A DNA stretch of 64,000 nucleotides from Cystobacter ferrugineus (GTDB lineage Bacteria > Myxococcota > Myxococcia > Myxococcales > Myxococcaceae), in contig NZ_MPIN01000006.1 in the NCBI RefSeq assembly GCF_001887355.1, positions 248,001 through 312,000 of the forward strand, given 5' to 3'. Shown one piece after another: positions 1 to 64,000 of the stretch. The notes under the pieces were generated by a model. That model searched no databases and was not told the DNA's origin. It saw only the letters and a list, made by a program, of their open reading frames with translations. Both the position numbers and the translations under genes were made by a program. The stretch's first letter is position 1, and each line of letters begins with the position of its first letter.

Positions 1-2
1 GC

Positions 3-161
3 GAGGCCTACGAACTCCAGAGCGTGCGGCACCTGGTGGAGACGGTGTTCGACGGCACTCCTTCCGCGCTGGTGGAGCGCCTGGTCGAGGCCGTCCCGCT
101 CTCTCCCGAGGAGGTGGAGCAGATCCGGAAGCTGCTCGCCAAGAAGGGCTCCCGGTCATGA
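3..161 (+). CDS. BlaI/MecI/CopY-family transcriptional repressor, C-terminal fragment
   Basis: The window opens inside this gene; the reading frame from position 3 gives about 52 residues ending in KKGSRS and a TGA at 159-161. The visible part carries the dimerisation helices typical of BlaI/MecI repressors, with the signatures LVETVFDGTP and LSPEEVEQIRKLL. The stop overlaps the ATG of the next gene (ATGA, 158-161), so the two are translationally coupled, as in blaI-blaR1 operons. In known systems the repressor is inactivated after signalling by the M56 sensor protease. The DNA-binding winged helix lies outside the window, so family assignment rests on the tail and the neighbour. Confidence 0.8.
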   Translation, partial: EAYELQSVRHLVETVFDGTPSALVERLVEAVPLSPEEVEQIRKLLAKKGSRS

Positions 162-1771
162 GCGCCCTCGCGAGCACCTGGACCACGGGCTATGTGAGCG
201 TGGCGCTCCTGCTCACCGTGGGCTACGCCCTGTTGCGCGCCGCCCTCGCCCTCCTGGGGCGGCTGGGCCTCCAGTTGTCGGCACGGCAGACGTTGTGGGC
301 CGGGCGCGTGACGCTGGCACTGGCGCTCCTGCTTCCCCCCGCGTGCATGAGCATGCGCGGGCTGGTGCCCACCGGACCCCTCTTCGCCTTCGAGCGCTCC
401 GTGGTGCGCCTCACCACGCGATTGCCAGAGCCAGCCTGGAACGCGCCCCCGCGAGCCACCGCGCCCCTGCCCGCCGAGGTACCCGCGTCCTTCCCAGTGG
501 GGATGGCCGTGGTGCTGCTGCTCGGAGCGCCCACGGGGGTGTACTGCGCGCGGGAGCTCCGCCAGCACCTGCGGCTGCTCCGCCAGCTCGAAGCACTGCC
601 CCGCGTGCGCCAGGTGGGCCGTGTGGCCGTGGTCCTCCTCGACACCGGGGCCACCGCCTTCTCCACCTGGTTCCCGCGTCTGGCGCCCCACCCCAGCGCC
701 TGGGTGGCGGTGCCCGCCCATCTCCTGGAAGACCCAGCGGGCCTGCGGATGACGGTCCTGCACGAGCTCCAGCACCACCGCCAACGCGACACGGTGCTCG
801 CCTACGTGCGCCTGCTCCTGGACGGGCTCTTCTTCTGGAACCCCGCGGTGCGCGCCTTCGGACGGTGGCTCGCCACCAGCCAGGAGTTCGCCTGCGACGA
901 GGCGCTCGTGTCCGGAGGCAAGGCCCGTCCACACGACTACGCGCGCTGCCTGCTCGACGCGGCCCTGCGCGCCTCCGGTTCCCCCCCGCTTCCCGCCAGT
1001 GTCACGGGCATGGCCCACCCCACCACCAGGAGGATCGAAATGCTGTTCCAATCCCGTCCCAGCCGTTCCCACCGTGCCCTCGGGCTCGTCGCCACCATCG
1101 CCCTGACGCTCGTCCCCCTCACCCTGTGGGCGCAGAGCGCCACCCGTGGCCGTGCGGTGACGCTCGCCGAGGCCCAGGCACTCGCGCGCTCCTCGCAACC
1201 CCAGGGTGACCTGCCCGTGGTGGTGGACGAGCTGGTGCTGGAGAAGCTCAACCAGTTGGTGACCACGCCCAAGGGCCGCGCCTTCATGAAGAAGGCCCTG
1301 GGCAACCTGACCACCCACCGTGAGGCGCTCACGCGCACGCTGCGCGCCCGGGGACTGCCGGAGGGGCTGCTGGCCGTGGCGATGGTGGAGTCGGCGGTGA
1401 CCAACATGCCGGAGACGTCGACGAATCCCTCGCTGGCTCCCGGCATGAGAGGCGCGGGCGTGTGGATGTTCATCCCCTCGACGGCGCGCCAGTACGGACT
1501 CCAGGTCGACGCGGAGCGTGACGAGCGGCTCGACGTGGCGCGCGAGACGGAGGCCGCCGCGGCCCTCTTCTCCGATCTGCACGGCCACTATGGCGACTGG
1601 CGCCTGGCGCTCGCGGCCTACAACCAGGGCGACAAGAAGGTGGACGAGGTGCTGAGCGCGACGGGCCTGCGCGACGCCAGCGCACTCGCCCGCGCCGGCC
1701 ACATCAATGACTACGTGAGCACCGTGCAGGCCGGACTCCTCGTCCTGCGCAACCCCCACCTGCTCGACTGA
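158..1771 (+). CDS. M56 (BlaR1-like) membrane metalloprotease fused to a lytic transglycosylase (SLT/MltD-like) domain
   Basis: A 537-residue membrane protein. N-terminal hydrophobic segments lie near residues 10-30 and 45-65 and about 110-125. The M56 zinc motif HELQH is at 202-206, followed by a membrane-proximal ACDEALV motif. A further hydrophobic segment near 305-325 (TIALTLVPLTLWAQS) precedes the C-terminal domain. In BlaR1 and MecR1 that last domain is a penicillin-binding sensor. Here residues about 365-535 resemble a family-1 lytic transglycosylase: the ES motif with candidate catalytic Glu411, then GVWMFIPSTARQYGL, DERLDV and LALAAYNQG. The gene overlaps the repressor stop by 4 nt. 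A plausible reading is a peptidoglycan-linked sensor protease acting on the BlaI partner. The fusion is seen; the signalling role is inferred. Confidence 0.85.
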   Translation: MSALASTWTTGYVSVALLLTVGYALLRAALALLGRLGLQLSARQTLWAGRVTLALALLLPPACMSMRGLVPTGPLFAFERSVVRLTTRLPEPAWNAPPRATAPLPAEVPASFPVGMAVVLLLGAPTGVYCARELRQHLRLLRQLEALPRVRQVGRVAVVLLDTGATAFSTWFPRLAPHPSAWVAVPAHLLEDPAGLRMTVLHELQHHRQRDTVLAYVRLLLDGLFFWNPAVRAFGRWLATSQEFACDEALVSGGKARPHDYARCLLDAALRASGSPPLPASVTGMAHPTTRRIEMLFQSRPSRSHRALGLVATIALTLVPLTLWAQSATRGRAVTLAEAQALARSSQPQGDLPVVVDELVLEKLNQLVTTPKGRAFMKKALGNLTTHREALTRTLRARGLPEGLLAVAMVESAVTNMPETSTNPSLAPGMRGAGVWMFIPSTARQYGLQVDAERDERLDVARETEAAAALFSDLHGHYGDWRLALAAYNQGDKKVDEVLSATGLRDASALARAGHINDYVSTVQAGLLVLRNPHLLD

Positions 1772-1849
1772 GCCTTCGCCGCACCCAGGTACTGGCCGTG
1801 GAAGCCCTGTTCGTTGAAAGCTCCGGGCTTCTCACGGAGGTGTACCGAC

Positions 1850-2344
1850 ATGAAGCCGCAGGATCTCCAATACACGCTGGACTGGATCGCCATCCGGGAG
1901 CTGGTGGCCGAGTACGGACAGGCCATCGACTTCGGCAAGGACACGGGAGACTGGAGCCGCTGGGTGAACGTCTTCACGCCCCAGGTCACCGCGGACTACA
2001 GCCGGCTCTTCGGGGACGAGCCGGTCACCATGGCGCGGGAGCAGATGGCCCAGGTGGGCGGCAACGCCCTGGCTCCCTTCAGCAGGGTCCAGCACGCCAC
2101 GGCCAACACCGTGCGGACCCACTTCAAGAATGACACGGAGGCCCAGGTGATGGCCTATGCGGACGTCGGCCACTTCTTCTCCGTGGGCGGTGTCATCCAG
2201 GAGTGGACCGTCGTCATCCGCTATACCCATGACCTGGAGAAGACCACCGAGGGCTGGAGGATCCGCCGGGTGATGTTGGATCCCATCCACTTCCGCGGCA
2301 ACCCGCTGGGTCTCGATATGGTCAAGGGCAAGCGGCTCGTCTGA
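1850..2344 (+). CDS. SnoaL-like / nuclear transport factor 2 fold protein
   Basis: A 164-residue protein beginning MKPQDLQYTLDWIAIRELV. The start at 1850 is preferred over an in-frame ATG 36 nt upstream because ACGGAGG (1834-1840) sits about 9 nt before it. The opening helix with IRELVAEYGQAIDF, the WSRWVNVFTPQVTADYS segment and the C-terminal strand pattern fit the SnoaL/NTF2-like fold used by small polyketide cyclases, dehydratases and many proteins of unknown activity. It appears monocistronic, and no neighbour suggests a substrate. Fold assignment is fairly safe; function is not known. Confidence 0.75.
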   Translation: MKPQDLQYTLDWIAIRELVAEYGQAIDFGKDTGDWSRWVNVFTPQVTADYSRLFGDEPVTMAREQMAQVGGNALAPFSRVQHATANTVRTHFKNDTEAQVMAYADVGHFFSVGGVIQEWTVVIRYTHDLEKTTEGWRIRRVMLDPIHFRGNPLGLDMVKGKRLV

Positions 2345-2351
2345 CTCCCTC

Positions 2352-2522
2352 TCACGGCTCTGTCTTGGAGCCTCGGGCGTCTCCGCCGGAGTCCCCTGTC
2401 TTCTCCGGCGGCGTCTGCTCCTTGAGTGTCCCCAGGCTCGTGCTCCACCACTCCGGACACAGCACGAGGAAAAGGCCACCGAAAGCCAACATGCCCACCA
2501 ACGAGACCAGTACGATTTCCAT
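2352..2522 (-). CDS. 56-aa single-pass membrane protein downstream of the multicopper oxidase
   Basis: A short gene, ATG at 2522-2520 and TGA at 2354-2352. It begins MEIVLVSLVGMLAFGGLFLV, a clear transmembrane helix ending LCPEWW, followed by a polar tail rich in Lys, Glu and Gly (about residues 30-56). A GAGAGGA ribosome binding site lies just before the start, and only 9 nt separate it from the stop of the multicopper oxidase gene upstream, so it is probably its operon partner. I do not recognise a family. It could be a small accessory subunit, or a minor membrane peptide of unrelated role. Confidence 0.6.
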   Translation of the reverse strand: MEIVLVSLVGMLAFGGLFLVLCPEWWSTSLGTLKEQTPPEKTGDSGGDARGSKTEP

Positions 2523-2531
2523 GGGTTCCTC

Positions 2532-3959
2532 TCACTCCTTCTCGACGTCAATCATTGTCATCATGCCGGCCTCGGCATGTTCGAGGATGTGGCAGTGCAT
2601 CATCCAACTGCCGACGTCCGTGGGCACGAGCGCGATGTCCACCTCCTCACGCCCATGAACGAGGACGGTGTCGCGGAAGAAAGATTCCTCCACCGGGACT
2701 CCGTTGCGCGCGAGCAACCGGAAGAACATCCCGTGCAGGTGGATGGGATGCAGGCGCGCCGACTCATTCACGTACCGCAACCGGTAGAACTGGCCCTGCC
2801 TCAGCGTCAGGCCCGGTTCGTGCGCGTGTGAATGTCCCGCGAAGGCCTTGCCGTCAATGGTCCACTCGATGCCGAGGGGGCCTCCACCGCGCGCGTTCAA
2901 TCGAAAGGCGTGGTGCTCCGGCACCTCGAGACCCTCCCTCCAGACGGGCACGCGTGCGCGGGCCGGCGAGCCGAAGTCCGGCGTGTCCACCGGCTCGCCC
3001 TCGAGCACGATGTCCGCGAGGTGGTTGGGCTGACGCGCGAAGAATCGCTCGAAGATGCGCAGGGGCGCCGCCGAGAGCTGGTTGAAGGTGAGGTCGATGT
3101 CGACGCGGTTGCCGGGGGCGAGCTCGAAGCCCGAGGGCTCGATGGGCGCTCGCAGGTACATCCCATCCACCGCGATGAGCTTCGCCTGCAGGCCCGAGAA
3201 GTCCGGAGTCACCACGCGACCGTTCGAGGCATTGAGCAGGCGCAGGCGGACGCGCTCGCCCGGGCGCACACGCAACACCTCGTCGGTGCGCCCGTTCACC
3301 GTGATGACGTTGCCCCACCGCCCGTCGTGCGCGAGGTCATGCCGGGTGTTGAAGCGCGGGAAGAGCTGCCGCGTCTCGTCGAGCAGCCAGTCGTCGATGA
3401 CCCACACCACGTCGCGGCTGTAGGGCGGAGGCTTGGCGTCCTCGACGATGAGCACGCCGTAGAGGCCGCGCTCCACCTGCTCGCTGCTGCGCACGTGTGG
3501 GTGAAACCAGAAGGTGCCGGCGTCCTTCGGGGTGAACTCGTAGACGAACGTCTCCCCTGGCTGAACCGGGGGTTGGGTGGCGTGGGGCACACCGTCCATG
3601 GCGTTGGGCAACCTCACGCCATGCCAGTGGATGGTGGTCTCCTGCGGCAGCCGGTTGGTGAAGCGAACCCGCAGCGTCTCGCCCAGGCGGATACGTAACC
3701 GGGGCCCCGGCACCTGACCGTTGTACGCCCAGACGCGCAGCGCATGACCGTCGATGAGCGGCACCTCGGTGGGCTCGGCCACCAGGTCGAAGGTTCGCAC
3801 CGTCCCGAGGGAACGGGCCTCCAGCGGATAGGCGCCCTCGAATTCGCGCAGCGCCCGTTCGCGCGGGGTCGGGGGAGTCCCGCCCGATTGGCAGGAGGAA
3901 TGGAAGAGGAGGAATGCGGCGGCCACGAGGGCTCGCGCGCACCCGGAAGATGGCAACAC
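2532..3959 (-). CDS. multicopper oxidase (cupredoxin) lipoprotein
   Basis: A three-cupredoxin multicopper oxidase of about 475 residues, in the laccase/CopA/CueO group. All four copper-ligand clusters are visible: HWHG near residue 111, HPH near 150, HPIHLHG in the last domain, and HCHILEHAEAGM close to the C-terminus, which supplies T1 and T3 ligands and an axial Met. The GTG at 3959 is chosen because it gives a short signal peptide ending in a lipobox-like FHSSC, with GGAG 10 nt upstream. An in-frame ATG at 4097 would add about 46 residues that do not look like a secretion signal. Such enzymes oxidise Cu(I) or phenolics in the periplasm. It lies between a Cys-rich secreted protein and a small membrane protein. 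Confidence 0.88.
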   Translation of the reverse strand: MLPSSGCARALVAAAFLLFHSSCQSGGTPPTPRERALREFEGAYPLEARSLGTVRTFDLVAEPTEVPLIDGHALRVWAYNGQVPGPRLRIRLGETLRVRFTNRLPQETTIHWHGVRLPNAMDGVPHATQPPVQPGETFVYEFTPKDAGTFWFHPHVRSSEQVERGLYGVLIVEDAKPPPYSRDVVWVIDDWLLDETRQLFPRFNTRHDLAHDGRWGNVITVNGRTDEVLRVRPGERVRLRLLNASNGRVVTPDFSGLQAKLIAVDGMYLRAPIEPSGFELAPGNRVDIDLTFNQLSAAPLRIFERFFARQPNHLADIVLEGEPVDTPDFGSPARARVPVWREGLEVPEHHAFRLNARGGGPLGIEWTIDGKAFAGHSHAHEPGLTLRQGQFYRLRYVNESARLHPIHLHGMFFRLLARNGVPVEESFFRDTVLVHGREEVDIALVPTDVGSWMMHCHILEHAEAGMMTMIDVEKE

Positions 3960-4167
3960 GTGTGTCGCGCTCCAGAGCGAAAGGAAATGGCTGGCCGGAG
4001 CGCGAAAACACGCCCGGCCCCTCAGGGCTTTTCGACAGGCGGAGGGGCAGCGCGGCGGAAATGCTCCAGGCCACTCCTCTCCCGTTCGGCACGGCACTCA
4101 GGGACTCGAGCTCCCTCTCGCCAGGGCGGAGGGAAAACCAGGGTCCCCGGGCGCGCGCCCGGAGGGC

Positions 4168-4563
4168 TCAGATGAGGAGCGAGCGGATGCGGAGAAAGAC
4201 GGGAGGCCCCTGGGCGTGGGGCGTGTCCCAGAGGGAGATCGACAGGCGGCCGATGCCCTCGGGAGCCTGGAGGGTCAGCCACACCGGCGGCGGGAACTGG
4301 GGGACCCCGAGCGAGAAGGCGTGGCTGGAGACGTCCACGAGGGCCGGCGCGGGGATGTCCCGGTCCAGCGCGTCGCAGCAGTCCTTGCGCAACGTCGTCT
4401 CGTCGTGCGGGGCCGTCTCCGCCTTCTTCTCGCCATGAGGACAGGCACAGGCGGTGAGCGTCGCGGCCTGCTTCGGACAGAAGTGCGCGAGCCCCACGCC
4501 GCTGGCGACGGCCTGCCAGCCGAGCAGAAGCACGAGCGTGAAGAGACGAAGAGCCAGCGACAC
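4168..4563 (-). CDS. small secreted Cys/His-rich protein upstream of the multicopper oxidase
   Basis: A protein of about 131 residues. The GTG at 4563 is chosen as start because it directly opens a signal peptide (MSLALRLFTLVLLLGW to about VGLA), preceded by AGGGAAAGG. The mature N-terminus holds HFCPKQ and ACACPHGEKK, then KDCCDALD, a spacing of Cys and His that could bind metal. The C-terminal half is beta-rich with LRIRSLLI at the end. A longer ATG reading from 4797 adds an unstructured extension and is less likely. It is transcribed in the same direction as the multicopper oxidase, with about 210 nt between them. The copper link is inferred from composition and position only. Confidence 0.6.
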   Translation of the reverse strand: MSLALRLFTLVLLLGWQAVASGVGLAHFCPKQAATLTACACPHGEKKAETAPHDETTLRKDCCDALDRDIPAPALVDVSSHAFSLGVPQFPPPVWLTLQAPEGIGRLSISLWDTPHAQGPPVFLRIRSLLI

Positions 4564-4854
4564 GATGCCTTTCCCTATACGTGGGTCGGGTACCGGCCGC
4601 AACCCGAGGTATCTGGAAGCCGAGGGGATACCATGGCCGGAGCACCTGGCCGTCACCTGGCACGGAGGAGCCGGTTGGTCCGGGGAGTCCCTGGCGCAGT
4701 GGGCCCAAGGGCTCGACTTGGACTCAGGCTCAGGGCCCCTCCCAAGGCAGCCGGAGCCCGAGGCGGCCGAGCAAGACGCAGGACTCCTTCCCTCCAATGC
4801 ATCGCGTCACGACAAGCGGTGCATCTGGAACTGAAGGACGAGGTTCAACCCGCC

Positions 4855-5493
4855 TCACCTCGCCACGGTGAGCGCGAAGGGGGCGAAACCACGGCGACGG
4901 ACGAGGTGTGGCACGAGCAGCATGAGTGCCTCCGTACCCCGGGCGGTGAAGATGTCGCCCAGATCCTCGATCCAGTCTGGGGGCCACCCGAGGTCGTGAA
5001 GCAGCCCGCGGACGGCCGACTTCGCCCCCTCGTCGTTACCCGACAGGAACGCTGTCGGAGGGACGGTGAGGCCGCGCGGGGCGACCATGACGGTGAAGAG
5101 CATGGTGTTGAGCGTCTTGACGACCCGAGTGCCAGGCAGGGCCTGTTGCAGGTGCTCGGCCAGGCTGCTGCCGGGATAGAGCAGGCCCGCCGGCAACCCC
5201 TCGGCGCCGCGGCGGGTCGCATTCGAGACATCCACCAGGATCTTCCCATCCAACTCCTCGCGGAGCGCGCCGAGCCGCTCCAGGCTGGTGTCACCGGGAG
5301 TTGCATTGATGAGGAGGGGGGCCTCGCGCGCGGTCTGGGAGTGGTTCGCGAACGTGACCGCCGGGCCGGTCCACTTCGCCGACGAATCAGCGACGTTCCG
5401 CGTCCCGATCACCACGTCGTACCCGGTGGACGCGAGCCGGGTGGCAAGGGCCGTGGCGACACGGCCCGTTCCAAATATACCGATGCGAGTCAA
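4855..5493 (-). CDS. NADPH-dependent F420 reductase-like / NAD(P)-binding oxidoreductase
   Basis: A 212-residue protein starting at a TTG (5493-5491) with CGGAG 6 nt upstream; upstream in-frame ATG codons would put about 40 non-homologous residues before the Rossmann fold. The N-terminus reads LTRIGIFGTGRVATALA, a GxGxxA dinucleotide fold. It is followed by VVIGTRN and a VDVSNATRRG loop, which fit the NADP-oxidoreductase, F420-dependent (NpdG/Fno-like) family. The same fold is widespread in enzymes that do not use F420, so the cofactor partner is uncertain. It is the second gene after the IMPase-like gene on the same strand (38-nt gap) and is probably co-regulated by the divergent TetR gene. 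Confidence 0.75.
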   Translation of the reverse strand: MTRIGIFGTGRVATALATRLASTGYDVVIGTRNVADSSAKWTGPAVTFANHSQTAREAPLLINATPGDTSLERLGALREELDGKILVDVSNATRRGAEGLPAGLLYPGSSLAEHLQQALPGTRVVKTLNTMLFTVMVAPRGLTVPPTAFLSGNDEGAKSAVRGLLHDLGWPPDWIEDLGDIFTARGTEALMLLVPHLVRRRGFAPFALTVAR

Positions 5494-5531
5494 GTGAACT
5501 CCGTTCGTTGAGAGGGTATGGGGGAACCAGA

Positions 5532-6335
5532 TCAGGGGAGCGAGGACAGCACGGCGACCGCGGCGCCGTGGAGACGCGACGCGGAGGCCAGGAAGTCGCC
5601 GCTCGTCAAGCTCCACGGACGACCCTGGGTGTCGGTGATCCAGCCTCCGGCTTCCTCGACCAGCAGGGCGCCAGCCAGCAGCCCGGAGCGGACCTGGCTG
5701 TATTGCCAGAAGACATCCATCCGCCCAGCCGCGACCTGGATGAGCTGAAGGGTTGCCGGCACGGACACGCGAAGGGCCAGGGCGTTTTCGAGCATCGCGG
5801 TGACGGACTGGCCGATACGACGGTGGGTTTCACGATCCTCGCCCGGCTTCGCCTGACCGGTGCCGACCAGGGCGGCGTCCAGCTTCGTCTTGGCCGACGC
5901 GTGCAATCGCATCCCATCCAGGTATGCGCCGCCGCCCCGGATCGCGGTGTAGGTATTGTCAGTCATTGGCAGGTACACCACGGTCAGCACCGGCGTGTTG
6001 TCGCGCACCAGCGTCGCCGTGACACACCAATCGGCCATCCCATGGATGTGGTTGATGTTCCCCTCCACGGGATCCGTGCTCCACCATTCGCCCGGTGGCA
6101 GCTCCCCCTCTTCGAGCTCGTCCTCGACCCACCCCGCCCCGGGACGCGCTTCCATCAGCATCCCACGCAGGATTCCCAGCGACTCCGCATCATTGGCCTG
6201 GAGCGCGGTGACGATTTCATCCCTGCTTCCCAGACGGGAGGCGGAGGAAAAACGACTCTTCATGTGACGTCCCGCGGCCTGGACGGCCTTCACCACGGCG
6301 GGCAGCAACGCTTCATCACCAATGCCAGTCGGCAT
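5532..6335 (-). CDS. inositol monophosphatase-family protein with altered catalytic motifs
   Basis: A 267-residue protein. The start at 6335 follows AGAGGAAC by a few nt; a further upstream ATG at 6404 lies in the operator region and is unlikely. The IMPase fold is visible from VVKAVQAAGRHMKSRF, the acidic VEDELEEGEL region and a DPVEGNINHIHG loop, through LLVEEAGGWITD. Compared with the canonical DPIDGTxNF and WDxAAG motifs, the second Asp is Glu, the Thr is Asn, and the C-terminal metal Asp is absent (the region reads RSGLLAG). This suggests changed metal binding or loss of phosphatase activity. It heads a two-gene operon with the F420-reductase-like gene, divergent from TetR. Confidence 0.8.
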   Translation of the reverse strand: MPTGIGDEALLPAVVKAVQAAGRHMKSRFSSASRLGSRDEIVTALQANDAESLGILRGMLMEARPGAGWVEDELEEGELPPGEWWSTDPVEGNINHIHGMADWCVTATLVRDNTPVLTVVYLPMTDNTYTAIRGGGAYLDGMRLHASAKTKLDAALVGTGQAKPGEDRETHRRIGQSVTAMLENALALRVSVPATLQLIQVAAGRMDVFWQYSQVRSGLLAGALLVEEAGGWITDTQGRPWSLTSGDFLASASRLHGAAVAVLSSLP

Positions 6336-6370
6336 GTGTTCCTCTTGTGTGTGTGGGTTGACGCGGATAG

Positions 6371-6392
6371 AATGTGAGCATTCGCTCACGTT
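6371..6392. promoter_or_regulatory. palindromic operator between the IMPase-like and TetR genes
   Basis: The inverted repeat GTGAGC-attc-GCTCAC, extended by AA/TT at the outer ends with one mismatch, spans 22 bp in the 75-bp gap between the two divergent starts. Its size, symmetry and place fit a TetR-family operator that controls both directions. The binding protein is inferred to be the TetR at 6411. Confidence 0.6.
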
Positions 6393-6410
6393 CGCTACTC
6401 GCATTCACCC

Positions 6411-7028
6411 ATGGCCACCCGACCCCCAGCATCCACGCTCGACCCGAGGAAGACGCCCGGCCAGAAGCGCTCGGCGGCGACCGTTGCCGCCGTGCTCGAA
6501 GCGGCTGCTCGCATTCTGGAAACGGAAGGCTTCGAGGGCTACACGACCAACGCCGTGGCCCGGCGCGCCGGCGTCAGCATCGGCTCGCTGTACCAGTACT
6601 TCCCCAGCAAGGACGCGATCACCAAGGCGCTGATGCTCAGGGAGACGACCACGCTCCTGGAAGACGTCGCCGCCATCGACACGGAAACGAGCGGGCGGGC
6701 GGGCCTCCAGCGGCTGATCGAAGTGGCCGTGGCCTATCAGTTCCGGCGTCCAGCCCTCGCGCGGCTCCTCGACGTGGAGGAACGCCGCCTGCCGGTCGGC
6801 CAGGAAGCGCAGCGCGTCGGTGAGTTGTTGACCCGTACGGTCCAACGGTGCCTCGACGCGCCCGACATGGCCATCACTCCTTGTCCCCCGTTCGTCGCCG
6901 ACGATCTCCTGGCGATCATGAAAGGCATCGTCGATGCCGCGGGAGAGCGCCGCGAAGGTGATGACGCGACTCTCGTCGCACGGGTCAGTCGAGCCGTCTT
7001 CGGCTATCTGGAGCACACCCCGGCCTGA
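6411..7028 (+). CDS. TetR/AcrR-family transcriptional regulator
   Basis: A 205-residue regulator. The N-terminal helix-turn-helix is clear: AAARILETEGFEGYTTNAVARRAGVSIGSLYQYFPSKDAI (spanning about residues 31-70, shown by GVSIGSLYQYF and YFPSKDAI). The C-terminal ligand domain is variable, as usual. It is divergent from the IMPase-like/F420-reductase-like pair, with a 22-bp palindrome between. It probably represses that pair and itself. The ligand is unknown. Confidence 0.88.
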   Translation: MATRPPASTLDPRKTPGQKRSAATVAAVLEAAARILETEGFEGYTTNAVARRAGVSIGSLYQYFPSKDAITKALMLRETTTLLEDVAAIDTETSGRAGLQRLIEVAVAYQFRRPALARLLDVEERRLPVGQEAQRVGELLTRTVQRCLDAPDMAITPCPPFVADDLLAIMKGIVDAAGERREGDDATLVARVSRAVFGYLEHTPA

Positions 7029-7036
7029 GCGTTGGC

Positions 7037-7774
7037 TCAACGCTCGAGCTGTGCCGCGATGCCGTCGAGCACATAGTCCAGGCCCTTGTCGAACACGACA
7101 TCGAACGCTGGGTGGGTGGCGTCCCGAACGACCTTCGCGAGGGTCGGGAAGCGGCCGGTGGCGATCATCCGCTGGAGATAGCCCCACGAGGCTGACTGCC
7201 ACTGCGTCTTGTCCATGCCGCTCTCGCGTTCGGCGCGCAGCTCGCTCTCCTCGCTCCGGATGGCGCCAATCACGTAGGCGTGGACGGTGCCGACGGCTTG
7301 GAGGACGGCGTCGATGTCCTCGAAGCCCGGACTGTCGCTCAACGCGGCGAGCGAGGCCTCCAGGTGCGCGAGGGCGTTGGGGCCCAGATGGGGACGGCCG
7401 CCCAACAGCTCGACGAACCACTTGTGCACCCTGGCCGCCCGCCGGATGCGGTGGGCCATGGACCGGAGGGCCTCGCGCCAGTCGCCGTGGAGCGGCCCCT
7501 CGGACGCCATCTCCCCGTACACGGCATCCACCATGAGCTCCAGCAGCTCCTCCTTGGTGGACAGGTAGCCGTAGAGCCGCATCGGTCCGGCATCCAGCGC
7601 GGCCCCGACCTTACGCAACGACACCGAGGCGAGCCCTTCCGCGTCGGCGAGCGCGATGGCGGCACGCACGATCCGCTCCCTGCTGAGCGGTCCGGGCGAG
7701 GGACGACTGGCGGGCTCCGGACGCTCCCAGACGAGCGTCGCGTCCGTCGCGCGCGGTTTCTGTCGTGTGGTCAT
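7037..7774 (-). CDS. TetR-family regulator (TetR_C-type ligand domain)
   Basis: A protein of about 245 residues beginning MTTRQKPRATDATLVW. The HTH runs through PLSRERIVRAAIALADAEG, VSLRKVGAALDAGPMRLYGY and STKEELLELMVD. The C-terminal domain has the lengths and helices of the tetracycline-repressor-like class. Two ATG codons (7774, and 7795 seven codons upstream) are both possible; neither has a strong Shine-Dalgarno. It is divergent from the FAD monooxygenase, with two tandem operators between them, so it very likely represses the monooxygenase in the absence of an aromatic or drug-like ligand. Confidence 0.88.
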   Translation of the reverse strand: MTTRQKPRATDATLVWERPEPASRPSPGPLSRERIVRAAIALADAEGLASVSLRKVGAALDAGPMRLYGYLSTKEELLELMVDAVYGEMASEGPLHGDWREALRSMAHRIRRAARVHKWFVELLGGRPHLGPNALAHLEASLAALSDSPGFEDIDAVLQAVGTVHAYVIGAIRSEESELRAERESGMDKTQWQSASWGYLQRMIATGRFPTLAKVVRDATHPAFDVVFDKGLDYVLDGIAAQLER

Positions 7775-7822
7775 GAAGCGCAGTCTTGCCTTCATCGAAG
7801 CGAGGTTGACAACCCCAGGGTC

Positions 7823-7856
7823 TCGATACAGTGTATCGAAAAATACAGTGTATCGA
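7823..7856. promoter_or_regulatory. tandem 17-bp TetR operators before the FAD monooxygenase gene
   Basis: A perfect palindrome TCGATACAGTGTATCGA (7823-7839) is followed immediately by a second copy at 7840-7856 that keeps ATACAGTGTATCGA and matches at 14 of 17 positions. The two dyad centres are 17 bp apart. ATACAnTGTAT-type dyads are common TetR-family sites. The array ends 11 bp before the monooxygenase ATG and lies about 50 bp before the divergent TetR start. Confidence 0.7.
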
Positions 7857-7867
7857 AGAGAGAATCC

Positions 7868-9451
7868 ATGGAGACGAATTCGACGTCGGTGCTCGTGGTC
7901 GGGGGGGGTCTGGTCGGCCTGTCCGCCGCCCTGTTCCTGTCTTGGAGAGGTGTGCCCACCGTGCTCGTGGAGCGGCATGCCGGGAGTTCGGCCCATCCGC
8001 GCGCGATCGGCTACACCCCGCGGACGCTGGAACTGCTTCGCGCGGTCGGGCTGGGCGCGCGTGTGCCGCAAGCGCCGCCCGACTTCCGGTTGCAAAGGGC
8101 CCGGGTCGAGAGCCTCGCCGGAGAGTGGTTCGAGGAATCCTCATGGACGCAGGAGGAACACAAGGGTCCCAAGCGCGAGTACTCGCCCTGCTCCGGTGCC
8201 GCGATCGCCCAGGACCGGCTCGAACCGATCCTCCGCGACAAGGCGGTCGAACTCGGCGCCGACCTCAGGTTCCAGACCGAGCTCGTCCGCTTCGAACAGG
8301 ACGCCGACGGCGTGACCGCCTTGCTGCGCGAGCGCAACGGGCGGGAGTACACGATGCGCGCGTCCTATCTGGTCGCGGCGGACGGACACCGGAGCCCGAT
8401 TCGCGCGGCGCTGGGGATCGGCCGTGACGGGCGCGGCCATATGCGGACGCTGCGCAGCGTCCTGTTCCGAGCCCCGCTGGAGGAATACCTCCGGAAAGGG
8501 ATTACTCAGTTCGAGATCGATCAGGCCGATTTGAAGGCATTCCTGACCACCTACGGTGACGGCCGCTGGGTGCTGATGTTCTCCGACGACAAGGAACGCG
8601 ACGAGGAAACGCTGAGGGCGATGGTGCACAAGGCGATCGGCAGGTCGGACCTCGAGATCGAGCTCATCACCACCGGCCGCTGGGAATTGAGCGCGCTCAT
8701 CGCGGACAGGTTCGCGTCGAATCGAGTGTTTCTCGCGGGAGATGCCGCGCACACCCTGCCGCCCAGCCGCGGCGGTTTCGGGGCGAACACCGGCATCGAG
8801 GATGCGCACAACCTCGCGTGGAAGCTCGCCGCGGTCCTCTCGGGCACGTCAGCACCCCGCTTGCTTGAAACCTACGACGCCGAACGGCGACCGATCGCGT
8901 GGCTCAGACACCAGCAGATCTTCGTCCGGAACGACTACAAGGCGGACGCGAACGGGACCGCCGCGGACGCGCCGATCATCGACGATGACGCCATGGAGTT
9001 TGGTCAGCTCTACAGATCGACCGCGGTGCTCGGCGCGGGCGACGACCTCCCTCCCGCCTCGCGGCCCGACACGTGGGCCGGCCAGCCCGGGACGCGCGCC
9101 CCGCACCTGTGGGTGACCCAGGGCGGCGAGCGGAAGTCGACGCTGGACCTGTTTCAGCGCTCCTGGGTGCTGCTCACCGAGGACGAGCGGTGGTTGCCCG
9201 CCGCGGCGAAAGCCAGCGAGCGGCTCGCCATCGAACTCGAATGCCCGCGCATCGGCCTCGACGTGAAGCCCTCCGACCCGGACGCGTTCCGGATGGCCTT
9301 CGGCCTGAAGCCGGGGGGAGCCTCGCTGATCCGCCCGGATGGCTACGTGGCCTGGCGCTCGCTCGATCTGCCAGCGGATCCGCTTTCCGCGCTCACCGAC
9401 GCGCTCGGGCAGGTGTCGGCGGCGGCCGCGCTCCCCCACGTCAAGGGTTGA
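7868..9451 (+). CDS. FAD-dependent aromatic-type monooxygenase (class A flavoprotein hydroxylase)
   Basis: A 527-residue enzyme. The N-terminal dinucleotide fold reads VLVVGGGLVGLSAALFL (about residues 8-24). A DG motif lies in LVAADGHRSPIRAALG, and the FAD ribityl/GD motif RVFLAGDAAHTLPPSRGG is near residue 290. The C-terminal ~140 residues form the thioredoxin-like domain usual in PgaE/RdmE/MhpA-like hydroxylases. The expected reaction is NADPH- and O2-dependent hydroxylation of an aromatic or polyketide-type substrate, or inactivation of a drug. Regulation by the adjacent TetR through tandem operators fits inducible detoxification. Substrate is unknown. Confidence 0.88.
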   Translation: METNSTSVLVVGGGLVGLSAALFLSWRGVPTVLVERHAGSSAHPRAIGYTPRTLELLRAVGLGARVPQAPPDFRLQRARVESLAGEWFEESSWTQEEHKGPKREYSPCSGAAIAQDRLEPILRDKAVELGADLRFQTELVRFEQDADGVTALLRERNGREYTMRASYLVAADGHRSPIRAALGIGRDGRGHMRTLRSVLFRAPLEEYLRKGITQFEIDQADLKAFLTTYGDGRWVLMFSDDKERDEETLRAMVHKAIGRSDLEIELITTGRWELSALIADRFASNRVFLAGDAAHTLPPSRGGFGANTGIEDAHNLAWKLAAVLSGTSAPRLLETYDAERRPIAWLRHQQIFVRNDYKADANGTAADAPIIDDDAMEFGQLYRSTAVLGAGDDLPPASRPDTWAGQPGTRAPHLWVTQGGERKSTLDLFQRSWVLLTEDERWLPAAAKASERLAIELECPRIGLDVKPSDPDAFRMAFGLKPGGASLIRPDGYVAWRSLDLPADPLSALTDALGQVSAAAALPHVKG

Positions 9452-9490
9452 CCTGGGCGGAGCACCACGCCCGAACCCGGCTCGGGACAC

Positions 9491-11611
9491 TCACCGCGCG
9501 GGCGTCGAGGTCGCACGGGGCGCCTCGCCCGGCCTGGGTGGTGCGACGTCGAGAGCCCAGCAGTAGAAGCTGAGCTCGTCGACGTCTTGCTCGACGAGCG
9601 CCGTCAGTGTGGTGCCGCCGCCGTGTCCCGAGTCCCGGAGCGGCAGCAGGAAATAGGGTCCGCCCCGCGCGCCTTCCGCCTGAAGCCTGGCGACCATCTT
9701 GAGCGGATCGTGCGGCGGCGCGACCCGGTCGTTCAGCGCCGACACGAAGGTCATCACGGGATAGCGGCGATCGGCTCGGACGTTGTGATAGGGCGAATAC
9801 CCGGCGAGATACGCGCCCTCGACGGGATCCTCGGGCGAGCCGTATTCGACGGTCGCCGAGCTCAGGTGGCCGAACTTCGGAAAGCGCAGCATGTCGAGGG
9901 TGGGCGCGCGGCAGTAGACGGCGCCGAAGGCCTCGGGCGCTTGCATGGCGGTGACGGCGACGAGCAAACCGCCGTTGCTGTTGCCGCGCGAGGCGAGCCT
10001 GGAGGGAGTCGTGTAGCCCGCCGAGACGAGCCAACGTGCCGCCGCGATGTAGTCGTCGAAGGCGTTCTGCCGCCGCGTCTTGAGCGCCGCCTCGTGCCAG
10101 CCGCGGCCGTATTCACCGCCACCTCGCACGTTGGCGAAGGCGAGCACACCGCCCAGCTTCAGCCAGGCGGCGTTGAGCGCCGAGAAGCGTGGCTCCATCG
10201 AGATGTTGAAGCCCCCGTAGCCACTCAGACGCACGGGCTGGCGCCCGTCGCGAGGCAGATCCTTCCGGTGGATGATGAACATCGACACCCGCGTACCATC
10301 GAGCGATTCGTACCAGACCTGGTCCGTCACGTATTCGGAGGCGTCGAGCCCGACGTCGGGGACGTGATACGGCGACAGGCGATCCGCCGCGTAGTCATAC
10401 CGATAGACCGACGGGGCCTGCACGTACGACATGAAGCTCACCCACACCTCGTCGCCGCTCCAGGCGCCGCTGATGCCGCTGACGATGCCCTCCCCCTCGT
10501 TGCGGTTCACGGAGCCGAGTGCTGGCAGCACCAGGTCACGGAGGTAGGTGCCGTCCTCGGCGTGGATGCGCACGCGATGCGACGCCGCATGCGAGTAGAC
10601 GGCGTAGAACCGGCCGCCGACGCCGGCAACCGTCTGCAGCGTGTCCGCGCTCTCGGGGATGAGCGTCCGCCACTCCGTCGGCGCCGCCAGCGACGCGATG
10701 CAGAGGCGACCACGCGGCGCGTCGAGGTCGGTCTGGACGAGCAGCGAATCCCCGATCACCTGCACCTGGTTGAGAGACCGCATGACGGGCGCCACCGGCA
10801 CGAGCGCGTCATCGGCGAGGCGCAGGAGGTAGACGACGTTGGCGTGCACATAGTCCCACTTGTAGAGCACGGCGAAGCGGCGGCACTCGCTGACCTTGAC
10901 GGAGCACCAGTACTCTTTCTCCTGGTCGTCGCCGAAGATCCGGCGGGCTGGCACGTCCGACCCGAGCCGGTGCTCGTAGATGGCATTCCAGTGCGACTCG
11001 TCGCCCGCGGGCACCTCGCCCGGTTCAGGACACGCCGCGTAGAAGAACCCCGATGAGTCGGGCCGCCAGGCCACCGACGTGTGGCTCGTCCCTCGGGGGC
11101 GATCGGGAAGCAGTTGCCCTGTCTCGACGTCGAGCACGTGGATCACCGCGGCATGGGTCGCCCCCACGGCCTTCCCGAACGCGACCCGCGTACCATCGGG
11201 TGACGGCACGGCGAAGACCAGGGCCTCGTTGCTCGCCCATGTGTTGGGGTCGAGCACCGTCTCGAGCGGCGCGCCCTTGCCGCGCCGGAGCATGAACTCG
11301 AGCTTGTCGTCACTGGCATCCGCCTGCCAGAGGAACTCGCGTCCGTGCGGCCCGGCGGGAATCGGCGGGGAGCGCCGCGCATAGCGCGTGGAGCGAGCGA
11401 CCGCGGCCCGCAGCTCCTCGCGCCCCGGCACCGCGCGCAGCACCGCATGGGTGACGGCTTCCTGCGCCGCGATCCACGCCTGGGTCTCCGCGGCGTCGAG
11501 CCGCTCCAGCCAGGCGTAAGGATCGTCGAACCGCCTGCCATGCAGGGTGTAGCCGCTCTCCGGATCGCGCCGCGTCGTGGGAAATTCCAGACTCTGGTTC
11601 GGGTTCTTCAT
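9491..11611 (-). CDS. prolyl oligopeptidase family serine peptidase (S9A)
   Basis: A 706-residue enzyme with AGGAGG 8-9 nt before the ATG. The N-terminal DPYAWLERLDAAETQAWI opening and the following beta-propeller (about residues 80-430) are typical of S9A oligopeptidases. The catalytic domain holds LSGYGGFNISMEP, FANVRGGGEYGRGWHEA, the nucleophile in GNSNGG (Ser545), the Asp in SALNDRVAP, and the His in RDSGHGGG. No signal peptide is seen, so a cytoplasmic enzyme cleaving short peptides after Pro (or a related specificity) is likely. It converges with the monooxygenase gene and seems to stand alone. Confidence 0.92.
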   Translation of the reverse strand: MKNPNQSLEFPTTRRDPESGYTLHGRRFDDPYAWLERLDAAETQAWIAAQEAVTHAVLRAVPGREELRAAVARSTRYARRSPPIPAGPHGREFLWQADASDDKLEFMLRRGKGAPLETVLDPNTWASNEALVFAVPSPDGTRVAFGKAVGATHAAVIHVLDVETGQLLPDRPRGTSHTSVAWRPDSSGFFYAACPEPGEVPAGDESHWNAIYEHRLGSDVPARRIFGDDQEKEYWCSVKVSECRRFAVLYKWDYVHANVVYLLRLADDALVPVAPVMRSLNQVQVIGDSLLVQTDLDAPRGRLCIASLAAPTEWRTLIPESADTLQTVAGVGGRFYAVYSHAASHRVRIHAEDGTYLRDLVLPALGSVNRNEGEGIVSGISGAWSGDEVWVSFMSYVQAPSVYRYDYAADRLSPYHVPDVGLDASEYVTDQVWYESLDGTRVSMFIIHRKDLPRDGRQPVRLSGYGGFNISMEPRFSALNAAWLKLGGVLAFANVRGGGEYGRGWHEAALKTRRQNAFDDYIAAARWLVSAGYTTPSRLASRGNSNGGLLVAVTAMQAPEAFGAVYCRAPTLDMLRFPKFGHLSSATVEYGSPEDPVEGAYLAGYSPYHNVRADRRYPVMTFVSALNDRVAPPHDPLKMVARLQAEGARGGPYFLLPLRDSGHGGGTTLTALVEQDVDELSFYCWALDVAPPRPGEAPRATSTPAR

Positions 11612-11696
11612 CGGGAAATCCTCCTGGGCTCCCAGGACTCTTCGGGTTGCATGGGGACCTGATTTAAAAAACAGAGGGGCCCATGGGAATCACAAG

Positions 11697-11876
11697 ATGA
11701 GGCCTCTAGCGCGCGGTCTGGCTTCGCTCGCGCAGGATTGTGATATCGCGGAGGCCATCCCCGAGGAGGAGCCGCGGCGTCAGGGCGTGAGTCCCTGGGC
11801 AAGGGACTCCCAGGCGGCGCGGCGGCTCTGGGCGCTCAGTGAGCAGCAGCTCGGCCGGGAGTTCCGGCCCGGGTGA
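11697..11876 (+). pseudogene. possible SDR C-terminal remnant or small ORF
   Basis: A 59-codon reading frame in the 320-nt gap before the HMG-CoA reductase gene. Its last third, with GVSPWARDSQAARRLWALSE, resembles the C-terminal tail of short-chain dehydrogenases (a D-x-x-x-A-R-R-L-W-x-x-S-E pattern), but no Rossmann fold lies upstream. It may be a decayed end of such a gene, or a chance likeness. The rest of the gap (11612-11696 and 11877-11930) holds the promoter regions of the flanking genes and nothing else I recognise. Confidence 0.35.
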
Positions 11877-11930
11877 TCCGTGCTCTAGCATCACCGGATT
11901 CTCCCTTGCTTCCAACAGGACGGAGCGCCG

Positions 11931-13124
11931 ATGAGTGATGCCGATGCGAAGAACCCCCGCGTGCCCATCCCGCGCGATCGCGACAACGACTACACCGAGA
12001 GCGCCGCGGCCATGCGCCGCGCCTTCATCCAGGAGCGCACGGGGGCGTCGCTCGAGCACGTGGGCCGCTACTCGCTCGAGCCTGGCACCCTGCCCGGCAA
12101 CATCGAGAACTTCATGGGCGTGGCCCAGGTGCCGATCGGCATCGCGGGCCCGGTGCGCATCCTCGGGGAGCACGCCCAGGGCGACTTCTACATTCCGCTC
12201 GCCACCACCGAGGGCACGCTCGTCGCCAGCTACAACCGGGGCATGCGCCTGTTGACCGAGTGCGGCGGCGTCAAGACCACCGTGGTCGAACGGGCCATGC
12301 AGCGCGCCCCCGTGTTCCTCTTCGAGGACGCGCGAGCGGCGCGCGAGTTCGGCGAGTGGCTCACCGAGCACCACGAGCAGATCAAGCAGGCCGCCGAGAG
12401 CACGACCCGCGTCGGCAAGCTGCTCCACATCGCCCGCTATCCGCTCGCCTGCAATCTCTACCTGCGCTTCAACTACTCGACCGGGGACGCGGCCGGACAG
12501 AACATGAGCGGCAAGGCCACGCACGCGGCCTGCGAGTGGATCCTCGCCCACTACCCGAAGAAGATCCGCTACGTCCTCTCGGGCGCGATCGACACGGACA
12601 AGAAGCACTCGCTGCTCAATGTGTTGCAGACGCGCGGTCGGCGCGTGGTGGCCGAGGCGGTGCTCTCGCGCGAGGTGCTGGAGCGCATCGCCCACGTCAC
12701 GCCCGAGCAGCTCTTCGAGTACCGGCAGCTCACCCAGGCGGGCGGCATCATGGCGGGCAGTGCCTACAGTGGAGCGCACGCGGCCAACGCCCTCGCCGCG
12801 ATGTTCATCGCCACCGGCCAGGACGTCGCCAACGTCTCCGAGTCCCATGCCGGCATCACCTACGCGCAGCTCCTGCCCAACGGGGACTACTACTGGTCGG
12901 TCACGCTGCCGGCGCTGATCGTGGCGACCTACGGTGGCGGCACCGCGCTGGCCACCCAGCGCGAGTGCCTCGAGATGCTCGGCTGCGTGGGCCAGGGCAA
13001 GGCCGACAAGCTGGCGGAGATCTGCGCCGCCGTCGTGCTCGCGGGCGATATCTCGCTCACCTCCGCCATCCTGGCCGGCGATTGGGTGAGCAGCCACGAC
13101 AAGTACGGCCGCAACCGCAAGTAG
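11931..13124 (+). CDS. hydroxymethylglutaryl-CoA reductase
   Basis: A 397-residue enzyme with GGAG upstream of the ATG. Family signatures: ENFMGVAQVPIGIAGPV (near residue 60), TTEGTLVASYNRGM with the catalytic Glu, a GDAAGQNMSGKAT loop in place of GDAMGMNM, DTDKK (catalytic Lys region), and a GGGTALATQ segment. The C-terminal SSHDKYGRNRK holds a His that could serve as the proton donor. The reaction is NAD(P)H-dependent reduction of HMG-CoA to mevalonate. In myxobacteria the mevalonate pathway feeds isoprenoids, and HMG-CoA also connects to leucine and isovaleryl-CoA metabolism. No other mevalonate genes are adjacent. Confidence 0.9.
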   Translation: MSDADAKNPRVPIPRDRDNDYTESAAAMRRAFIQERTGASLEHVGRYSLEPGTLPGNIENFMGVAQVPIGIAGPVRILGEHAQGDFYIPLATTEGTLVASYNRGMRLLTECGGVKTTVVERAMQRAPVFLFEDARAAREFGEWLTEHHEQIKQAAESTTRVGKLLHIARYPLACNLYLRFNYSTGDAAGQNMSGKATHAACEWILAHYPKKIRYVLSGAIDTDKKHSLLNVLQTRGRRVVAEAVLSREVLERIAHVTPEQLFEYRQLTQAGGIMAGSAYSGAHAANALAAMFIATGQDVANVSESHAGITYAQLLPNGDYYWSVTLPALIVATYGGGTALATQRECLEMLGCVGQGKADKLAEICAAVVLAGDISLTSAILAGDWVSSHDKYGRNRK

Positions 13125-13374
13125 CTCGGGCCGCCGCGCGCTCGCTCCGGGCGAAGTGGTCGGCGATGGCTCCCGTCTACGAAGCGCGCAAGCTTACCGT
13201 GTCACACTTCTGGAGACATCTTCCCGGGCTCAGACGCACTGCACCAAACATCGGCGTTCCGAATAAACTGCCGCGGAATGCAGCACCTGCCCGGAACCGT
13301 CCTACTCCTCCCGGCCCGTTCCCACGGACCGTCCTCGCGCCCTGTATGGTCGTGGCGGCACGAGGTGGCATGAC

Positions 13375-14559
13375 ATGTGGCTCGAGCTCACACTTCTCCT
13401 CCTCCTCATCGTCGCCCTCGCCGGGCTCGTCGCATGGCGGCTCCGCCCGAAACCGGCCCTCTGCCAGCCCCAGCAATACGACGCCGTGCCGCAGCCGGGG
13501 ACGTTCGCGGTGCGGCCGCTCGAGGCGATGCCGCCGATCGCCCGCGAGACGCCCGTCCTCGACGCCCAATCCGCCGCCTGGCGCGAGGCGATGGCGCAGG
13601 CGGGCCTCCGGCTGCGCCGCGCCGGGGTGCGCCACGTCGTCTTCGTGCATGGCACCTTCGTCGGCCACGACCCCACCCTGCTGCTCTCCGCGCTCGAGGG
13701 GCCGCTCTCGGCGCTGGGCCCGGGGTTCATGCCGTCCCTGCAACGCCTCTCCAAGCTCCCGAGCGATCGCGTCCTGCGAGATCTGGGCAACTACACCCCC
13801 GAGTACGTCTCCCTCTTCCAGAAGGCCCTGGGCGGCGACATCCCCACCACGCGCTTCGTCTGGTCCTCGGCGAACAACCATGTCGCCCGCCTGCGCGCGG
13901 CCGTGCAGTTGCTGCGGCTGCTGGCCACCTCGGACCTCGGGCGCAAGCGGGCGCTGCTCCTCGGGCACAGCCACGGCGGCCAGGTGCTCGCCCTGCTCAC
14001 GCAGCTCGTCTACCCGGCGCGGACCGCGGAGGCGCTCTGGCAGGCCGTGCGCGATGCGGGCGAGCCCACCGAGGCCCTCCAGGAGATGGCGCACACGGTC
14101 TCCCGCGCGCGGCTCGACATCGCCACCTTCGGCATGCCGCCGCGCTATGGCTGGGCAACGGGCCGGCAGTGCCGCCTCCTGCACGTCATCAATCACCGGG
14201 GAGCGGAGCCGCGCGGGAGCTCCCTCGCTGGCGTCCTCCACACGGAGAATGGAGACTACGTGCACCAGTGGGGCATCTCCGGCTCGGACATTCCGCCGGG
14301 CAACGCGAAGGAGCGGGAGTTGGCCGCGCGGCTCGATGCCATCCTCGGCGAGGGCTACGACGTGAAGGCGTGGTTGCAGCACGTGCGCCACGGCGCGCGC
14401 GTACCCCGGGACGGGTTCAGCTACCTCGTCGACTACGGCGACAAGGGCACGGGCCCGCTGCCGAACTGCCTGGCGACGTGCTTCGGGCACGGCATCTACA
14501 CGAGCTACGACGCCATGCTCTTCAACGCCCGCCTCCTCGCGGACCACTTCTACCGGTAG
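13375..14559 (+). CDS. membrane-anchored alpha/beta hydrolase (lipase/esterase-like)
   Basis: A 394-residue protein. Residues 1-20 (MWLELTLLLLLIVALAGLVA) form a membrane anchor. The hydrolase core begins with VRHVVFVHGTFVGHDP (oxyanion loop) and has the nucleophile elbow LLGHSHGGQ with Ser199. A late His, for example in FGHGIYTSYD, may complete the triad. It is followed 27 nt downstream by a DUF3396 immunity-type gene on the same strand. That order (hydrolase then immunity) recalls toxin-immunity pairs. A housekeeping envelope esterase is the simpler alternative. The 250 nt upstream hold no gene that I recognise. Confidence 0.75.
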   Translation: MWLELTLLLLLIVALAGLVAWRLRPKPALCQPQQYDAVPQPGTFAVRPLEAMPPIARETPVLDAQSAAWREAMAQAGLRLRRAGVRHVVFVHGTFVGHDPTLLLSALEGPLSALGPGFMPSLQRLSKLPSDRVLRDLGNYTPEYVSLFQKALGGDIPTTRFVWSSANNHVARLRAAVQLLRLLATSDLGRKRALLLGHSHGGQVLALLTQLVYPARTAEALWQAVRDAGEPTEALQEMAHTVSRARLDIATFGMPPRYGWATGRQCRLLHVINHRGAEPRGSSLAGVLHTENGDYVHQWGISGSDIPPGNAKERELAARLDAILGEGYDVKAWLQHVRHGARVPRDGFSYLVDYGDKGTGPLPNCLATCFGHGIYTSYDAMLFNARLLADHFYR

Positions 14560-14586
14560 CGCCGTCCCCACCAAGACAGAGCCCGT

Positions 14587-15510
14587 ATGGTGAGCAAACG
14601 ATATCCGAAGCTCAGGCAAGCCTTGCCTGATGGTCGATTGGTGCTGCGCGAAGGACTCATCCTCTGTTTCTTCATGCGGCGCCCGCACGACGACATCTCT
14701 CAGGCCGTCACTCGCGCGCTGGACCTTTATCTCGACACCGTGGGGCACGGAAAGCTGGGCTGGTACGTGGACATGGGAGGCAACATCTCCCCCGAAGAAT
14801 ACAAAGGATGGGCGGGGGACGTGCGGCCCCTGGATGGGGGACTCTGGGCGAAGGTTCGCAATGAACTAAGCTCTCGCGATAGCTGCATCCTGCGGTTGGA
14901 GGAGTACGAAAACCAGGTAGGTGGGTTTCACTTCGAGTACCACGGCAGGCCGAGAGAAGACCTCGACCTGCCGGGTTTCGTGAGCACGGTGTCCTTCTGG
15001 CTGCCCACCAAATACCTGGAGGCCCGAGGGCCCGAGCACGTCAAGGCCCTGGCCGTGGCGCTCGCGCGGGAACTCCCTCTCACCTCTGGCTATGTCAGCC
15101 TTGCGTTCAACCACCTATTGGAGAGCAAGCCGGTCATGCAGTTCATCCGCGAGCAATGCTTCCGCTACCCAGGGATGGACGTACATCGCCTCGACACGAC
15201 ATCCATGAACCTGGGAGAGAGGGTGCTGGGAGCCTACTGGCTGAACTTCTACGGGCAGCCATTGCTCGATCAACTTGGCGGCGTGGCAGGTCTTCGAGCG
15301 CGGCTGGCTCTTCCAGAGGTGTCCATCGAAGAAGCAGGCGCGGAGAAGGCGCTGGTCTCACTGGGAAAATGGCCTGAAACGGGCGACGTGGAGCAACAGG
15401 GAGAGATGAAACCCTACCGCGCCCTGGCTGGGTTGTTGGAACCCTACCTGTACGCGGAGCCCGGTTCCCAGGATACCGCACGACGCTGGCAGCGCCGCTT
15501 CCTCGATTGA
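14587..15510 (+). CDS. DUF3396 / type VI immunity-family protein
   Basis: A 307-residue soluble protein. The pattern LVLREGLILCFFMRRPHDD, SQAVTRALDLYLDTVG, then GKLGWYVDMGGN and a late LGERVLGAYWLNFYGQPLL matches the DUF3396 family, known as immunity proteins of polymorphic or type VI-linked toxins and often multiplied in Cystobacterineae. No signal peptide is seen, so it should act in the cytoplasm. Its close placement behind the hydrolase gene (27 nt) suggests co-transcription and a possible cognate pair. The specific target is inferred, not shown. Confidence 0.8.
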   Translation: MVSKRYPKLRQALPDGRLVLREGLILCFFMRRPHDDISQAVTRALDLYLDTVGHGKLGWYVDMGGNISPEEYKGWAGDVRPLDGGLWAKVRNELSSRDSCILRLEEYENQVGGFHFEYHGRPREDLDLPGFVSTVSFWLPTKYLEARGPEHVKALAVALARELPLTSGYVSLAFNHLLESKPVMQFIREQCFRYPGMDVHRLDTTSMNLGERVLGAYWLNFYGQPLLDQLGGVAGLRARLALPEVSIEEAGAEKALVSLGKWPETGDVEQQGEMKPYRALAGLLEPYLYAEPGSQDTARRWQRRFLD

Positions 15511-15530
15511 CCGCCGCCCGCCCCCTCCGT

Positions 15531-16238
15531 TCAGGCGGGAAGGCGACGCAGGGCCTCTTCCAGGCTGAGATGGCCCTGGAAGCCACCAGCCCCCCGGGGC
15601 GTCTCGCCCTTCTCGATGGCGTAGGCGAACCGCACGGCGGCGTCGGCCTCCAGCCGCTCGAACAGCCGTTGAAGCCTCGGATACTCGCGGCGGTCGAGCA
15701 CGTCGTGATACCGGCTCCACCGGGCGATGCCGACGAAGTAGGCGTCAGCCAGGGTGCGCCGGTCGCCCAGCAACCACTCCTTCTCCCCCAACATCGCCTG
15801 GAGGCCGGCATGCGACGAGCGCAGCTTCCTGGCACCGTAGGCACGCAGGGCCTGCTTTTCCGTCTCCGGCAACCCGTCGTGCTCGATCGCATACCACAGG
15901 GGAGAAAAGCCGCTGAAGAAGGAGGTGTTCAGATAGGCCAGCATCTGATTCAGGCGGTCGAAGTCCGCGGTGCCCTGCGCGAACGACAGGCCCGTGTCCA
16001 CGCCCCTCGCGCCCAGGTGGTTCAGGATGGCCATGCTCTCACTGATGACCGCGCCCGTTTCGGTCATCAGGGTCGGCGTCTCACCTATGGGGTTGAGGCG
16101 GCGGTAGGCGGCGCTGGTGACCACATCCGGCATGGAGATGCGGCACAGATGGTAGGGACGGCCCAACCATTCCAGCGCGACGATGGAGCCGAACGAGCAG
16201 CCAGAGGGTACACCGTAGAAGAGGATGGGAAGTTCCAT
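15531..16238 (-). CDS. glutathione S-transferase-family protein
   Basis: A 235-residue protein with AGGAGA before its ATG at 16238. The N-terminal thioredoxin-like domain (MELPILFYGVPSGCSFGSIV, then LNPIGETPTLMTETGAVISESMAI with the cis-Pro and the ES glutathione contacts) and the helical C-terminal domain (EWLLGDRRTLADAYFVGIAR) are typical. It is divergent from a LysR gene across a 117-nt gap, so it is probably LysR-controlled. Likely role: conjugation or reduction of electrophiles. Confidence 0.88.
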   Translation of the reverse strand: MELPILFYGVPSGCSFGSIVALEWLGRPYHLCRISMPDVVTSAAYRRLNPIGETPTLMTETGAVISESMAILNHLGARGVDTGLSFAQGTADFDRLNQMLAYLNTSFFSGFSPLWYAIEHDGLPETEKQALRAYGARKLRSSHAGLQAMLGEKEWLLGDRRTLADAYFVGIARWSRYHDVLDRREYPRLQRLFERLEADAAVRFAYAIEKGETPRGAGGFQGHLSLEEALRRLPA

Positions 16239-16325
16239 GAGAAGTCTCCTGTCCGGGTTGGGAAGGCACGTGGCCTTCGATGCGAACAAGATGACCGTGC
16301 GGACGTGCTTCGTGTAGACAGCGAA

Positions 16326-16352
16326 GTTCGAACTCAAGGTCCACGTACGTGG
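16326..16352. promoter_or_regulatory. two palindromes in the GST/LysR divergent promoter region
   Basis: GTTCGAAC (16326-16333) and the perfect 12-bp palindrome CCACGTACGTGG (16341-16352) lie just before the LysR ATG at 16356. LysR proteins bind dyads in divergent promoters, so one of these may be the site. The 12-mer would overlap the ribosome binding region of the LysR gene itself, which suits autorepression. The assignment is inferred. Confidence 0.4.
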
Positions 16353-16355
16353 ACG

Positions 16356-17270
16356 ATGAGGCGGACCTTGAACCTCAACGACTTCCATATCTTCGTCCAG
16401 GCGGTGGAGAGCGGAGGCTTCGCCGCGGCGGCCCGGCGGCTGGGCATTCCCAAGTCCACGGTCAGCAAGCGGGTGGCCGAGCTGGAGGATCGCCTCGGCG
16501 TCCGGCTGATCCAGCGCACCTCCCGGAGCTTCACCCTGACCGACGTGGGGCTCGACTTCCACGAACACGCCCGCGCCGCCGTGATGGAGGCGGAGGCCGC
16601 GGAGAGCGTGGTCCGCCGCCGCCTGGCCGAACCCAGTGGCGTGGTGAAGATCACCACGTCGGTGCCGACGGCCCAATTCCATCTGGCCGAGCGCCTGCCA
16701 CGACTGGCGCGCGCCTATCCCAAGCTGCACGTCCAGCTTCACGCGACCGACCGCTTCGTCGATCTCATCCAGGAGGGATTCGACATCGCCGTGCGCAGCC
16801 ACTTCGCGCCCCTGCCCGGCTCCGGTCTGGTGCAGCGCCAGTTGGCGGTGGAGCCCATCATCCTGGTGGCTTCGCCTGACTATCTGGCCCAGCGGGGCAA
16901 GCCGCGTCAGCCGGACGACCTGAGCGAGCACGAGGGCCTGCTGACCAGTCCCAAGGCCACGACCTGGCGGCTGCACCACCGCACCGGCGATGTCGCCAGG
17001 GTGATGCCTCGAGCCTGCATGAGCGCCGACGAATCCCTGGTGCTGTTGAACGCGGCCGTGGCGGGGTTGGGCGTCGTCTGTCTGCCGGAGTCGATGGCGC
17101 GCGAGGCGGTGGAGACGGGACGGCTGCTCCGTGTGCTGCCGGCCTGGACCGCGGGGACGGTGACGACGACGATTCTGACGCCCCACCGAAGGGGCCAACT
17201 TCCCGCCGTGCGCGCCGTCATCGACTTCCTGTGCGAAAGGGTCGACGAAGCGCGGAAGCCGTCGTCATGA
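16356..17270 (+). CDS. LysR-family transcriptional regulator
   Basis: A 304-residue regulator. The wHTH is at residues 1-60 (LNDFHIFVQAVESGGFAAAA, then GIPKSTVSKRVAELEDRLG). The periplasmic-binding-like effector domain follows (VKITTSVPTAQFHLAERL, then GFDIAVRSH). It resembles the class that controls glutathione transferases and quinone oxidoreductases. The ATG at 16356 is taken because it opens the HTH directly, although no strong Shine-Dalgarno is seen. It is divergent from the GST gene and likely activates or represses it. Confidence 0.88.
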   Translation: MRRTLNLNDFHIFVQAVESGGFAAAARRLGIPKSTVSKRVAELEDRLGVRLIQRTSRSFTLTDVGLDFHEHARAAVMEAEAAESVVRRRLAEPSGVVKITTSVPTAQFHLAERLPRLARAYPKLHVQLHATDRFVDLIQEGFDIAVRSHFAPLPGSGLVQRQLAVEPIILVASPDYLAQRGKPRQPDDLSEHEGLLTSPKATTWRLHHRTGDVARVMPRACMSADESLVLLNAAVAGLGVVCLPESMAREAVETGRLLRVLPAWTAGTVTTTILTPHRRGQLPAVRAVIDFLCERVDEARKPSS

Positions 17271-17391
17271 CCACTTCCCGTCGGAGCGCTCCCTCCGGCT
17301 GAAAAACGAGAACAATCCGTTCTTGTTGTTTACATTGATTTTACTTAAAGCGGGCGCAACCCCAAGTCCACGAGTCCACGTGGAGGACGCA

Positions 17392-19662
17392 ATGCGCCGA
17401 GCCAGGCCCGATGAGACATCCCCCGCCGTTCACCCCCGCCGATCGCGAGGCATGAGACTCGCCGCCTGGAGCCTGGTGGCGCTCAGCGCGAGCTGCGCGC
17501 CCGCCCCCAGCCCCGAGCAGGGCGAGACCGCGGAAAGCACCGCCCAGCCCCTGGCGACCAACCAGTACACCGTCCACTTCAAGACCTGGTCGGGCCACTA
17601 CCTCGTGGCCGACAAGGGCGGGGGGGCGGACCTGATGGCCTACAGCTCCCAGGCGCTGGAGTGGGAGACGTTCACCCTCACCGACCTCAACGGCGGCTCG
17701 CTCGTCAACGGTGACACGGTGACGCTGCAGAGCATCAGCAACCAGTACGGCTCGGCGCTCAATGGCGGCGGGAGCACCGTGCGCTTCACCGCCACCGCGC
17801 CTCAGTCCTGGGAGCAGTTCACCCTGCAGAAGCCCAACGGCACCGGCACCGTCGTCAGCGGCGACTCCATCGCCCTCAAGACGGTGGTGACGGGCCAGTA
17901 CATCTCCGCCGCCAACGCGGGCGGCTCCACGGTCTCGGCCGCGGGTGCCTCGGCCCGCGAGTGGGAGACGCTCACCCTGGCCATCACCGCCTCGGGGGGT
18001 GGTGGTACGGGAGGCCCGGACTTCGGCCCCAACGTCTTCGTCTTCGATCCCTCCATGTCGGCGGCGAGCATCCAGAGCCGGCTCGACCAGCTCTTCCAGC
18101 AGCAGGAAACCAACCAGTTCGGCAACCAGCGCTATGCGCTCTTCTTCAAGCCGGGCACCTACAACGTCGACGTGCGCGTGGGCTTCTACATGAGCGTGTT
18201 CGGGCTCGGTCAGTCGCCCGACAACGTCACCATCAACGGCGCGGTGCGCGCCAAGGCGGACTGGTTCAACGGCAACGCCACCCAGAACTTCTGGCGCGGC
18301 GCCGAGAACCTCTCCATCGTGCCCTCCAAGGACTCGAACACGGCGGTGTGGGCGGTGTCCCAGGCGACCACCATGCGCCGCATCCACATCAAGGGCTCCA
18401 TCAACCTCTGGGACAGCGTCTACCAGAACGCCTGGTCGAGCGGCGGGTTCATCGCGGACTCGAAGATCGACAACGTCATCAACTCCGGCACCCAGCAGCA
18501 GTTCCTCACGCGCAACACGAGCCTGAACAACTGGCAGGGCCAGAACTGGAACATGGTCTTCGTGGGCGATGAGCAGGCCCCGTCGGGCACCTGGCCCAAC
18601 CAGGTGTACACCGTCGTCGACACGACGCCGGTCATCCGGGAGAAGCCCTACCTCTTCATCGACGCCAACGGCGCCTACGCCGTACGCGTCCCCTCGCTGC
18701 GAACCAACAGCAAGGGCACCACGTGGAGCACCGGGACGACCGCGGGCACCACCCTCTCCATCGACAAGTTCCACGTCGCCCGCTCGGATCGGGACACGGC
18801 CGCCACGCTCAACGCCGCGCTCAGCGCGGGCAAGCACCTGCTGCTCACCCCGGGCATCTACCACCTGAGCAGCGCCCTGCAGGTGTCCAACCCCAACACC
18901 ATCATCCTCGGTCTGGGGCTCGCCACGCTCATTCCGGACCAAGGCACCGCCGCGATGAACGTCGCGGACGTGGACGGCGTGACCGTGGCCGGCGTGCTCT
19001 TCGACGCGGGCATCAACAACTCCGCCGTGCTGCTCTCGGTGGGCAACGCCCCGAACAGCGTGAGCCACGCGGCCAACCCCACGGCGCTCTTCGACGTGTC
19101 CTGCCGCGTGGGCGGCGCGCAGGCCGGCAACGCCACGGTGTGCGTCACCATCAACAGCAACGACGTGCTCATCGACAACATCTGGCTGTGGCGCGCCGAC
19201 CACGGCAATGGCGTGGGCTGGGACACCAACAAGGGCATCAACGGCATCATCGTCAACGGCAACAACGTGTCGGCCTACGGTCTGTTCTGCGAGCACTTCG
19301 AGGGCTACCAGACCCTGTGGAACGGCAACAACGGCCGCGTCTACTTCTACCAGTCGGAGATCCCCTACGACGTGCCCAACCAGAGCCGGTGGACGCACGA
19401 CGGGGTGAAGGGCTACGCGTCGTACAAGGTCGCCAACTCGGTGACGAACCATGACGCCCGGGGCCTGGGCATCTACTCCGTGTTCTACAACCCCGTCATC
19501 CTGGAGAACGCCATCGAGACGCCCACCACCCCCGGGGTGAAGTTCCAGCACATGATCACGGTGTTCCTCGGCTCCACCCCGGGCGCCGCGATCAACCACA
19601 TCATCAACGGCACGGGCGCCGCCGTCACCAACCAGAACATGGTGTCGAAGTCGTCCTACTAG
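17392..19662 (+). CDS. secreted lipoprotein with fascin-like beta-trefoil and parallel beta-helix (GH55/pectate-lyase-like fold)
   Basis: A 756-residue protein; GGAGG at 17382-17386 fixes the start. A twin-basic n-region (HPRRSRGMR), a short hydrophobic core and the lipobox LSASC indicate a lipoprotein. Residues about 55-205 have repeated TVHFKTWSGHYLVAD and WETFTL units, a fascin/actin-crosslinking-like beta-trefoil that may bind carbohydrate. The rest (about 220-756) is rich in Asn and Gly with strands such as YALFFKPGTYNVDVRVGF and LLTPGIYHLSSALQVSNPN, typical of two pectate-lyase-like beta-helices. Relatives are often labelled coagulation-factor 5/8 or adenylyl cyclase without proof. Likely a polysaccharide-acting surface protein; activity unknown. 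The upstream region has an inverted repeat AGAAC-aatcc-GTTCT near 17307. Confidence 0.75.
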   Translation: MRRARPDETSPAVHPRRSRGMRLAAWSLVALSASCAPAPSPEQGETAESTAQPLATNQYTVHFKTWSGHYLVADKGGGADLMAYSSQALEWETFTLTDLNGGSLVNGDTVTLQSISNQYGSALNGGGSTVRFTATAPQSWEQFTLQKPNGTGTVVSGDSIALKTVVTGQYISAANAGGSTVSAAGASAREWETLTLAITASGGGGTGGPDFGPNVFVFDPSMSAASIQSRLDQLFQQQETNQFGNQRYALFFKPGTYNVDVRVGFYMSVFGLGQSPDNVTINGAVRAKADWFNGNATQNFWRGAENLSIVPSKDSNTAVWAVSQATTMRRIHIKGSINLWDSVYQNAWSSGGFIADSKIDNVINSGTQQQFLTRNTSLNNWQGQNWNMVFVGDEQAPSGTWPNQVYTVVDTTPVIREKPYLFIDANGAYAVRVPSLRTNSKGTTWSTGTTAGTTLSIDKFHVARSDRDTAATLNAALSAGKHLLLTPGIYHLSSALQVSNPNTIILGLGLATLIPDQGTAAMNVADVDGVTVAGVLFDAGINNSAVLLSVGNAPNSVSHAANPTALFDVSCRVGGAQAGNATVCVTINSNDVLIDNIWLWRADHGNGVGWDTNKGINGIIVNGNNVSAYGLFCEHFEGYQTLWNGNNGRVYFYQSEIPYDVPNQSRWTHDGVKGYASYKVANSVTNHDARGLGIYSVFYNPVILENAIETPTTPGVKFQHMITVFLGSTPGAAINHIINGTGAAVTNQNMVSKSSY

Positions 19663-19823
19663 CTCCGGAAGCTGGTTGACGACGCAGGGAGTCATATGGG
19701 TCATTCCAACCATTCCGGGTGTCCTGGAGACGATGGACGACGGAAGCGGCCTTGCTCTGAACGCGCGCTCCGTCCAATCCTCCTCGCCCCCCGCGCGGTG
19801 CGGGGCTTCACTCAGGAGGACCC

Positions 19824-20279
19824 ATGCCCAAGGCGATTCCCGACGGATATCACTCCCTGACGCCCTATCTCTCACTGAGCGACGCCGCGAAGGCCGTCGA
19901 GTTCTACAAGGCGGCCCTCGGCGCGGTCGAGCTGTACAGGCTGCCGATGCCGGGCGGGAAGATTGCTCACGGCGAGCTCCAGATTGGCGACTCGCGGCTC
20001 ATGTACGCGGACGAGATGCCCGACTGGGGCAACAAGAGCGCGAAGAGCTACGGCGGCACGCCGGTGGGACTCTGTATCTACACCGAGAACGTGGAAGCGC
20101 TCGCCGAGCGCTTCGTGAAGGCCGGCGGAAAGGTCGTGCGCCCACTGGAGAACCAGTTCTACGGCGACCGCTCGGGCCAGTTCGAGGATCCCGAGGGCTA
20201 CAAGTGGACGCTCGCGCAACACGTCGAGGACGTGTCGCCCGAGGAGATGCAGCGCCGCATGGCGAAGATGGGCGGGTAG
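19824..20279 (+). CDS. VOC-family protein (PhnB/glyoxalase-like)
   Basis: A 151-residue protein preceded by AGGAGGA. The sequence SLTPYLSLSDAAKAVEFYKAA, then VGLCIYTENVEALAERFVKAGG and FYGDRSGQFEDPEGYKW shows the paired beta-alpha-beta-beta-beta modules of the vicinal oxygen chelate superfamily, closest to the PhnB-like branch, many of which lack demonstrated activity. The ending with EEMQRRMAKM is also usual for that branch. It appears monocistronic and converges with the FMN reductase gene. Confidence 0.85.
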   Translation: MPKAIPDGYHSLTPYLSLSDAAKAVEFYKAALGAVELYRLPMPGGKIAHGELQIGDSRLMYADEMPDWGNKSAKSYGGTPVGLCIYTENVEALAERFVKAGGKVVRPLENQFYGDRSGQFEDPEGYKWTLAQHVEDVSPEEMQRRMAKMGG

Positions 20280-20319
20280 AAAACCCCGTCACCCGGGCCT
20301 GCCCTCCTGGAGGCTCGTG

Positions 20320-20880
20320 TCACTTCTCGCGCAGCGGCTTCAACGCACCACCCCAGGCGATGACCTGATCGAACAGGGCGTGGACCGACTTCTCATGGTG
20401 GGGTGCTGGCGCGAAGGTGCTGTAGTGCTCGAAGTCGGTGCGAAGCGAGAGCATGACCTGGGCGCGGACGTCGGCGACCTGCAGTTCACCCATGACCAGA
20501 CGCAGTTGCTCCACCGCGCGAGTTCCCCCGGCGCTGCCGTAGCCGACGAACCCGGCCGCTTTGTTGTTCCACTCCTTGTACAGGTAGTCGATCGCGTTCT
20601 TGAGCGCGCCGGATATCCCGTGGTTGTACTCGGGCGTCACGAAGACGTAGGCGTCGAAGGAGTCGATCTTCGCGGCCCAGGCCAGGGTGTGCGGCCGCGT
20701 GTACTGCCCCAGGGAGGGTGGCATCGGCTCGTCGAGGAGCGGCAGGTTGAAGTCCTGGATGTCCACGAGCTCGAACTCGGCGTCGCCGCGCTTCTTCGCG
20801 AGTTCGTGGACCCAGCGGGCCACGGCCTCGCCCTTGCGGCCCGGACGCGTGCTTCCGATGATGATGGCCACCTTGAGCAT
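20320..20880 (-). CDS. NADPH-dependent FMN reductase
   Basis: A 186-residue flavodoxin-fold protein. The start at 20880 (MLKVAIIIGSTRPGRKGEA) is preferred because it places the FMN phosphate loop GSTRPGR at the N-terminus, with AGGAGA upstream. Further signatures are FVTPEYNHGISGALKNAIDYL and GFVGYGSAGGTRAVEQL. Such enzymes reduce FMN, quinones, chromate or azo compounds with NADPH. No operon partner is seen. Confidence 0.9.
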   Translation of the reverse strand: MLKVAIIIGSTRPGRKGEAVARWVHELAKKRGDAEFELVDIQDFNLPLLDEPMPPSLGQYTRPHTLAWAAKIDSFDAYVFVTPEYNHGISGALKNAIDYLYKEWNNKAAGFVGYGSAGGTRAVEQLRLVMGELQVADVRAQVMLSLRTDFEHYSTFAPAPHHEKSVHALFDQVIAWGGALKPLREK

Positions 20881-21284
20881 GGTTCGCTGTTCTCCTGGAG
20901 AAGGTTGGGTGCGGCACGTCCTCCGGTGCATACCACTCCGAGGGAGTCGCCGGCGGAGCAGCGCTCATGCCTTGTGACGAGAAGAACTCGGTGCGCGACC
21001 AGATGTTGCTCGAAGGCAATGTGGAGCCCTCGAGTGTCTGGTCAGCCACGGTGCATACACATGGCCGTGTGTTTCTGGACATGAGCCGGTCACTGCCATA
21101 AGTAAACGACCGTGTACATGCCCGCGCCCATCGAGCCCAGGAAATCGACGCGCCAGCTCGAGGCCGAGCACACGCCTCATCAACTGGAAGCCATTGCCCA
21201 TCCTGCCGGCCGCGGCCGTCCACACGAAGAAGCCGCCGCTATGGACATTCGAGCCGGGGGCGTCGGCAAGAGGAGTACAGACAA
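20881..21284. other. 404-nt intergenic region without recognised gene
   Basis: This gap separates the FMN reductase and the Gfo/Idh/MocA gene starts, which are divergent. Frames on both strands read through parts of it, but none has convincing composition or family signatures. An imperfect inverted repeat CACA-tggccg-TGTG lies near 21045-21065 and may be an operator. AAGAGGAGT at the right end is the ribosome binding site of the next gene. Confidence 0.4.
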
Positions 21285-22436
21285 ATGATCGGAACGAAGA
21301 CGCGCGCGGGCAAGCTGCGCGTGGGGATCATCAGCGCGAACTGGGGCGCCAGGACCCACCTGCCCGCCTGGCGGATGCTGGGCGATGACGTGGAGGTGAC
21401 GGCGATCTGCACCTCGCGGCGGGAGACGGCCGAGGCGGCGGCCAAGGAATACGGCATCGCACGGCCGTTCTGGAGCTACGAGGAGATGAGCGCCGACCCG
21501 GACATCGACGTGATCGACGCCGGGACCAGCCCCGTCCTGCGGGAGAAGCTGATGACGGCGGCGTTGAATGGCGGCAAGCACGTCTTCAACCAACTGCCGT
21601 TCGCACCGTCTCTGGAGGCCGCCGAGCGCCTGGTGAGGCTTCAGCGTGAGAAGGGCGCCACCGGCGCGGTGGCGGCCAGCGTGGTGGGCCTGCCACACCT
21701 GGCACTGATGAAGGAGATGATCGACGAGGGCTACCTCGGCGAGGTCTTTCAAGTGCACTGCCACTGGCAGATGAGCTACTTCCTGCCGGTCATCCCCGCC
21801 TTCCCCTACACCTGGTTCGGAAAGGCCGGCCACGGGGTCAGCGTCACCCGCAATCACGGCTCGCACATGCTGCACGCCCTGCGGCACGTGTTCGGCCGGA
21901 TCGAAGCGGTGGTCGGCCGGATGGAGACCCAGCTCAAGACCTGGGAGCTCTCGCCGGGCGAGACCATGAAGGTGGAGACCGACGACACGTGTCACGCGCT
22001 CCTGCGCTTCGCCAGCGGCGCCATGGGCACGCTGGCCACGTCGTGGACCGCGGTGGACAACCCGGGCTTCTGGATCGAAGCGTTCGGCAGCAAGGGGCGA
22101 CTGCGTCTGGATGCTCTCCGCTATCCGGGCGCCGCGACGGCCAGGCTGTATGCCGCGAAGGCCGCCCTGGGCATGATGGCGCCTCAGGGTCAGGAAGTGC
22201 CGGTGCCCGAGCGCCTGTTCACGGTACGGGGCAAGGTGATCGACCCGAGGGGAGACCCCTCGGCGAACGAGCAGCTGCTGTCGATGGCGCGTCTGTTCGA
22301 CGCTTTCGCGACGACGCTCGGGAACGGCGGCGAACCGCTCGCCAGCTTCGACCGGGCACTCGAGGTGGAGCGGGTGATTGGCGCGCTCTACGAGTCGAAC
22401 GTGCGCAAGGCGTGGGTCGAGCCCGCCGCGGGCTGA
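21285..22436 (+). CDS. Gfo/Idh/MocA-family oxidoreductase with altered EKP motif
   Basis: A 383-residue protein with AGGAG upstream. The N-terminal Rossmann fold (LRVGIISANWGARTHLPAWR) and the C-terminal alpha/beta sheet domain identify the family of NAD(P)-dependent sugar/inositol dehydrogenases. Usually a conserved EKP supplies the catalytic Lys. The aligned stretch here is GGKHVFNQLPFA, so Glu-Lys is replaced by Gln-Leu. The downstream His in NHGSHMLHAL remains. This argues for a changed reaction or a non-catalytic role. Its substrate cannot be read from context. Confidence 0.85.
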   Translation: MIGTKTRAGKLRVGIISANWGARTHLPAWRMLGDDVEVTAICTSRRETAEAAAKEYGIARPFWSYEEMSADPDIDVIDAGTSPVLREKLMTAALNGGKHVFNQLPFAPSLEAAERLVRLQREKGATGAVAASVVGLPHLALMKEMIDEGYLGEVFQVHCHWQMSYFLPVIPAFPYTWFGKAGHGVSVTRNHGSHMLHALRHVFGRIEAVVGRMETQLKTWELSPGETMKVETDDTCHALLRFASGAMGTLATSWTAVDNPGFWIEAFGSKGRLRLDALRYPGAATARLYAAKAALGMMAPQGQEVPVPERLFTVRGKVIDPRGDPSANEQLLSMARLFDAFATTLGNGGEPLASFDRALEVERVIGALYESNVRKAWVEPAAG

Positions 22437-22485
22437 AGCCACCCTTCCAGCCACGGACCCAGTCCCCCTGTCTTGCTTGGGCCGC

Positions 22486-23904
22486 TCAGAAGCCGAGCGC
22501 GGGCAGGGGCGGCAAGGGCTCGGCATGCTCCAGGGCCCGTTCCACTTCATCAGCGTAGCGCCGCAACAGCGGCAGGCGCGAGGAGCCGCCCAGGGCCGAC
22601 TCGGTGTCCATGCGCACCTGATGGAGCACCTCGCGGGTAGCCCGCTGGTCCTGCTCCCGCCTGGCCCTCAGCCCCACCTCTCCGGCCAGCCGCAGCAACC
22701 GCAGCACCACGGCCGACTCTCCGGCGCCGTAGCGGCTTATCTGCTCGGTGGCCAGCAGGAGGTAGTCCCCCAGTTCCAGCGCGGGGAGGAAGACGCGCGG
22801 ACGGCCCTCGGGATCCGCCAGGACGCGGGGCCCCTGCCGCAGCGCGCACAGCTCGCACAGCAGGACGGTGAGCTGGTCCAGGGACTCCACCGCCGTGGAC
22901 GGGTCGTTGATGCCCGGAGAGAGAGCCTTGATGGCCACGTCCACGAGTTGCCGCACCCCGAGCGCCAGATCCCTGTCCGGCTCGCGCCAGGGGCCGATGA
23001 GCACGGTGCGCTCCACGGCCCGCTCCATGGGCGAGTCCTCCTCGAGGGCTCCCCTCTCCGAGAGCACCCGGCCGAGCCGCCCGCCCCGCACCACGGGCTC
23101 GCCAATGACCACGTCCACGTGGATGACGAGCTCGCGGGCCTCGGCCAGCCGCAGCAGCGCCCGCGCGTCGATGTCCACCACGAAGCCGGAGGAAGGAGAG
23201 GACACGGGCCGCCACGTGCCGGAGTGGGCTGGGGCGGAGAGGGGCTGCTCCACGTCGAGGCGGCGTCGCCGGTCCAGCCTGTGCGCCACCTTCAGGGAGT
23301 ACGCCTTCGTCTGGCGGACGATCTGCTCGGCACGAACCAGGGCGAGCGTGGACGTCGTCTGGAAGATCAGGGCCATGCCGCAGCAGACGAGCAGCAGCAT
23401 GGCGATGGAGAGCGCCGGACGGGGCGCCACACCAGGGTCTTCCACGAAGCCGAACGCGTACATGCCGACCAGGCAGTAGACAACCGTGGCCACGAACGTG
23501 GGGATGAGGATGCGGAAGCCCAGGCCGTGCATGAAGAGGCGCAACAGGCGCGGGGAGTACTGGCTGGCGATGTTCTGCAGCACCAACAACGATAGCGACA
23601 GGGCGATGCTCAGGATGGTGAGCACCACCCCCAACACCGAACCGAGGCCCGCCCGTGCTTGCTGGACGGAGGTGCGCCAGGCCAGGCCCCGCAACAGCCA
23701 GTGGTTGGTGTCGAGGGGGTTGACCACGAAGAACCCGGCCAGCCCGGCTCCCAGCACCGCTCCCACGGCGGGCAACAGCCACACGCTGTTGCGTGCCCAT
23801 ACCTGGCTCCGCAGGTGCTCGTTCCGGAACCCGGTGGGCCGCGGTCTCACGGAAGGCGCCCGCCAGCCGCGAGGGGCGGGCGCCGCTCCCACGTTCATCC
23901 CCAC
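22486..23904 (-). CDS. DUF2254 integral membrane protein
   Basis: A 472-residue protein. Four hydrophobic segments lie near residues 40-65, 85-115, 130-155 and 165-190 (for example SVWLLPAVGAVLGAGLAGFF). They are followed by SQYSPRLLRLFM between the second and third, and by a large soluble domain with KALSPGINDPSTAVESLDQL, the hallmark of DUF2254. Function of the family is not established; some members are described as predicted membrane stress or channel-like proteins. It follows the DUF4142 gene by 6 nt on the same strand and is surely in one operon with it. Confidence 0.88.
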   Translation of the reverse strand: MGMNVGAAPAPRGWRAPSVRPRPTGFRNEHLRSQVWARNSVWLLPAVGAVLGAGLAGFFVVNPLDTNHWLLRGLAWRTSVQQARAGLGSVLGVVLTILSIALSLSLLVLQNIASQYSPRLLRLFMHGLGFRILIPTFVATVVYCLVGMYAFGFVEDPGVAPRPALSIAMLLLVCCGMALIFQTTSTLALVRAEQIVRQTKAYSLKVAHRLDRRRRLDVEQPLSAPAHSGTWRPVSSPSSGFVVDIDARALLRLAEARELVIHVDVVIGEPVVRGGRLGRVLSERGALEEDSPMERAVERTVLIGPWREPDRDLALGVRQLVDVAIKALSPGINDPSTAVESLDQLTVLLCELCALRQGPRVLADPEGRPRVFLPALELGDYLLLATEQISRYGAGESAVVLRLLRLAGEVGLRARREQDQRATREVLHQVRMDTESALGGSSRLPLLRRYADEVERALEHAEPLPPLPALGF

Positions 23905-23910
23905 GGGCGC

Positions 23911-24570
23911 TCACTCCCCCAGGGAGCCCTTGAGCGACTCGGCCCGCTGCTCGTGGCTGTTGAGCACCGGCGCGGTCCTCGAGAGGAACACGGCCAGCGT
24001 CGCGTCATCGCGGTATTTGTCCAGACCCTCTTCGACGAGTTTCCCGCCTTGCTTCTGCTCCTTGCGCACCTCGTCCAGGAAGGCCCTGTCGAACTCGCTG
24101 CCGCTCAGGCCCGCCAACTGGTCGCGCCTCTCGATGAACGCATCCACCTGCTTGTCGAGCTTCTTGTCGTACCGCCCGGCACCCTTCTCGATGCCCTTCT
24201 GCGCACCCTCGAAGCCCGCGCCACCGACCCCCCGCTGCTCCCAGCCCAGGTCCAGCACGGCCAACGAGAAGGCCTTGGTCCGGGCCAGGGCCTCCAGGTC
24301 CGCCTGGTTCCGCTGATGCTCTCGGATCAGCTCCCGTGCGAAGCGCCTCACCTCGGGGTTGTTGGACTTGCTCAGGGCGAGCTGGCCCATCGCGATCTGC
24401 CCCTGATTCAACAGGACGACCTGGTCGGCGAAGCGGGCCTTCTCCGCGACGGCCTCACCCATCTTCTCGGCCTGGTGGCGTGCCTGTTTTTCCTCGCTGT
24501 GGGCACAGCCAACGCTCATGCCCATGACCGCCAGCAGCCCCGCGCTCCACAACCATCGACGCATTCTCAT
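23911..24570 (-). CDS. DUF4142 (ferritin-like helical) lipoprotein
   Basis: A 219-residue protein. The start at 24570 has GGAGG 10 nt upstream. The signal peptide ends in a lipobox MSVGC. The mature part is helical with NQGQIAMGQLALSKSNNPEV, REHQRNQADLEAL and FDRAFLDEVRKEQKQG, a DUF4142 pattern (four-helix, ferritin-like, outer-membrane or periplasmic). Family members are common in stress regulons, with no proven chemistry. It is co-transcribed with the DUF2254 gene 6 nt downstream. Confidence 0.85.
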   Translation of the reverse strand: MRMRRWLWSAGLLAVMGMSVGCAHSEEKQARHQAEKMGEAVAEKARFADQVVLLNQGQIAMGQLALSKSNNPEVRRFARELIREHQRNQADLEALARTKAFSLAVLDLGWEQRGVGGAGFEGAQKGIEKGAGRYDKKLDKQVDAFIERRDQLAGLSGSEFDRAFLDEVRKEQKQGGKLVEEGLDKYRDDATLAVFLSRTAPVLNSHEQRAESLKGSLGE

Positions 24571-24629
24571 GTCTTCAGAACCTCCTCCGCTCCCATGGAT
24601 GCCGCAAAACTGGGGCGTGGGGTGGAGGC

Positions 24630-24896
24630 TCACAAGTGCCATGGGCAGGCGGCGCGGCGGGGGCCCGGCAAGGACGGGCTCACTTCATCGAGCACCAGGC
24701 TTCGTCTCCGCCGGAGCCAGGAAGTGAGCAGGTTCTGCTGGAGCAATGTCCGGAGATCGATCTTCCCGACGCGGTAGTCGATAGTCAGGAGCTCGAGCGC
24801 ACGCTCGTGTCCGGCGAGCGCCTTCTCCAGGACCACGTCGTCGCAGAGCCTCACCAGCTTGCCGAAGAGACGCCGCGCGTCCTCGTCCCGCCCCAC
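24630..24896 (-). CDS. 88-aa ORF, possibly a remnant of an outer-membrane efflux (TolC-like) protein
   Basis: A GTG-initiated frame between the membrane protein gene upstream (44-nt gap) and the DUF4142 gene. The middle segment ALELLTIDYRVGKIDLRTLL resembles the repeated TolC motif (Y-x-x-G-x-I-x-L-x-x-L-L), but only one such unit is present and there is no signal peptide. It may be a decayed C-terminal fragment, or a small helical protein of unknown role. Codon bias is compatible with coding, but this is weak evidence in DNA of this GC. Confidence 0.4.
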   Translation of the reverse strand: MGRDEDARRLFGKLVRLCDDVVLEKALAGHERALELLTIDYRVGKIDLRTLLQQNLLTSWLRRRRSLVLDEVSPSLPGPRRAACPWHL

Positions 24897-24939
24897 GCTA
24901 CCGCTCGGTCCCTGGTTCGCCGCGTGGGGATGCGCCAGG

Positions 24940-25689
24940 TCAGGGGTGCTCGACGGCGAGCTCCTCGCGGTGTCGCAGGCAGATGGAGCTGCTCAGCATC
25001 GCGAGGCCAATCGGCAAGGTGAAGAGGCACTCCTTCCAGGAACCACCGAGCAACATCAGCGACCCCAACAGAATGCCGACGCTGCCCATCAGCCCGAGTG
25101 CCCCATTGCAGAGGGACTTCAGCCACCGCAGCCGATACCGTTCCGCCAGGGCGGACACGACGGCCGGGAGGAACATCACCCCCGCCAGAATCACCAGACC
25201 GTCGAGGTAGCTCCACCAGTTGCCCGTACTGGTGACCGCCAGCATCGTGGGCGGCCAGAGAGCGCTCATCGCGGCCAGCCTCACGCCCCAGCGAGATGCG
25301 CGGGACAGCACCCGCGGCGAGAACCCGCGCATCCGCTCCAGCACCTCTGGGGGAACCTCGAGCGCATAGGGATAGCCGAGAGACAGGAGCGCCTCCAGCG
25401 CCGCGGGGCGCACCTCGCGCCCATCCTTGCCGTGCAGTCCCCCCAGCGCCTCGTCCCGCAGGAGGTGCAGCAACTGGTCCGCCCGCTCGCGTGGGGACTC
25501 TCCTTCCGCGAGGGGTCCCGAGACGCGGGCCAGGAGCTCATCCACGTCTCCGAGCGTCACGCCCGGAGAGGCCACCGTGTCCACCCACTTCCGTAGAGGG
25601 AGCGCTCTCGGACCGGACTCCACGGAGGCCAGCTCCGGAAGGGCGCTCTCCTCGGAACGGGCGGGGGCGGCGGCTCGGGTGCGCTCCAT
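24940..25689 (-). CDS. hypothetical membrane protein
   Basis: A 249-residue protein that I cannot assign. Residues 1-130 are soluble and acidic, with a helical LGDVDELLARVSGPLAEGE segment and an RPAALEALLSLGYPYALEVP stretch. The C-terminal 110 residues hold three or four hydrophobic helices (for example YLDGLVILAGVMFLPAVVSA and LMGSVGILLGSLMLLGG). It may be the first gene of a run with the 88-aa ORF, DUF4142 and DUF2254 genes. The 264 nt to the ABC transporter start hold the divergent promoters. Confidence 0.65.
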   Translation of the reverse strand: MERTRAAAPARSEESALPELASVESGPRALPLRKWVDTVASPGVTLGDVDELLARVSGPLAEGESPRERADQLLHLLRDEALGGLHGKDGREVRPAALEALLSLGYPYALEVPPEVLERMRGFSPRVLSRASRWGVRLAAMSALWPPTMLAVTSTGNWWSYLDGLVILAGVMFLPAVVSALAERYRLRWLKSLCNGALGLMGSVGILLGSLMLLGGSWKECLFTLPIGLAMLSSSICLRHREELAVEHP

Positions 25690-25953
25690 GACCCAGTCGA
25701 GTCTAACGCGACTTCCCGCCGCCGTCGCCTCGGGCCGGGACGAACTCCTTGTCGGCTCGGTTCCAGTGCGGGGGCCGCGCGATGGCCGCGATGAACGCCT
25801 CGGGCAAGCCGTTGATTGCTGGAGCGACCCCTCCGCCCCCGCGTCGATCGTTGCTTGTTGGGCTTTCCCCTCCCCCAGGCTAGGCTGCGTGCCCCCACTC
25901 GTGCCGCCCTCCCCCTGGGTGCGGCGCCTCCAGCCCGTATGCGGGAGATGCCC

Positions 25954-26787
25954 ATGATGTCGAAGCGTTTGATGCTGCTGGTGACAGGTGCCCTCGCGCT
26001 GGTTCCGCTGTCGTCGGCTCACGCCGACCAGTTGCAGGACATCAAGAAGAAGGGCGAGCTGGTCTGTGGCGTGCTCGGTACCGATGAGCCTTTCAGCTTC
26101 ATCCAGAATCCCGCCAGCCGCGCGATCGTCGGCTACGACGTGGACCTGTGCAACGCGGTGGCGAAGAGCCTGGGCGTGAAGACCACCCTCAAGCAGCTCG
26201 CGGTGTCCGCGCGCATCCCCGAGTTGCAACAGGGCCGCGTCGATCTGCTGGCCGCCTCGCTCACCCACAACAAGGAGCGCGAGGCGCTGATCGACTTCTC
26301 TCTGTCCACCTTCATCACCGGGCAGAAGGTCATGGTGAAGAAGCAGAGCGGCATCACCCGGCTGGACCAGCTCGCCGGCAAGAAGGTCCTGACGGTCAAG
26401 GGCTCCACCATGGAGCAGAGCATCAAGAAGGCGGTGCCGACGGCCGTGATCGTCTCCTTCGACAACAGCCCGCAGGCCTTCCTCGCGCTGCAACAGGGCA
26501 AGGGCGTGGCCTACGTCAACGACGAGACCTCGCTGATCGACGACGCCTCCAAACTGGGCCCCGTGGCCAAGGACTACGAAATCCTTCCCCAGAACCTGTC
26601 CACCGAGCACTTCGCGCTGGGCCTGAAGAAGGGCGAGTCCGCGTTCCGGGAGCAGGTGAACAAGGTGCTGCGCGACCTGGAAGCGTCCGGTGAGGCCGAG
26701 AAGCTGTTCACCCGGTGGTTCGGCCCGGCCACCAAGATGAAGTTCCCCAACCGCCCGTTCAAGCTCGAGACCGACAAGATCGACTGA
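25954..26787 (+). CDS. amino-acid ABC transporter periplasmic substrate-binding protein
   Basis: A 277-residue protein; the ATG at 25954 has CGGGAG 6 nt upstream, with alternative ATGs at 25939 and 25957. The signal peptide (MLLVTGALALVPLSSAHA) is followed by the family-3 binding fold: LQDIKKKGELVCGVLGTDEPF, VGYDVDLCNAVAKSLGVK, LLAASLTHNKEREALIDFS. It resembles GltI/PEB1-type binders of Glu, Asp or other polar amino acids. It is the first gene of a four-gene import operon, with permeases and ATPase following. The specificity is inferred from the family. Confidence 0.9.
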   Translation: MMSKRLMLLVTGALALVPLSSAHADQLQDIKKKGELVCGVLGTDEPFSFIQNPASRAIVGYDVDLCNAVAKSLGVKTTLKQLAVSARIPELQQGRVDLLAASLTHNKEREALIDFSLSTFITGQKVMVKKQSGITRLDQLAGKKVLTVKGSTMEQSIKKAVPTAVIVSFDNSPQAFLALQQGKGVAYVNDETSLIDDASKLGPVAKDYEILPQNLSTEHFALGLKKGESAFREQVNKVLRDLEASGEAEKLFTRWFGPATKMKFPNRPFKLETDKID

Positions 26788-26839
26788 GCCCGGCGGAGGG
26801 TCCGCCCCCGACGGGGCGGGCCGTGGTCCTGAGCGGTCC

Positions 26840-27535
26840 ATGAACTCATTCGATGTCTCGATGCTGCTGTCCGGCCAGTACCACGACTGGCTCGTGAGCG
26901 GCTTCGCCCTCTCCATCAAGCTCACGTTGATCACGCTGGTGATCGCACTGCCACTCGCGCTGCTCGTGGCGGTGCTGAGGCTCGCACCGCTCGCCCTCCT
27001 GCGCGCGGTGGGCGTGGTGTTCGTCGAGGCGATCCGCAACGTGCCGCTCCTGGCGCACATGCTGTTCTGGTACTTCGGCGCGCCGGAGGTGTTGCCAGAG
27101 TCGCTCAAGGCCTGGCTGTACGAGCGCGACGTCGAGGCCGCCAGCGCCGTGATCGCGCTGGTGCTGTACACCGCCGCCTATATGTCGGAGGACATCCGGA
27201 GCGGCATCCGCTCGATTCCCAAGGAACAGATGGAGGCCAGTCGCGCGCTCGGCTTCAGCTTCCTCGGCGCCATGCGGTTGGTGATCCTCCCGCAGGCGCT
27301 GCGCGTGACCGTGCCGCCGTTGATCGGCCAGACGCTCAGCCTGTGGAAGAACACCAGCATCGCCATGGTGATCGGCGTCGCCGAGCTGATGTACCAGGCC
27401 CAGCAGGTGGAGAGCGCCAGCTTCCGCGGCTTCGAGTCCTTTGCCTTCGCCACCGGGGCCTACCTGATGATCTCCCTCGTCATCACCGGAGCCTCCGCCT
27501 GGTACCACCATCACCATCCGGTGCGGAGCGCCTGA
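26840..27535 (+). CDS. amino-acid ABC transporter permease (first)
   Basis: A 231-residue HisM/GltJ-type permease. Hydrophobic helices and the binding-protein-dependent signature are visible, with the EAA-like loop EQMEASRALGFSFLGAMRLV followed by ILPQALRVTVPPLIGQ, which contacts the ATPase. It stands between the binding protein gene and a second permease, 1 nt from the latter. The two permeases likely form a heterodimer in the inner membrane. Confidence 0.92.
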   Translation: MNSFDVSMLLSGQYHDWLVSGFALSIKLTLITLVIALPLALLVAVLRLAPLALLRAVGVVFVEAIRNVPLLAHMLFWYFGAPEVLPESLKAWLYERDVEAASAVIALVLYTAAYMSEDIRSGIRSIPKEQMEASRALGFSFLGAMRLVILPQALRVTVPPLIGQTLSLWKNTSIAMVIGVAELMYQAQQVESASFRGFESFAFATGAYLMISLVITGASAWYHHHHPVRSA

Positions 27536-27536
27536 G

Positions 27537-28235
27537 ATGTGGGAGATCCTCCAGACCTACTGGCTGTACTACCTGATCGGACAGTATCCGGAAGGTCCGC
27601 TCGGGGGCCTCGCGCTGACGCTGCTCCTGGCCGCGCTCGCCCTGGTGCTGGCCTTGCCGGTCGGCATCGTGCTCGCGCTGTGCCGCCTCTCGCCCTACCG
27701 CCTCCTGCGCTGGCCGGTGACCGCCGTGGTGTACGTGGTGCGCGGCACGCCGCTGCTGATGGTGGTGTTCTGGGCCTACTTCCTGCTGCCGTCGCTCACC
27801 GGGCAGATGACCGATCAGTTCAACACCATGCTGGCAGCGCTGGTGATCTTCGACGGCGCCTACCTCGCGGAGATCATCCGCGCCGGCATCCAGGGCGTCC
27901 CCAAGGGCCAGATGGAGAGCGCCCGCTCGCTCGGGTTCGACTACCTCCAGGCCATGCGGCTGGTGATCCTCCCCCAGGCGCTCCGCAACATGCTGCCCTC
28001 GCTGGTCAACCAGTTCGTGTCGACCATCAAGGAGACCTCGCTCGGCTACATCATCAGCCTCGGCGAGGTGTCCTTCGTCGCGACCCAGATCAACACCCAA
28101 CTGTTGACCCGGCCGGCCGAGGTCTACCTGCTGCTGGCGCTCACCTACTTCGTGATGTGCTTCAGCCTGTCGCGCTTCGCCTACTGGCTGGAGCGGCGGC
28201 TCGCCGCGGGCGCCTCGCACCCGGGAACGCGATGA
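27537..28235 (+). CDS. amino-acid ABC transporter permease (second)
   Basis: A 232-residue membrane protein paralogous to the preceding permease. It has the same EAA-loop layout ([20 protein letters not shown], then [18 protein letters not shown]) and about five helices. The start is 1 nt after the previous stop, and its TGA overlaps the ATG of the ATPase gene (ATGA, 28232-28235), so the three are coupled in translation. Confidence 0.92.
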
Positions 28236-28987
28236 TCAAGCTCGAGAACGTCAACAAGTGGTACGGCGACTACCACGCCCTGGTCGACATCACCGAGGAG
28301 ATCTCCCAAGGAGAGGTGGTGGTCGTGTGCGGCCCCAGTGGCTCCGGCAAGTCCACGCTGATCCGCACGATCAACCGGCTGGAGCCGATCCAGAAGGGCC
28401 GCATCCTGGTGGACGGCCAGGACATCCACGGCCAGGGCGTCGACGTCAACGCGATGCGCAGCCGCATCGGCTTCGTCTTCCAGCAGTTCAACCTGTTCCC
28501 CCACCTCACCGCGCTGGAGAACTGCACGCTGGCGCCGACCCGCCTCCTCAAGCTCCCGCGGCAAGAGGCGCACGAACTGGCGATGTCGCTGCTGAACCGC
28601 GTCGGGCTCGCGGACAAGGCATCCGCCTACCCCGCGCAGCTCTCTGGCGGGCAGCAGCAGCGGGTGGCGATCGCCCGGGCGCTCGCGATGAAGCCGCCGG
28701 TCATGCTGTTCGACGAGCCCACCAGCGCGCTGGACCCCGAGATGGTCGGCGAGGTGTTGCAGGCGATGAAGGGGCTGGCGCGCGATGGCATGACCATGGT
28801 GGTCGTCACCCACGAGATGGGCTTCGCCCGGGACGTGAGCAACCGCGTGCTGTTCATGGACCAGGGCCGCGTCCTGGAGCGCACCACGCCGGAGCGTTTC
28901 TTCAGCCGGCCGGAACACCCACGCGCGCGGAAGTTCCTGGCCGACGTGCTCTCTCCCTGGCAGGGAACACCCGACGTGCGCACCTGA
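28232..28987 (+). CDS. amino-acid ABC transporter ATP-binding protein
   Basis: A 251-residue GlnQ/GltL-type ATPase. Walker A is GPSGSGKST (about residue 37), the Q-loop [17 protein letters not shown], the signature [16 protein letters not shown], Walker [15 protein letters not shown], and the switch His in [10 protein letters not shown]. It energises the uptake complex formed with the two preceding permeases. The segment 28988-29124 downstream holds no recognised gene. Confidence 0.93.
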
Positions 28988-29124
28988 GCCGCCTCGGCCT
29001 TCAGCGGCCAGGTGGACCTGCCCGTGGACTGCCACTGAGCGGACGGAAGGCGTCCGGCACCCTCGGAGCGAGCACGGCTCCCGGAGCTCGCGGCACACGT
29101 GACCTCCATGGTAGGGCCAGGGAC

Positions 29125-29319
29125 ATGACCATGCCGCAGTCCCCGGTGCCCGAGTTCAAGCACCGTGAGGTGCTCAAAGACCCAGGTTTCCTTCGAGAGC
29201 GTCTCTCCGCGCGTCCCCAGAAGGATTTCGAGGATATCTCTAGCGCCTACACCTACACGGTGACTGTGCAGTTGGCTGACTGGGACAGGGAGTTGGGTCC
29301 GGAGTCCTACCGCCCATGA
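29125..29319 (+). CDS. small hypothetical protein (64 aa)
   Basis: A short frame starting MTMPQSPVPEFKHREVLKDP and ending YRP, TGA at 29317-29319. Its mix of acidic, basic and aromatic residues (DFEDISSAYTYTVTVQLADW) is more protein-like than chance frames here, and its stop overlaps the ATG of the next, decayed gene. No family is recognised. It may be a fragment of a gene damaged in the same way as its neighbour. Confidence 0.35.
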   Translation: MTMPQSPVPEFKHREVLKDPGFLRERLSARPQKDFEDISSAYTYTVTVQLADWDRELGPESYRP

Positions 29320-29972
29320 CCCTCGCCCTCGCGGGCCTGGCCCGTTTCCCCTCTGAGCTACTCCTCGTCCTCATGGCCTGGCTGCTGCTCTCGCATCCGG
29401 TGCATCGGCTCCTGCTGCGCCTCACGAACTGGTGCTTCAACCGGGGCGCTTTCCGCGCGGCACTCGCCCTCACTCGAGTCCTGGAGCGCCTTCCCCTCGC
29501 GGCCTGGATGAGACCCATTCTGTGGCGGTGAGGAGCTCTACGCTCACTCGGCACTCGGCCACACGGAGAAGGCCGTCTCGGGGGCCCGCAACCTCGCGGT
29601 CCATGCCAAGACGGACGCGTGTCTGCCTTGCGCCAACTGCGCCATCAACATCTTCATCAACGCGGGCCTCTATCTGGAGGCACTCGACATCGAACGGGGC
29701 TGGCAGGGTCCGTCCAATCCCCCGGAACCGTCCGCGGCGCGCGAGTGGGCGCTTCTTCGAGGCTGGCGCCATGCACCCCTACCAGGGTCAGGGGGGAGAT
29801 GGCCTGCTGGCCTTGGGGGGATTGCCTCGCGGAGCTTGGCCGCCATGACGAGGCCCAGGAGGCCTGGCGGCTCGTCCTCACGCGAGACAAACAGAGTGGT
29901 GCGACCTCGCGGGCGGCCTCCCGGCTCGGGCTCCACGGGCCGGTTTTGGAAAAGGTGACAAAGGTGTCGTGA
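29316..29972 (+). pseudogene. frameshifted TPR-like membrane protein gene
   Basis: Three coding-like pieces in two frames. The first (29316-29531) encodes a 71-residue N-terminus with a membrane helix (ELLLVLMAWLLLSHPVHRLL) and AALALTRVLERLPLAAW. After a stop, a second frame from about 29530 encodes ELYAHSALGHTEKAVSGARN and CANCAINIFINAGLYLEALD, helical TPR-like units. Near 29750-29820 the first frame resumes with DCLAELGRHDEAQEAWRLVL, again a TPR unit, and ends at 29972. The pieces join sensibly only if two frameshifts are corrected, so the gene is probably dead, or the sequence has errors here. Confidence 0.6.
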
Positions 29973-29989
29973 CAAAGGCGTGACAAAGG
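29955..29989. repeat. three direct GTGACAAAGG repeats
   Basis: The 10-mer GTGACAAAGG occurs exactly three times, at 29955-29964, 29969-29978 and 29980-29989, with 4-nt and 1-nt spacers. The first copy overlaps the end of the decayed TPR gene. It may be a protein-binding iteron, or slippage scar near the insertion-element fragment. Nothing else in 29990-30148 is recognised. Confidence 0.5.
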
Positions 29990-30148
29990 TATCAAACGGC
30001 TCGTTGAGCGGGGTTGTACTCAGTCGCATCCTGTCGAAGTTCGAGGGTAACCGTTCACCGGATTGGCTTGGTTGAAGAGGAGACGGGCAGGAGGTGACCG
30101 CAGAAGTGGCGCTGGACAAGAGGACGTCTGGCGTGGTGTAGCAAGGGC

Positions 30149-30295
30149 ATGGTGCAGGTGGATGCCCGAGACGTGCAGATAGCGCAGCTGGAGAAGAGGC
30201 TGGAAGCAGCGCTGGCGCGTATCGCGCAGTTGGAGGGTATGTCACGCATTCTTGTGATAAGTGATCAATCCCCGACCAGCAGTGCCTGTTGCTGA
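30149..30295 (+). pseudogene. truncated IS66-like transposase N-terminus
   Basis: A 48-codon frame beginning MVQVDARDVQIAQLEKRLEA, a heptad-rich opening of the kind found at the start of IS66-family TnpC transposases (a coiled coil reading IAQLEKRLEAALARIAQLE). The likeness stops after about 31 residues (near 30240), and the remaining codons to TGA at 30293-30295 look random, so the element is broken. No terminal inverted repeats are evident. Any short coiled-coil protein could give this look, so the IS66 label is tentative. Confidence 0.45.
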
Positions 30296-30323
30296 AAATG
30301 CACTTGGTCTTGCCTGATGGAAT

Positions 30324-30815
30324 TTAGCGGAAGGCATCGACGACGTAGGCCGCTGCGGTGGAACCGTCGAGGATGGCCATTCCGGGCTTCGACTCGGGTC
30401 GCTTCCGCATTTGGTCCCGACTCAGCCGAGCCACCGCACAGATAGGGAACTTTTCGCTGTCTGGTGGGTGGGCCTCGTAGTACCGGATCACGACCTGGGC
30501 GCCACTCGTCCAGACCTGTCCGTACAAGCGAGTCGTCGATTCGAGTGTGCCGAAGTCGTCCTTCAGGATGCTCTCTATCGGCCCATCATAGAGGGTGACT
30601 TGCCTCGCATCGAGCTGGTTTGCATCAAGGTCCACCCAGGCGGCGTCCCCGACACGCAGCTTCAGCGCTCGCATCATCCTCTTGGCTTCCTCGGGGCATT
30701 CTTGTGGACCAGGAGTGCCATCCGGACGAAGAGCCACGCCGCCGGTTGTAGTGCAGCCGAAAGGCGTAACGAGCAGGACGACGGAGCTGAGCAGCAGGGC
30801 CTTGGTCGTGGGCAT
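30324..30815 (-). CDS. small lipoprotein, DUF2381-associated
   Basis: A 163-residue protein. The start at 30815 gives a signal peptide (LLLSSVVLLVTPFGC) with a lipobox ending at Cys. The mature protein includes LRPDGTPGPQECPEEAKRMM, IRYYEAHPPDSEKFPICAVA and ends with AAYVVDAFR. Similar small lipoproteins lie next to DUF2381 genes in myxobacteria, sometimes labelled serine/threonine kinase-associated, but no activity is known. The upstream DUF2381 gene ends 11 nt before its start, so the pair is an operon. Confidence 0.75.
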   Translation of the reverse strand: MPTTKALLLSSVVLLVTPFGCTTTGGVALRPDGTPGPQECPEEAKRMMRALKLRVGDAAWVDLDANQLDARQVTLYDGPIESILKDDFGTLESTTRLYGQVWTSGAQVVIRYYEAHPPDSEKFPICAVARLSRDQMRKRPESKPGMAILDGSTAAAYVVDAFR

Positions 30816-30826
30816 GAACGGCACTT

Positions 30827-31759
30827 CTACTGCCGAATCAGTGTGTGATCCATCGCAACGGCCACCTGTAGGAGACCGTCCCCACGGAAGATCTGGAGGG
30901 CCAGATCGGCAAGATGCCCCTGGTCCGTCTGGAAGGAGCTCTTGTCCACAACGACCGCGATCTTCCCTGATTGACCGGGAACGATCTCGTTCCGGTCCAT
31001 GCGAAGCGCAAAGGGCCGAGCCGTGTAGCTGGTGAAGTCGCGGGTCAGGTAGGCACCGTCGAGCCTCCAAGGCTCACCGTAGTCGGTGTTCTTCAGGTGA
31101 ATCACGACTGCTGCCTTGCCGGGACCCTCGAAGACCTCGACCCGCGTGTCCATGTCCTCGTTTTTCGAGCGCCAGAATCTCACACGGCGAAACGGCGTCT
31201 TCTTCACCTGTCCATTCGCGAGCAGGATCGCGTAGGCATGATCGACCGAGTTCTCTTCCTTCTTGAACCGCTCGTTCTCCTCGCGCAGAACGCGCTCGCG
31301 GTTGAGGGAGTCATAGAGGGATGAGAGGACCGCGTTGTAGCTGTCGTGGTCCTTGAATACGTTGACCTGATAGTCGATCCATCCCCAGTCCTCGCGGCGC
31401 TTGGGCTTCACCAGGAACGTGAACTCCGTCCCGTCAACGAGCGTCACGAGCAGGGGAAGCGCCTCGCCGTCGTCGAGGTCACGCAGCGGCTCCAGAACCA
31501 CCTTCTTGCCGCCCACGAGGGGAGGCTCGAACCGCCCCTCCCACGCCAAGAACTTCGTCTTCGCCGGATTGACCTCGTTCTCGAAGCGGAACGCCGTCAC
31601 CACCTGCCCGGAAACGTAGATGGACGGCGCCTCCTGGCCTGGATGGGCCGGCACCTTGAGGGTCCGAACCTTGAGCTTTTCTTCCATGTCCCTGGCCAGT
31701 GCCGGAGAAGCCATCAGGACGAGAAGCAGGCCACACCTGAGAAGTGGGAAAGTGCGCAT
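30827..31759 (-). CDS. DUF2381 (TIGR02268) secreted protein
   Basis: A 310-residue protein with signal peptide (LLRCGLLLVLMASPALA). The core has YVSGQVVTAFRFENEVNPAK, FLAWEGRFEPPLVGGKKVVL, a helical Glu/Arg-rich linker near residues 160-185, and a C-terminal beta domain with IAVVVDKSSF. This matches the paralogous family TIGR02268/DUF2381, restricted largely to Myxococcales, where many copies accompany small lipoproteins or kinases. The function is unknown; the beta-rich ends suggest an envelope-binding role. Confidence 0.85.
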   Translation of the reverse strand: MRTFPLLRCGLLLVLMASPALARDMEEKLKVRTLKVPAHPGQEAPSIYVSGQVVTAFRFENEVNPAKTKFLAWEGRFEPPLVGGKKVVLEPLRDLDDGEALPLLVTLVDGTEFTFLVKPKRREDWGWIDYQVNVFKDHDSYNAVLSSLYDSLNRERVLREENERFKKEENSVDHAYAILLANGQVKKTPFRRVRFWRSKNEDMDTRVEVFEGPGKAAVVIHLKNTDYGEPWRLDGAYLTRDFTSYTARPFALRMDRNEIVPGQSGKIAVVVDKSSFQTDQGHLADLALQIFRGDGLLQVAVAMDHTLIRQ

Positions 31760-31888
31760 GGTGGAGCCAACGTAACAGGACGGGTGTGGGGGCATCCAGT
31801 CCTCGCACGCCCCTCCTGTAGGCTGCCGGTCACCGTCCCTATTTGGGGAGCCCAGGAATCGCCGGAGCCGACACGGCAAGCCCCAAAC

Positions 31889-33028
31889 TCAGAACCCAGA
31901 CATCTTGGAGAGGATTTCCTTCATCACCTCCGAGGTGCCTCCGCCGATGGTGATGAGCCGGATGTCGCGCCAAGCCCGCGCGATGTGCGTCTCCTCGATG
32001 TAGCCCATGCCCCCGAAGAACTGCTGGACGTCGTAGGCCACCCTCTGCGCCAGGTCTCCCGCGAACAGCTTCGACATGGAGATCTCCCGCACCGCGTTCT
32101 CCTTGGCATTGAACAGCGCCACCGCGTGGTACGTGAGCCGCCGGGCTGCTTCGATCGCCGCCATGTGCTCCACCAGCTTGTGCCGCCACACCTGGAAGCC
32201 GAGCAGCGGCTTGCCAAACGCCTGCCGCTCCTTCCCGTACGCGAGCGCGTCCTCGATCATCCGATCCATGCCGCTCACCGCCGACAAGGCCCCCACCAGG
32301 CGCTCGCCCTGGAAGTTCGTCATGATGTGGTAGAAGCCCTGGTTCTCCTCGCCCAGCACGTAGCGCCGGGGGATGCGGCAGTCCTCGAAGTACAGGATGG
32401 CCGTGTCCGACGACAGGTTGCCCACCTTGTCGAGCTTCTTCGACACCGAGAAGCCCTTCACGTCCGTGGGGAACGTCACCAGTGTCACGCCCTCGTGCCC
32501 CGGCCCCCCCGTGCGCACCCCCAGCGTGATGAAGTCCGCCCGCGTGCCATTGGTGATCCACATCTTCGAGCCGTTGATGACGTAGTCATCCCCGTCCCGG
32601 CGCGCCGTCGTCTGCAGGTTGGCCACGTCCGAGCCCACTCCCGGCTCGCTGATCCCCAGCGCGGCGATCTTCTCCCCCGCCAGCGCTGGCGCCAGGAACT
32701 CCCGCTTCTGCTCGTCCGTGCCAATCTCGTTGATGATCGGCGTGGCCATCTGGCCCTGCACCAGCAGCGCCATGTTCACGCCCGCGTTGCGGCTGCGCGT
32801 CAGTTCCTCGGTGAGGGCCGTCACGTACCAGTAGTCCAGCCCACTGCCGCCATACGCCGGATCATGGTTGATGCCGAAGAAGCCCAGCTCGCCGCACTTC
32901 TTGAAGAGCTCCCTCGGGAAGATGCCCGCTCGATCCCACTCCAGGGCGTGCGGCGTCATCTCCTTCTCCACGAACGTACGCACCGTCTTGCGAAAAGCCT
33001 CATGCTCCTCGGTGAAAGGGTTCAGCAT
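31889..33028 (-). CDS. acyl-CoA dehydrogenase
   Basis: A 379-residue FAD enzyme. It shows the usual helical-sheet-helical layout: [47 protein letters not shown] and [12 protein letters not shown]. In medium-chain enzymes the base is a Glu in the C-terminal YEGT motif; here that place reads IGGGTSEV. A Glu in FQGERLVGA matches the alternative base position used by isovaleryl-CoA and long-chain dehydrogenases. The start at 33028 begins [12 protein letters not shown]. It catalyses alpha,beta-dehydrogenation of an acyl-CoA, perhaps branched-chain. It is divergent from a secreted protein gene. Confidence 0.9.
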
Positions 33029-33080
33029 GGTCGCCGGGCTCCTTGGGTGTCGGGATGTGACACGGCGATAGTACACCCCC

Positions 33081-34175
33081 ATGACTGGTGCCGCTCTCGT
33101 CCTCCTCGCGCTCCTGTCGGCTCCCCCGGCCGCCCGTCCGCCCACCGGAGAATGGCTCCGTGAACACTGCCGCATGGGAGCGGCGGACCCCCAGAACCCC
33201 TGGGCGCTCGCCCACGGCCTCCTCTCCGAGAGCCGCTCCTTCCGGGCCCGCGATGGACGCTCCGCCGTGCAGGTCATCGTCTCCGACTTCCTCCGCCGCG
33301 AGGGCTCCTCCCCCGGCGCGGACCTCCGCTTCGACCCCGCCACCGCCAACGGCACGCCCGTGGAGCCCCACCCCCACCTCCTGGTGAAGTCGTTGCTGCT
33401 CGCGGGCCTCGCCCCCTCCCACTCCTTCCGAGCCGCCTGGGGCCCCATCACCCTCGGCGCCCTCGTGGAGGACTTGAAGCGGGACTTCCGCCGGGACTCC
33501 GCCCTCTCCCCCGAGGGCGCCTGGACGCTCGACGCCCTCTCCCATGCCCTTCCCCCCGGTGCCTCCTTCATGACGCGGGACGGCGCCACCGTGCGCCTCG
33601 ACGCGGTCATGGACGAAGCGCTCGCGCTGCTCGAGCGCGAGGAGGCCGAGCTGCTCGCGGGCATGAAGGCGGGCCTTCCCCAGGTGCCCAAGCGCCACCA
33701 GGGAATCTACGCCCATCCCTGTGGTGGACTGCACCTCGTCCAGGCCGTCCTCGCCCACGCGCGCCACCCCGCCGTGCGCGCCGCCTGGGGCTCCCGGCTC
33801 GACACCCAGGTGGACCTGCTCCTCTACCGGCTCGCCTCCGAGTCCCGCCAGTACGACGCCGCCCTCACCTCCACCCTCCCCGCCCACCGGCTCCCCGTGC
33901 TCCTCCAGATGATGAAGTTCTACGGGCACTGGCTGGAGACGCTCGGCCGCTACCGCGACGAGACGGGCTGGACTCCCACGCCCGCGCAGCTCCAAGCCAT
34001 ACAGCAGGCGGGCGCGCTCCTGGATGGTGCGGTGCGCCGGCTCGATGCGTCAGGTGTCTGGCGCAATCGCGACGCGTTGAAGGCGGCGAGCCCCTCGCTC
34101 TTCCTGGATCTCCTCGGTGACACGTGCCACGCCGCGCGGGGATGGCATGACTGGAGACGCACCCTGGGCGGTTGA
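33081..34175 (+). CDS. hypothetical secreted protein
   Basis: A 364-residue protein with a short signal sequence ([20 protein letters not shown]). It is mostly helical, with [20 protein letters not shown] near the front, [20 protein letters not shown] in the middle and [17 protein letters not shown] at the end. Cys/His placement hints at a metal site or disulphide but no family is recognised. The next gene starts within or just after its stop, so it is probably co-transcribed with the PHP lipoprotein and the beta-barrel gene. Confidence 0.65.
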
Positions 34176-34189
34176 TACAACGCCTCGCC

Positions 34190-37100
34190 ATGCCCATCCC
34201 CCCTCGCCTCCTGGCCGCGAGCCTCGCCCTGGTTGGGCTCACCCTCGCCGGCTGCAAGAAGGAGAGCTGCCTCGGCAACGAGGCGTCCTGCCAGGTCTCC
34301 AGCCCCTGCGAGACGTTGAGCTACGCGTGTGAGGCCTCCTCCGGCTCGGCCCTGGAGCTGCGCGTGCTCACCCCCGAGGACCAGCGCGTGGGCAGCCATG
34401 CCCCGTCCGGCGGAAACGAGACCGTGCCCGGTGGGCTCAACGCCATTGCCTCCCGGGGAGACATCCTCCTGGGCAATGACAGGGCGGTGGCCGTCATCGC
34501 CGGCATCGGCAACGCCCACCTGCTGGATCCCAATGGTGGCTCGCTGCTCGACCTGGGCGTGCGCGGCGCGAACAACGACGGACTCAACCAGATGCTCCCC
34601 GTGGTGGGCGTGCTTCCCGCGGACGCCGCGCACTACACGTCCATGCGGCTCATCGACGAGCGGCCCCGGCGCGTGGCGGTGCAGCTCGATGGCACGCTCG
34701 ATGGCCGGCCCGAGTTCCCCATCCACACCCTTTACGAGATGCGGCCGTGCGAGCCGGGCGTGCGCGTGCGCACCGAGGTGCTCAATGCCTCCGTGGATCC
34801 CCAACTCTGGGCGCTCGCGGACGGCTTCTACTGGAGCGGCCGCGAGGCACTGCCCTTCACGTCCGCGCCCGACAGGGGCTACTCGCACCCCTCCTTCAGC
34901 CTGCTCACCATCGGCGACGTCTACAGCCGCGTGCCCTATCTGGTGGCGGCGCTCCCCTCCGAGCCCGGCGTGAGCTACGCGCAGGTGGCCTGCGGATCCA
35001 AGGACACGGTGGAGGGCTTCCAGAGCGATCAGATCTCCCTCTCCGGACTGCCGCGCACCGTGGTGCCGCCGCGGGACTACCTCGTCTTCGAGCGCTTCCT
35101 CGCCGTGGGCGAGCGGGGCGACGCGGCCTCCGGCGTGAACCTCGCGCTGGAGCTGCGACAGGCGCTGCGGGGCGAGAAGTACGTGACCCTGCGAGGAACG
35201 GTGAACCGCCGCGCGCCCCCCCGTGAGCCGGGGCACGAGCTGAGCGTCTTCATCAGCGAGGGCGAGCTCGCCGCGGACAAGAGCACGCGCATTCCCTGGA
35301 GCCAGGTGACGCCCGACAGCGCGGGCCGCTTCGAGGCCCGGGTACCCGCCGGACGAAAGTACGTCGTGGAGGTGTACGCCTTCGGCCGCAAGGTGGCGGA
35401 CCGGCAGCTCGACGTGGTGAACGAGGACGTGGAGCTGGGCACGTTCGCCGAGCCCTCGCACACCCGGCTCACGGTGAACGTGTCGGAGGCGGACACGTTC
35501 GCCCCCCTCACCGCCGAGGTCTTCCTCGTCCCGGTGGATGCCGCCACCCGGCAAGGCACCGAGGGCGACCTGCACGGCGCCTTCACCTCCTGCGCCCCGT
35601 GGCTGGGTTCTCCCGCGGGCCCCTCGCCCGCGTGCAATCGCTTCCTCGTCGTCAACGGCTTCGCCCAGGTGGAGGTCCCCCAGGGCCGCTTCCACGTCTA
35701 TGCCTTCAAGGGCCCCTTCTGGACGCTCGACCGGGAGACGGTGACGTTCGGCGACACGGACACGGCGCTCGACTTCTCGTTGAAGAAGCTGCCGCTCCAG
35801 CCCTCCGGCACCGTGAGCGCGGATCTGCACGTGCACGGCGCCGCCAGCTTCGACAGCTCCCTGCCCGACCAGGACCGCGTGTTGTCCTTCGCCGCCACGG
35901 ACCTGGAGGTCATCGTCGCCAGCGACCATGACGTCGTCTACGACTACAGCCAGGTCGTCGAGAGCCTGGGTCTTCAGCAGCGGATGAGCACCGTGGCGGG
36001 CCTGGAGACCACCGGCCACATCCTCTGGCTCAAGCGCCACGGCTATGACATCCCGCTCGTGGTGGGCCACTACAACTTCTGGCCGCTCGAGTACGACCCG
36101 ACGAAGCCGCGCAACGGCGCCCCGGACGACGAGCGCGTCGAGCCCGGCGAGTTGTTCGATCGCGTGAAGGCCAGCGCCCCCGAGCCCCTGCGCGACCAGC
36201 TCATCGTGCAGCTCAACCACCCCTGGGCCAACCAGGAGTTCGGTCGGGACCTGGGCTTCCCCCGCGCGCTCGCGCTCGACATCCGTCAGAACCTGCCCAC
36301 CACGGACGATGGAACCAACGCGGGCCTCTACGTGCGCTCACCCAAGGGCGGCTTCGCCAACAACGGCCAGCACACCCAGGAGGTCATGAATGGCTCAAGC
36401 AACGATCTGCTCCCCTCCTACCGCGCCTTCTGGTTCTACGTGCTCGGCCAGGGTCAGCTCGTCACGGGCACCGCCAACAGCGACTCGCACAGCCTCACCG
36501 ACAACACCGTGGGCGTGCCCCGCAACATCGTCTACGCGGACACCGCCGCCGGCCCCGGCTTCGACACCGCGCGCTTCAACGCCGCCCTCAAGGCGGGCGG
36601 CTCCTTCGGCACCAACGGGCCCGTCATCGAGGCCACGCTCGACACGCCCGCCGGGCCCCAGCGCTATGGCCTCACCCCCGTGGTCCCCTCGGCCGATGCC
36701 CGGCTCCACCTCGAGGTCTCCGCCGCCCCGTGGGTGCCCGTGGACGAGGTGCGCATCATCGTCAACGGCCGCCTCGTGCGGACGCTGAGCGGTGGGGAGC
36801 TCGCCCGCCCGGCGGATGCCTTCGGTGATGGGGAGCTCCTGCGCTACCAGGGCAGCCTCGCGCTGTCCGAACTCGTCACCGTCCCCGGGGACGCGTGGCT
36901 CGTGGTGGAGGCTGGCACCCGGCTGCAACCCACCGCGGACTTCGGCGGCGTGGGAAGCCCGGAGCCCGATGGCATCCCCGACACCGGGGACAACAACGGA
37001 GATGGCGTGGTGGACCGGAACGACATCGCCCCGGGCTCCTCGTCCGGCCCCCTGCGTTCCGCCGCGCTCCCCACCAGCGAGGCGGACCCGCTGTTCCACT

Positions 37101-37207
37101 TCGCCCAGGTGATCAACGGCGGCTACCCCATGGCCTTCACCAACCCCTTCATCCTCGACCGGAATGGCAACGGACGCTTCGATGCTCCCGGCGTGAGCGC
37201 TCCGTGA
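34190..37207 (+). CDS. CehA/McbA-type PHP-domain metallohydrolase lipoprotein
   Basis: A protein of about 1005 residues. The ATG at 34190 directly opens a lipoprotein signal (MPIPPRLLAASLALVGLTLA then GC); a TTG 18 nt upstream is an alternative. The mature N-terminus is Cys-rich (CKKESCLGNEASCQ). Beta-rich domains fill residues about 60-540, one of them carboxypeptidase-regulatory-like. The PHP core follows, with metal motifs DLHVHGAASFDSS, VIVASDHD and TANSDSHSLTDNT. Near the C-terminus is a calcium-type loop, DNNGDGVVDRND. CehA/McbA relatives hydrolyse phosphate or carbamate esters; here the substrate is unknown. It should sit on the outer membrane or cell surface. Confidence 0.82.
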   Translation: MPIPPRLLAASLALVGLTLAGCKKESCLGNEASCQVSSPCETLSYACEASSGSALELRVLTPEDQRVGSHAPSGGNETVPGGLNAIASRGDILLGNDRAVAVIAGIGNAHLLDPNGGSLLDLGVRGANNDGLNQMLPVVGVLPADAAHYTSMRLIDERPRRVAVQLDGTLDGRPEFPIHTLYEMRPCEPGVRVRTEVLNASVDPQLWALADGFYWSGREALPFTSAPDRGYSHPSFSLLTIGDVYSRVPYLVAALPSEPGVSYAQVACGSKDTVEGFQSDQISLSGLPRTVVPPRDYLVFERFLAVGERGDAASGVNLALELRQALRGEKYVTLRGTVNRRAPPREPGHELSVFISEGELAADKSTRIPWSQVTPDSAGRFEARVPAGRKYVVEVYAFGRKVADRQLDVVNEDVELGTFAEPSHTRLTVNVSEADTFAPLTAEVFLVPVDAATRQGTEGDLHGAFTSCAPWLGSPAGPSPACNRFLVVNGFAQVEVPQGRFHVYAFKGPFWTLDRETVTFGDTDTALDFSLKKLPLQPSGTVSADLHVHGAASFDSSLPDQDRVLSFAATDLEVIVASDHDVVYDYSQVVESLGLQQRMSTVAGLETTGHILWLKRHGYDIPLVVGHYNFWPLEYDPTKPRNGAPDDERVEPGELFDRVKASAPEPLRDQLIVQLNHPWANQEFGRDLGFPRALALDIRQNLPTTDDGTNAGLYVRSPKGGFANNGQHTQEVMNGSSNDLLPSYRAFWFYVLGQGQLVTGTANSDSHSLTDNTVGVPRNIVYADTAAGPGFDTARFNAALKAGGSFGTNGPVIEATLDTPAGPQRYGLTPVVPSADARLHLEVSAAPWVPVDEVRIIVNGRLVRTLSGGELARPADAFGDGELLRYQGSLALSELVTVPGDAWLVVEAGTRLQPTADFGGVGSPEPDGIPDTGDNNGDGVVDRNDIAPGSSSGPLRSAALPTSEADPLFHFAQVINGGYPMAFTNPFILDRNGNGRFDAPGVSAP

Positions 37208-37221
37208 ACCGAGGACCTCCC

Positions 37222-38055
37222 GTGAACATGTCCCGACTGCTCGCCGCGCTCGCCGCCCTGCTGCTCGTGCCCGCCGCCGCCCGCGCCGACGAGGGCGGGT
37301 GCTCCCGGTGGCTCTCTCCCGCGCTCGCCGAGGGCCCCGTGGCCCTGGGCTTCCTCTCCGCCGATGTCTCCACCGGACGCCGCGCCTGCCCACGCACCGA
37401 GGTGGGCCTGGGCGTCCAGGGCAACGCCATCATCGAGACCCAGAACCTCTACGGCGCCGTCACCGGCGCGGGCGTGGTGTCCGGCAGTGTCGCGGTGCGC
37501 CCGGACCTGGAAGTCTTCGCCACCCTGGAGGCCACGCGCATCCAGTACGTGCAGAACGCCTCGCTCACCGGCATGGACGTGGCCCTGGGACAGCTCACGG
37601 TGGGGGCCACCTGGGCGGTGCTGTCGCGTGGGGCCTTCGTGCTGGCGCCTGGCGCGCGCCTGCAACTGCCCACCTCCTTCGCGAGCCCCCGGACGCGGAT
37701 CATGGGCGCGGAGGTGGGCGCCGCCCTGCTCTACCGGCCCACGGAGCGCTTCGACGTGCACGGCTACGCGGGCGTGGATGGAGACATGGGCATGGGCGCC
37801 GCCGCGTCCCTGCCCCGGGCCGGCGTCCTGGTGAACGTGGGCGTGGAGTACGCCTTCTTCCGTCAGTTCGCCGTCGTGCTGGATGCCAACGTGCGCTTCG
37901 GCCGCCGGGCGGTGCTCGACTCCGTGGCCCCCACCCTGGGGCTGCGCTTCAGCGCGGGCGAGCACTTCGGCGCGGAGTTGGGCGGGAGCCTGCCCGTGCT
38001 CGGCGCCGAGCGGGCCCTGGCCGCCGGCGGACTCAAGTTCACCTGGCGGCTGTGA
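37222..38055 (+). CDS. outer-membrane beta-barrel-like protein
   Basis: A 277-residue protein with a GTG start (GAGGA 5 nt upstream; ATG at 37228 is the alternative) and a signal peptide ending PAAARA. The mature sequence alternates hydrophobic and polar residues in strands such as LEVFATLEATRIQYV, AFVLAPGARLQLPTSF, VGAALLYRPTERFDVHGYAG and LGLRFSAGEHFGAELGG, ending in LKFTWRL with a terminal Trp-Arg-Leu strand. This is typical of small outer-membrane barrels. It lies 14 nt after the PHP lipoprotein gene and is probably in the same operon. Confidence 0.7.
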   Translation: MNMSRLLAALAALLLVPAAARADEGGCSRWLSPALAEGPVALGFLSADVSTGRRACPRTEVGLGVQGNAIIETQNLYGAVTGAGVVSGSVAVRPDLEVFATLEATRIQYVQNASLTGMDVALGQLTVGATWAVLSRGAFVLAPGARLQLPTSFASPRTRIMGAEVGAALLYRPTERFDVHGYAGVDGDMGMGAAASLPRAGVLVNVGVEYAFFRQFAVVLDANVRFGRRAVLDSVAPTLGLRFSAGEHFGAELGGSLPVLGAERALAAGGLKFTWRL

Positions 38056-38071
38056 GCCCGGGACCGCGCCG

Positions 38072-38791
38072 CTACAGGTACGTCGCGGCCTGACGCAGGG
38101 CGAGCGCCGCCTGGCTCCCGTGCTCCACCTTCTCGTGCGACACGACGAGCCGCACGAGCCCGGGCAGCTCCGCGTAGCGCTCGAAGTCCGCCCGGAGCGC
38201 CTTGCGATCCTTGACGAACACCAGCTTCGACAGCCGGGACACCCGCGGCCCGGGCGCCGAGCCCAACACCGTGGTGAAGAGCCAGCCGAGCAAGTCCTTC
38301 TTGCGGTCCATGTTGAAGAGCGCGTCGTTGAGCACCAGCGTCGTGCCATCCCTCGATCGCACGAGCATCGCCCCCTCCATGTCGTTCACGCCGTGCAGCA
38401 TCTCGAACCGGACCACGTCGTCGGCCGCGAAGTCCTCATAGGTGCCGTCCACGGGCACCACCTCCTCGACCTTGGCGCGGCTGCCCTTGGGCGCGAAGAC
38501 CCGCAACGACGGGTAGCGCTTCTTGTAGGCGGGCGCGTCGAGCCGATGCATCCCGTTGGGAACGATGAGCACCGCGAGCGGCCCCAGGGCCTCGAGCTCC
38601 CGCTGCTCCTTGTCCCCCAGGGCGATGGCATTGTGGATGACGAGCGAGCCGTCACCCCGGCGCGCGACGGTCATGACGCGCTTGAGCGACATATTCGGCA
38701 GGGACCCCTCCACGCGCCACAGGTTCTCGGCGAGCTGCTCGAGGGGACCGTGGGCACGCACCCGCCACTCATCGGAAATCTTGGAAGCCAT
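38072..38791 (-). CDS. DUF4336-like protein (metallo-beta-lactamase-related fold without metal motif)
   Basis: A 239-residue protein starting MASKISDEWRVRAHGP. The order LAENLWRVEGSLPNMSLKRV, LVIHNAIALGDKEQRELEAL, VLIVPNGMHRLDAPAYKKRYP and MLHGVNDMEGAMLVRSRDGT follows the MBL-like DUF4336 layout, but HxHxDH is replaced by a lone MHRLD, so it probably lacks the zinc site. Function is unknown. It converges with the barrel gene and is divergent from the MshEN gene. Confidence 0.7.
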   Translation of the reverse strand: MASKISDEWRVRAHGPLEQLAENLWRVEGSLPNMSLKRVMTVARRGDGSLVIHNAIALGDKEQRELEALGPLAVLIVPNGMHRLDAPAYKKRYPSLRVFAPKGSRAKVEEVVPVDGTYEDFAADDVVRFEMLHGVNDMEGAMLVRSRDGTTLVLNDALFNMDRKKDLLGWLFTTVLGSAPGPRVSRLSKLVFVKDRKALRADFERYAELPGLVRLVVSHEKVEHGSQAALALRQAATYL

Positions 38792-38982
38792 GGCCGGCGA
38801 CCCTAGGAAAAGCTGGTGACGGTTGTCATCACCCTGGTGAGCGCAGTCACCTCTTCCGCCCCTTCGCAAGCCCCACCCTCCGCTCGGACACACGGGCGGC
38901 CCCGCGCTCCCGGCCCCCCGCTGGCGCTGGCACGCCGGACGCAAGGAGCGCGCTCGGAGACTCACCACCAGAGGTCACGGGA

Positions 38983-40017
38983 ATGCGGAAGAAAAAGCTG
39001 GGGGATCTGCTTCGGGAGAACGGGCTCGTGGACGAGCTGCAACTCCGGGCGGCCCTGGGCTACCACCACAAGTGGGGCGTTCCGCTGGGCCAGGTGGTGG
39101 TGGACATGGGCTTCTGCTCCGCGCGCGAGGTGCTGGAGCTGCTGGCCGCCCAGGTGAAACTGCCCACGGTGGACCTGGACGCCGAGCTGTTGGATCCCCA
39201 GCTCGTGGACGTGCTGCCCGCGAGCGTGGCGGAGAGCTGCCGCGTCATCCCCCTGCGCCAGGAAGGCCCGCGGGACTCGGTGCTCGTGGTGGCCACTGCG
39301 GCCCCCGCGGATCCCCTCGCCCTGGACGAGGTGGCGCGGCGCACGGGCAAGGCACGCGTGGTGACGCTGCTGGCCACCGATGCGGCCATCTCCCAGGCCA
39401 TCGAGCGGCTCTACTACCCGCACCTGCTCGACGCGCGGCGCCCGGTGGAGCCCATTCCCCTGCCCGAGGCCGACGAGAAGATGCCCCTGGTGACGGAGCG
39501 CTCCGAGTGCTTGTTGATCGGGCAGATGCTCGAGCGTCAGGCCCAGGTGTCCGTCGAGAACCCGGACGGGCTGCCGGTGATGTTGCCGCTGACGCACGAG
39601 GCCCCCGAGGCCCAGCGCCTCACCGAGCCCGAGCTGCGCCGGGTGGACGTGCTCCCCATGGCCCCGAGGGAGCTCCCGCCGGAGGTGTGGGTGTACGGCT
39701 GGGGGGTGAAGGCGACCCGGGGGCTGATGGCGCTGCTGGAGGAAGGCGGCCTGCGCGCCCGGGTGGGACGGACCGAGGACGTGCGCAAGGCGAGCGCGCG
39801 CGAGGTGGTGCTCGCGCCGCTGCAATCCGTGGAGAGCGTGAAGCGGCGGGGAATGCGTGCCCAGCTCGTCCTCGTGGGCCGCTCGCGCGACGAGGCGCGG
39901 GCCCGGGCCCTGGGCGCCCAGGACTTCCTGTCGGGCCCCTTGCGCTCGGAGCAGCTCCTGGACTCCGTGCGCGAGGGATTGCGCGCCGGCCGCGAGGCCC
40001 TGCGCCAGGTGGGCTGA
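38983..40017 (+). CDS. stand-alone MshEN (GspE N-terminal) protein with degenerate receiver-like tail
   Basis: A 344-residue protein. Residues 1-150 form an MshEN/GspE-N domain: KKLGDLLRENGLVDELQLRA, HHKWGVPLGQVVVDMGF, then ASVAESCRVIPLRQEG. Some MshEN domains bind cyclic-di-GMP through RLGxxLxxxGxL repeats, and two partial repeats are seen here. The C-terminal 120 residues (EVWVYGWGVKATRGLMALL to the end) resemble a receiver fold without the phospho-acceptor Asp. It lacks the ATPase part of GspE/PilB. Likely a regulatory or adaptor protein in a c-di-GMP or motility process; this is inferred. Confidence 0.78.
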   Translation: MRKKKLGDLLRENGLVDELQLRAALGYHHKWGVPLGQVVVDMGFCSAREVLELLAAQVKLPTVDLDAELLDPQLVDVLPASVAESCRVIPLRQEGPRDSVLVVATAAPADPLALDEVARRTGKARVVTLLATDAAISQAIERLYYPHLLDARRPVEPIPLPEADEKMPLVTERSECLLIGQMLERQAQVSVENPDGLPVMLPLTHEAPEAQRLTEPELRRVDVLPMAPRELPPEVWVYGWGVKATRGLMALLEEGGLRARVGRTEDVRKASAREVVLAPLQSVESVKRRGMRAQLVLVGRSRDEARARALGAQDFLSGPLRSEQLLDSVREGLRAGREALRQVG

Positions 40018-40025
40018 GACGCGGC

Positions 40026-40493
40026 CTACAGACGCGGCTTCACGGGATCCAGACCGGGCTCCCAGGGGCTGGGATCCAGCGGACCGGGATCGAACGGACC
40101 GGGATCCACCACCAGGAGGCACGACCACTTCGAGTTCCTGCAGGTGCAGGTCCCCGTGTTGGAGCTGCCGATGCAGCAGTTGCGCGTGGTGCCAGAGATA
40201 CACGACTGCCCGTTGACGTTCGAGCACGAGTTGCCCACGAAGGAGCAGATCGGCATGGGGGTCAGCCGACAGTACGTGGTGGAGCCATCACACGTCACAC
40301 TGGCGCCGTCCGAGGCGGAGCAACTCGTCCCCTGACAGGAGATGGTGTTCCCGTTCGAGCAGGTCGTCGAACAGGTGGCAAGGGCACTCTGGCTTTGCGC
40401 CAGGAGCTCCTCGCCGGTCTCCACTTCCGTACCTCCACAGCCAGACGCGATGGAAAGGACAAGCGCCGCGAGAATGAGCAGCGAGTGCTTCAT
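40026..40493 (-). CDS. Cys-rich lipoprotein with Pro-rich tail
   Basis: A 155-residue protein with a lipobox (VLSIASGC) and CCAGGAG just before the ATG. The central part has about 16 Cys in short spacings (CSTTCSNGNTISCQGTSCS, then CSFVGNSC and NCCIGSSNTGTCTC), which suggests disulphide-linked repeats. The tail is a DPGPFDPGPLDPSPWEPG repeat. No family is recognised; it looks like a surface protein of the type common in myxobacteria. The 234 nt before the next gene hold no gene. Confidence 0.75.
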   Translation of the reverse strand: MKHSLLILAALVLSIASGCGGTEVETGEELLAQSQSALATCSTTCSNGNTISCQGTSCSASDGASVTCDGSTTYCRLTPMPICSFVGNSCSNVNGQSCISGTTRNCCIGSSNTGTCTCRNSKWSCLLVVDPGPFDPGPLDPSPWEPGLDPVKPRL

Positions 40494-40727
40494 GTTCGAC
40501 TCCTGGGTTGGCGGGTGTGCTCGTCACCGTACAAACCCTGCCCAGACCCGTCAATTCCTCTCATCCACACCCCCGAATTCCATCATCCCTCCCTTCCAAT
40601 CTGTTGCTCGCGAGGCAACAAGACACGGGCAAGGACTGTCACAATTCCTCATCACCCATCCCGGCTGTTGTCCGTGAGGCTACAAGGCGCGGTATACAGG
40701 GCCCGCCACCCTTGCCCAGGAGAAGCC

Positions 40728-41108
40728 ATGCACCACAGCCGGCTCTGTGCCTTCGTCATCGACTGCAAGACCGACGACCTCGACGCATCCACCACGTTCT
40801 GGAGTCAGGCTCTCGGCAGAGCCGCCGAGCCGCCGGTGCCCGACAGCCCCACCTACCGCTCGGTGTCGGCGAAGCCCGAGGAGCCCATGCTCCTGATCCA
40901 GCAGGTGGATCATCCGGGCCGCATCCACCTGGACATCGAGACGGACAATCTAGACGCGGAGGTCCTGCGGCTCGAGGCGCTCGGGGCGAAGCGGGTGGCC
41001 TTCGTCAAGCGCTGGTGGGTCATGGAGGCGCCCTCGGGTCAGCGCTTCTGCGTCGTCCGTCCCCAGCGCGGCCCCCTGGACGCCACCAACGCCAACGTGT
41101 GGCCCTGA
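40728..41108 (+). CDS. VOC-family (glyoxalase-like) protein
   Basis: A 126-residue protein with AGGAG before the ATG. SRLCAFVIDCKTDDLDASTTFW, IQQVDHPGRIHLDIETDNLD and EALGAKRVAFVKRWWVMEAP match a glyoxalase-like (VOC) fold, with His and Glu at usual metal positions (HLDIE). The role may be resistance or isomerisation; not determined. It is a single gene flanked by opposite-strand genes. Confidence 0.85.
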   Translation: MHHSRLCAFVIDCKTDDLDASTTFWSQALGRAAEPPVPDSPTYRSVSAKPEEPMLLIQQVDHPGRIHLDIETDNLDAEVLRLEALGAKRVAFVKRWWVMEAPSGQRFCVVRPQRGPLDATNANVWP

Positions 41109-41118
41109 GCCCCGGGGC

Positions 41119-42081
41119 CTACAGCAGCCCGTCCAGGACGGCTTGCCAGAGCAGCTCGGCGATCGTCGCGTGGGCCCGCTCCGGGTTCACCAGGGGAAGC
41201 GACGGCGTGGGAGCCCTCAGCAGCCTGTCATCGAACACCACCTGGGGCGCCCGCTCGCGCACCAGGTCCACCAGGGCCTGGAGGCTGGCGAGGTGCGACA
41301 GCCCCCGCCGCTCCCCCAGGCCCGCGTAGTCCGTCTCCTGGGTGAACGACAGCCACAGCCCCTCGCCATACCCCCACAGGAAATGGGCCATGGATTCCTT
41401 GCGCACCTCCACGGTCCGCGTCTTCTTGACGCCCCGGTGATCGTAGAGGACTTCCTTCTGCGTCTCCTCCGTGAAGGTGCTCCGCCGGCCGAGCACCAGC
41501 AGACGCCACTCCCTCCACGGCACCTCCATGCGCTCGGCCCGATCCGCCTCCCACCGCATCCCCGTCTCGCCCAGCAGGAAGCGGCGCACGGGCCGCGGGC
41601 TCGCGGAGAGCGAGGGCATCTCGCATTCCACGGCCTTGAAGCCCTCGGCGCGCAACGCGTCCCGGAGACTCCGCGCCTCCCGGGGAGGCAGCCGGGCCAG
41701 GATGACCGGGGGCGGCGCCGCCAGGCGCAGACGCAGATCGGCCAGACCCAGCCGCGTCACCCGCTCCAGCCGCCGCAGGGGCTCCTCGTCCTGGAGGGAT
41801 GGCACCTCGAGGAGCGCCACGAGCCCGGTACTGCCGATGGGGTTGGCTCCCGGGGGCGCCGCCGTGTTCGCGGAAGCCGGGACGGGCGCCTCACGCGAGA
41901 GGCCCTCGGACACCCGGGCGCGCAACGTGGCCACTTCGCGCCGAGCCTCCTCCAGTTGGCGCACGAGTGAGTCCCGCTCCCTCGCATGGTGCGCCCTCAG
42001 CCGGGCCAACGCCTCCTTCGACTGGCGCAGCTCGCCCTGGACCCGTTCCAGCTCGTCTCGCAACGTGCGGTTCTCATCCAT
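41119..42081 (-). CDS. coiled-coil hypothetical protein
   Basis: A 320-residue protein. Residues 1-60 are a heptad coiled coil (RTLRDELERVQGELRQSKEA). After a low-complexity linker there is a soluble domain with EVPWREWRLLVLGRRSTFTE, EVLYDHRGVKKTRTVEVRKE and SMAHFLWGYGEGLWLSFTQE. I do not recognise the domain. It may be an effector or adaptor; its tandem with ohrR (48-nt gap, same strand) does not prove co-transcription. Confidence 0.7.
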   Translation of the reverse strand: MDENRTLRDELERVQGELRQSKEALARLRAHHARERDSLVRQLEEARREVATLRARVSEGLSREAPVPASANTAAPPGANPIGSTGLVALLEVPSLQDEEPLRRLERVTRLGLADLRLRLAAPPPVILARLPPREARSLRDALRAEGFKAVECEMPSLSASPRPVRRFLLGETGMRWEADRAERMEVPWREWRLLVLGRRSTFTEETQKEVLYDHRGVKKTRTVEVRKESMAHFLWGYGEGLWLSFTQETDYAGLGERRGLSHLASLQALVDLVRERAPQVVFDDRLLRAPTPSLPLVNPERAHATIAELLWQAVLDGLL

Positions 42082-42129
42082 GCACGACGGACGTAGCAGG
42101 AAGGGGGCTCGCCGGAAAACCCCCGGTGG

Positions 42130-42573
42130 CTACTCCTGCCCGGTGGCCTCGTGCAGCGCCCGCGTGAGCTTTCGCAACGCCTCGCGCAGGCGCACCATCT
42201 CCCCGAGGGACAGCCGCGTCTTGCAGACGAGCTGGGGGAAGAGCTCCAGGGCCCGCTGCTCGATCCGCTTTCCCTCGGGGGTGAGGAAGATCTCGACGAC
42301 GCGCTCGTCCACACGGCTGCGCCGGCGCTCGACCAGCCCCCGGGACTCCAGACGCTTGAGCAGCGGCGTGAGGGTCGCGGAGTCGAGGTAGAGCCGCTCG
42401 CCGATCCGCGACACCCGGGCCCCATCCTCCTCCCAGAGCGCCATGAGGACGAGGTACTGCGGATAGGTGATGCCGAGTTCCTCGAGCAGGGGCTGGTACG
42501 CACCCGTCATCGCGCGGGAGGCCGCGTGGAGCGCGAAGCAGAGCTGGTCATCGAGTCGAAGAACGTCGGTCAT
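42130..42573 (-). CDS. ohrR: OhrR, MarR-family organic-peroxide-sensing repressor
   Basis: A 147-residue MarR protein. The sensing Cys lies in LDDQLCFALHAASRA (Cys12), the position of the redox Cys in OhrR proteins. The HTH runs through GITYPQYLVLMALWEEDG, VSRIGERLYLDSATLTPLLK, and the wing RLESRGLVERRRSRVDERVV. It lies 23 nt after ohr on the same strand. In known systems OhrR represses ohr until its Cys is oxidised by organic hydroperoxides. A GGAAGGA site precedes the ATG. Confidence 0.92.
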   Translation of the reverse strand: MTDVLRLDDQLCFALHAASRAMTGAYQPLLEELGITYPQYLVLMALWEEDGARVSRIGERLYLDSATLTPLLKRLESRGLVERRRSRVDERVVEIFLTPEGKRIEQRALELFPQLVCKTRLSLGEMVRLREALRKLTRALHEATGQE

Positions 42574-42596
42574 CGTCCTTCCAATCTATCCCCCGC

Positions 42597-43031
<435 letters not shown>

Positions 43032-43059
43032 GACTGTTCTCCGGTTGAGCTGCGGTGTG

Positions 43060-43111
43060 AACTGAATCTATCCCATTCTTCATCGATTGCAACTGAATCG
43101 TGCGCGATTCA
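43060..43111 (-). promoter_or_regulatory. ohr promoter with candidate OhrR sites
   Basis: On the minus strand TTGCAA (43092-43087) and TAGATT (43070-43065) are separated by 16 nt, a good housekeeping-type promoter about 34 nt upstream of ohr. The 9-mer AACTGAATC is repeated at 43060-43068 and 43091-43099, overlapping the two promoter boxes. An 18-bp inverted repeat TGAATCG-tgcg-CGATTCA spans 43094-43111. Any of these could bind OhrR. Assignment is by position. Confidence 0.5.
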
Positions 43112-43118
43112 TATGCGG

Positions 43119-44774
43119 CTATCCGCCCGAGTAGGGCTGCTCGATGTACCGGGCCACGAGCACCCGCGTCCGGGGCGGAGGGATTTCCTTGATGGGGCGT
43201 CCCTCCTGACGTGCCAGGTGCGCCTCCAGGTAGGCCTCGACGTCGGCGGTGCCGCCGTGCAGCCAGGCGGTGAGCAGGGCCCCGAGCGCCTCGGGCGTTC
43301 CCCACCGGAACAGCACCCAGGCGGCTTCGTCCGCTTCGGGCCAGCGCTTCTTCTCCCACGTCTCGTCCCGCAGCCCCCGCTCCAGCAACTCCATGTGCCC
43401 CGGGGCGTCCAGTTCCCCGAGCCAGCGCAGCGCCTCGGCGCGCACCCACGGCTCGTCGGCCTCCCTCGCGGTGCGCCGCAACAGCTCGCCCCCTTCCGCG
43501 CGCCCCCATCGCTGGAGCCCCGCCGCCGCGCGCACGCGCACCAGCGGATGCGCGGCATAGAGCAGGGCCTCGAGCCGCTCGAGCCAGGCCGGTCCGGCTT
43601 CGTCCAGGGCGAGCAACCCCTCGAGGGCGAAGCACGCCGCCGCTTCATCCGTCCCCGACAGCGCCGCGAGGAAGAGCGGACGGTCCCCGGGCCCGGCCGA
43701 GCCCGCGGCCTCCCGCAGCACGGTGCGCACCAGGGGCAGGTTCTCGGGCCACTTCCACGCGGCCAGGGCCCAGCGCAGCGCCGTGGCCCGCTCCCGCTGG
43801 AAGAGCTGCCGCAGCAGCTCCCGCCGCACCTCGAGCGCCACGCCCAGGTCGCACAAGTAGCGCAGCCGCAACGCGCGGGCCTCCGGCCACTCCTCCAGCA
43901 CCTCGAGGGCGCGCGGGTAGTCCTCCGGGGCCGGCATGAGCCCATAGGAGACATTCAGCGAGAGGCTCTGGGCATGCAGCACCTCCTCCAGGCGCCGCAG
44001 CAGCCCCTCCCGCCCGAGGCAGACCAGGAGCGTGGGCAGGGGCAGACGCAGGGCCCGTGCCGCCTGGTGCAGGGCCTCGGGCTCCACGCTCAACAACTGG
44101 TGCAGGGCTTCCCGGGGCATGGGCCCCTCGGAGGGCAGGTGCCGCGACTCCCGGGCGAGCAGCGCCCATGACTCCGGCCGCGTCCAGGTGGCCGCCGCGA
44201 CCTGGAGGTTGCGCTCCGGGCCTCCCGGCTCCCGCTCCAGGGCCCATCGATCTTCCTGGCACCAGCGCGTGTACAGCCACGTCAGGACAGGCGCGGGCAG
44301 CGGCTCGCCCTCACGCCTCGACTGGATGAGCAGCTCCGCGCGCTCCCAGGCAGACCACCGGCGCAGGGACGCCTCCACCCAGGGGATGTCTTCCTCCGTC
44401 CGCACCAGGCGCAGGCACCGGTAGGCCTCCAGGGCCGGGGCGTCCTCCTGGGACGGCGAGAGTGCACTGGCCTCCAGGAGCTGGGAGAGCTCGGCGCCCG
44501 AGAGCCGCAGGCCCAGGTGCAGACCCAGTCCGAGCGCCCAGGAGCGCACGGTGAAGTGCTCCCGGGGATTCAGCAGGAGCGCCCGCACGAGGGGCAGCTC
44601 GTCCTCGCCGCCGAACAGGCGCAACAACCGGAGCACGCGGACCCGGGCGTCGAAGTCCCCCGCGGGCAGCGCGTCCAGGAAGCTCAGCAGTTGCGCGCGG
44701 ATGCCCGAGCGCGAGGACCAGACGAATCGGGGAGGGGTAGACACGGGCGCCCGGGAATCTAGGCTCACCTGCAC
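43119..44774 (-). CDS. HEAT-repeat-type protein
   Basis: A protein of about 551 residues. A GTG at 44774, with TGGAG 5 nt upstream, is taken as start; other GTGs follow at 44768 and 44744. It is composed of helical pairs with repeated Trp/Leu/Arg patterns, such as RVRVLRLLRLFGGEDELPLV, YRCLRLVRTEEDIPWVEAS, LVRVRAAAGLQRWGRAEGG and WVRAEALRWLGELDAPGHME, consistent with HEAT repeats through most of its length. No catalytic motif is seen. It resembles large myxobacterial HEAT-repeat proteins, sometimes called TIGR02270. A scaffold role is likely. Confidence 0.75.
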   Translation of the reverse strand: MQVSLDSRAPVSTPPRFVWSSRSGIRAQLLSFLDALPAGDFDARVRVLRLLRLFGGEDELPLVRALLLNPREHFTVRSWALGLGLHLGLRLSGAELSQLLEASALSPSQEDAPALEAYRCLRLVRTEEDIPWVEASLRRWSAWERAELLIQSRREGEPLPAPVLTWLYTRWCQEDRWALEREPGGPERNLQVAAATWTRPESWALLARESRHLPSEGPMPREALHQLLSVEPEALHQAARALRLPLPTLLVCLGREGLLRRLEEVLHAQSLSLNVSYGLMPAPEDYPRALEVLEEWPEARALRLRYLCDLGVALEVRRELLRQLFQRERATALRWALAAWKWPENLPLVRTVLREAAGSAGPGDRPLFLAALSGTDEAAACFALEGLLALDEAGPAWLERLEALLYAAHPLVRVRAAAGLQRWGRAEGGELLRRTAREADEPWVRAEALRWLGELDAPGHMELLERGLRDETWEKKRWPEADEAAWVLFRWGTPEALGALLTAWLHGGTADVEAYLEAHLARQEGRPIKEIPPPRTRVLVARYIEQPYSGG

Positions 44775-44820
44775 TCGTGCTCCACTATGGACCGCGCGAC
44801 ACCTTCCTGGAGAATCCCGC

Positions 44821-46062
44821 GTGAACCCTCGACACCTCAGCCGGGCAGAGTTCCTCTCCCTCACGAGCCTGCTGGCGGGCTCCTCCCTCCTGCCACGCCC
44901 GGCGGATGCCGCCCCCAAGTCCTCCGGGAAGACCGCCCCGAGTCCCGCCGCTCCGAAGCCCGGGGCGACGGGGCAGGTGCCCCTGCAAGGCGAGCGCTTG
45001 CGGCGAAGCTGCCGCGCCGCGTTCACGCTGAGCTCCTCCGCGGACGCGGGCACCGAGTTGATCCGCCTGGGCGAGTGGATTCGCGACCAGGGCATCCAGC
45101 CCGATGTGTACGGCGACGGCGAGTTCATCCAGTCCTTCGAGCGCCGCGTGGCGGAGCGGCTCGGCTTCGAGGACGGGTGCTTCATGCCCACCGGCACCAT
45201 GGGCCAGCTCATCGCGCTGCGCATCTACGCGGACGAGGGGAGGACGCGGACCGTGGGCCTCCATCCGTCCTCCCACCACGTGCTGCACGAGGACGACAGC
45301 CACACCGTGCTCCACGGGCTCCAGCCCGTGCTGCTCTGCCCCTGGTCCCGGCCCGTGCTCGCCAGTGACGTGCGCGACGCACGCGAGCGCCTGGGCGTGG
45401 TCAGTGTCGAGATGCCCGTGCGCTGGCTGGGCGGACAGTTGCCCACGTGGGAGCAGCTCGAGGAGCTCAAGCGCACGTGCCGCGAGCGCGGGGTGAAGCT
45501 GCACATGGACGGCGCCCGGTTGTGGGAGAGCCAGCCCTACTATGGGCGCTCGTACGCGGACATCTGCCGGGGCTTCGACTCCGTGTACGTCTCCTTCTAC
45601 AAGATGGTGGGCGCCCTGGGCGGGGCCATGGTGGTGGGCGGCAAGGACTTCATCCGCACGGTCCGGATGTGGAGGCACCGGCACGGGGGCAACATCTTCC
45701 AGTTGCTGCCCTACGCCGCCTCCGCGGCCATGCGCCTGGACGACGCCCTGAGCCGCATTCCCTCCTACGTCCAGCGAGCGAAGTCCATCTCCGAGGCCCT
45801 CGCCGCCGACTCCCGCCTCGTGGTGCTCCCCAGGCCCGTGCAGACCAACCTGTTCCGGGTCTTCCTGCGCGGGGATCCCGCCGCGTTCTCACGCCAGAGG
45901 GATCGCATCGCGCGCGAGGACTCCATCTGGCTGGCGCACGGCTTCAGCCAGACACGCGTCCCGGGAATCGTCGAGGCGGAATTGCAGGTGGGTGAAGGGC
46001 TCGCGGGCCTCGATGACGCGCAGGCCGTGCGAGCCTTCCTCCGGCTTCTCGAGCCCGTCTGA
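44821..46062 (+). CDS. secreted PLP-dependent lyase of the threonine-aldolase fold
   Basis: A 413-residue protein with a GTG start (GGAG 9 nt upstream). Its first 30 residues look like a secretion signal, HLSRAEFLSLTSLLAGSSLL, with an SRAEFL core that resembles a Tat motif having lost one Arg. The enzyme core has DVYGDGEFIQSFERRVAERL, FMPTGTMGQLIALRIYADEG, HHVLHEDDSHTVLHGLQPVL, LHMDGARLWES and SFYKMVGALGG, where the Lys is the likely PLP anchor. This is the beta-eliminating lyase/L-threonine-aldolase-like family. An exported PLP enzyme is unusual. Activity not shown. Confidence 0.82.
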   Translation: MNPRHLSRAEFLSLTSLLAGSSLLPRPADAAPKSSGKTAPSPAAPKPGATGQVPLQGERLRRSCRAAFTLSSSADAGTELIRLGEWIRDQGIQPDVYGDGEFIQSFERRVAERLGFEDGCFMPTGTMGQLIALRIYADEGRTRTVGLHPSSHHVLHEDDSHTVLHGLQPVLLCPWSRPVLASDVRDARERLGVVSVEMPVRWLGGQLPTWEQLEELKRTCRERGVKLHMDGARLWESQPYYGRSYADICRGFDSVYVSFYKMVGALGGAMVVGGKDFIRTVRMWRHRHGGNIFQLLPYAASAAMRLDDALSRIPSYVQRAKSISEALAADSRLVVLPRPVQTNLFRVFLRGDPAAFSRQRDRIAREDSIWLAHGFSQTRVPGIVEAELQVGEGLAGLDDAQAVRAFLRLLEPV

Positions 46063-46103
46063 AACACTTCCGGAACCGTGCACCGGCCCGGGGCCGGACT
46101 CCT

Positions 46104-47156
46104 TCAGCTCCCGTGCTCGACGTCCGCCCAACGCGGCCGGTGCAGGATCCGCACGGCCATGCATGAGATGTTCGCTCCCGTCCCGGTCCCGAGCAGCAGG
46201 AGGTTGTCCCCCTCCTTCAGCTCGCCGGAGACGAGGAGGTGGTCCAACGAGAGCACCTGGTCGCAGGCACCAACGTGTCCGATGGTGCGGCCGTACTCCC
46301 AGGTCAACCTGGACATGGGCAGTCCCAGCGGGACTGCGGCGCGTTCCCGCACCCGCTCCTCGGACCAGTTGACGAAGGCGATCCGGGTGATCTCGGACAT
46401 GTCCAGGCTCGCCTCCCGGAGGGTCTTGTCGACGACCTCCAGCATGGTTCTGGTGACCGTCGTCACCGGCTCCCGCGGGTCCATGCCCGTGGTCGATTGC
46501 CACTGCTCCTTGGCCTTCGCGAGGTCGAGCTTCGCGCCCAGGGTCACCTCCGGCGGGAACAGGGGGACCGATCCCCGGTGCCTGTCCTCATACTGAGGCA
46601 GTGTCACCGAGTTGATCGACTCCAGGCGTGCGAACCCGGGCTTCCTGGTGAACAGCAGCGCGCACGCACCGTCGCCGAGCGGGGCATGCGGGCTGGACCG
46701 CCAGCGGTCGATCATCTGGGTGCTGTAGTTGTCCGCCGAGGTGATCAAGGAGGCCGCGTGCTCCGGCGCCGCCATCAGGTGAGCCGCGGCCAGTTCGCAG
46801 GCGCAGAACATGCCCATGCAGGCCTGCCGGATCTCCGCCGCGGTCGCCTGTCCGGAACCGGTGTGCCGCTGGACGTAGTACTGGGGACACCAGCCGAGGG
46901 GTCCCTGGAACCACGTGCTGACGTACAGGACGAGGCTCAGCGCCGCCGGATCCTGGCCAGCGCGAAGCAGCGCCTGCCGGCTCGCCCGGAGCGCCATCTC
47001 CGGCGCGGGGAGATCGCCCGCCATCGTGACGCTCTTGATGCCGTACCGCCTGGCCTCGAACTCGCCTACAAATCCCTGGGCCACGGCCCACTCGGCCGGC
47101 ACCCGCTCGGGGAGATAGGCCCCGGTCGCACTGATGAACACGCCTGGTGTCTTCAT
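46104..47156 (-). CDS. ketosynthase-III-like acyltransferase (DpsC/CerJ-type active site)
   Basis: A 350-residue thiolase-fold protein. The nucleophile Cys113 lies in RQACMGMFCACELAA. The canonical KASIII HQANxRI motif is absent (FVNWSEERV), and the Asn of the Cys-His-Asn triad is replaced: the region reads TIGHVGACDQVLSLD, with His294 and Asp299. A Cys(Ser)-His-x4-Asp arrangement is that reported, from memory, for the KASIII-like acyltransferases DpsC and CerJ, which transfer acyl groups instead of condensing. It overlaps the AMP-ligase gene by 4 nt. A likely role is loading a starter acyl unit, or acylating/off-loading the polyketide. The role is inferred. Confidence 0.82.
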   Translation of the reverse strand: MKTPGVFISATGAYLPERVPAEWAVAQGFVGEFEARRYGIKSVTMAGDLPAPEMALRASRQALLRAGQDPAALSLVLYVSTWFQGPLGWCPQYYVQRHTGSGQATAAEIRQACMGMFCACELAAAHLMAAPEHAASLITSADNYSTQMIDRWRSSPHAPLGDGACALLFTRKPGFARLESINSVTLPQYEDRHRGSVPLFPPEVTLGAKLDLAKAKEQWQSTTGMDPREPVTTVTRTMLEVVDKTLREASLDMSEITRIAFVNWSEERVRERAAVPLGLPMSRLTWEYGRTIGHVGACDQVLSLDHLLVSGELKEGDNLLLLGTGTGANISCMAVRILHRPRWADVEHGS

Positions 47157-48703
47157 GAGATGTCCCTGTCCGCCCAGTACGGTGCGCGCAGCTCCCGCTT
47201 GAGCACCTTGCCGGTGGGCGCCTTCGGCAACTCGGCGATGAACTCCACCGAACGTGGTTTCTGGTAGGAGGCCAGGTGCCCGCGGGCGGCGTCGATGATG
47301 TCCTCCGCGGTCGCCGTCCGGCCCGGTTTGAGCACCACGAAGGCCTTCACAGACTCGCCCCACTCCTCGTCGGGCACTCCGATCACCGCGCATTCCAGCA
47401 CGGCCGGATGTCTGCCAATCGCCTCCTCCACCTCGACGCTGTAGATCTTCTCTCCACCCGAGATGATCATGTCCTTGAGCCGGTCGACGATGTACAGGTA
47501 GCGCTCCTCGTCCCAGGTGGCCACGTCGCCGGTGCGCATCCACCCATTGCGGAAGGTGGCCGCGGTCAGGTCCGGCCGCCGGAAGTAGCCGAGCATGTTG
47601 GCCGCGCCGCGGACCACGATCTCGCCGGGAGTCTTTCCATCGCGCGGCACGTCATGGCCGTCCGCGTCGACGACCCGGATCCGAGTGCCGAAGCCCTCGC
47701 GGCCACACGAGCGCAGCCGGTGCGGGTGGACCCCCCGCAACGCGTTGCGATGGTCCTCCTGGGACAGGAACGACATGGTCGCCCCTTCGGTCTGCCCGTA
47801 GCCCTGGATCAACCCGCACGGGAAGGACTCCGCCACCGCGCGCACGATGGCGCTGGGCATCGGGCCACCGCCGTACTGGATGTTGCGCAGACTCGACAGG
47901 TCGTAGGAGCCGAACCCCGGCACCGCCAGCATCCAGTTGAGCATCGTGGTGATGCCAAGGAACGCCGAGACCCGCTCCTGCTCGATGACCTCCAGCGCCC
48001 GCCGGGCCTCGAAGTTCATCAGCACCACGGGACAGCCGTGGGCCAGGTAGTTCATCGAGAGCACCACGGGGATGTGGAACATCTGCCCGGTGAGCAGGTA
48101 GACGTCGGAAGGGACGATCCGCTCCGCCACCGTCTGGTTGAGCATCCCGGCGGCCACACTGCGATGGGTGTGCACCACGCCCTTGGCCGCTCCGGTCGTG
48201 CCGCCGGTGTAGAGGATGAAGCAGGGGTCGGTCTCCTGGACCTGTTCGCTCCAGGGCGGCTCGGTATCCGGCGCCGAGGCAACGAGTTCCTCATAGCTGC
48301 CATCTCCGGACATTCCACAGTGGAGCAGGCGCACCAGGTCGACCGCCCGGCCCAGCTCCTCGGCCACGTGCCGGAACTCGGCCGAGGCGACCAGGACGGC
48401 GGGTTCGGCGTTGGCGACGAGGGTGCGCAGCGCCTCGGTGGACAGCCGCCAGTTCAACGGCAGCAGCACCAGGCCCGCGCGGCCCACCGCGAAGTAGAGC
48501 TCCTGGTACTCGATGCTGTTGCGGCTGAGCACGGCCACCCGGTCACCGGAGCGCAGACCGAGAGCCCGCAGGCCGTTGGCCAGTTTGCGCACCCGGGCGT
48601 CCAAGGTGGCCCAGTCGATGCGCCGCTGGTGGGTGATGTCGACCAGCGCGGTTCGCCGGGGAGTGAGGGCCGCCCACTTGGCGGGGATCAGTCCGAGGTT
48701 CAT
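47153..48703 (-). CDS. acyl-activating AMP-ligase (acyl-CoA/acyl-acid synthetase)
   Basis: A 516-residue ANL enzyme. ATP-binding A3 is FILYTGGTTGAAKGVVH; A5 is LIQGYGQTEGATMSFL; A7 is WMRTGDVATWD; A8 is VDRLKDMIISGGEKIYSVEV; and A10 is PTGKVLKREL with the catalytic Lys. It probably adenylates a carboxylic acid and transfers it to CoA (or an ACP). It overlaps both neighbours by 4 nt: the SnoaL-like gene before it and the KASIII-like gene after it. Thus the activated acyl group is probably the donor for that acyltransferase. Confidence 0.92.
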   Translation of the reverse strand: MNLGLIPAKWAALTPRRTALVDITHQRRIDWATLDARVRKLANGLRALGLRSGDRVAVLSRNSIEYQELYFAVGRAGLVLLPLNWRLSTEALRTLVANAEPAVLVASAEFRHVAEELGRAVDLVRLLHCGMSGDGSYEELVASAPDTEPPWSEQVQETDPCFILYTGGTTGAAKGVVHTHRSVAAGMLNQTVAERIVPSDVYLLTGQMFHIPVVLSMNYLAHGCPVVLMNFEARRALEVIEQERVSAFLGITTMLNWMLAVPGFGSYDLSSLRNIQYGGGPMPSAIVRAVAESFPCGLIQGYGQTEGATMSFLSQEDHRNALRGVHPHRLRSCGREGFGTRIRVVDADGHDVPRDGKTPGEIVVRGAANMLGYFRRPDLTAATFRNGWMRTGDVATWDEERYLYIVDRLKDMIISGGEKIYSVEVEEAIGRHPAVLECAVIGVPDEEWGESVKAFVVLKPGRTATAEDIIDAARGHLASYQKPRSVEFIAELPKAPTGKVLKRELRAPYWADRDIS

Positions 48704-49128
48704 CGAGGGCGCCGGCCGTCACTGGGGAGGTCGAGCTCGATGTGCCGGGAGCGCAATCGCCAGGACTCCCCGGCCTGGACCACCTCGTCGGTATAAGTCC
48801 CTGTGGACAGGACATCGAGACGCCCGTCTCGCACCGAGATCAGCGTCAGGTACGACCGCGCGGTGGCCGCGCCGGGACCGGAGAGGTCAACGACCAGGTT
48901 CGTGCACACGTGCCGCCTGCGGTCGTCCTGCGCCGCGGCGGAGTCCCTCATCAGACGCATGATCTCCGCGTGTCCCCGGAACGGTCCGACCAGATCGCCG
49001 CCAGTGACTCGCAGGGTCAGCGACGCGTCTGGGGTGAAACACGCGATGAGCGCGTCCCAGTCGCGGGTGTCATAGGCCCACGCGTACCTCGCCACCAGGT
49101 CGGCGATGGACTCGCGCACGGACATCAT
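48700..49128 (-). CDS. SnoaL-like / NTF2-fold protein of the polyketide cluster
   Basis: A 142-residue protein starting MMSVRESIADLVARYAWAY. An in-frame ATG 87 nt upstream lies in the promoter and is unlikely. WDALIACFTPDASLTLRVTG, a LVGPFRGHAEIMRLMRD helix and the C-terminal SWRLRSRHIELDLP match the SnoaL_4 type, which includes cyclases, dehydratases and isomerases in natural-product pathways and many uncharacterised proteins. It heads the three-gene operon with the AMP-ligase and KASIII-like genes, overlapping the former by 4 nt. Confidence 0.82.
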   Translation of the reverse strand: MMSVRESIADLVARYAWAYDTRDWDALIACFTPDASLTLRVTGGDLVGPFRGHAEIMRLMRDSAAAQDDRRRHVCTNLVVDLSGPGAATARSYLTLISVRDGRLDVLSTGTYTDEVVQAGESWRLRSRHIELDLPSDGRRPR

Positions 49129-49146
49129 TTCTTGCTGATGCCTTTG

Positions 49147-49160
49147 GACAGGGTCCTGTC
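49147..49160. promoter_or_regulatory. candidate operator before the SnoaL/ligase/KASIII operon
   Basis: A 14-bp inverted repeat, GACAGG-gt-CCTGTC, sits 18 nt upstream of the SnoaL-like start. Other short dyads (GAGAT-tcac-ATCTC near 49211-49224) lie further upstream. The site may bind a regulator or form a leader hairpin. No regulator gene is in this part of the cluster. Confidence 0.35.
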
Positions 49161-49313
49161 TCACTTTTCGCTCCGGATGAGGCAGCCGGTATCTCTGTCG
49201 AGAGTAGAGATTCACATCTCGAGAGAGAACACTCGAAAGCGCATGAAAAGACTCACCCGGAAGAGGGAGTGAGCGTTCACCCTCCTGGCATCATCGGAAG
49301 AGTGCCATCGCGG

Positions 49314-49335
49314 GAGCCCGCCGCGGGGCGGGCTC
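49314..49335 (-). terminator. strong hairpin after the PKS operon
   Basis: A perfect 9-bp stem GAGCCCGCC / GGCGGGCTC with a 4-nt loop (49323-49326), 52 nt after the stop of PKS-C. A second, weaker hairpin (GAGGG-a-GTGA / TCAC-CCTC, 49263-49284) follows. There is no T-run, which is common in GC-rich genomes. It probably ends or attenuates the PKS transcript before the SnoaL/ligase/KASIII operon. Confidence 0.55.
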
Positions 49336-49387
49336 AATCATCGCGAGGAAGATCGAAGCAACATCTGGGCAACGTGCCTTCTTCGAT

Positions 49388-51637
<2,250 letters not shown>

Positions 51638-51646
51638 GACGGGTCC

Positions 51647-60684
<9,038 letters not shown>

Positions 60685-60688
<4 letters not shown>

Positions 60689-63600
60689 GATGCGTCCTCC
60701 CAGCCCGCCAGTGCGTCATCCACCATTTCGAGCAACTTCCCCTCGGACAGCTCGGCGAGCTGGTGCACCTCCTGCTCCACGGGAGCAGGCCGGCTCTTCT
60801 CCTTGCGAGGCTTCTCCACGGGCGCCGCCGGCGCCGGCTGCTCCTGCACGGGCGCCAGGCCGAGCTGCTCCAGCAGGTAGGCCGCCAGGGCCATCAGCGT
60901 GGAGCGCGCCCACAGCAGCGTCACCGACAGCTTCAGGTCCAGCGCGGCCTCGATGCGGTTGCGCAGCTCCAGGCTCATCAGCGAGTCGAGCCCCAAGCCA
61001 CGGAACGGTTCATGCCGCCCGATGCGCGCGGGGTCCACCCGGAGCACCTGGGCGAGCCGCTCGCGCAGGTAGCCCTCCATCATCGCCACGCGTCCGTTCG
61101 GCGCGCAGCGCTTGAGGTCCAACAGCAGGCTGGAGCGTCCCCGCGCGCCCTCGGCGTGAGTCTCCTGCGCCAGCTCCTCCCAGACGTGCTGCGACGCCGC
61201 GCTCGGGAAGAACTGCAACCACTGGCGCAGGTCCAGCAGCACCGCGCCCGCGTTCGCCGCGCCCTCCGCGAGCAGGCGCTCGAGCAGCGCATCGCCCTGC
61301 TTCGTCGTGAAGCTCGCCATGCCCTGGAACGCGAGGCGCTCGCCCCGGTTGGCCCGCGCCGCGGCCAGGCCCACCTCGGAGAAGGGCCCCCAGTTCACGC
61401 TCAGGGCCGGCAGGCCCTGCTGGCGCCGGTGGTGGGCCAGCGCGTCCATGGCGGCGTTGGCCGCCGCGTAGTTGCCTTGTCCCGGCATGCCCAGCAGCGC
61501 CGACATGGAGGAGTAGAGGACGAAGAAGTCCAGCGGCTCGTCGCGGGTGAGCGCGTGCAGGTTCCAGGCGCCCTGGATCTTCGGCGTCAGCACCTCGCGG
61601 AAGCGCGGGAGCTCCTGTTGCTCGAGGATGCCGTCATCGAGCACGCCCGCGCAGTGCAACACGCCCCGGAGCGTGGGCAGCTCCCCGTGCGTGCGCGCCA
61701 CCACCTCGGCGAGCCCCCGGGCGTCCGCCACGTTCACGCGCGCCACCTCCACACGCGCTCCCGTGGCCCGCATGGCCTCCAGCTTCTCGGCGACGGCCTC
61801 GGACGGAGCGTTGCGACCCAACAGCACCAGGTGACGCGCGCCATGCCCGACGAGCCACTGGGCCGCCGAGAGGCCCAGGCCCCCGAGTCCTCCAGTGATG
61901 AGGTACGAGCCGTCCGCGCGCACCCGGAAGCCCGGCTTGGGCGGGACGACGCGCAGATGAGGGTCCTGCATCGTGACGACGAGCTTGCCCACGTGCTGGC
62001 CCCGCGCCATCTCCCGGAAGGCCTCGGACACCTGCGACACGGGGAAGGAGCGGTGCTGCACGGGCCGGAGCATGCCGGACGTCATGCGCTCCATCACCTC
62101 GTGCAACAGGCGTGCGCACAGCGCGGGCCGTCGATCGCGCAGGCCGCCCAGGTCGATGGCGACGTACATGAGCCGGCGGCTGAACTGGGACAGCTCCAGC
62201 GAGCGTCCGGCGTGGATGTCCCGGTTGCCCACCTCGAGGAAGCGGCCGTCCGGAGCCAGCACCTCCATGCTCCGGGTGATGGCGTCGCCGGAGAGGGAGT
62301 TGAGCACCACGTCCACGCCCTCCCCGTCCGTCACGCGCATCACCTCGTCGGCGAAGGCGAGCGTGTGCGAGTCCATCACGTGGGTGATGCCCATGCCGCG
62401 CAACAGCTCACGCTTCTCGGGCGTGCCCGCGGTGGCGAACACCTCCGCGCCCAGCGCCTGGGCGATCTGCACCGCCGCGAGCCCGAGCCCGCCCGCGGCC
62501 GAGTGGATGAGGATGCGCTCGCCCGCGCCCAGGTGCGCCAGGTGGTGCAACGCGTACCAGGCCGTCATGAAGACGCTGGGGATGGAGCTGGCCTCCTCCA
62601 CGCCCATGTCCTCGGGCCGGCGCGCCACGAAGCGCGCGTCCACGACGACGTGCGAGGCCATGGCCGAGCGCGCGAAGGCCACCACCGGGTCGCCCACCGC
62701 GAGCCCCTCCACGCCCTCGCCCACCGCCACCACCCGGCCCGCGCAGTCCAGTCCGAGCGGCAGCCCCTCCAGGGGCACACCCGAGCGGCCCCCCTCCACG
62801 TCCTTCATCACGTACAGGCCCATGGTCTTCATCACGTCGATGAAGTTGAGGGCCGAGGCCTCGACGGCGATCTCCACCTCTCCACGTCCGGGGCGGCGCC
62901 GCTCGGCCATACGCACCACCACGCCGCCGAAGGAGGCCGCCGGCGCCGTCTCCACCTGGAAGCTCTTGCCAGCCGCGGGCAGCAGGGGCTCGTTGAGCAG
63001 ATCCTTGGCCGCCGAGCGCCGCACGAGCCGCGCCACCATGCGCGTTCCCCCGCGCAGGGCCACCTGCTCGTCATCCGCGCGCGCCGACAGCTCGCGGCCC
63101 AGCGACTCCACGTCCACCTGGGACGAGGAGGGATCCAGGTCCACGCACGTGCAGCGCAGCTCCGGGTGCTCCTGCCCCACCGTGCGGCCCAGGCCCCAGA
63201 GCGCCGCCTGGAGCGCACCCGACGCGGGCGAGCCCAGCACCGGCCACGCCCCGCGCGTCACCAGCCACAGGCGCGGCGGATCCCTCCACCCCCAGCGCAG
63301 CATCTCCTGCACGAGCCGGAGCGCACCGCCGCAGGCGCGCATCGCCGACTCGAGCGCCTGCTCACCCGGCGCGTCCGGCCCGGCCGCGTCCAGGCCCCAC
63401 AGGTACGCCACGCCCGCGCAGGAGTTCTCCTCGGGGAAGCACTGGCGCAGCACGGCGCTCAGGTCCTCGCGCGAGCCCGGGGCCACGGTGTAGTGCCGGG
63501 CGTGGATGCGGCGCAGGCCCGTGCCCGCCTCCACGCGGATGCACGCCGCGCCCCACGACTCCAGCATCTGCGCGAGCGCCTCGCCCACGCCGGAGGCATC

Positions 63601-64000
63601 CTGGAAGATGAGCCACGGCATGTCGGCGGAGCCCGGCTCGAACACGGCGGGCAGGCCCGCGCGGCGCCAGGCCACCTCGAAGAGCGAGCGATCCTGCTCG
63701 GCGCGCGCCTTGCCATAGCGCGTGGGCAGGGCCGCGAGCTCCAGGCCCTCCACCACGGCGAGCGCGGCGCCCTGCCCGTCCACCAGCACCACGTCGCCCT
63801 CCAGGGTGGAGCCCTTGCGCCAGGACTCACGGGGAGCGATGCGCGCGTGGGCCCACTGGGGCGAGCCCCGGCGCAGCAGCTCGAAGTGGCGCAGGCGCAC
63901 GGGCACGAAGGTCGTCTCGTCCGAGGGCAGGCACTCGAGCAACACCTGGAGCGCCGCGTCGAGCACGCCGGGGTGCAGGGCACCCGTGGCCCCGAGCGCG
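60685..64000 (-). CDS. PKS-A: type I polyketide synthase, C-terminal part (DH-ER-KR-ACP), incomplete at the window edge
   Basis: The frame runs off the right edge, so the start is unseen. The edge lies in a DH domain, at its HPGVLDAALQ motif. An ER (about 61950-62890) holds ALNFIDVMKTMG, LPLGLDCAGRVVAVG and the NADPH loop HSAAGGLGLAAVQIA. A KR (about 61330-61915) has ITGGLGGLGLSAA, GVLDDG (B-type) and YAAANAAMDAL. The ACP holds GLGLDSLMSLELRN near 60985. A Pro/Lys linker and a helical docking segment (QLAELSEGKLLEMVDDALA) end the protein. It is a fully reducing module giving a saturated unit. Its TGA overlaps the GTG of PKS-B. Confidence 0.93.

What the first reader, a model, noticed from the sequence alone, without database searches (positions are those of the whole stretch)
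46104..49128. Acyl-activation plus acyltransferase-type KASIII operon at the end of the PKS
SnoaL-like, AMP-ligase and KASIII-like genes overlap by 4 nt each. The KASIII-like enzyme has Cys113 with His294 and Asp299 (H-x4-D), and lacks the HQAN and GN motifs of condensing enzymes. DpsC and CerJ share this arrangement. The pair may activate a carboxylic acid and load or esterify it onto the polyketide, which could also supply the missing release step.
Basis: partly seen in the sequence, partly recalled or inferred. Interest (0 to 1): 0.7.

Follow-up and report, generated by a model that had tools for sequence, protein, structure and literature searches.

The report
Mobile three-gene acyl-transfer cassette beside PKS
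Three overlapping genes that look able to activate an acid and hand it to another molecule do sit next to a polyketide gene cluster, but related bacteria carry the same three genes as a free-standing unit at other places in the chromosome, so they are a travelling cassette and not the polyketide's own release machinery.

Summary
In detail: SnoaL-like, AMP-ligase and KASIII-like genes (46104-49128, minus strand) overlap by 4 nt each, and the KASIII-like enzyme has Cys113/His294/Asp299; its best solved relative is the acyltransferase ChlB3. The enzyme-class reading is supported; the link to the polyketide synthase (PKS) is not. The trio occurs in 7 of 145 order genomes and adjoins this PKS only here; the six other copies have no PKS homologue nearby. 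Two sister genomes keep the PKS junction without the trio, and one sister's trio site is empty here. Between genera the trio is about 90% identical at fourfold sites, gyrB 71-73%: a horizontally moving cassette with its own leader. Ligase and SnoaL resemble a pair in actinomycete catabolic loci that lacks the KASIII; the KASIII resembles one in a pyrrole-carboxylate-type cluster. Best reading: a plug-in that activates a carboxylic acid as CoA thioester and transfers the acyl group to a host acceptor. Substrate and acceptor are unknown; condensation is not excluded. The supposed missing release step cannot rest on it, since PKS relatives lack it.

The parts
46104..47156 (-). KASIII-like acyltransferase (350 aa), ChlB3/CerJ/DpsC subfamily; Cys113, His294, Asp299
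   Evidence: Pfam ACP_syn_III_C and ACP_syn_III; PDB best hit ChlB3 7eqi E 1.8e-104; positions
47153..48703 (-). AMP-forming acyl-CoA ligase (516 aa)
   Evidence: Pfam AMP-binding 6.2e-81 and AMP-binding_C; motifs YTGGTTGAAKG, GYGQTEG, PTGKVLK readable in the translation
48700..49128 (-). SnoaL-like (NTF2-fold) protein, 142 aa
   Evidence: Pfam SnoaL_4 2.5e-25; Y19, D20, D45, H73, N77, Y112, H129, D133 among the residues invariant in 18 sequences from two phyla
49129..49302 (-). Leader carried by the cassette in G000, G048, G074 and G073 (partly in G045); a related leader precedes an isochorismatase-like hydrolase gene in other genomes
49251..49274 (-). Hairpin plus T-rich stretch inside the leader; terminator-like or operator (weak: 2 such sites found in the scanned stretch, 1.1 expected by chance)
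46058..49394 (.). Segment of this genome that replaces about 0.37 kb of the sister genomes G073 and G074 between the flanking lyase gene and the terminal PKS gene
49388..51637 (-). Context, not part of the cassette: terminal PKS protein, ketosynthase plus truncated acyltransferase, no ACP, no thioesterase
   Evidence: orthologues
44836..46062 (+). Context: beta-eliminating lyase-like gene, the other flank of the junction; conserved in G073 and G074

Best explanation
A three-gene, roughly 3.2-kb mobile cassette (leader, SnoaL-like, acid:CoA ligase, ChlB3-type KASIII-like acyltransferase) has come to lie at the 3' end of an unrelated PKS locus. Shown: the genes, their coupling, conservation, horizontal transfer between genera, lack of linkage to this PKS, and reciprocal empty sites. 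Inferred: the ligase turns a carboxylic acid (probably aromatic or alicyclic) into its CoA thioester; the SnoaL partner, usually next to this ligase type, acts on the acid or its CoA ester (dehydration, isomerisation or hydration); the KASIII takes the acyl group onto Cys113, activated by His294/Asp299, and passes it to a host thiol, hydroxyl or amine. No ACP travels with the cassette, so the acceptor must be a host carrier protein, CoA derivative or metabolite.
For: Trio at different sites in 7 genomes, no PKS homologue near the 6 other copies. Junction without the trio in G073 and G074 and an empty site in G000 where G074 has its trio. Fourfold-site identity and tree conflict with gyrB. Purifying selection: mean dN/dS 0.20 ligase, 0.32 SnoaL (without G048), 0.40 KASIII. 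SnoaL within 1.5 kb of the ligase in 11 of 13 actinomycete loci with a 67-72% ligase, 0 of 10 with a 36-41% ligase. KASIII next to prolyl-carrier dehydrogenase-like and adenylation genes in Streptomyces locus L007. ChlB3 triad and transfer mechanism (PMC9573744, passages).
Against: No assay. Substrate and acceptor unknown. DpsC, a relative with H-x4-D, is described as condensing, so C-C bond formation is possible. KASIII dN/dS reaches 0.81 in one pair, which could mean relaxed or diversifying selection. G000, G073 and G074 cassettes form one clade (97/98), so inside this genus a single acquisition followed by relocation fits as well as repeated transfer. No recombinase was found that would explain movement.
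Confidence: 0.62

Rival explanations
1. The operon is a functional late step of this PKS (acyl tailoring or chain release); adjacency reflects recruitment in this lineage.
For: Same strand, 259 nt downstream of the PKS, enzyme class able to move acyl groups; CerJ and CalA3 show that KS-fold proteins can make C-O and C-N bonds (PMC10006239, passages).
Against: Adjacent in 1 of 7 cassette genomes; absent from the PKS junction of the sisters G073 and G074; 4 of 10 PKS genomes have no intact trio. The cassette brings its own leader.
Confidence: 0.12
2. A miniature condensing pathway: the ligase makes a starter acyl-CoA, the KASIII condenses it with malonyl-ACP or another acyl thioester, and the SnoaL-like protein cyclises the product, in the manner of ligase plus KASIII signal-molecule pathways (PqsA/PqsD, recalled).
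For: Ligase, KASIII and a cyclase-family protein could suffice for such a product; DpsC shares H-x4-D and is described as condensing; His193 is conserved.
Against: The closest characterised relative, ChlB3, moves an acyl group to an ACP; the FabH C-H-N triad is replaced; the SnoaL is kin to partners of catabolic ligases.
Confidence: 0.17
3. A catabolic or detoxifying unit: it activates an environmental acid and the KASIII only shuttles or hydrolyses the thioester.
For: Ligase and SnoaL kin lie in actinomycete degradation-type loci with monooxygenases, acyl-CoA dehydrogenases and thiolases; ChlB3 hydrolyses free thioesters (abstract of PMC9573744).
Against: No beta-oxidation or ring-cleavage genes travel with the cassette; the KASIII relatives seen here stand in biosynthetic loci.
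Confidence: 0.15

Closest known systems
ChlB3 (chlorothricin; PDB 7eqi)
   Same: Same subfamily by sequence (E 1.8e-104; 42-44% identity); same triad spacing (Cys113, His296, Asp301 in ChlB3, PMC9573744)
   Different: ChlB3 takes 6-methylsalicyl from a PKS to an ACP; here no ACP and no 6MSA synthase travel with it; pocket positions differ (Phe266 to Trp264, Ile270 to Arg268, Met326 to Thr324, read by hand from the alignment)
KASIII-like genes of actinomycete loci L003-L009
   Same: Closest relatives found outside the cassette, 54-57% identity
   Different: In L007, the one examined, the gene stands with prolyl-carrier dehydrogenase-like, adenylation, halogenase-like and carrier-protein-like genes
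CerJ (PDB 3s3l) and DpsC (4xs7)
   Same: Same fold family; H-x4-D seen for DpsC, stated for CerJ in PMC9573744
   Different: E 2.6e-43 and 8.7e-55, more distant; DpsC uses Ser and is described as condensing
AfcA/AfcL of AFC-BC11 biosynthesis (PMC12186527, passages)
   Same: AMP ligase and KASIII-like Cys/His/Asp acyltransferase in one pathway; AfcL superimposed on ChlB3 by its authors
   Different: Large cluster with carrier protein AfcK and A-domain AfcQ; not a mobile trio
SnoaL plus ligase pair of actinomycete catabolic-type loci (G466, G568 and others; ligase alone on Rhodococcus oxybenzonivorans plasmid pRB98)
   Same: Ligase 66-72%, SnoaL 43-52%, SnoaL just upstream in most
   Different: No KASIII found next to it

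Membership tests
ChlB3/CerJ-type KASIII-like acyltransferase | KASIII (thiolase-fold) domain, nearest to ChlB3/NatS/DpsC/CerJ rather than FabH | tested here: met
   (the model is poor, mean pLDDT 60.9; the sequence result carries the claim)
ChlB3/CerJ-type KASIII-like acyltransferase | Cys-His-Asp triad with H-x4-D | tested here: met
   residues named in PMC9573744
ChlB3/CerJ-type KASIII-like acyltransferase | Transfers acyl groups to S, O or N acceptors without decarboxylative condensation | not testable with these tools
   needs enzyme assay
FabH-type condensing KASIII | C-H-N triad (HQAN and GN motifs; recalled) | tested here: not met
   NWSEE and GHVGACD at those places; NCBIfam fabH 56.6 bits against cut-off 292.1
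AMP-forming acyl-CoA ligase | AMP-binding and C-terminal domains with the P-loop, A5 and A10 lysine motifs | tested here: met
   motifs read (motif names recalled)
AMP-forming acyl-CoA ligase | Substrate class | not testable with these tools
   best solved relatives are named fatty-acyl- and feruloyl-CoA synthetases, not decisive
Tailoring or release genes of this PKS cluster | Conserved linkage with the PKS in relatives | tested here: not met
Transposon or insertion sequence | Own transposase or recombinase inside the moved unit | tested here: not met
   the conserved unit holds only the three genes and the leader

The most novel reading that the evidence does not exclude
A free-ranging 'plug-in' acylation pathway: natural assembly of a catabolic SnoaL-ligase pair with an antibiotic-type acyltransferase, plus a host-type promoter leader, spreading between myxobacterial genera at unrelated sites and acylating whatever host product or carrier its KASIII accepts.
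Probability: 0.33. Interest if true: 0.75.

Novelty: new variant of a known kind. Interest (0 to 1): 0.5.

Why it matters
Cluster boundaries are usually drawn by adjacency. Here adjacency misleads: a neighbour that looks like the missing last step is an arrival that sister genomes keep elsewhere. The cassette itself is a small, transferable acid-activating and acyl-transferring unit that could be tested as a tailoring tool, and it suggests how catabolic and biosynthetic parts can be joined into a mobile pathway.

Tried and rejected
Considered and dropped: (a) leader as a dispersed mobile repeat: the other copies that could be read lie upstream of an isochorismatase-like hydrolase gene (L132, L133, L134, L135, L137, L139) or another gene (L138), so it reads as a promoter/5' region; L136 is a short match without that gene (the hydrolase name is from reading the sequence, no family search was run). 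(b) Small ORF upstream of SnoaL (37 codons in G048): the frame differs or is broken in the other copies, G000 included, so no peptide claim. (c) Structure of the SnoaL protein from a single sequence: mean pLDDT 45.6, unusable. (d) Viral contigs searched with the ligase: none. (e) Ligase substrate from solved relatives: not decisive.

Own errors: gyrB and PKS genes were first read on wrong strands and corrected; only values are used. First Python attempts to read files failed. In one search one KASIII start (L045) was misread; onwards uses the right one, a GTG.

Rows dropped before counts: one search hid PKS matches under 50% identity and all matches under 38%; one search repeats the test at E 1e-8 without that filter. 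SnoaL of G048 was left out of the dN/dS and identity tables (extraction failed) but is. PKS-C identities use 6 of the 10 orthologues (those with a CSSS motif).

Literature: no report of this trio was found with the searches in an open-licence library; subscription journals are mostly not held.

Full report
WHAT IS THERE. The window is G000:C6:248001-312000 of a 12.05-Mb draft genome. On the minus strand, after the last PKS gene (49388-51637), lie a SnoaL-like gene (48700-49128), an AMP-forming ligase (47153-48703) and a KASIII-like gene (46104-47156), each overlapping the next by 4 nt.

ENZYME CLASS. The KASIII-like protein's best solved relative is ChlB3 (E 1.8e-104), followed by 9z38, 7vyu (NatS), DpsC and CerJ; FabH proteins follow far behind. 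A fold search with a modest model (mean pLDDT 60.9) again puts ChlB3, DpsC, NatS and CerJ ahead of FabH. PMC9573744 (abstract and passages read) gives ChlB3's triad as Cys113, His296, Asp301 and a ping-pong transfer of 6-methylsalicyl to an ACP, and says CerJ shares the site. The same passages say DpsC uses Ser-His-His and condenses, yet DpsC also shows H-x4-D in the alignment, so the motif narrows but does not settle the reaction. In 7 of 7 cassette copies and in the 7 actinomycete relatives aligned the triad is intact.

THE PKS LINK FAILS. In a search of 145 genomes of the order, 7 hold a close KASIII relative (73-100% identity, the window's genome included); the next best full-length match is 35% and the others listed are at 32% or less, apart from one 39-residue fragment at 82% in G046 (the list was cut by the tool). 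The ligase search of 195 phylum genomes finds the same 7 and no other at E 1e-140. The terminal PKS gene has full-length relatives at 74-95% identity in 9 further genomes, so 10 of 96 family genomes with this one; partial matches of 64-67% occur in G098 and G099. Six genomes have both trio and PKS, but only here are they neighbours: in G074, G075 and G048 they lie 2.2, 3.1 and 4.0 Mb apart, in G073 and G045 on different contigs. In the 20-kb stretches around the six other cassettes no match to the three PKS proteins appears at E 1e-8. Neighbours tested include lectin, PETase-like, acetyltransferase, glucanase, macroglobulin and receptor genes. Only G073 and G074 share neighbours, on the left side.

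RECIPROCAL EMPTY SITES. G073 and G074 (same genus, terminal PKS gene 95% identical) have the PKS and the lyase gene separated by 361-362 bp with a small secreted-peptide-like gene; homology with this genome stops at window 46057 and resumes at 49395. Conversely, G074's cassette segment (7224-10515 of its oriented stretch) corresponds to 557 bp without cassette in this genome. The unit conserved between genomes runs from about 49275-49302 to the neighbourhood of the KASIII stop. In G046 a 260-bp remnant keeps both ends of the cassette with the middle gone.

HORIZONTAL TRANSFER. Between the trio-bearing genomes of genus g1 (G000, G073, G074) and g3 (G045, G048), fourfold-site identity is 89.5-91.4% for the ligase and 88.5-91.4% for the KASIII, against 71.0-72.7% for gyrB and 61.2-64.9% for the terminal PKS gene. 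The cassette tree (ligase plus KASIII) rejects g1 as one clade (p-AU 0.0008) and the gyrB data reject grouping G000, G073, G074 with G045 and G048 (p-AU 6e-6). G000, G073 and G074 do form one cassette clade (97/98), so in these three species one acquisition followed by relocation is as good an account as separate arrivals. Mean dN/dS is 0.20 (ligase), 0.32 (SnoaL, 6 genomes) and 0.40 (KASIII), with gyrB 0.24: all are maintained, the KASIII least strictly, up to 0.81 in one pair.

ORIGIN OF THE PARTS. A sample of 394 actinomycete genomes gave 2 with a ligase of 69-72%; 298 genomes of one order gave 13 at E 1e-150, 67-72% (the 2 included). A SnoaL relative lies within 1.5 kb in 11 of these 13 and a KASIII in 0 of 13; among 10 loci with generic ligases (36-41%) 0 have a SnoaL. 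Surroundings are catabolic in character: Baeyer-Villiger-type monooxygenase, ketosteroid-dehydrogenase-like flavoprotein, acyl-CoA dehydrogenase, thiolase, aromatic-acid transporter (most names rest on family scores below cut-off). On a Rhodococcus oxybenzonivorans plasmid a 66% ligase stands with acyl-CoA dehydrogenases and thiolases, without a SnoaL relative. Eighteen SnoaL sequences from both phyla share Y19, D20, D45, H73, N77, Y112, H129 and D133 among 20 invariant residues, as expected for an enzyme. The KASIII's nearest relatives (54-57%) are in Streptomyces, Streptantibioticus and Pseudosporangium loci; in the one examined (L007) the gene stands with a prolyl-carrier dehydrogenase-like gene, an adenylation gene, a carrier-protein-like reading frame and a halogenase-like gene, by inference a pyrrole-carboxyl route. 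The cassette thus seems to join a catabolic activation pair to a biosynthetic acyl-transfer enzyme.

EXPRESSION. The leader, about 170 nt, is shared by G000, G048, G074 and G073, partly by G045, and resembles the region before an isochorismatase-like hydrolase gene in other genomes. A hairpin with a T-rich tail lies inside it (near chance expectation). A separate transcript is likely but not shown.

RELEASE STEP. The terminal PKS protein is itself an ACP-less ketosynthase with a truncated acyltransferase, retained with dN/dS 0.13-0.15 between the three sister genomes. CalA3 (PMC10006239, passages) is an ACP-less terminal module whose KS releases the chain by amidation or hydrolysis. That is a better lead for release than the cassette, though here the KTN[VI]GH histidine is Tyr in all 6 orthologues where the motif was read, of 12 loci tried, unlike CalA3's C-H-H site.

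VERDICT. Role in the PKS: not supported. The most interesting fact is the mobile, self-contained trio.

Noticed in passing
49388-51637: Terminal PKS protein: KS plus truncated AT, no ACP, and Tyr in place of the second KS histidine (KTNVGYPEA); the Tyr was seen in 6 orthologues of 12 loci tried. Possible non-extending, CalA3-like release KS.
   Followed up: partly
60685-64000 and beyond the window (to 68421 in extended coordinates): First PKS protein carries a degenerate AT-like piece (GHGVGEV) before an intact AT (GHSMGEV); upstream lies a class III CoA-transferase gene.
   Followed up: no
51647-60688: Two-module PKS protein whose second module shows no AT in the Pfam scan (KS-DH-KR-ACP).
   Followed up: no
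L127:9706-9965 (G046:C46:38705-38964): Remnant of the cassette: both ends present, about 3 kb of the middle missing.
   Followed up: partly
L052 and L053, junction after the terminal PKS gene: A small Cys-rich secreted-peptide-like gene stands where this genome has the cassette.
   Followed up: no
L094, L095, L112-L122: SnoaL-ligase pair in actinomycete catabolic-type loci, function unassigned.
   Followed up: partly
G074: Its contig length, 12,349,744 bp, equals that given for Cystobacter fuscus DSM 52655 in the abstract of PMC5658505 (search listing), so the window's genus is probably Cystobacter.
   Followed up: no
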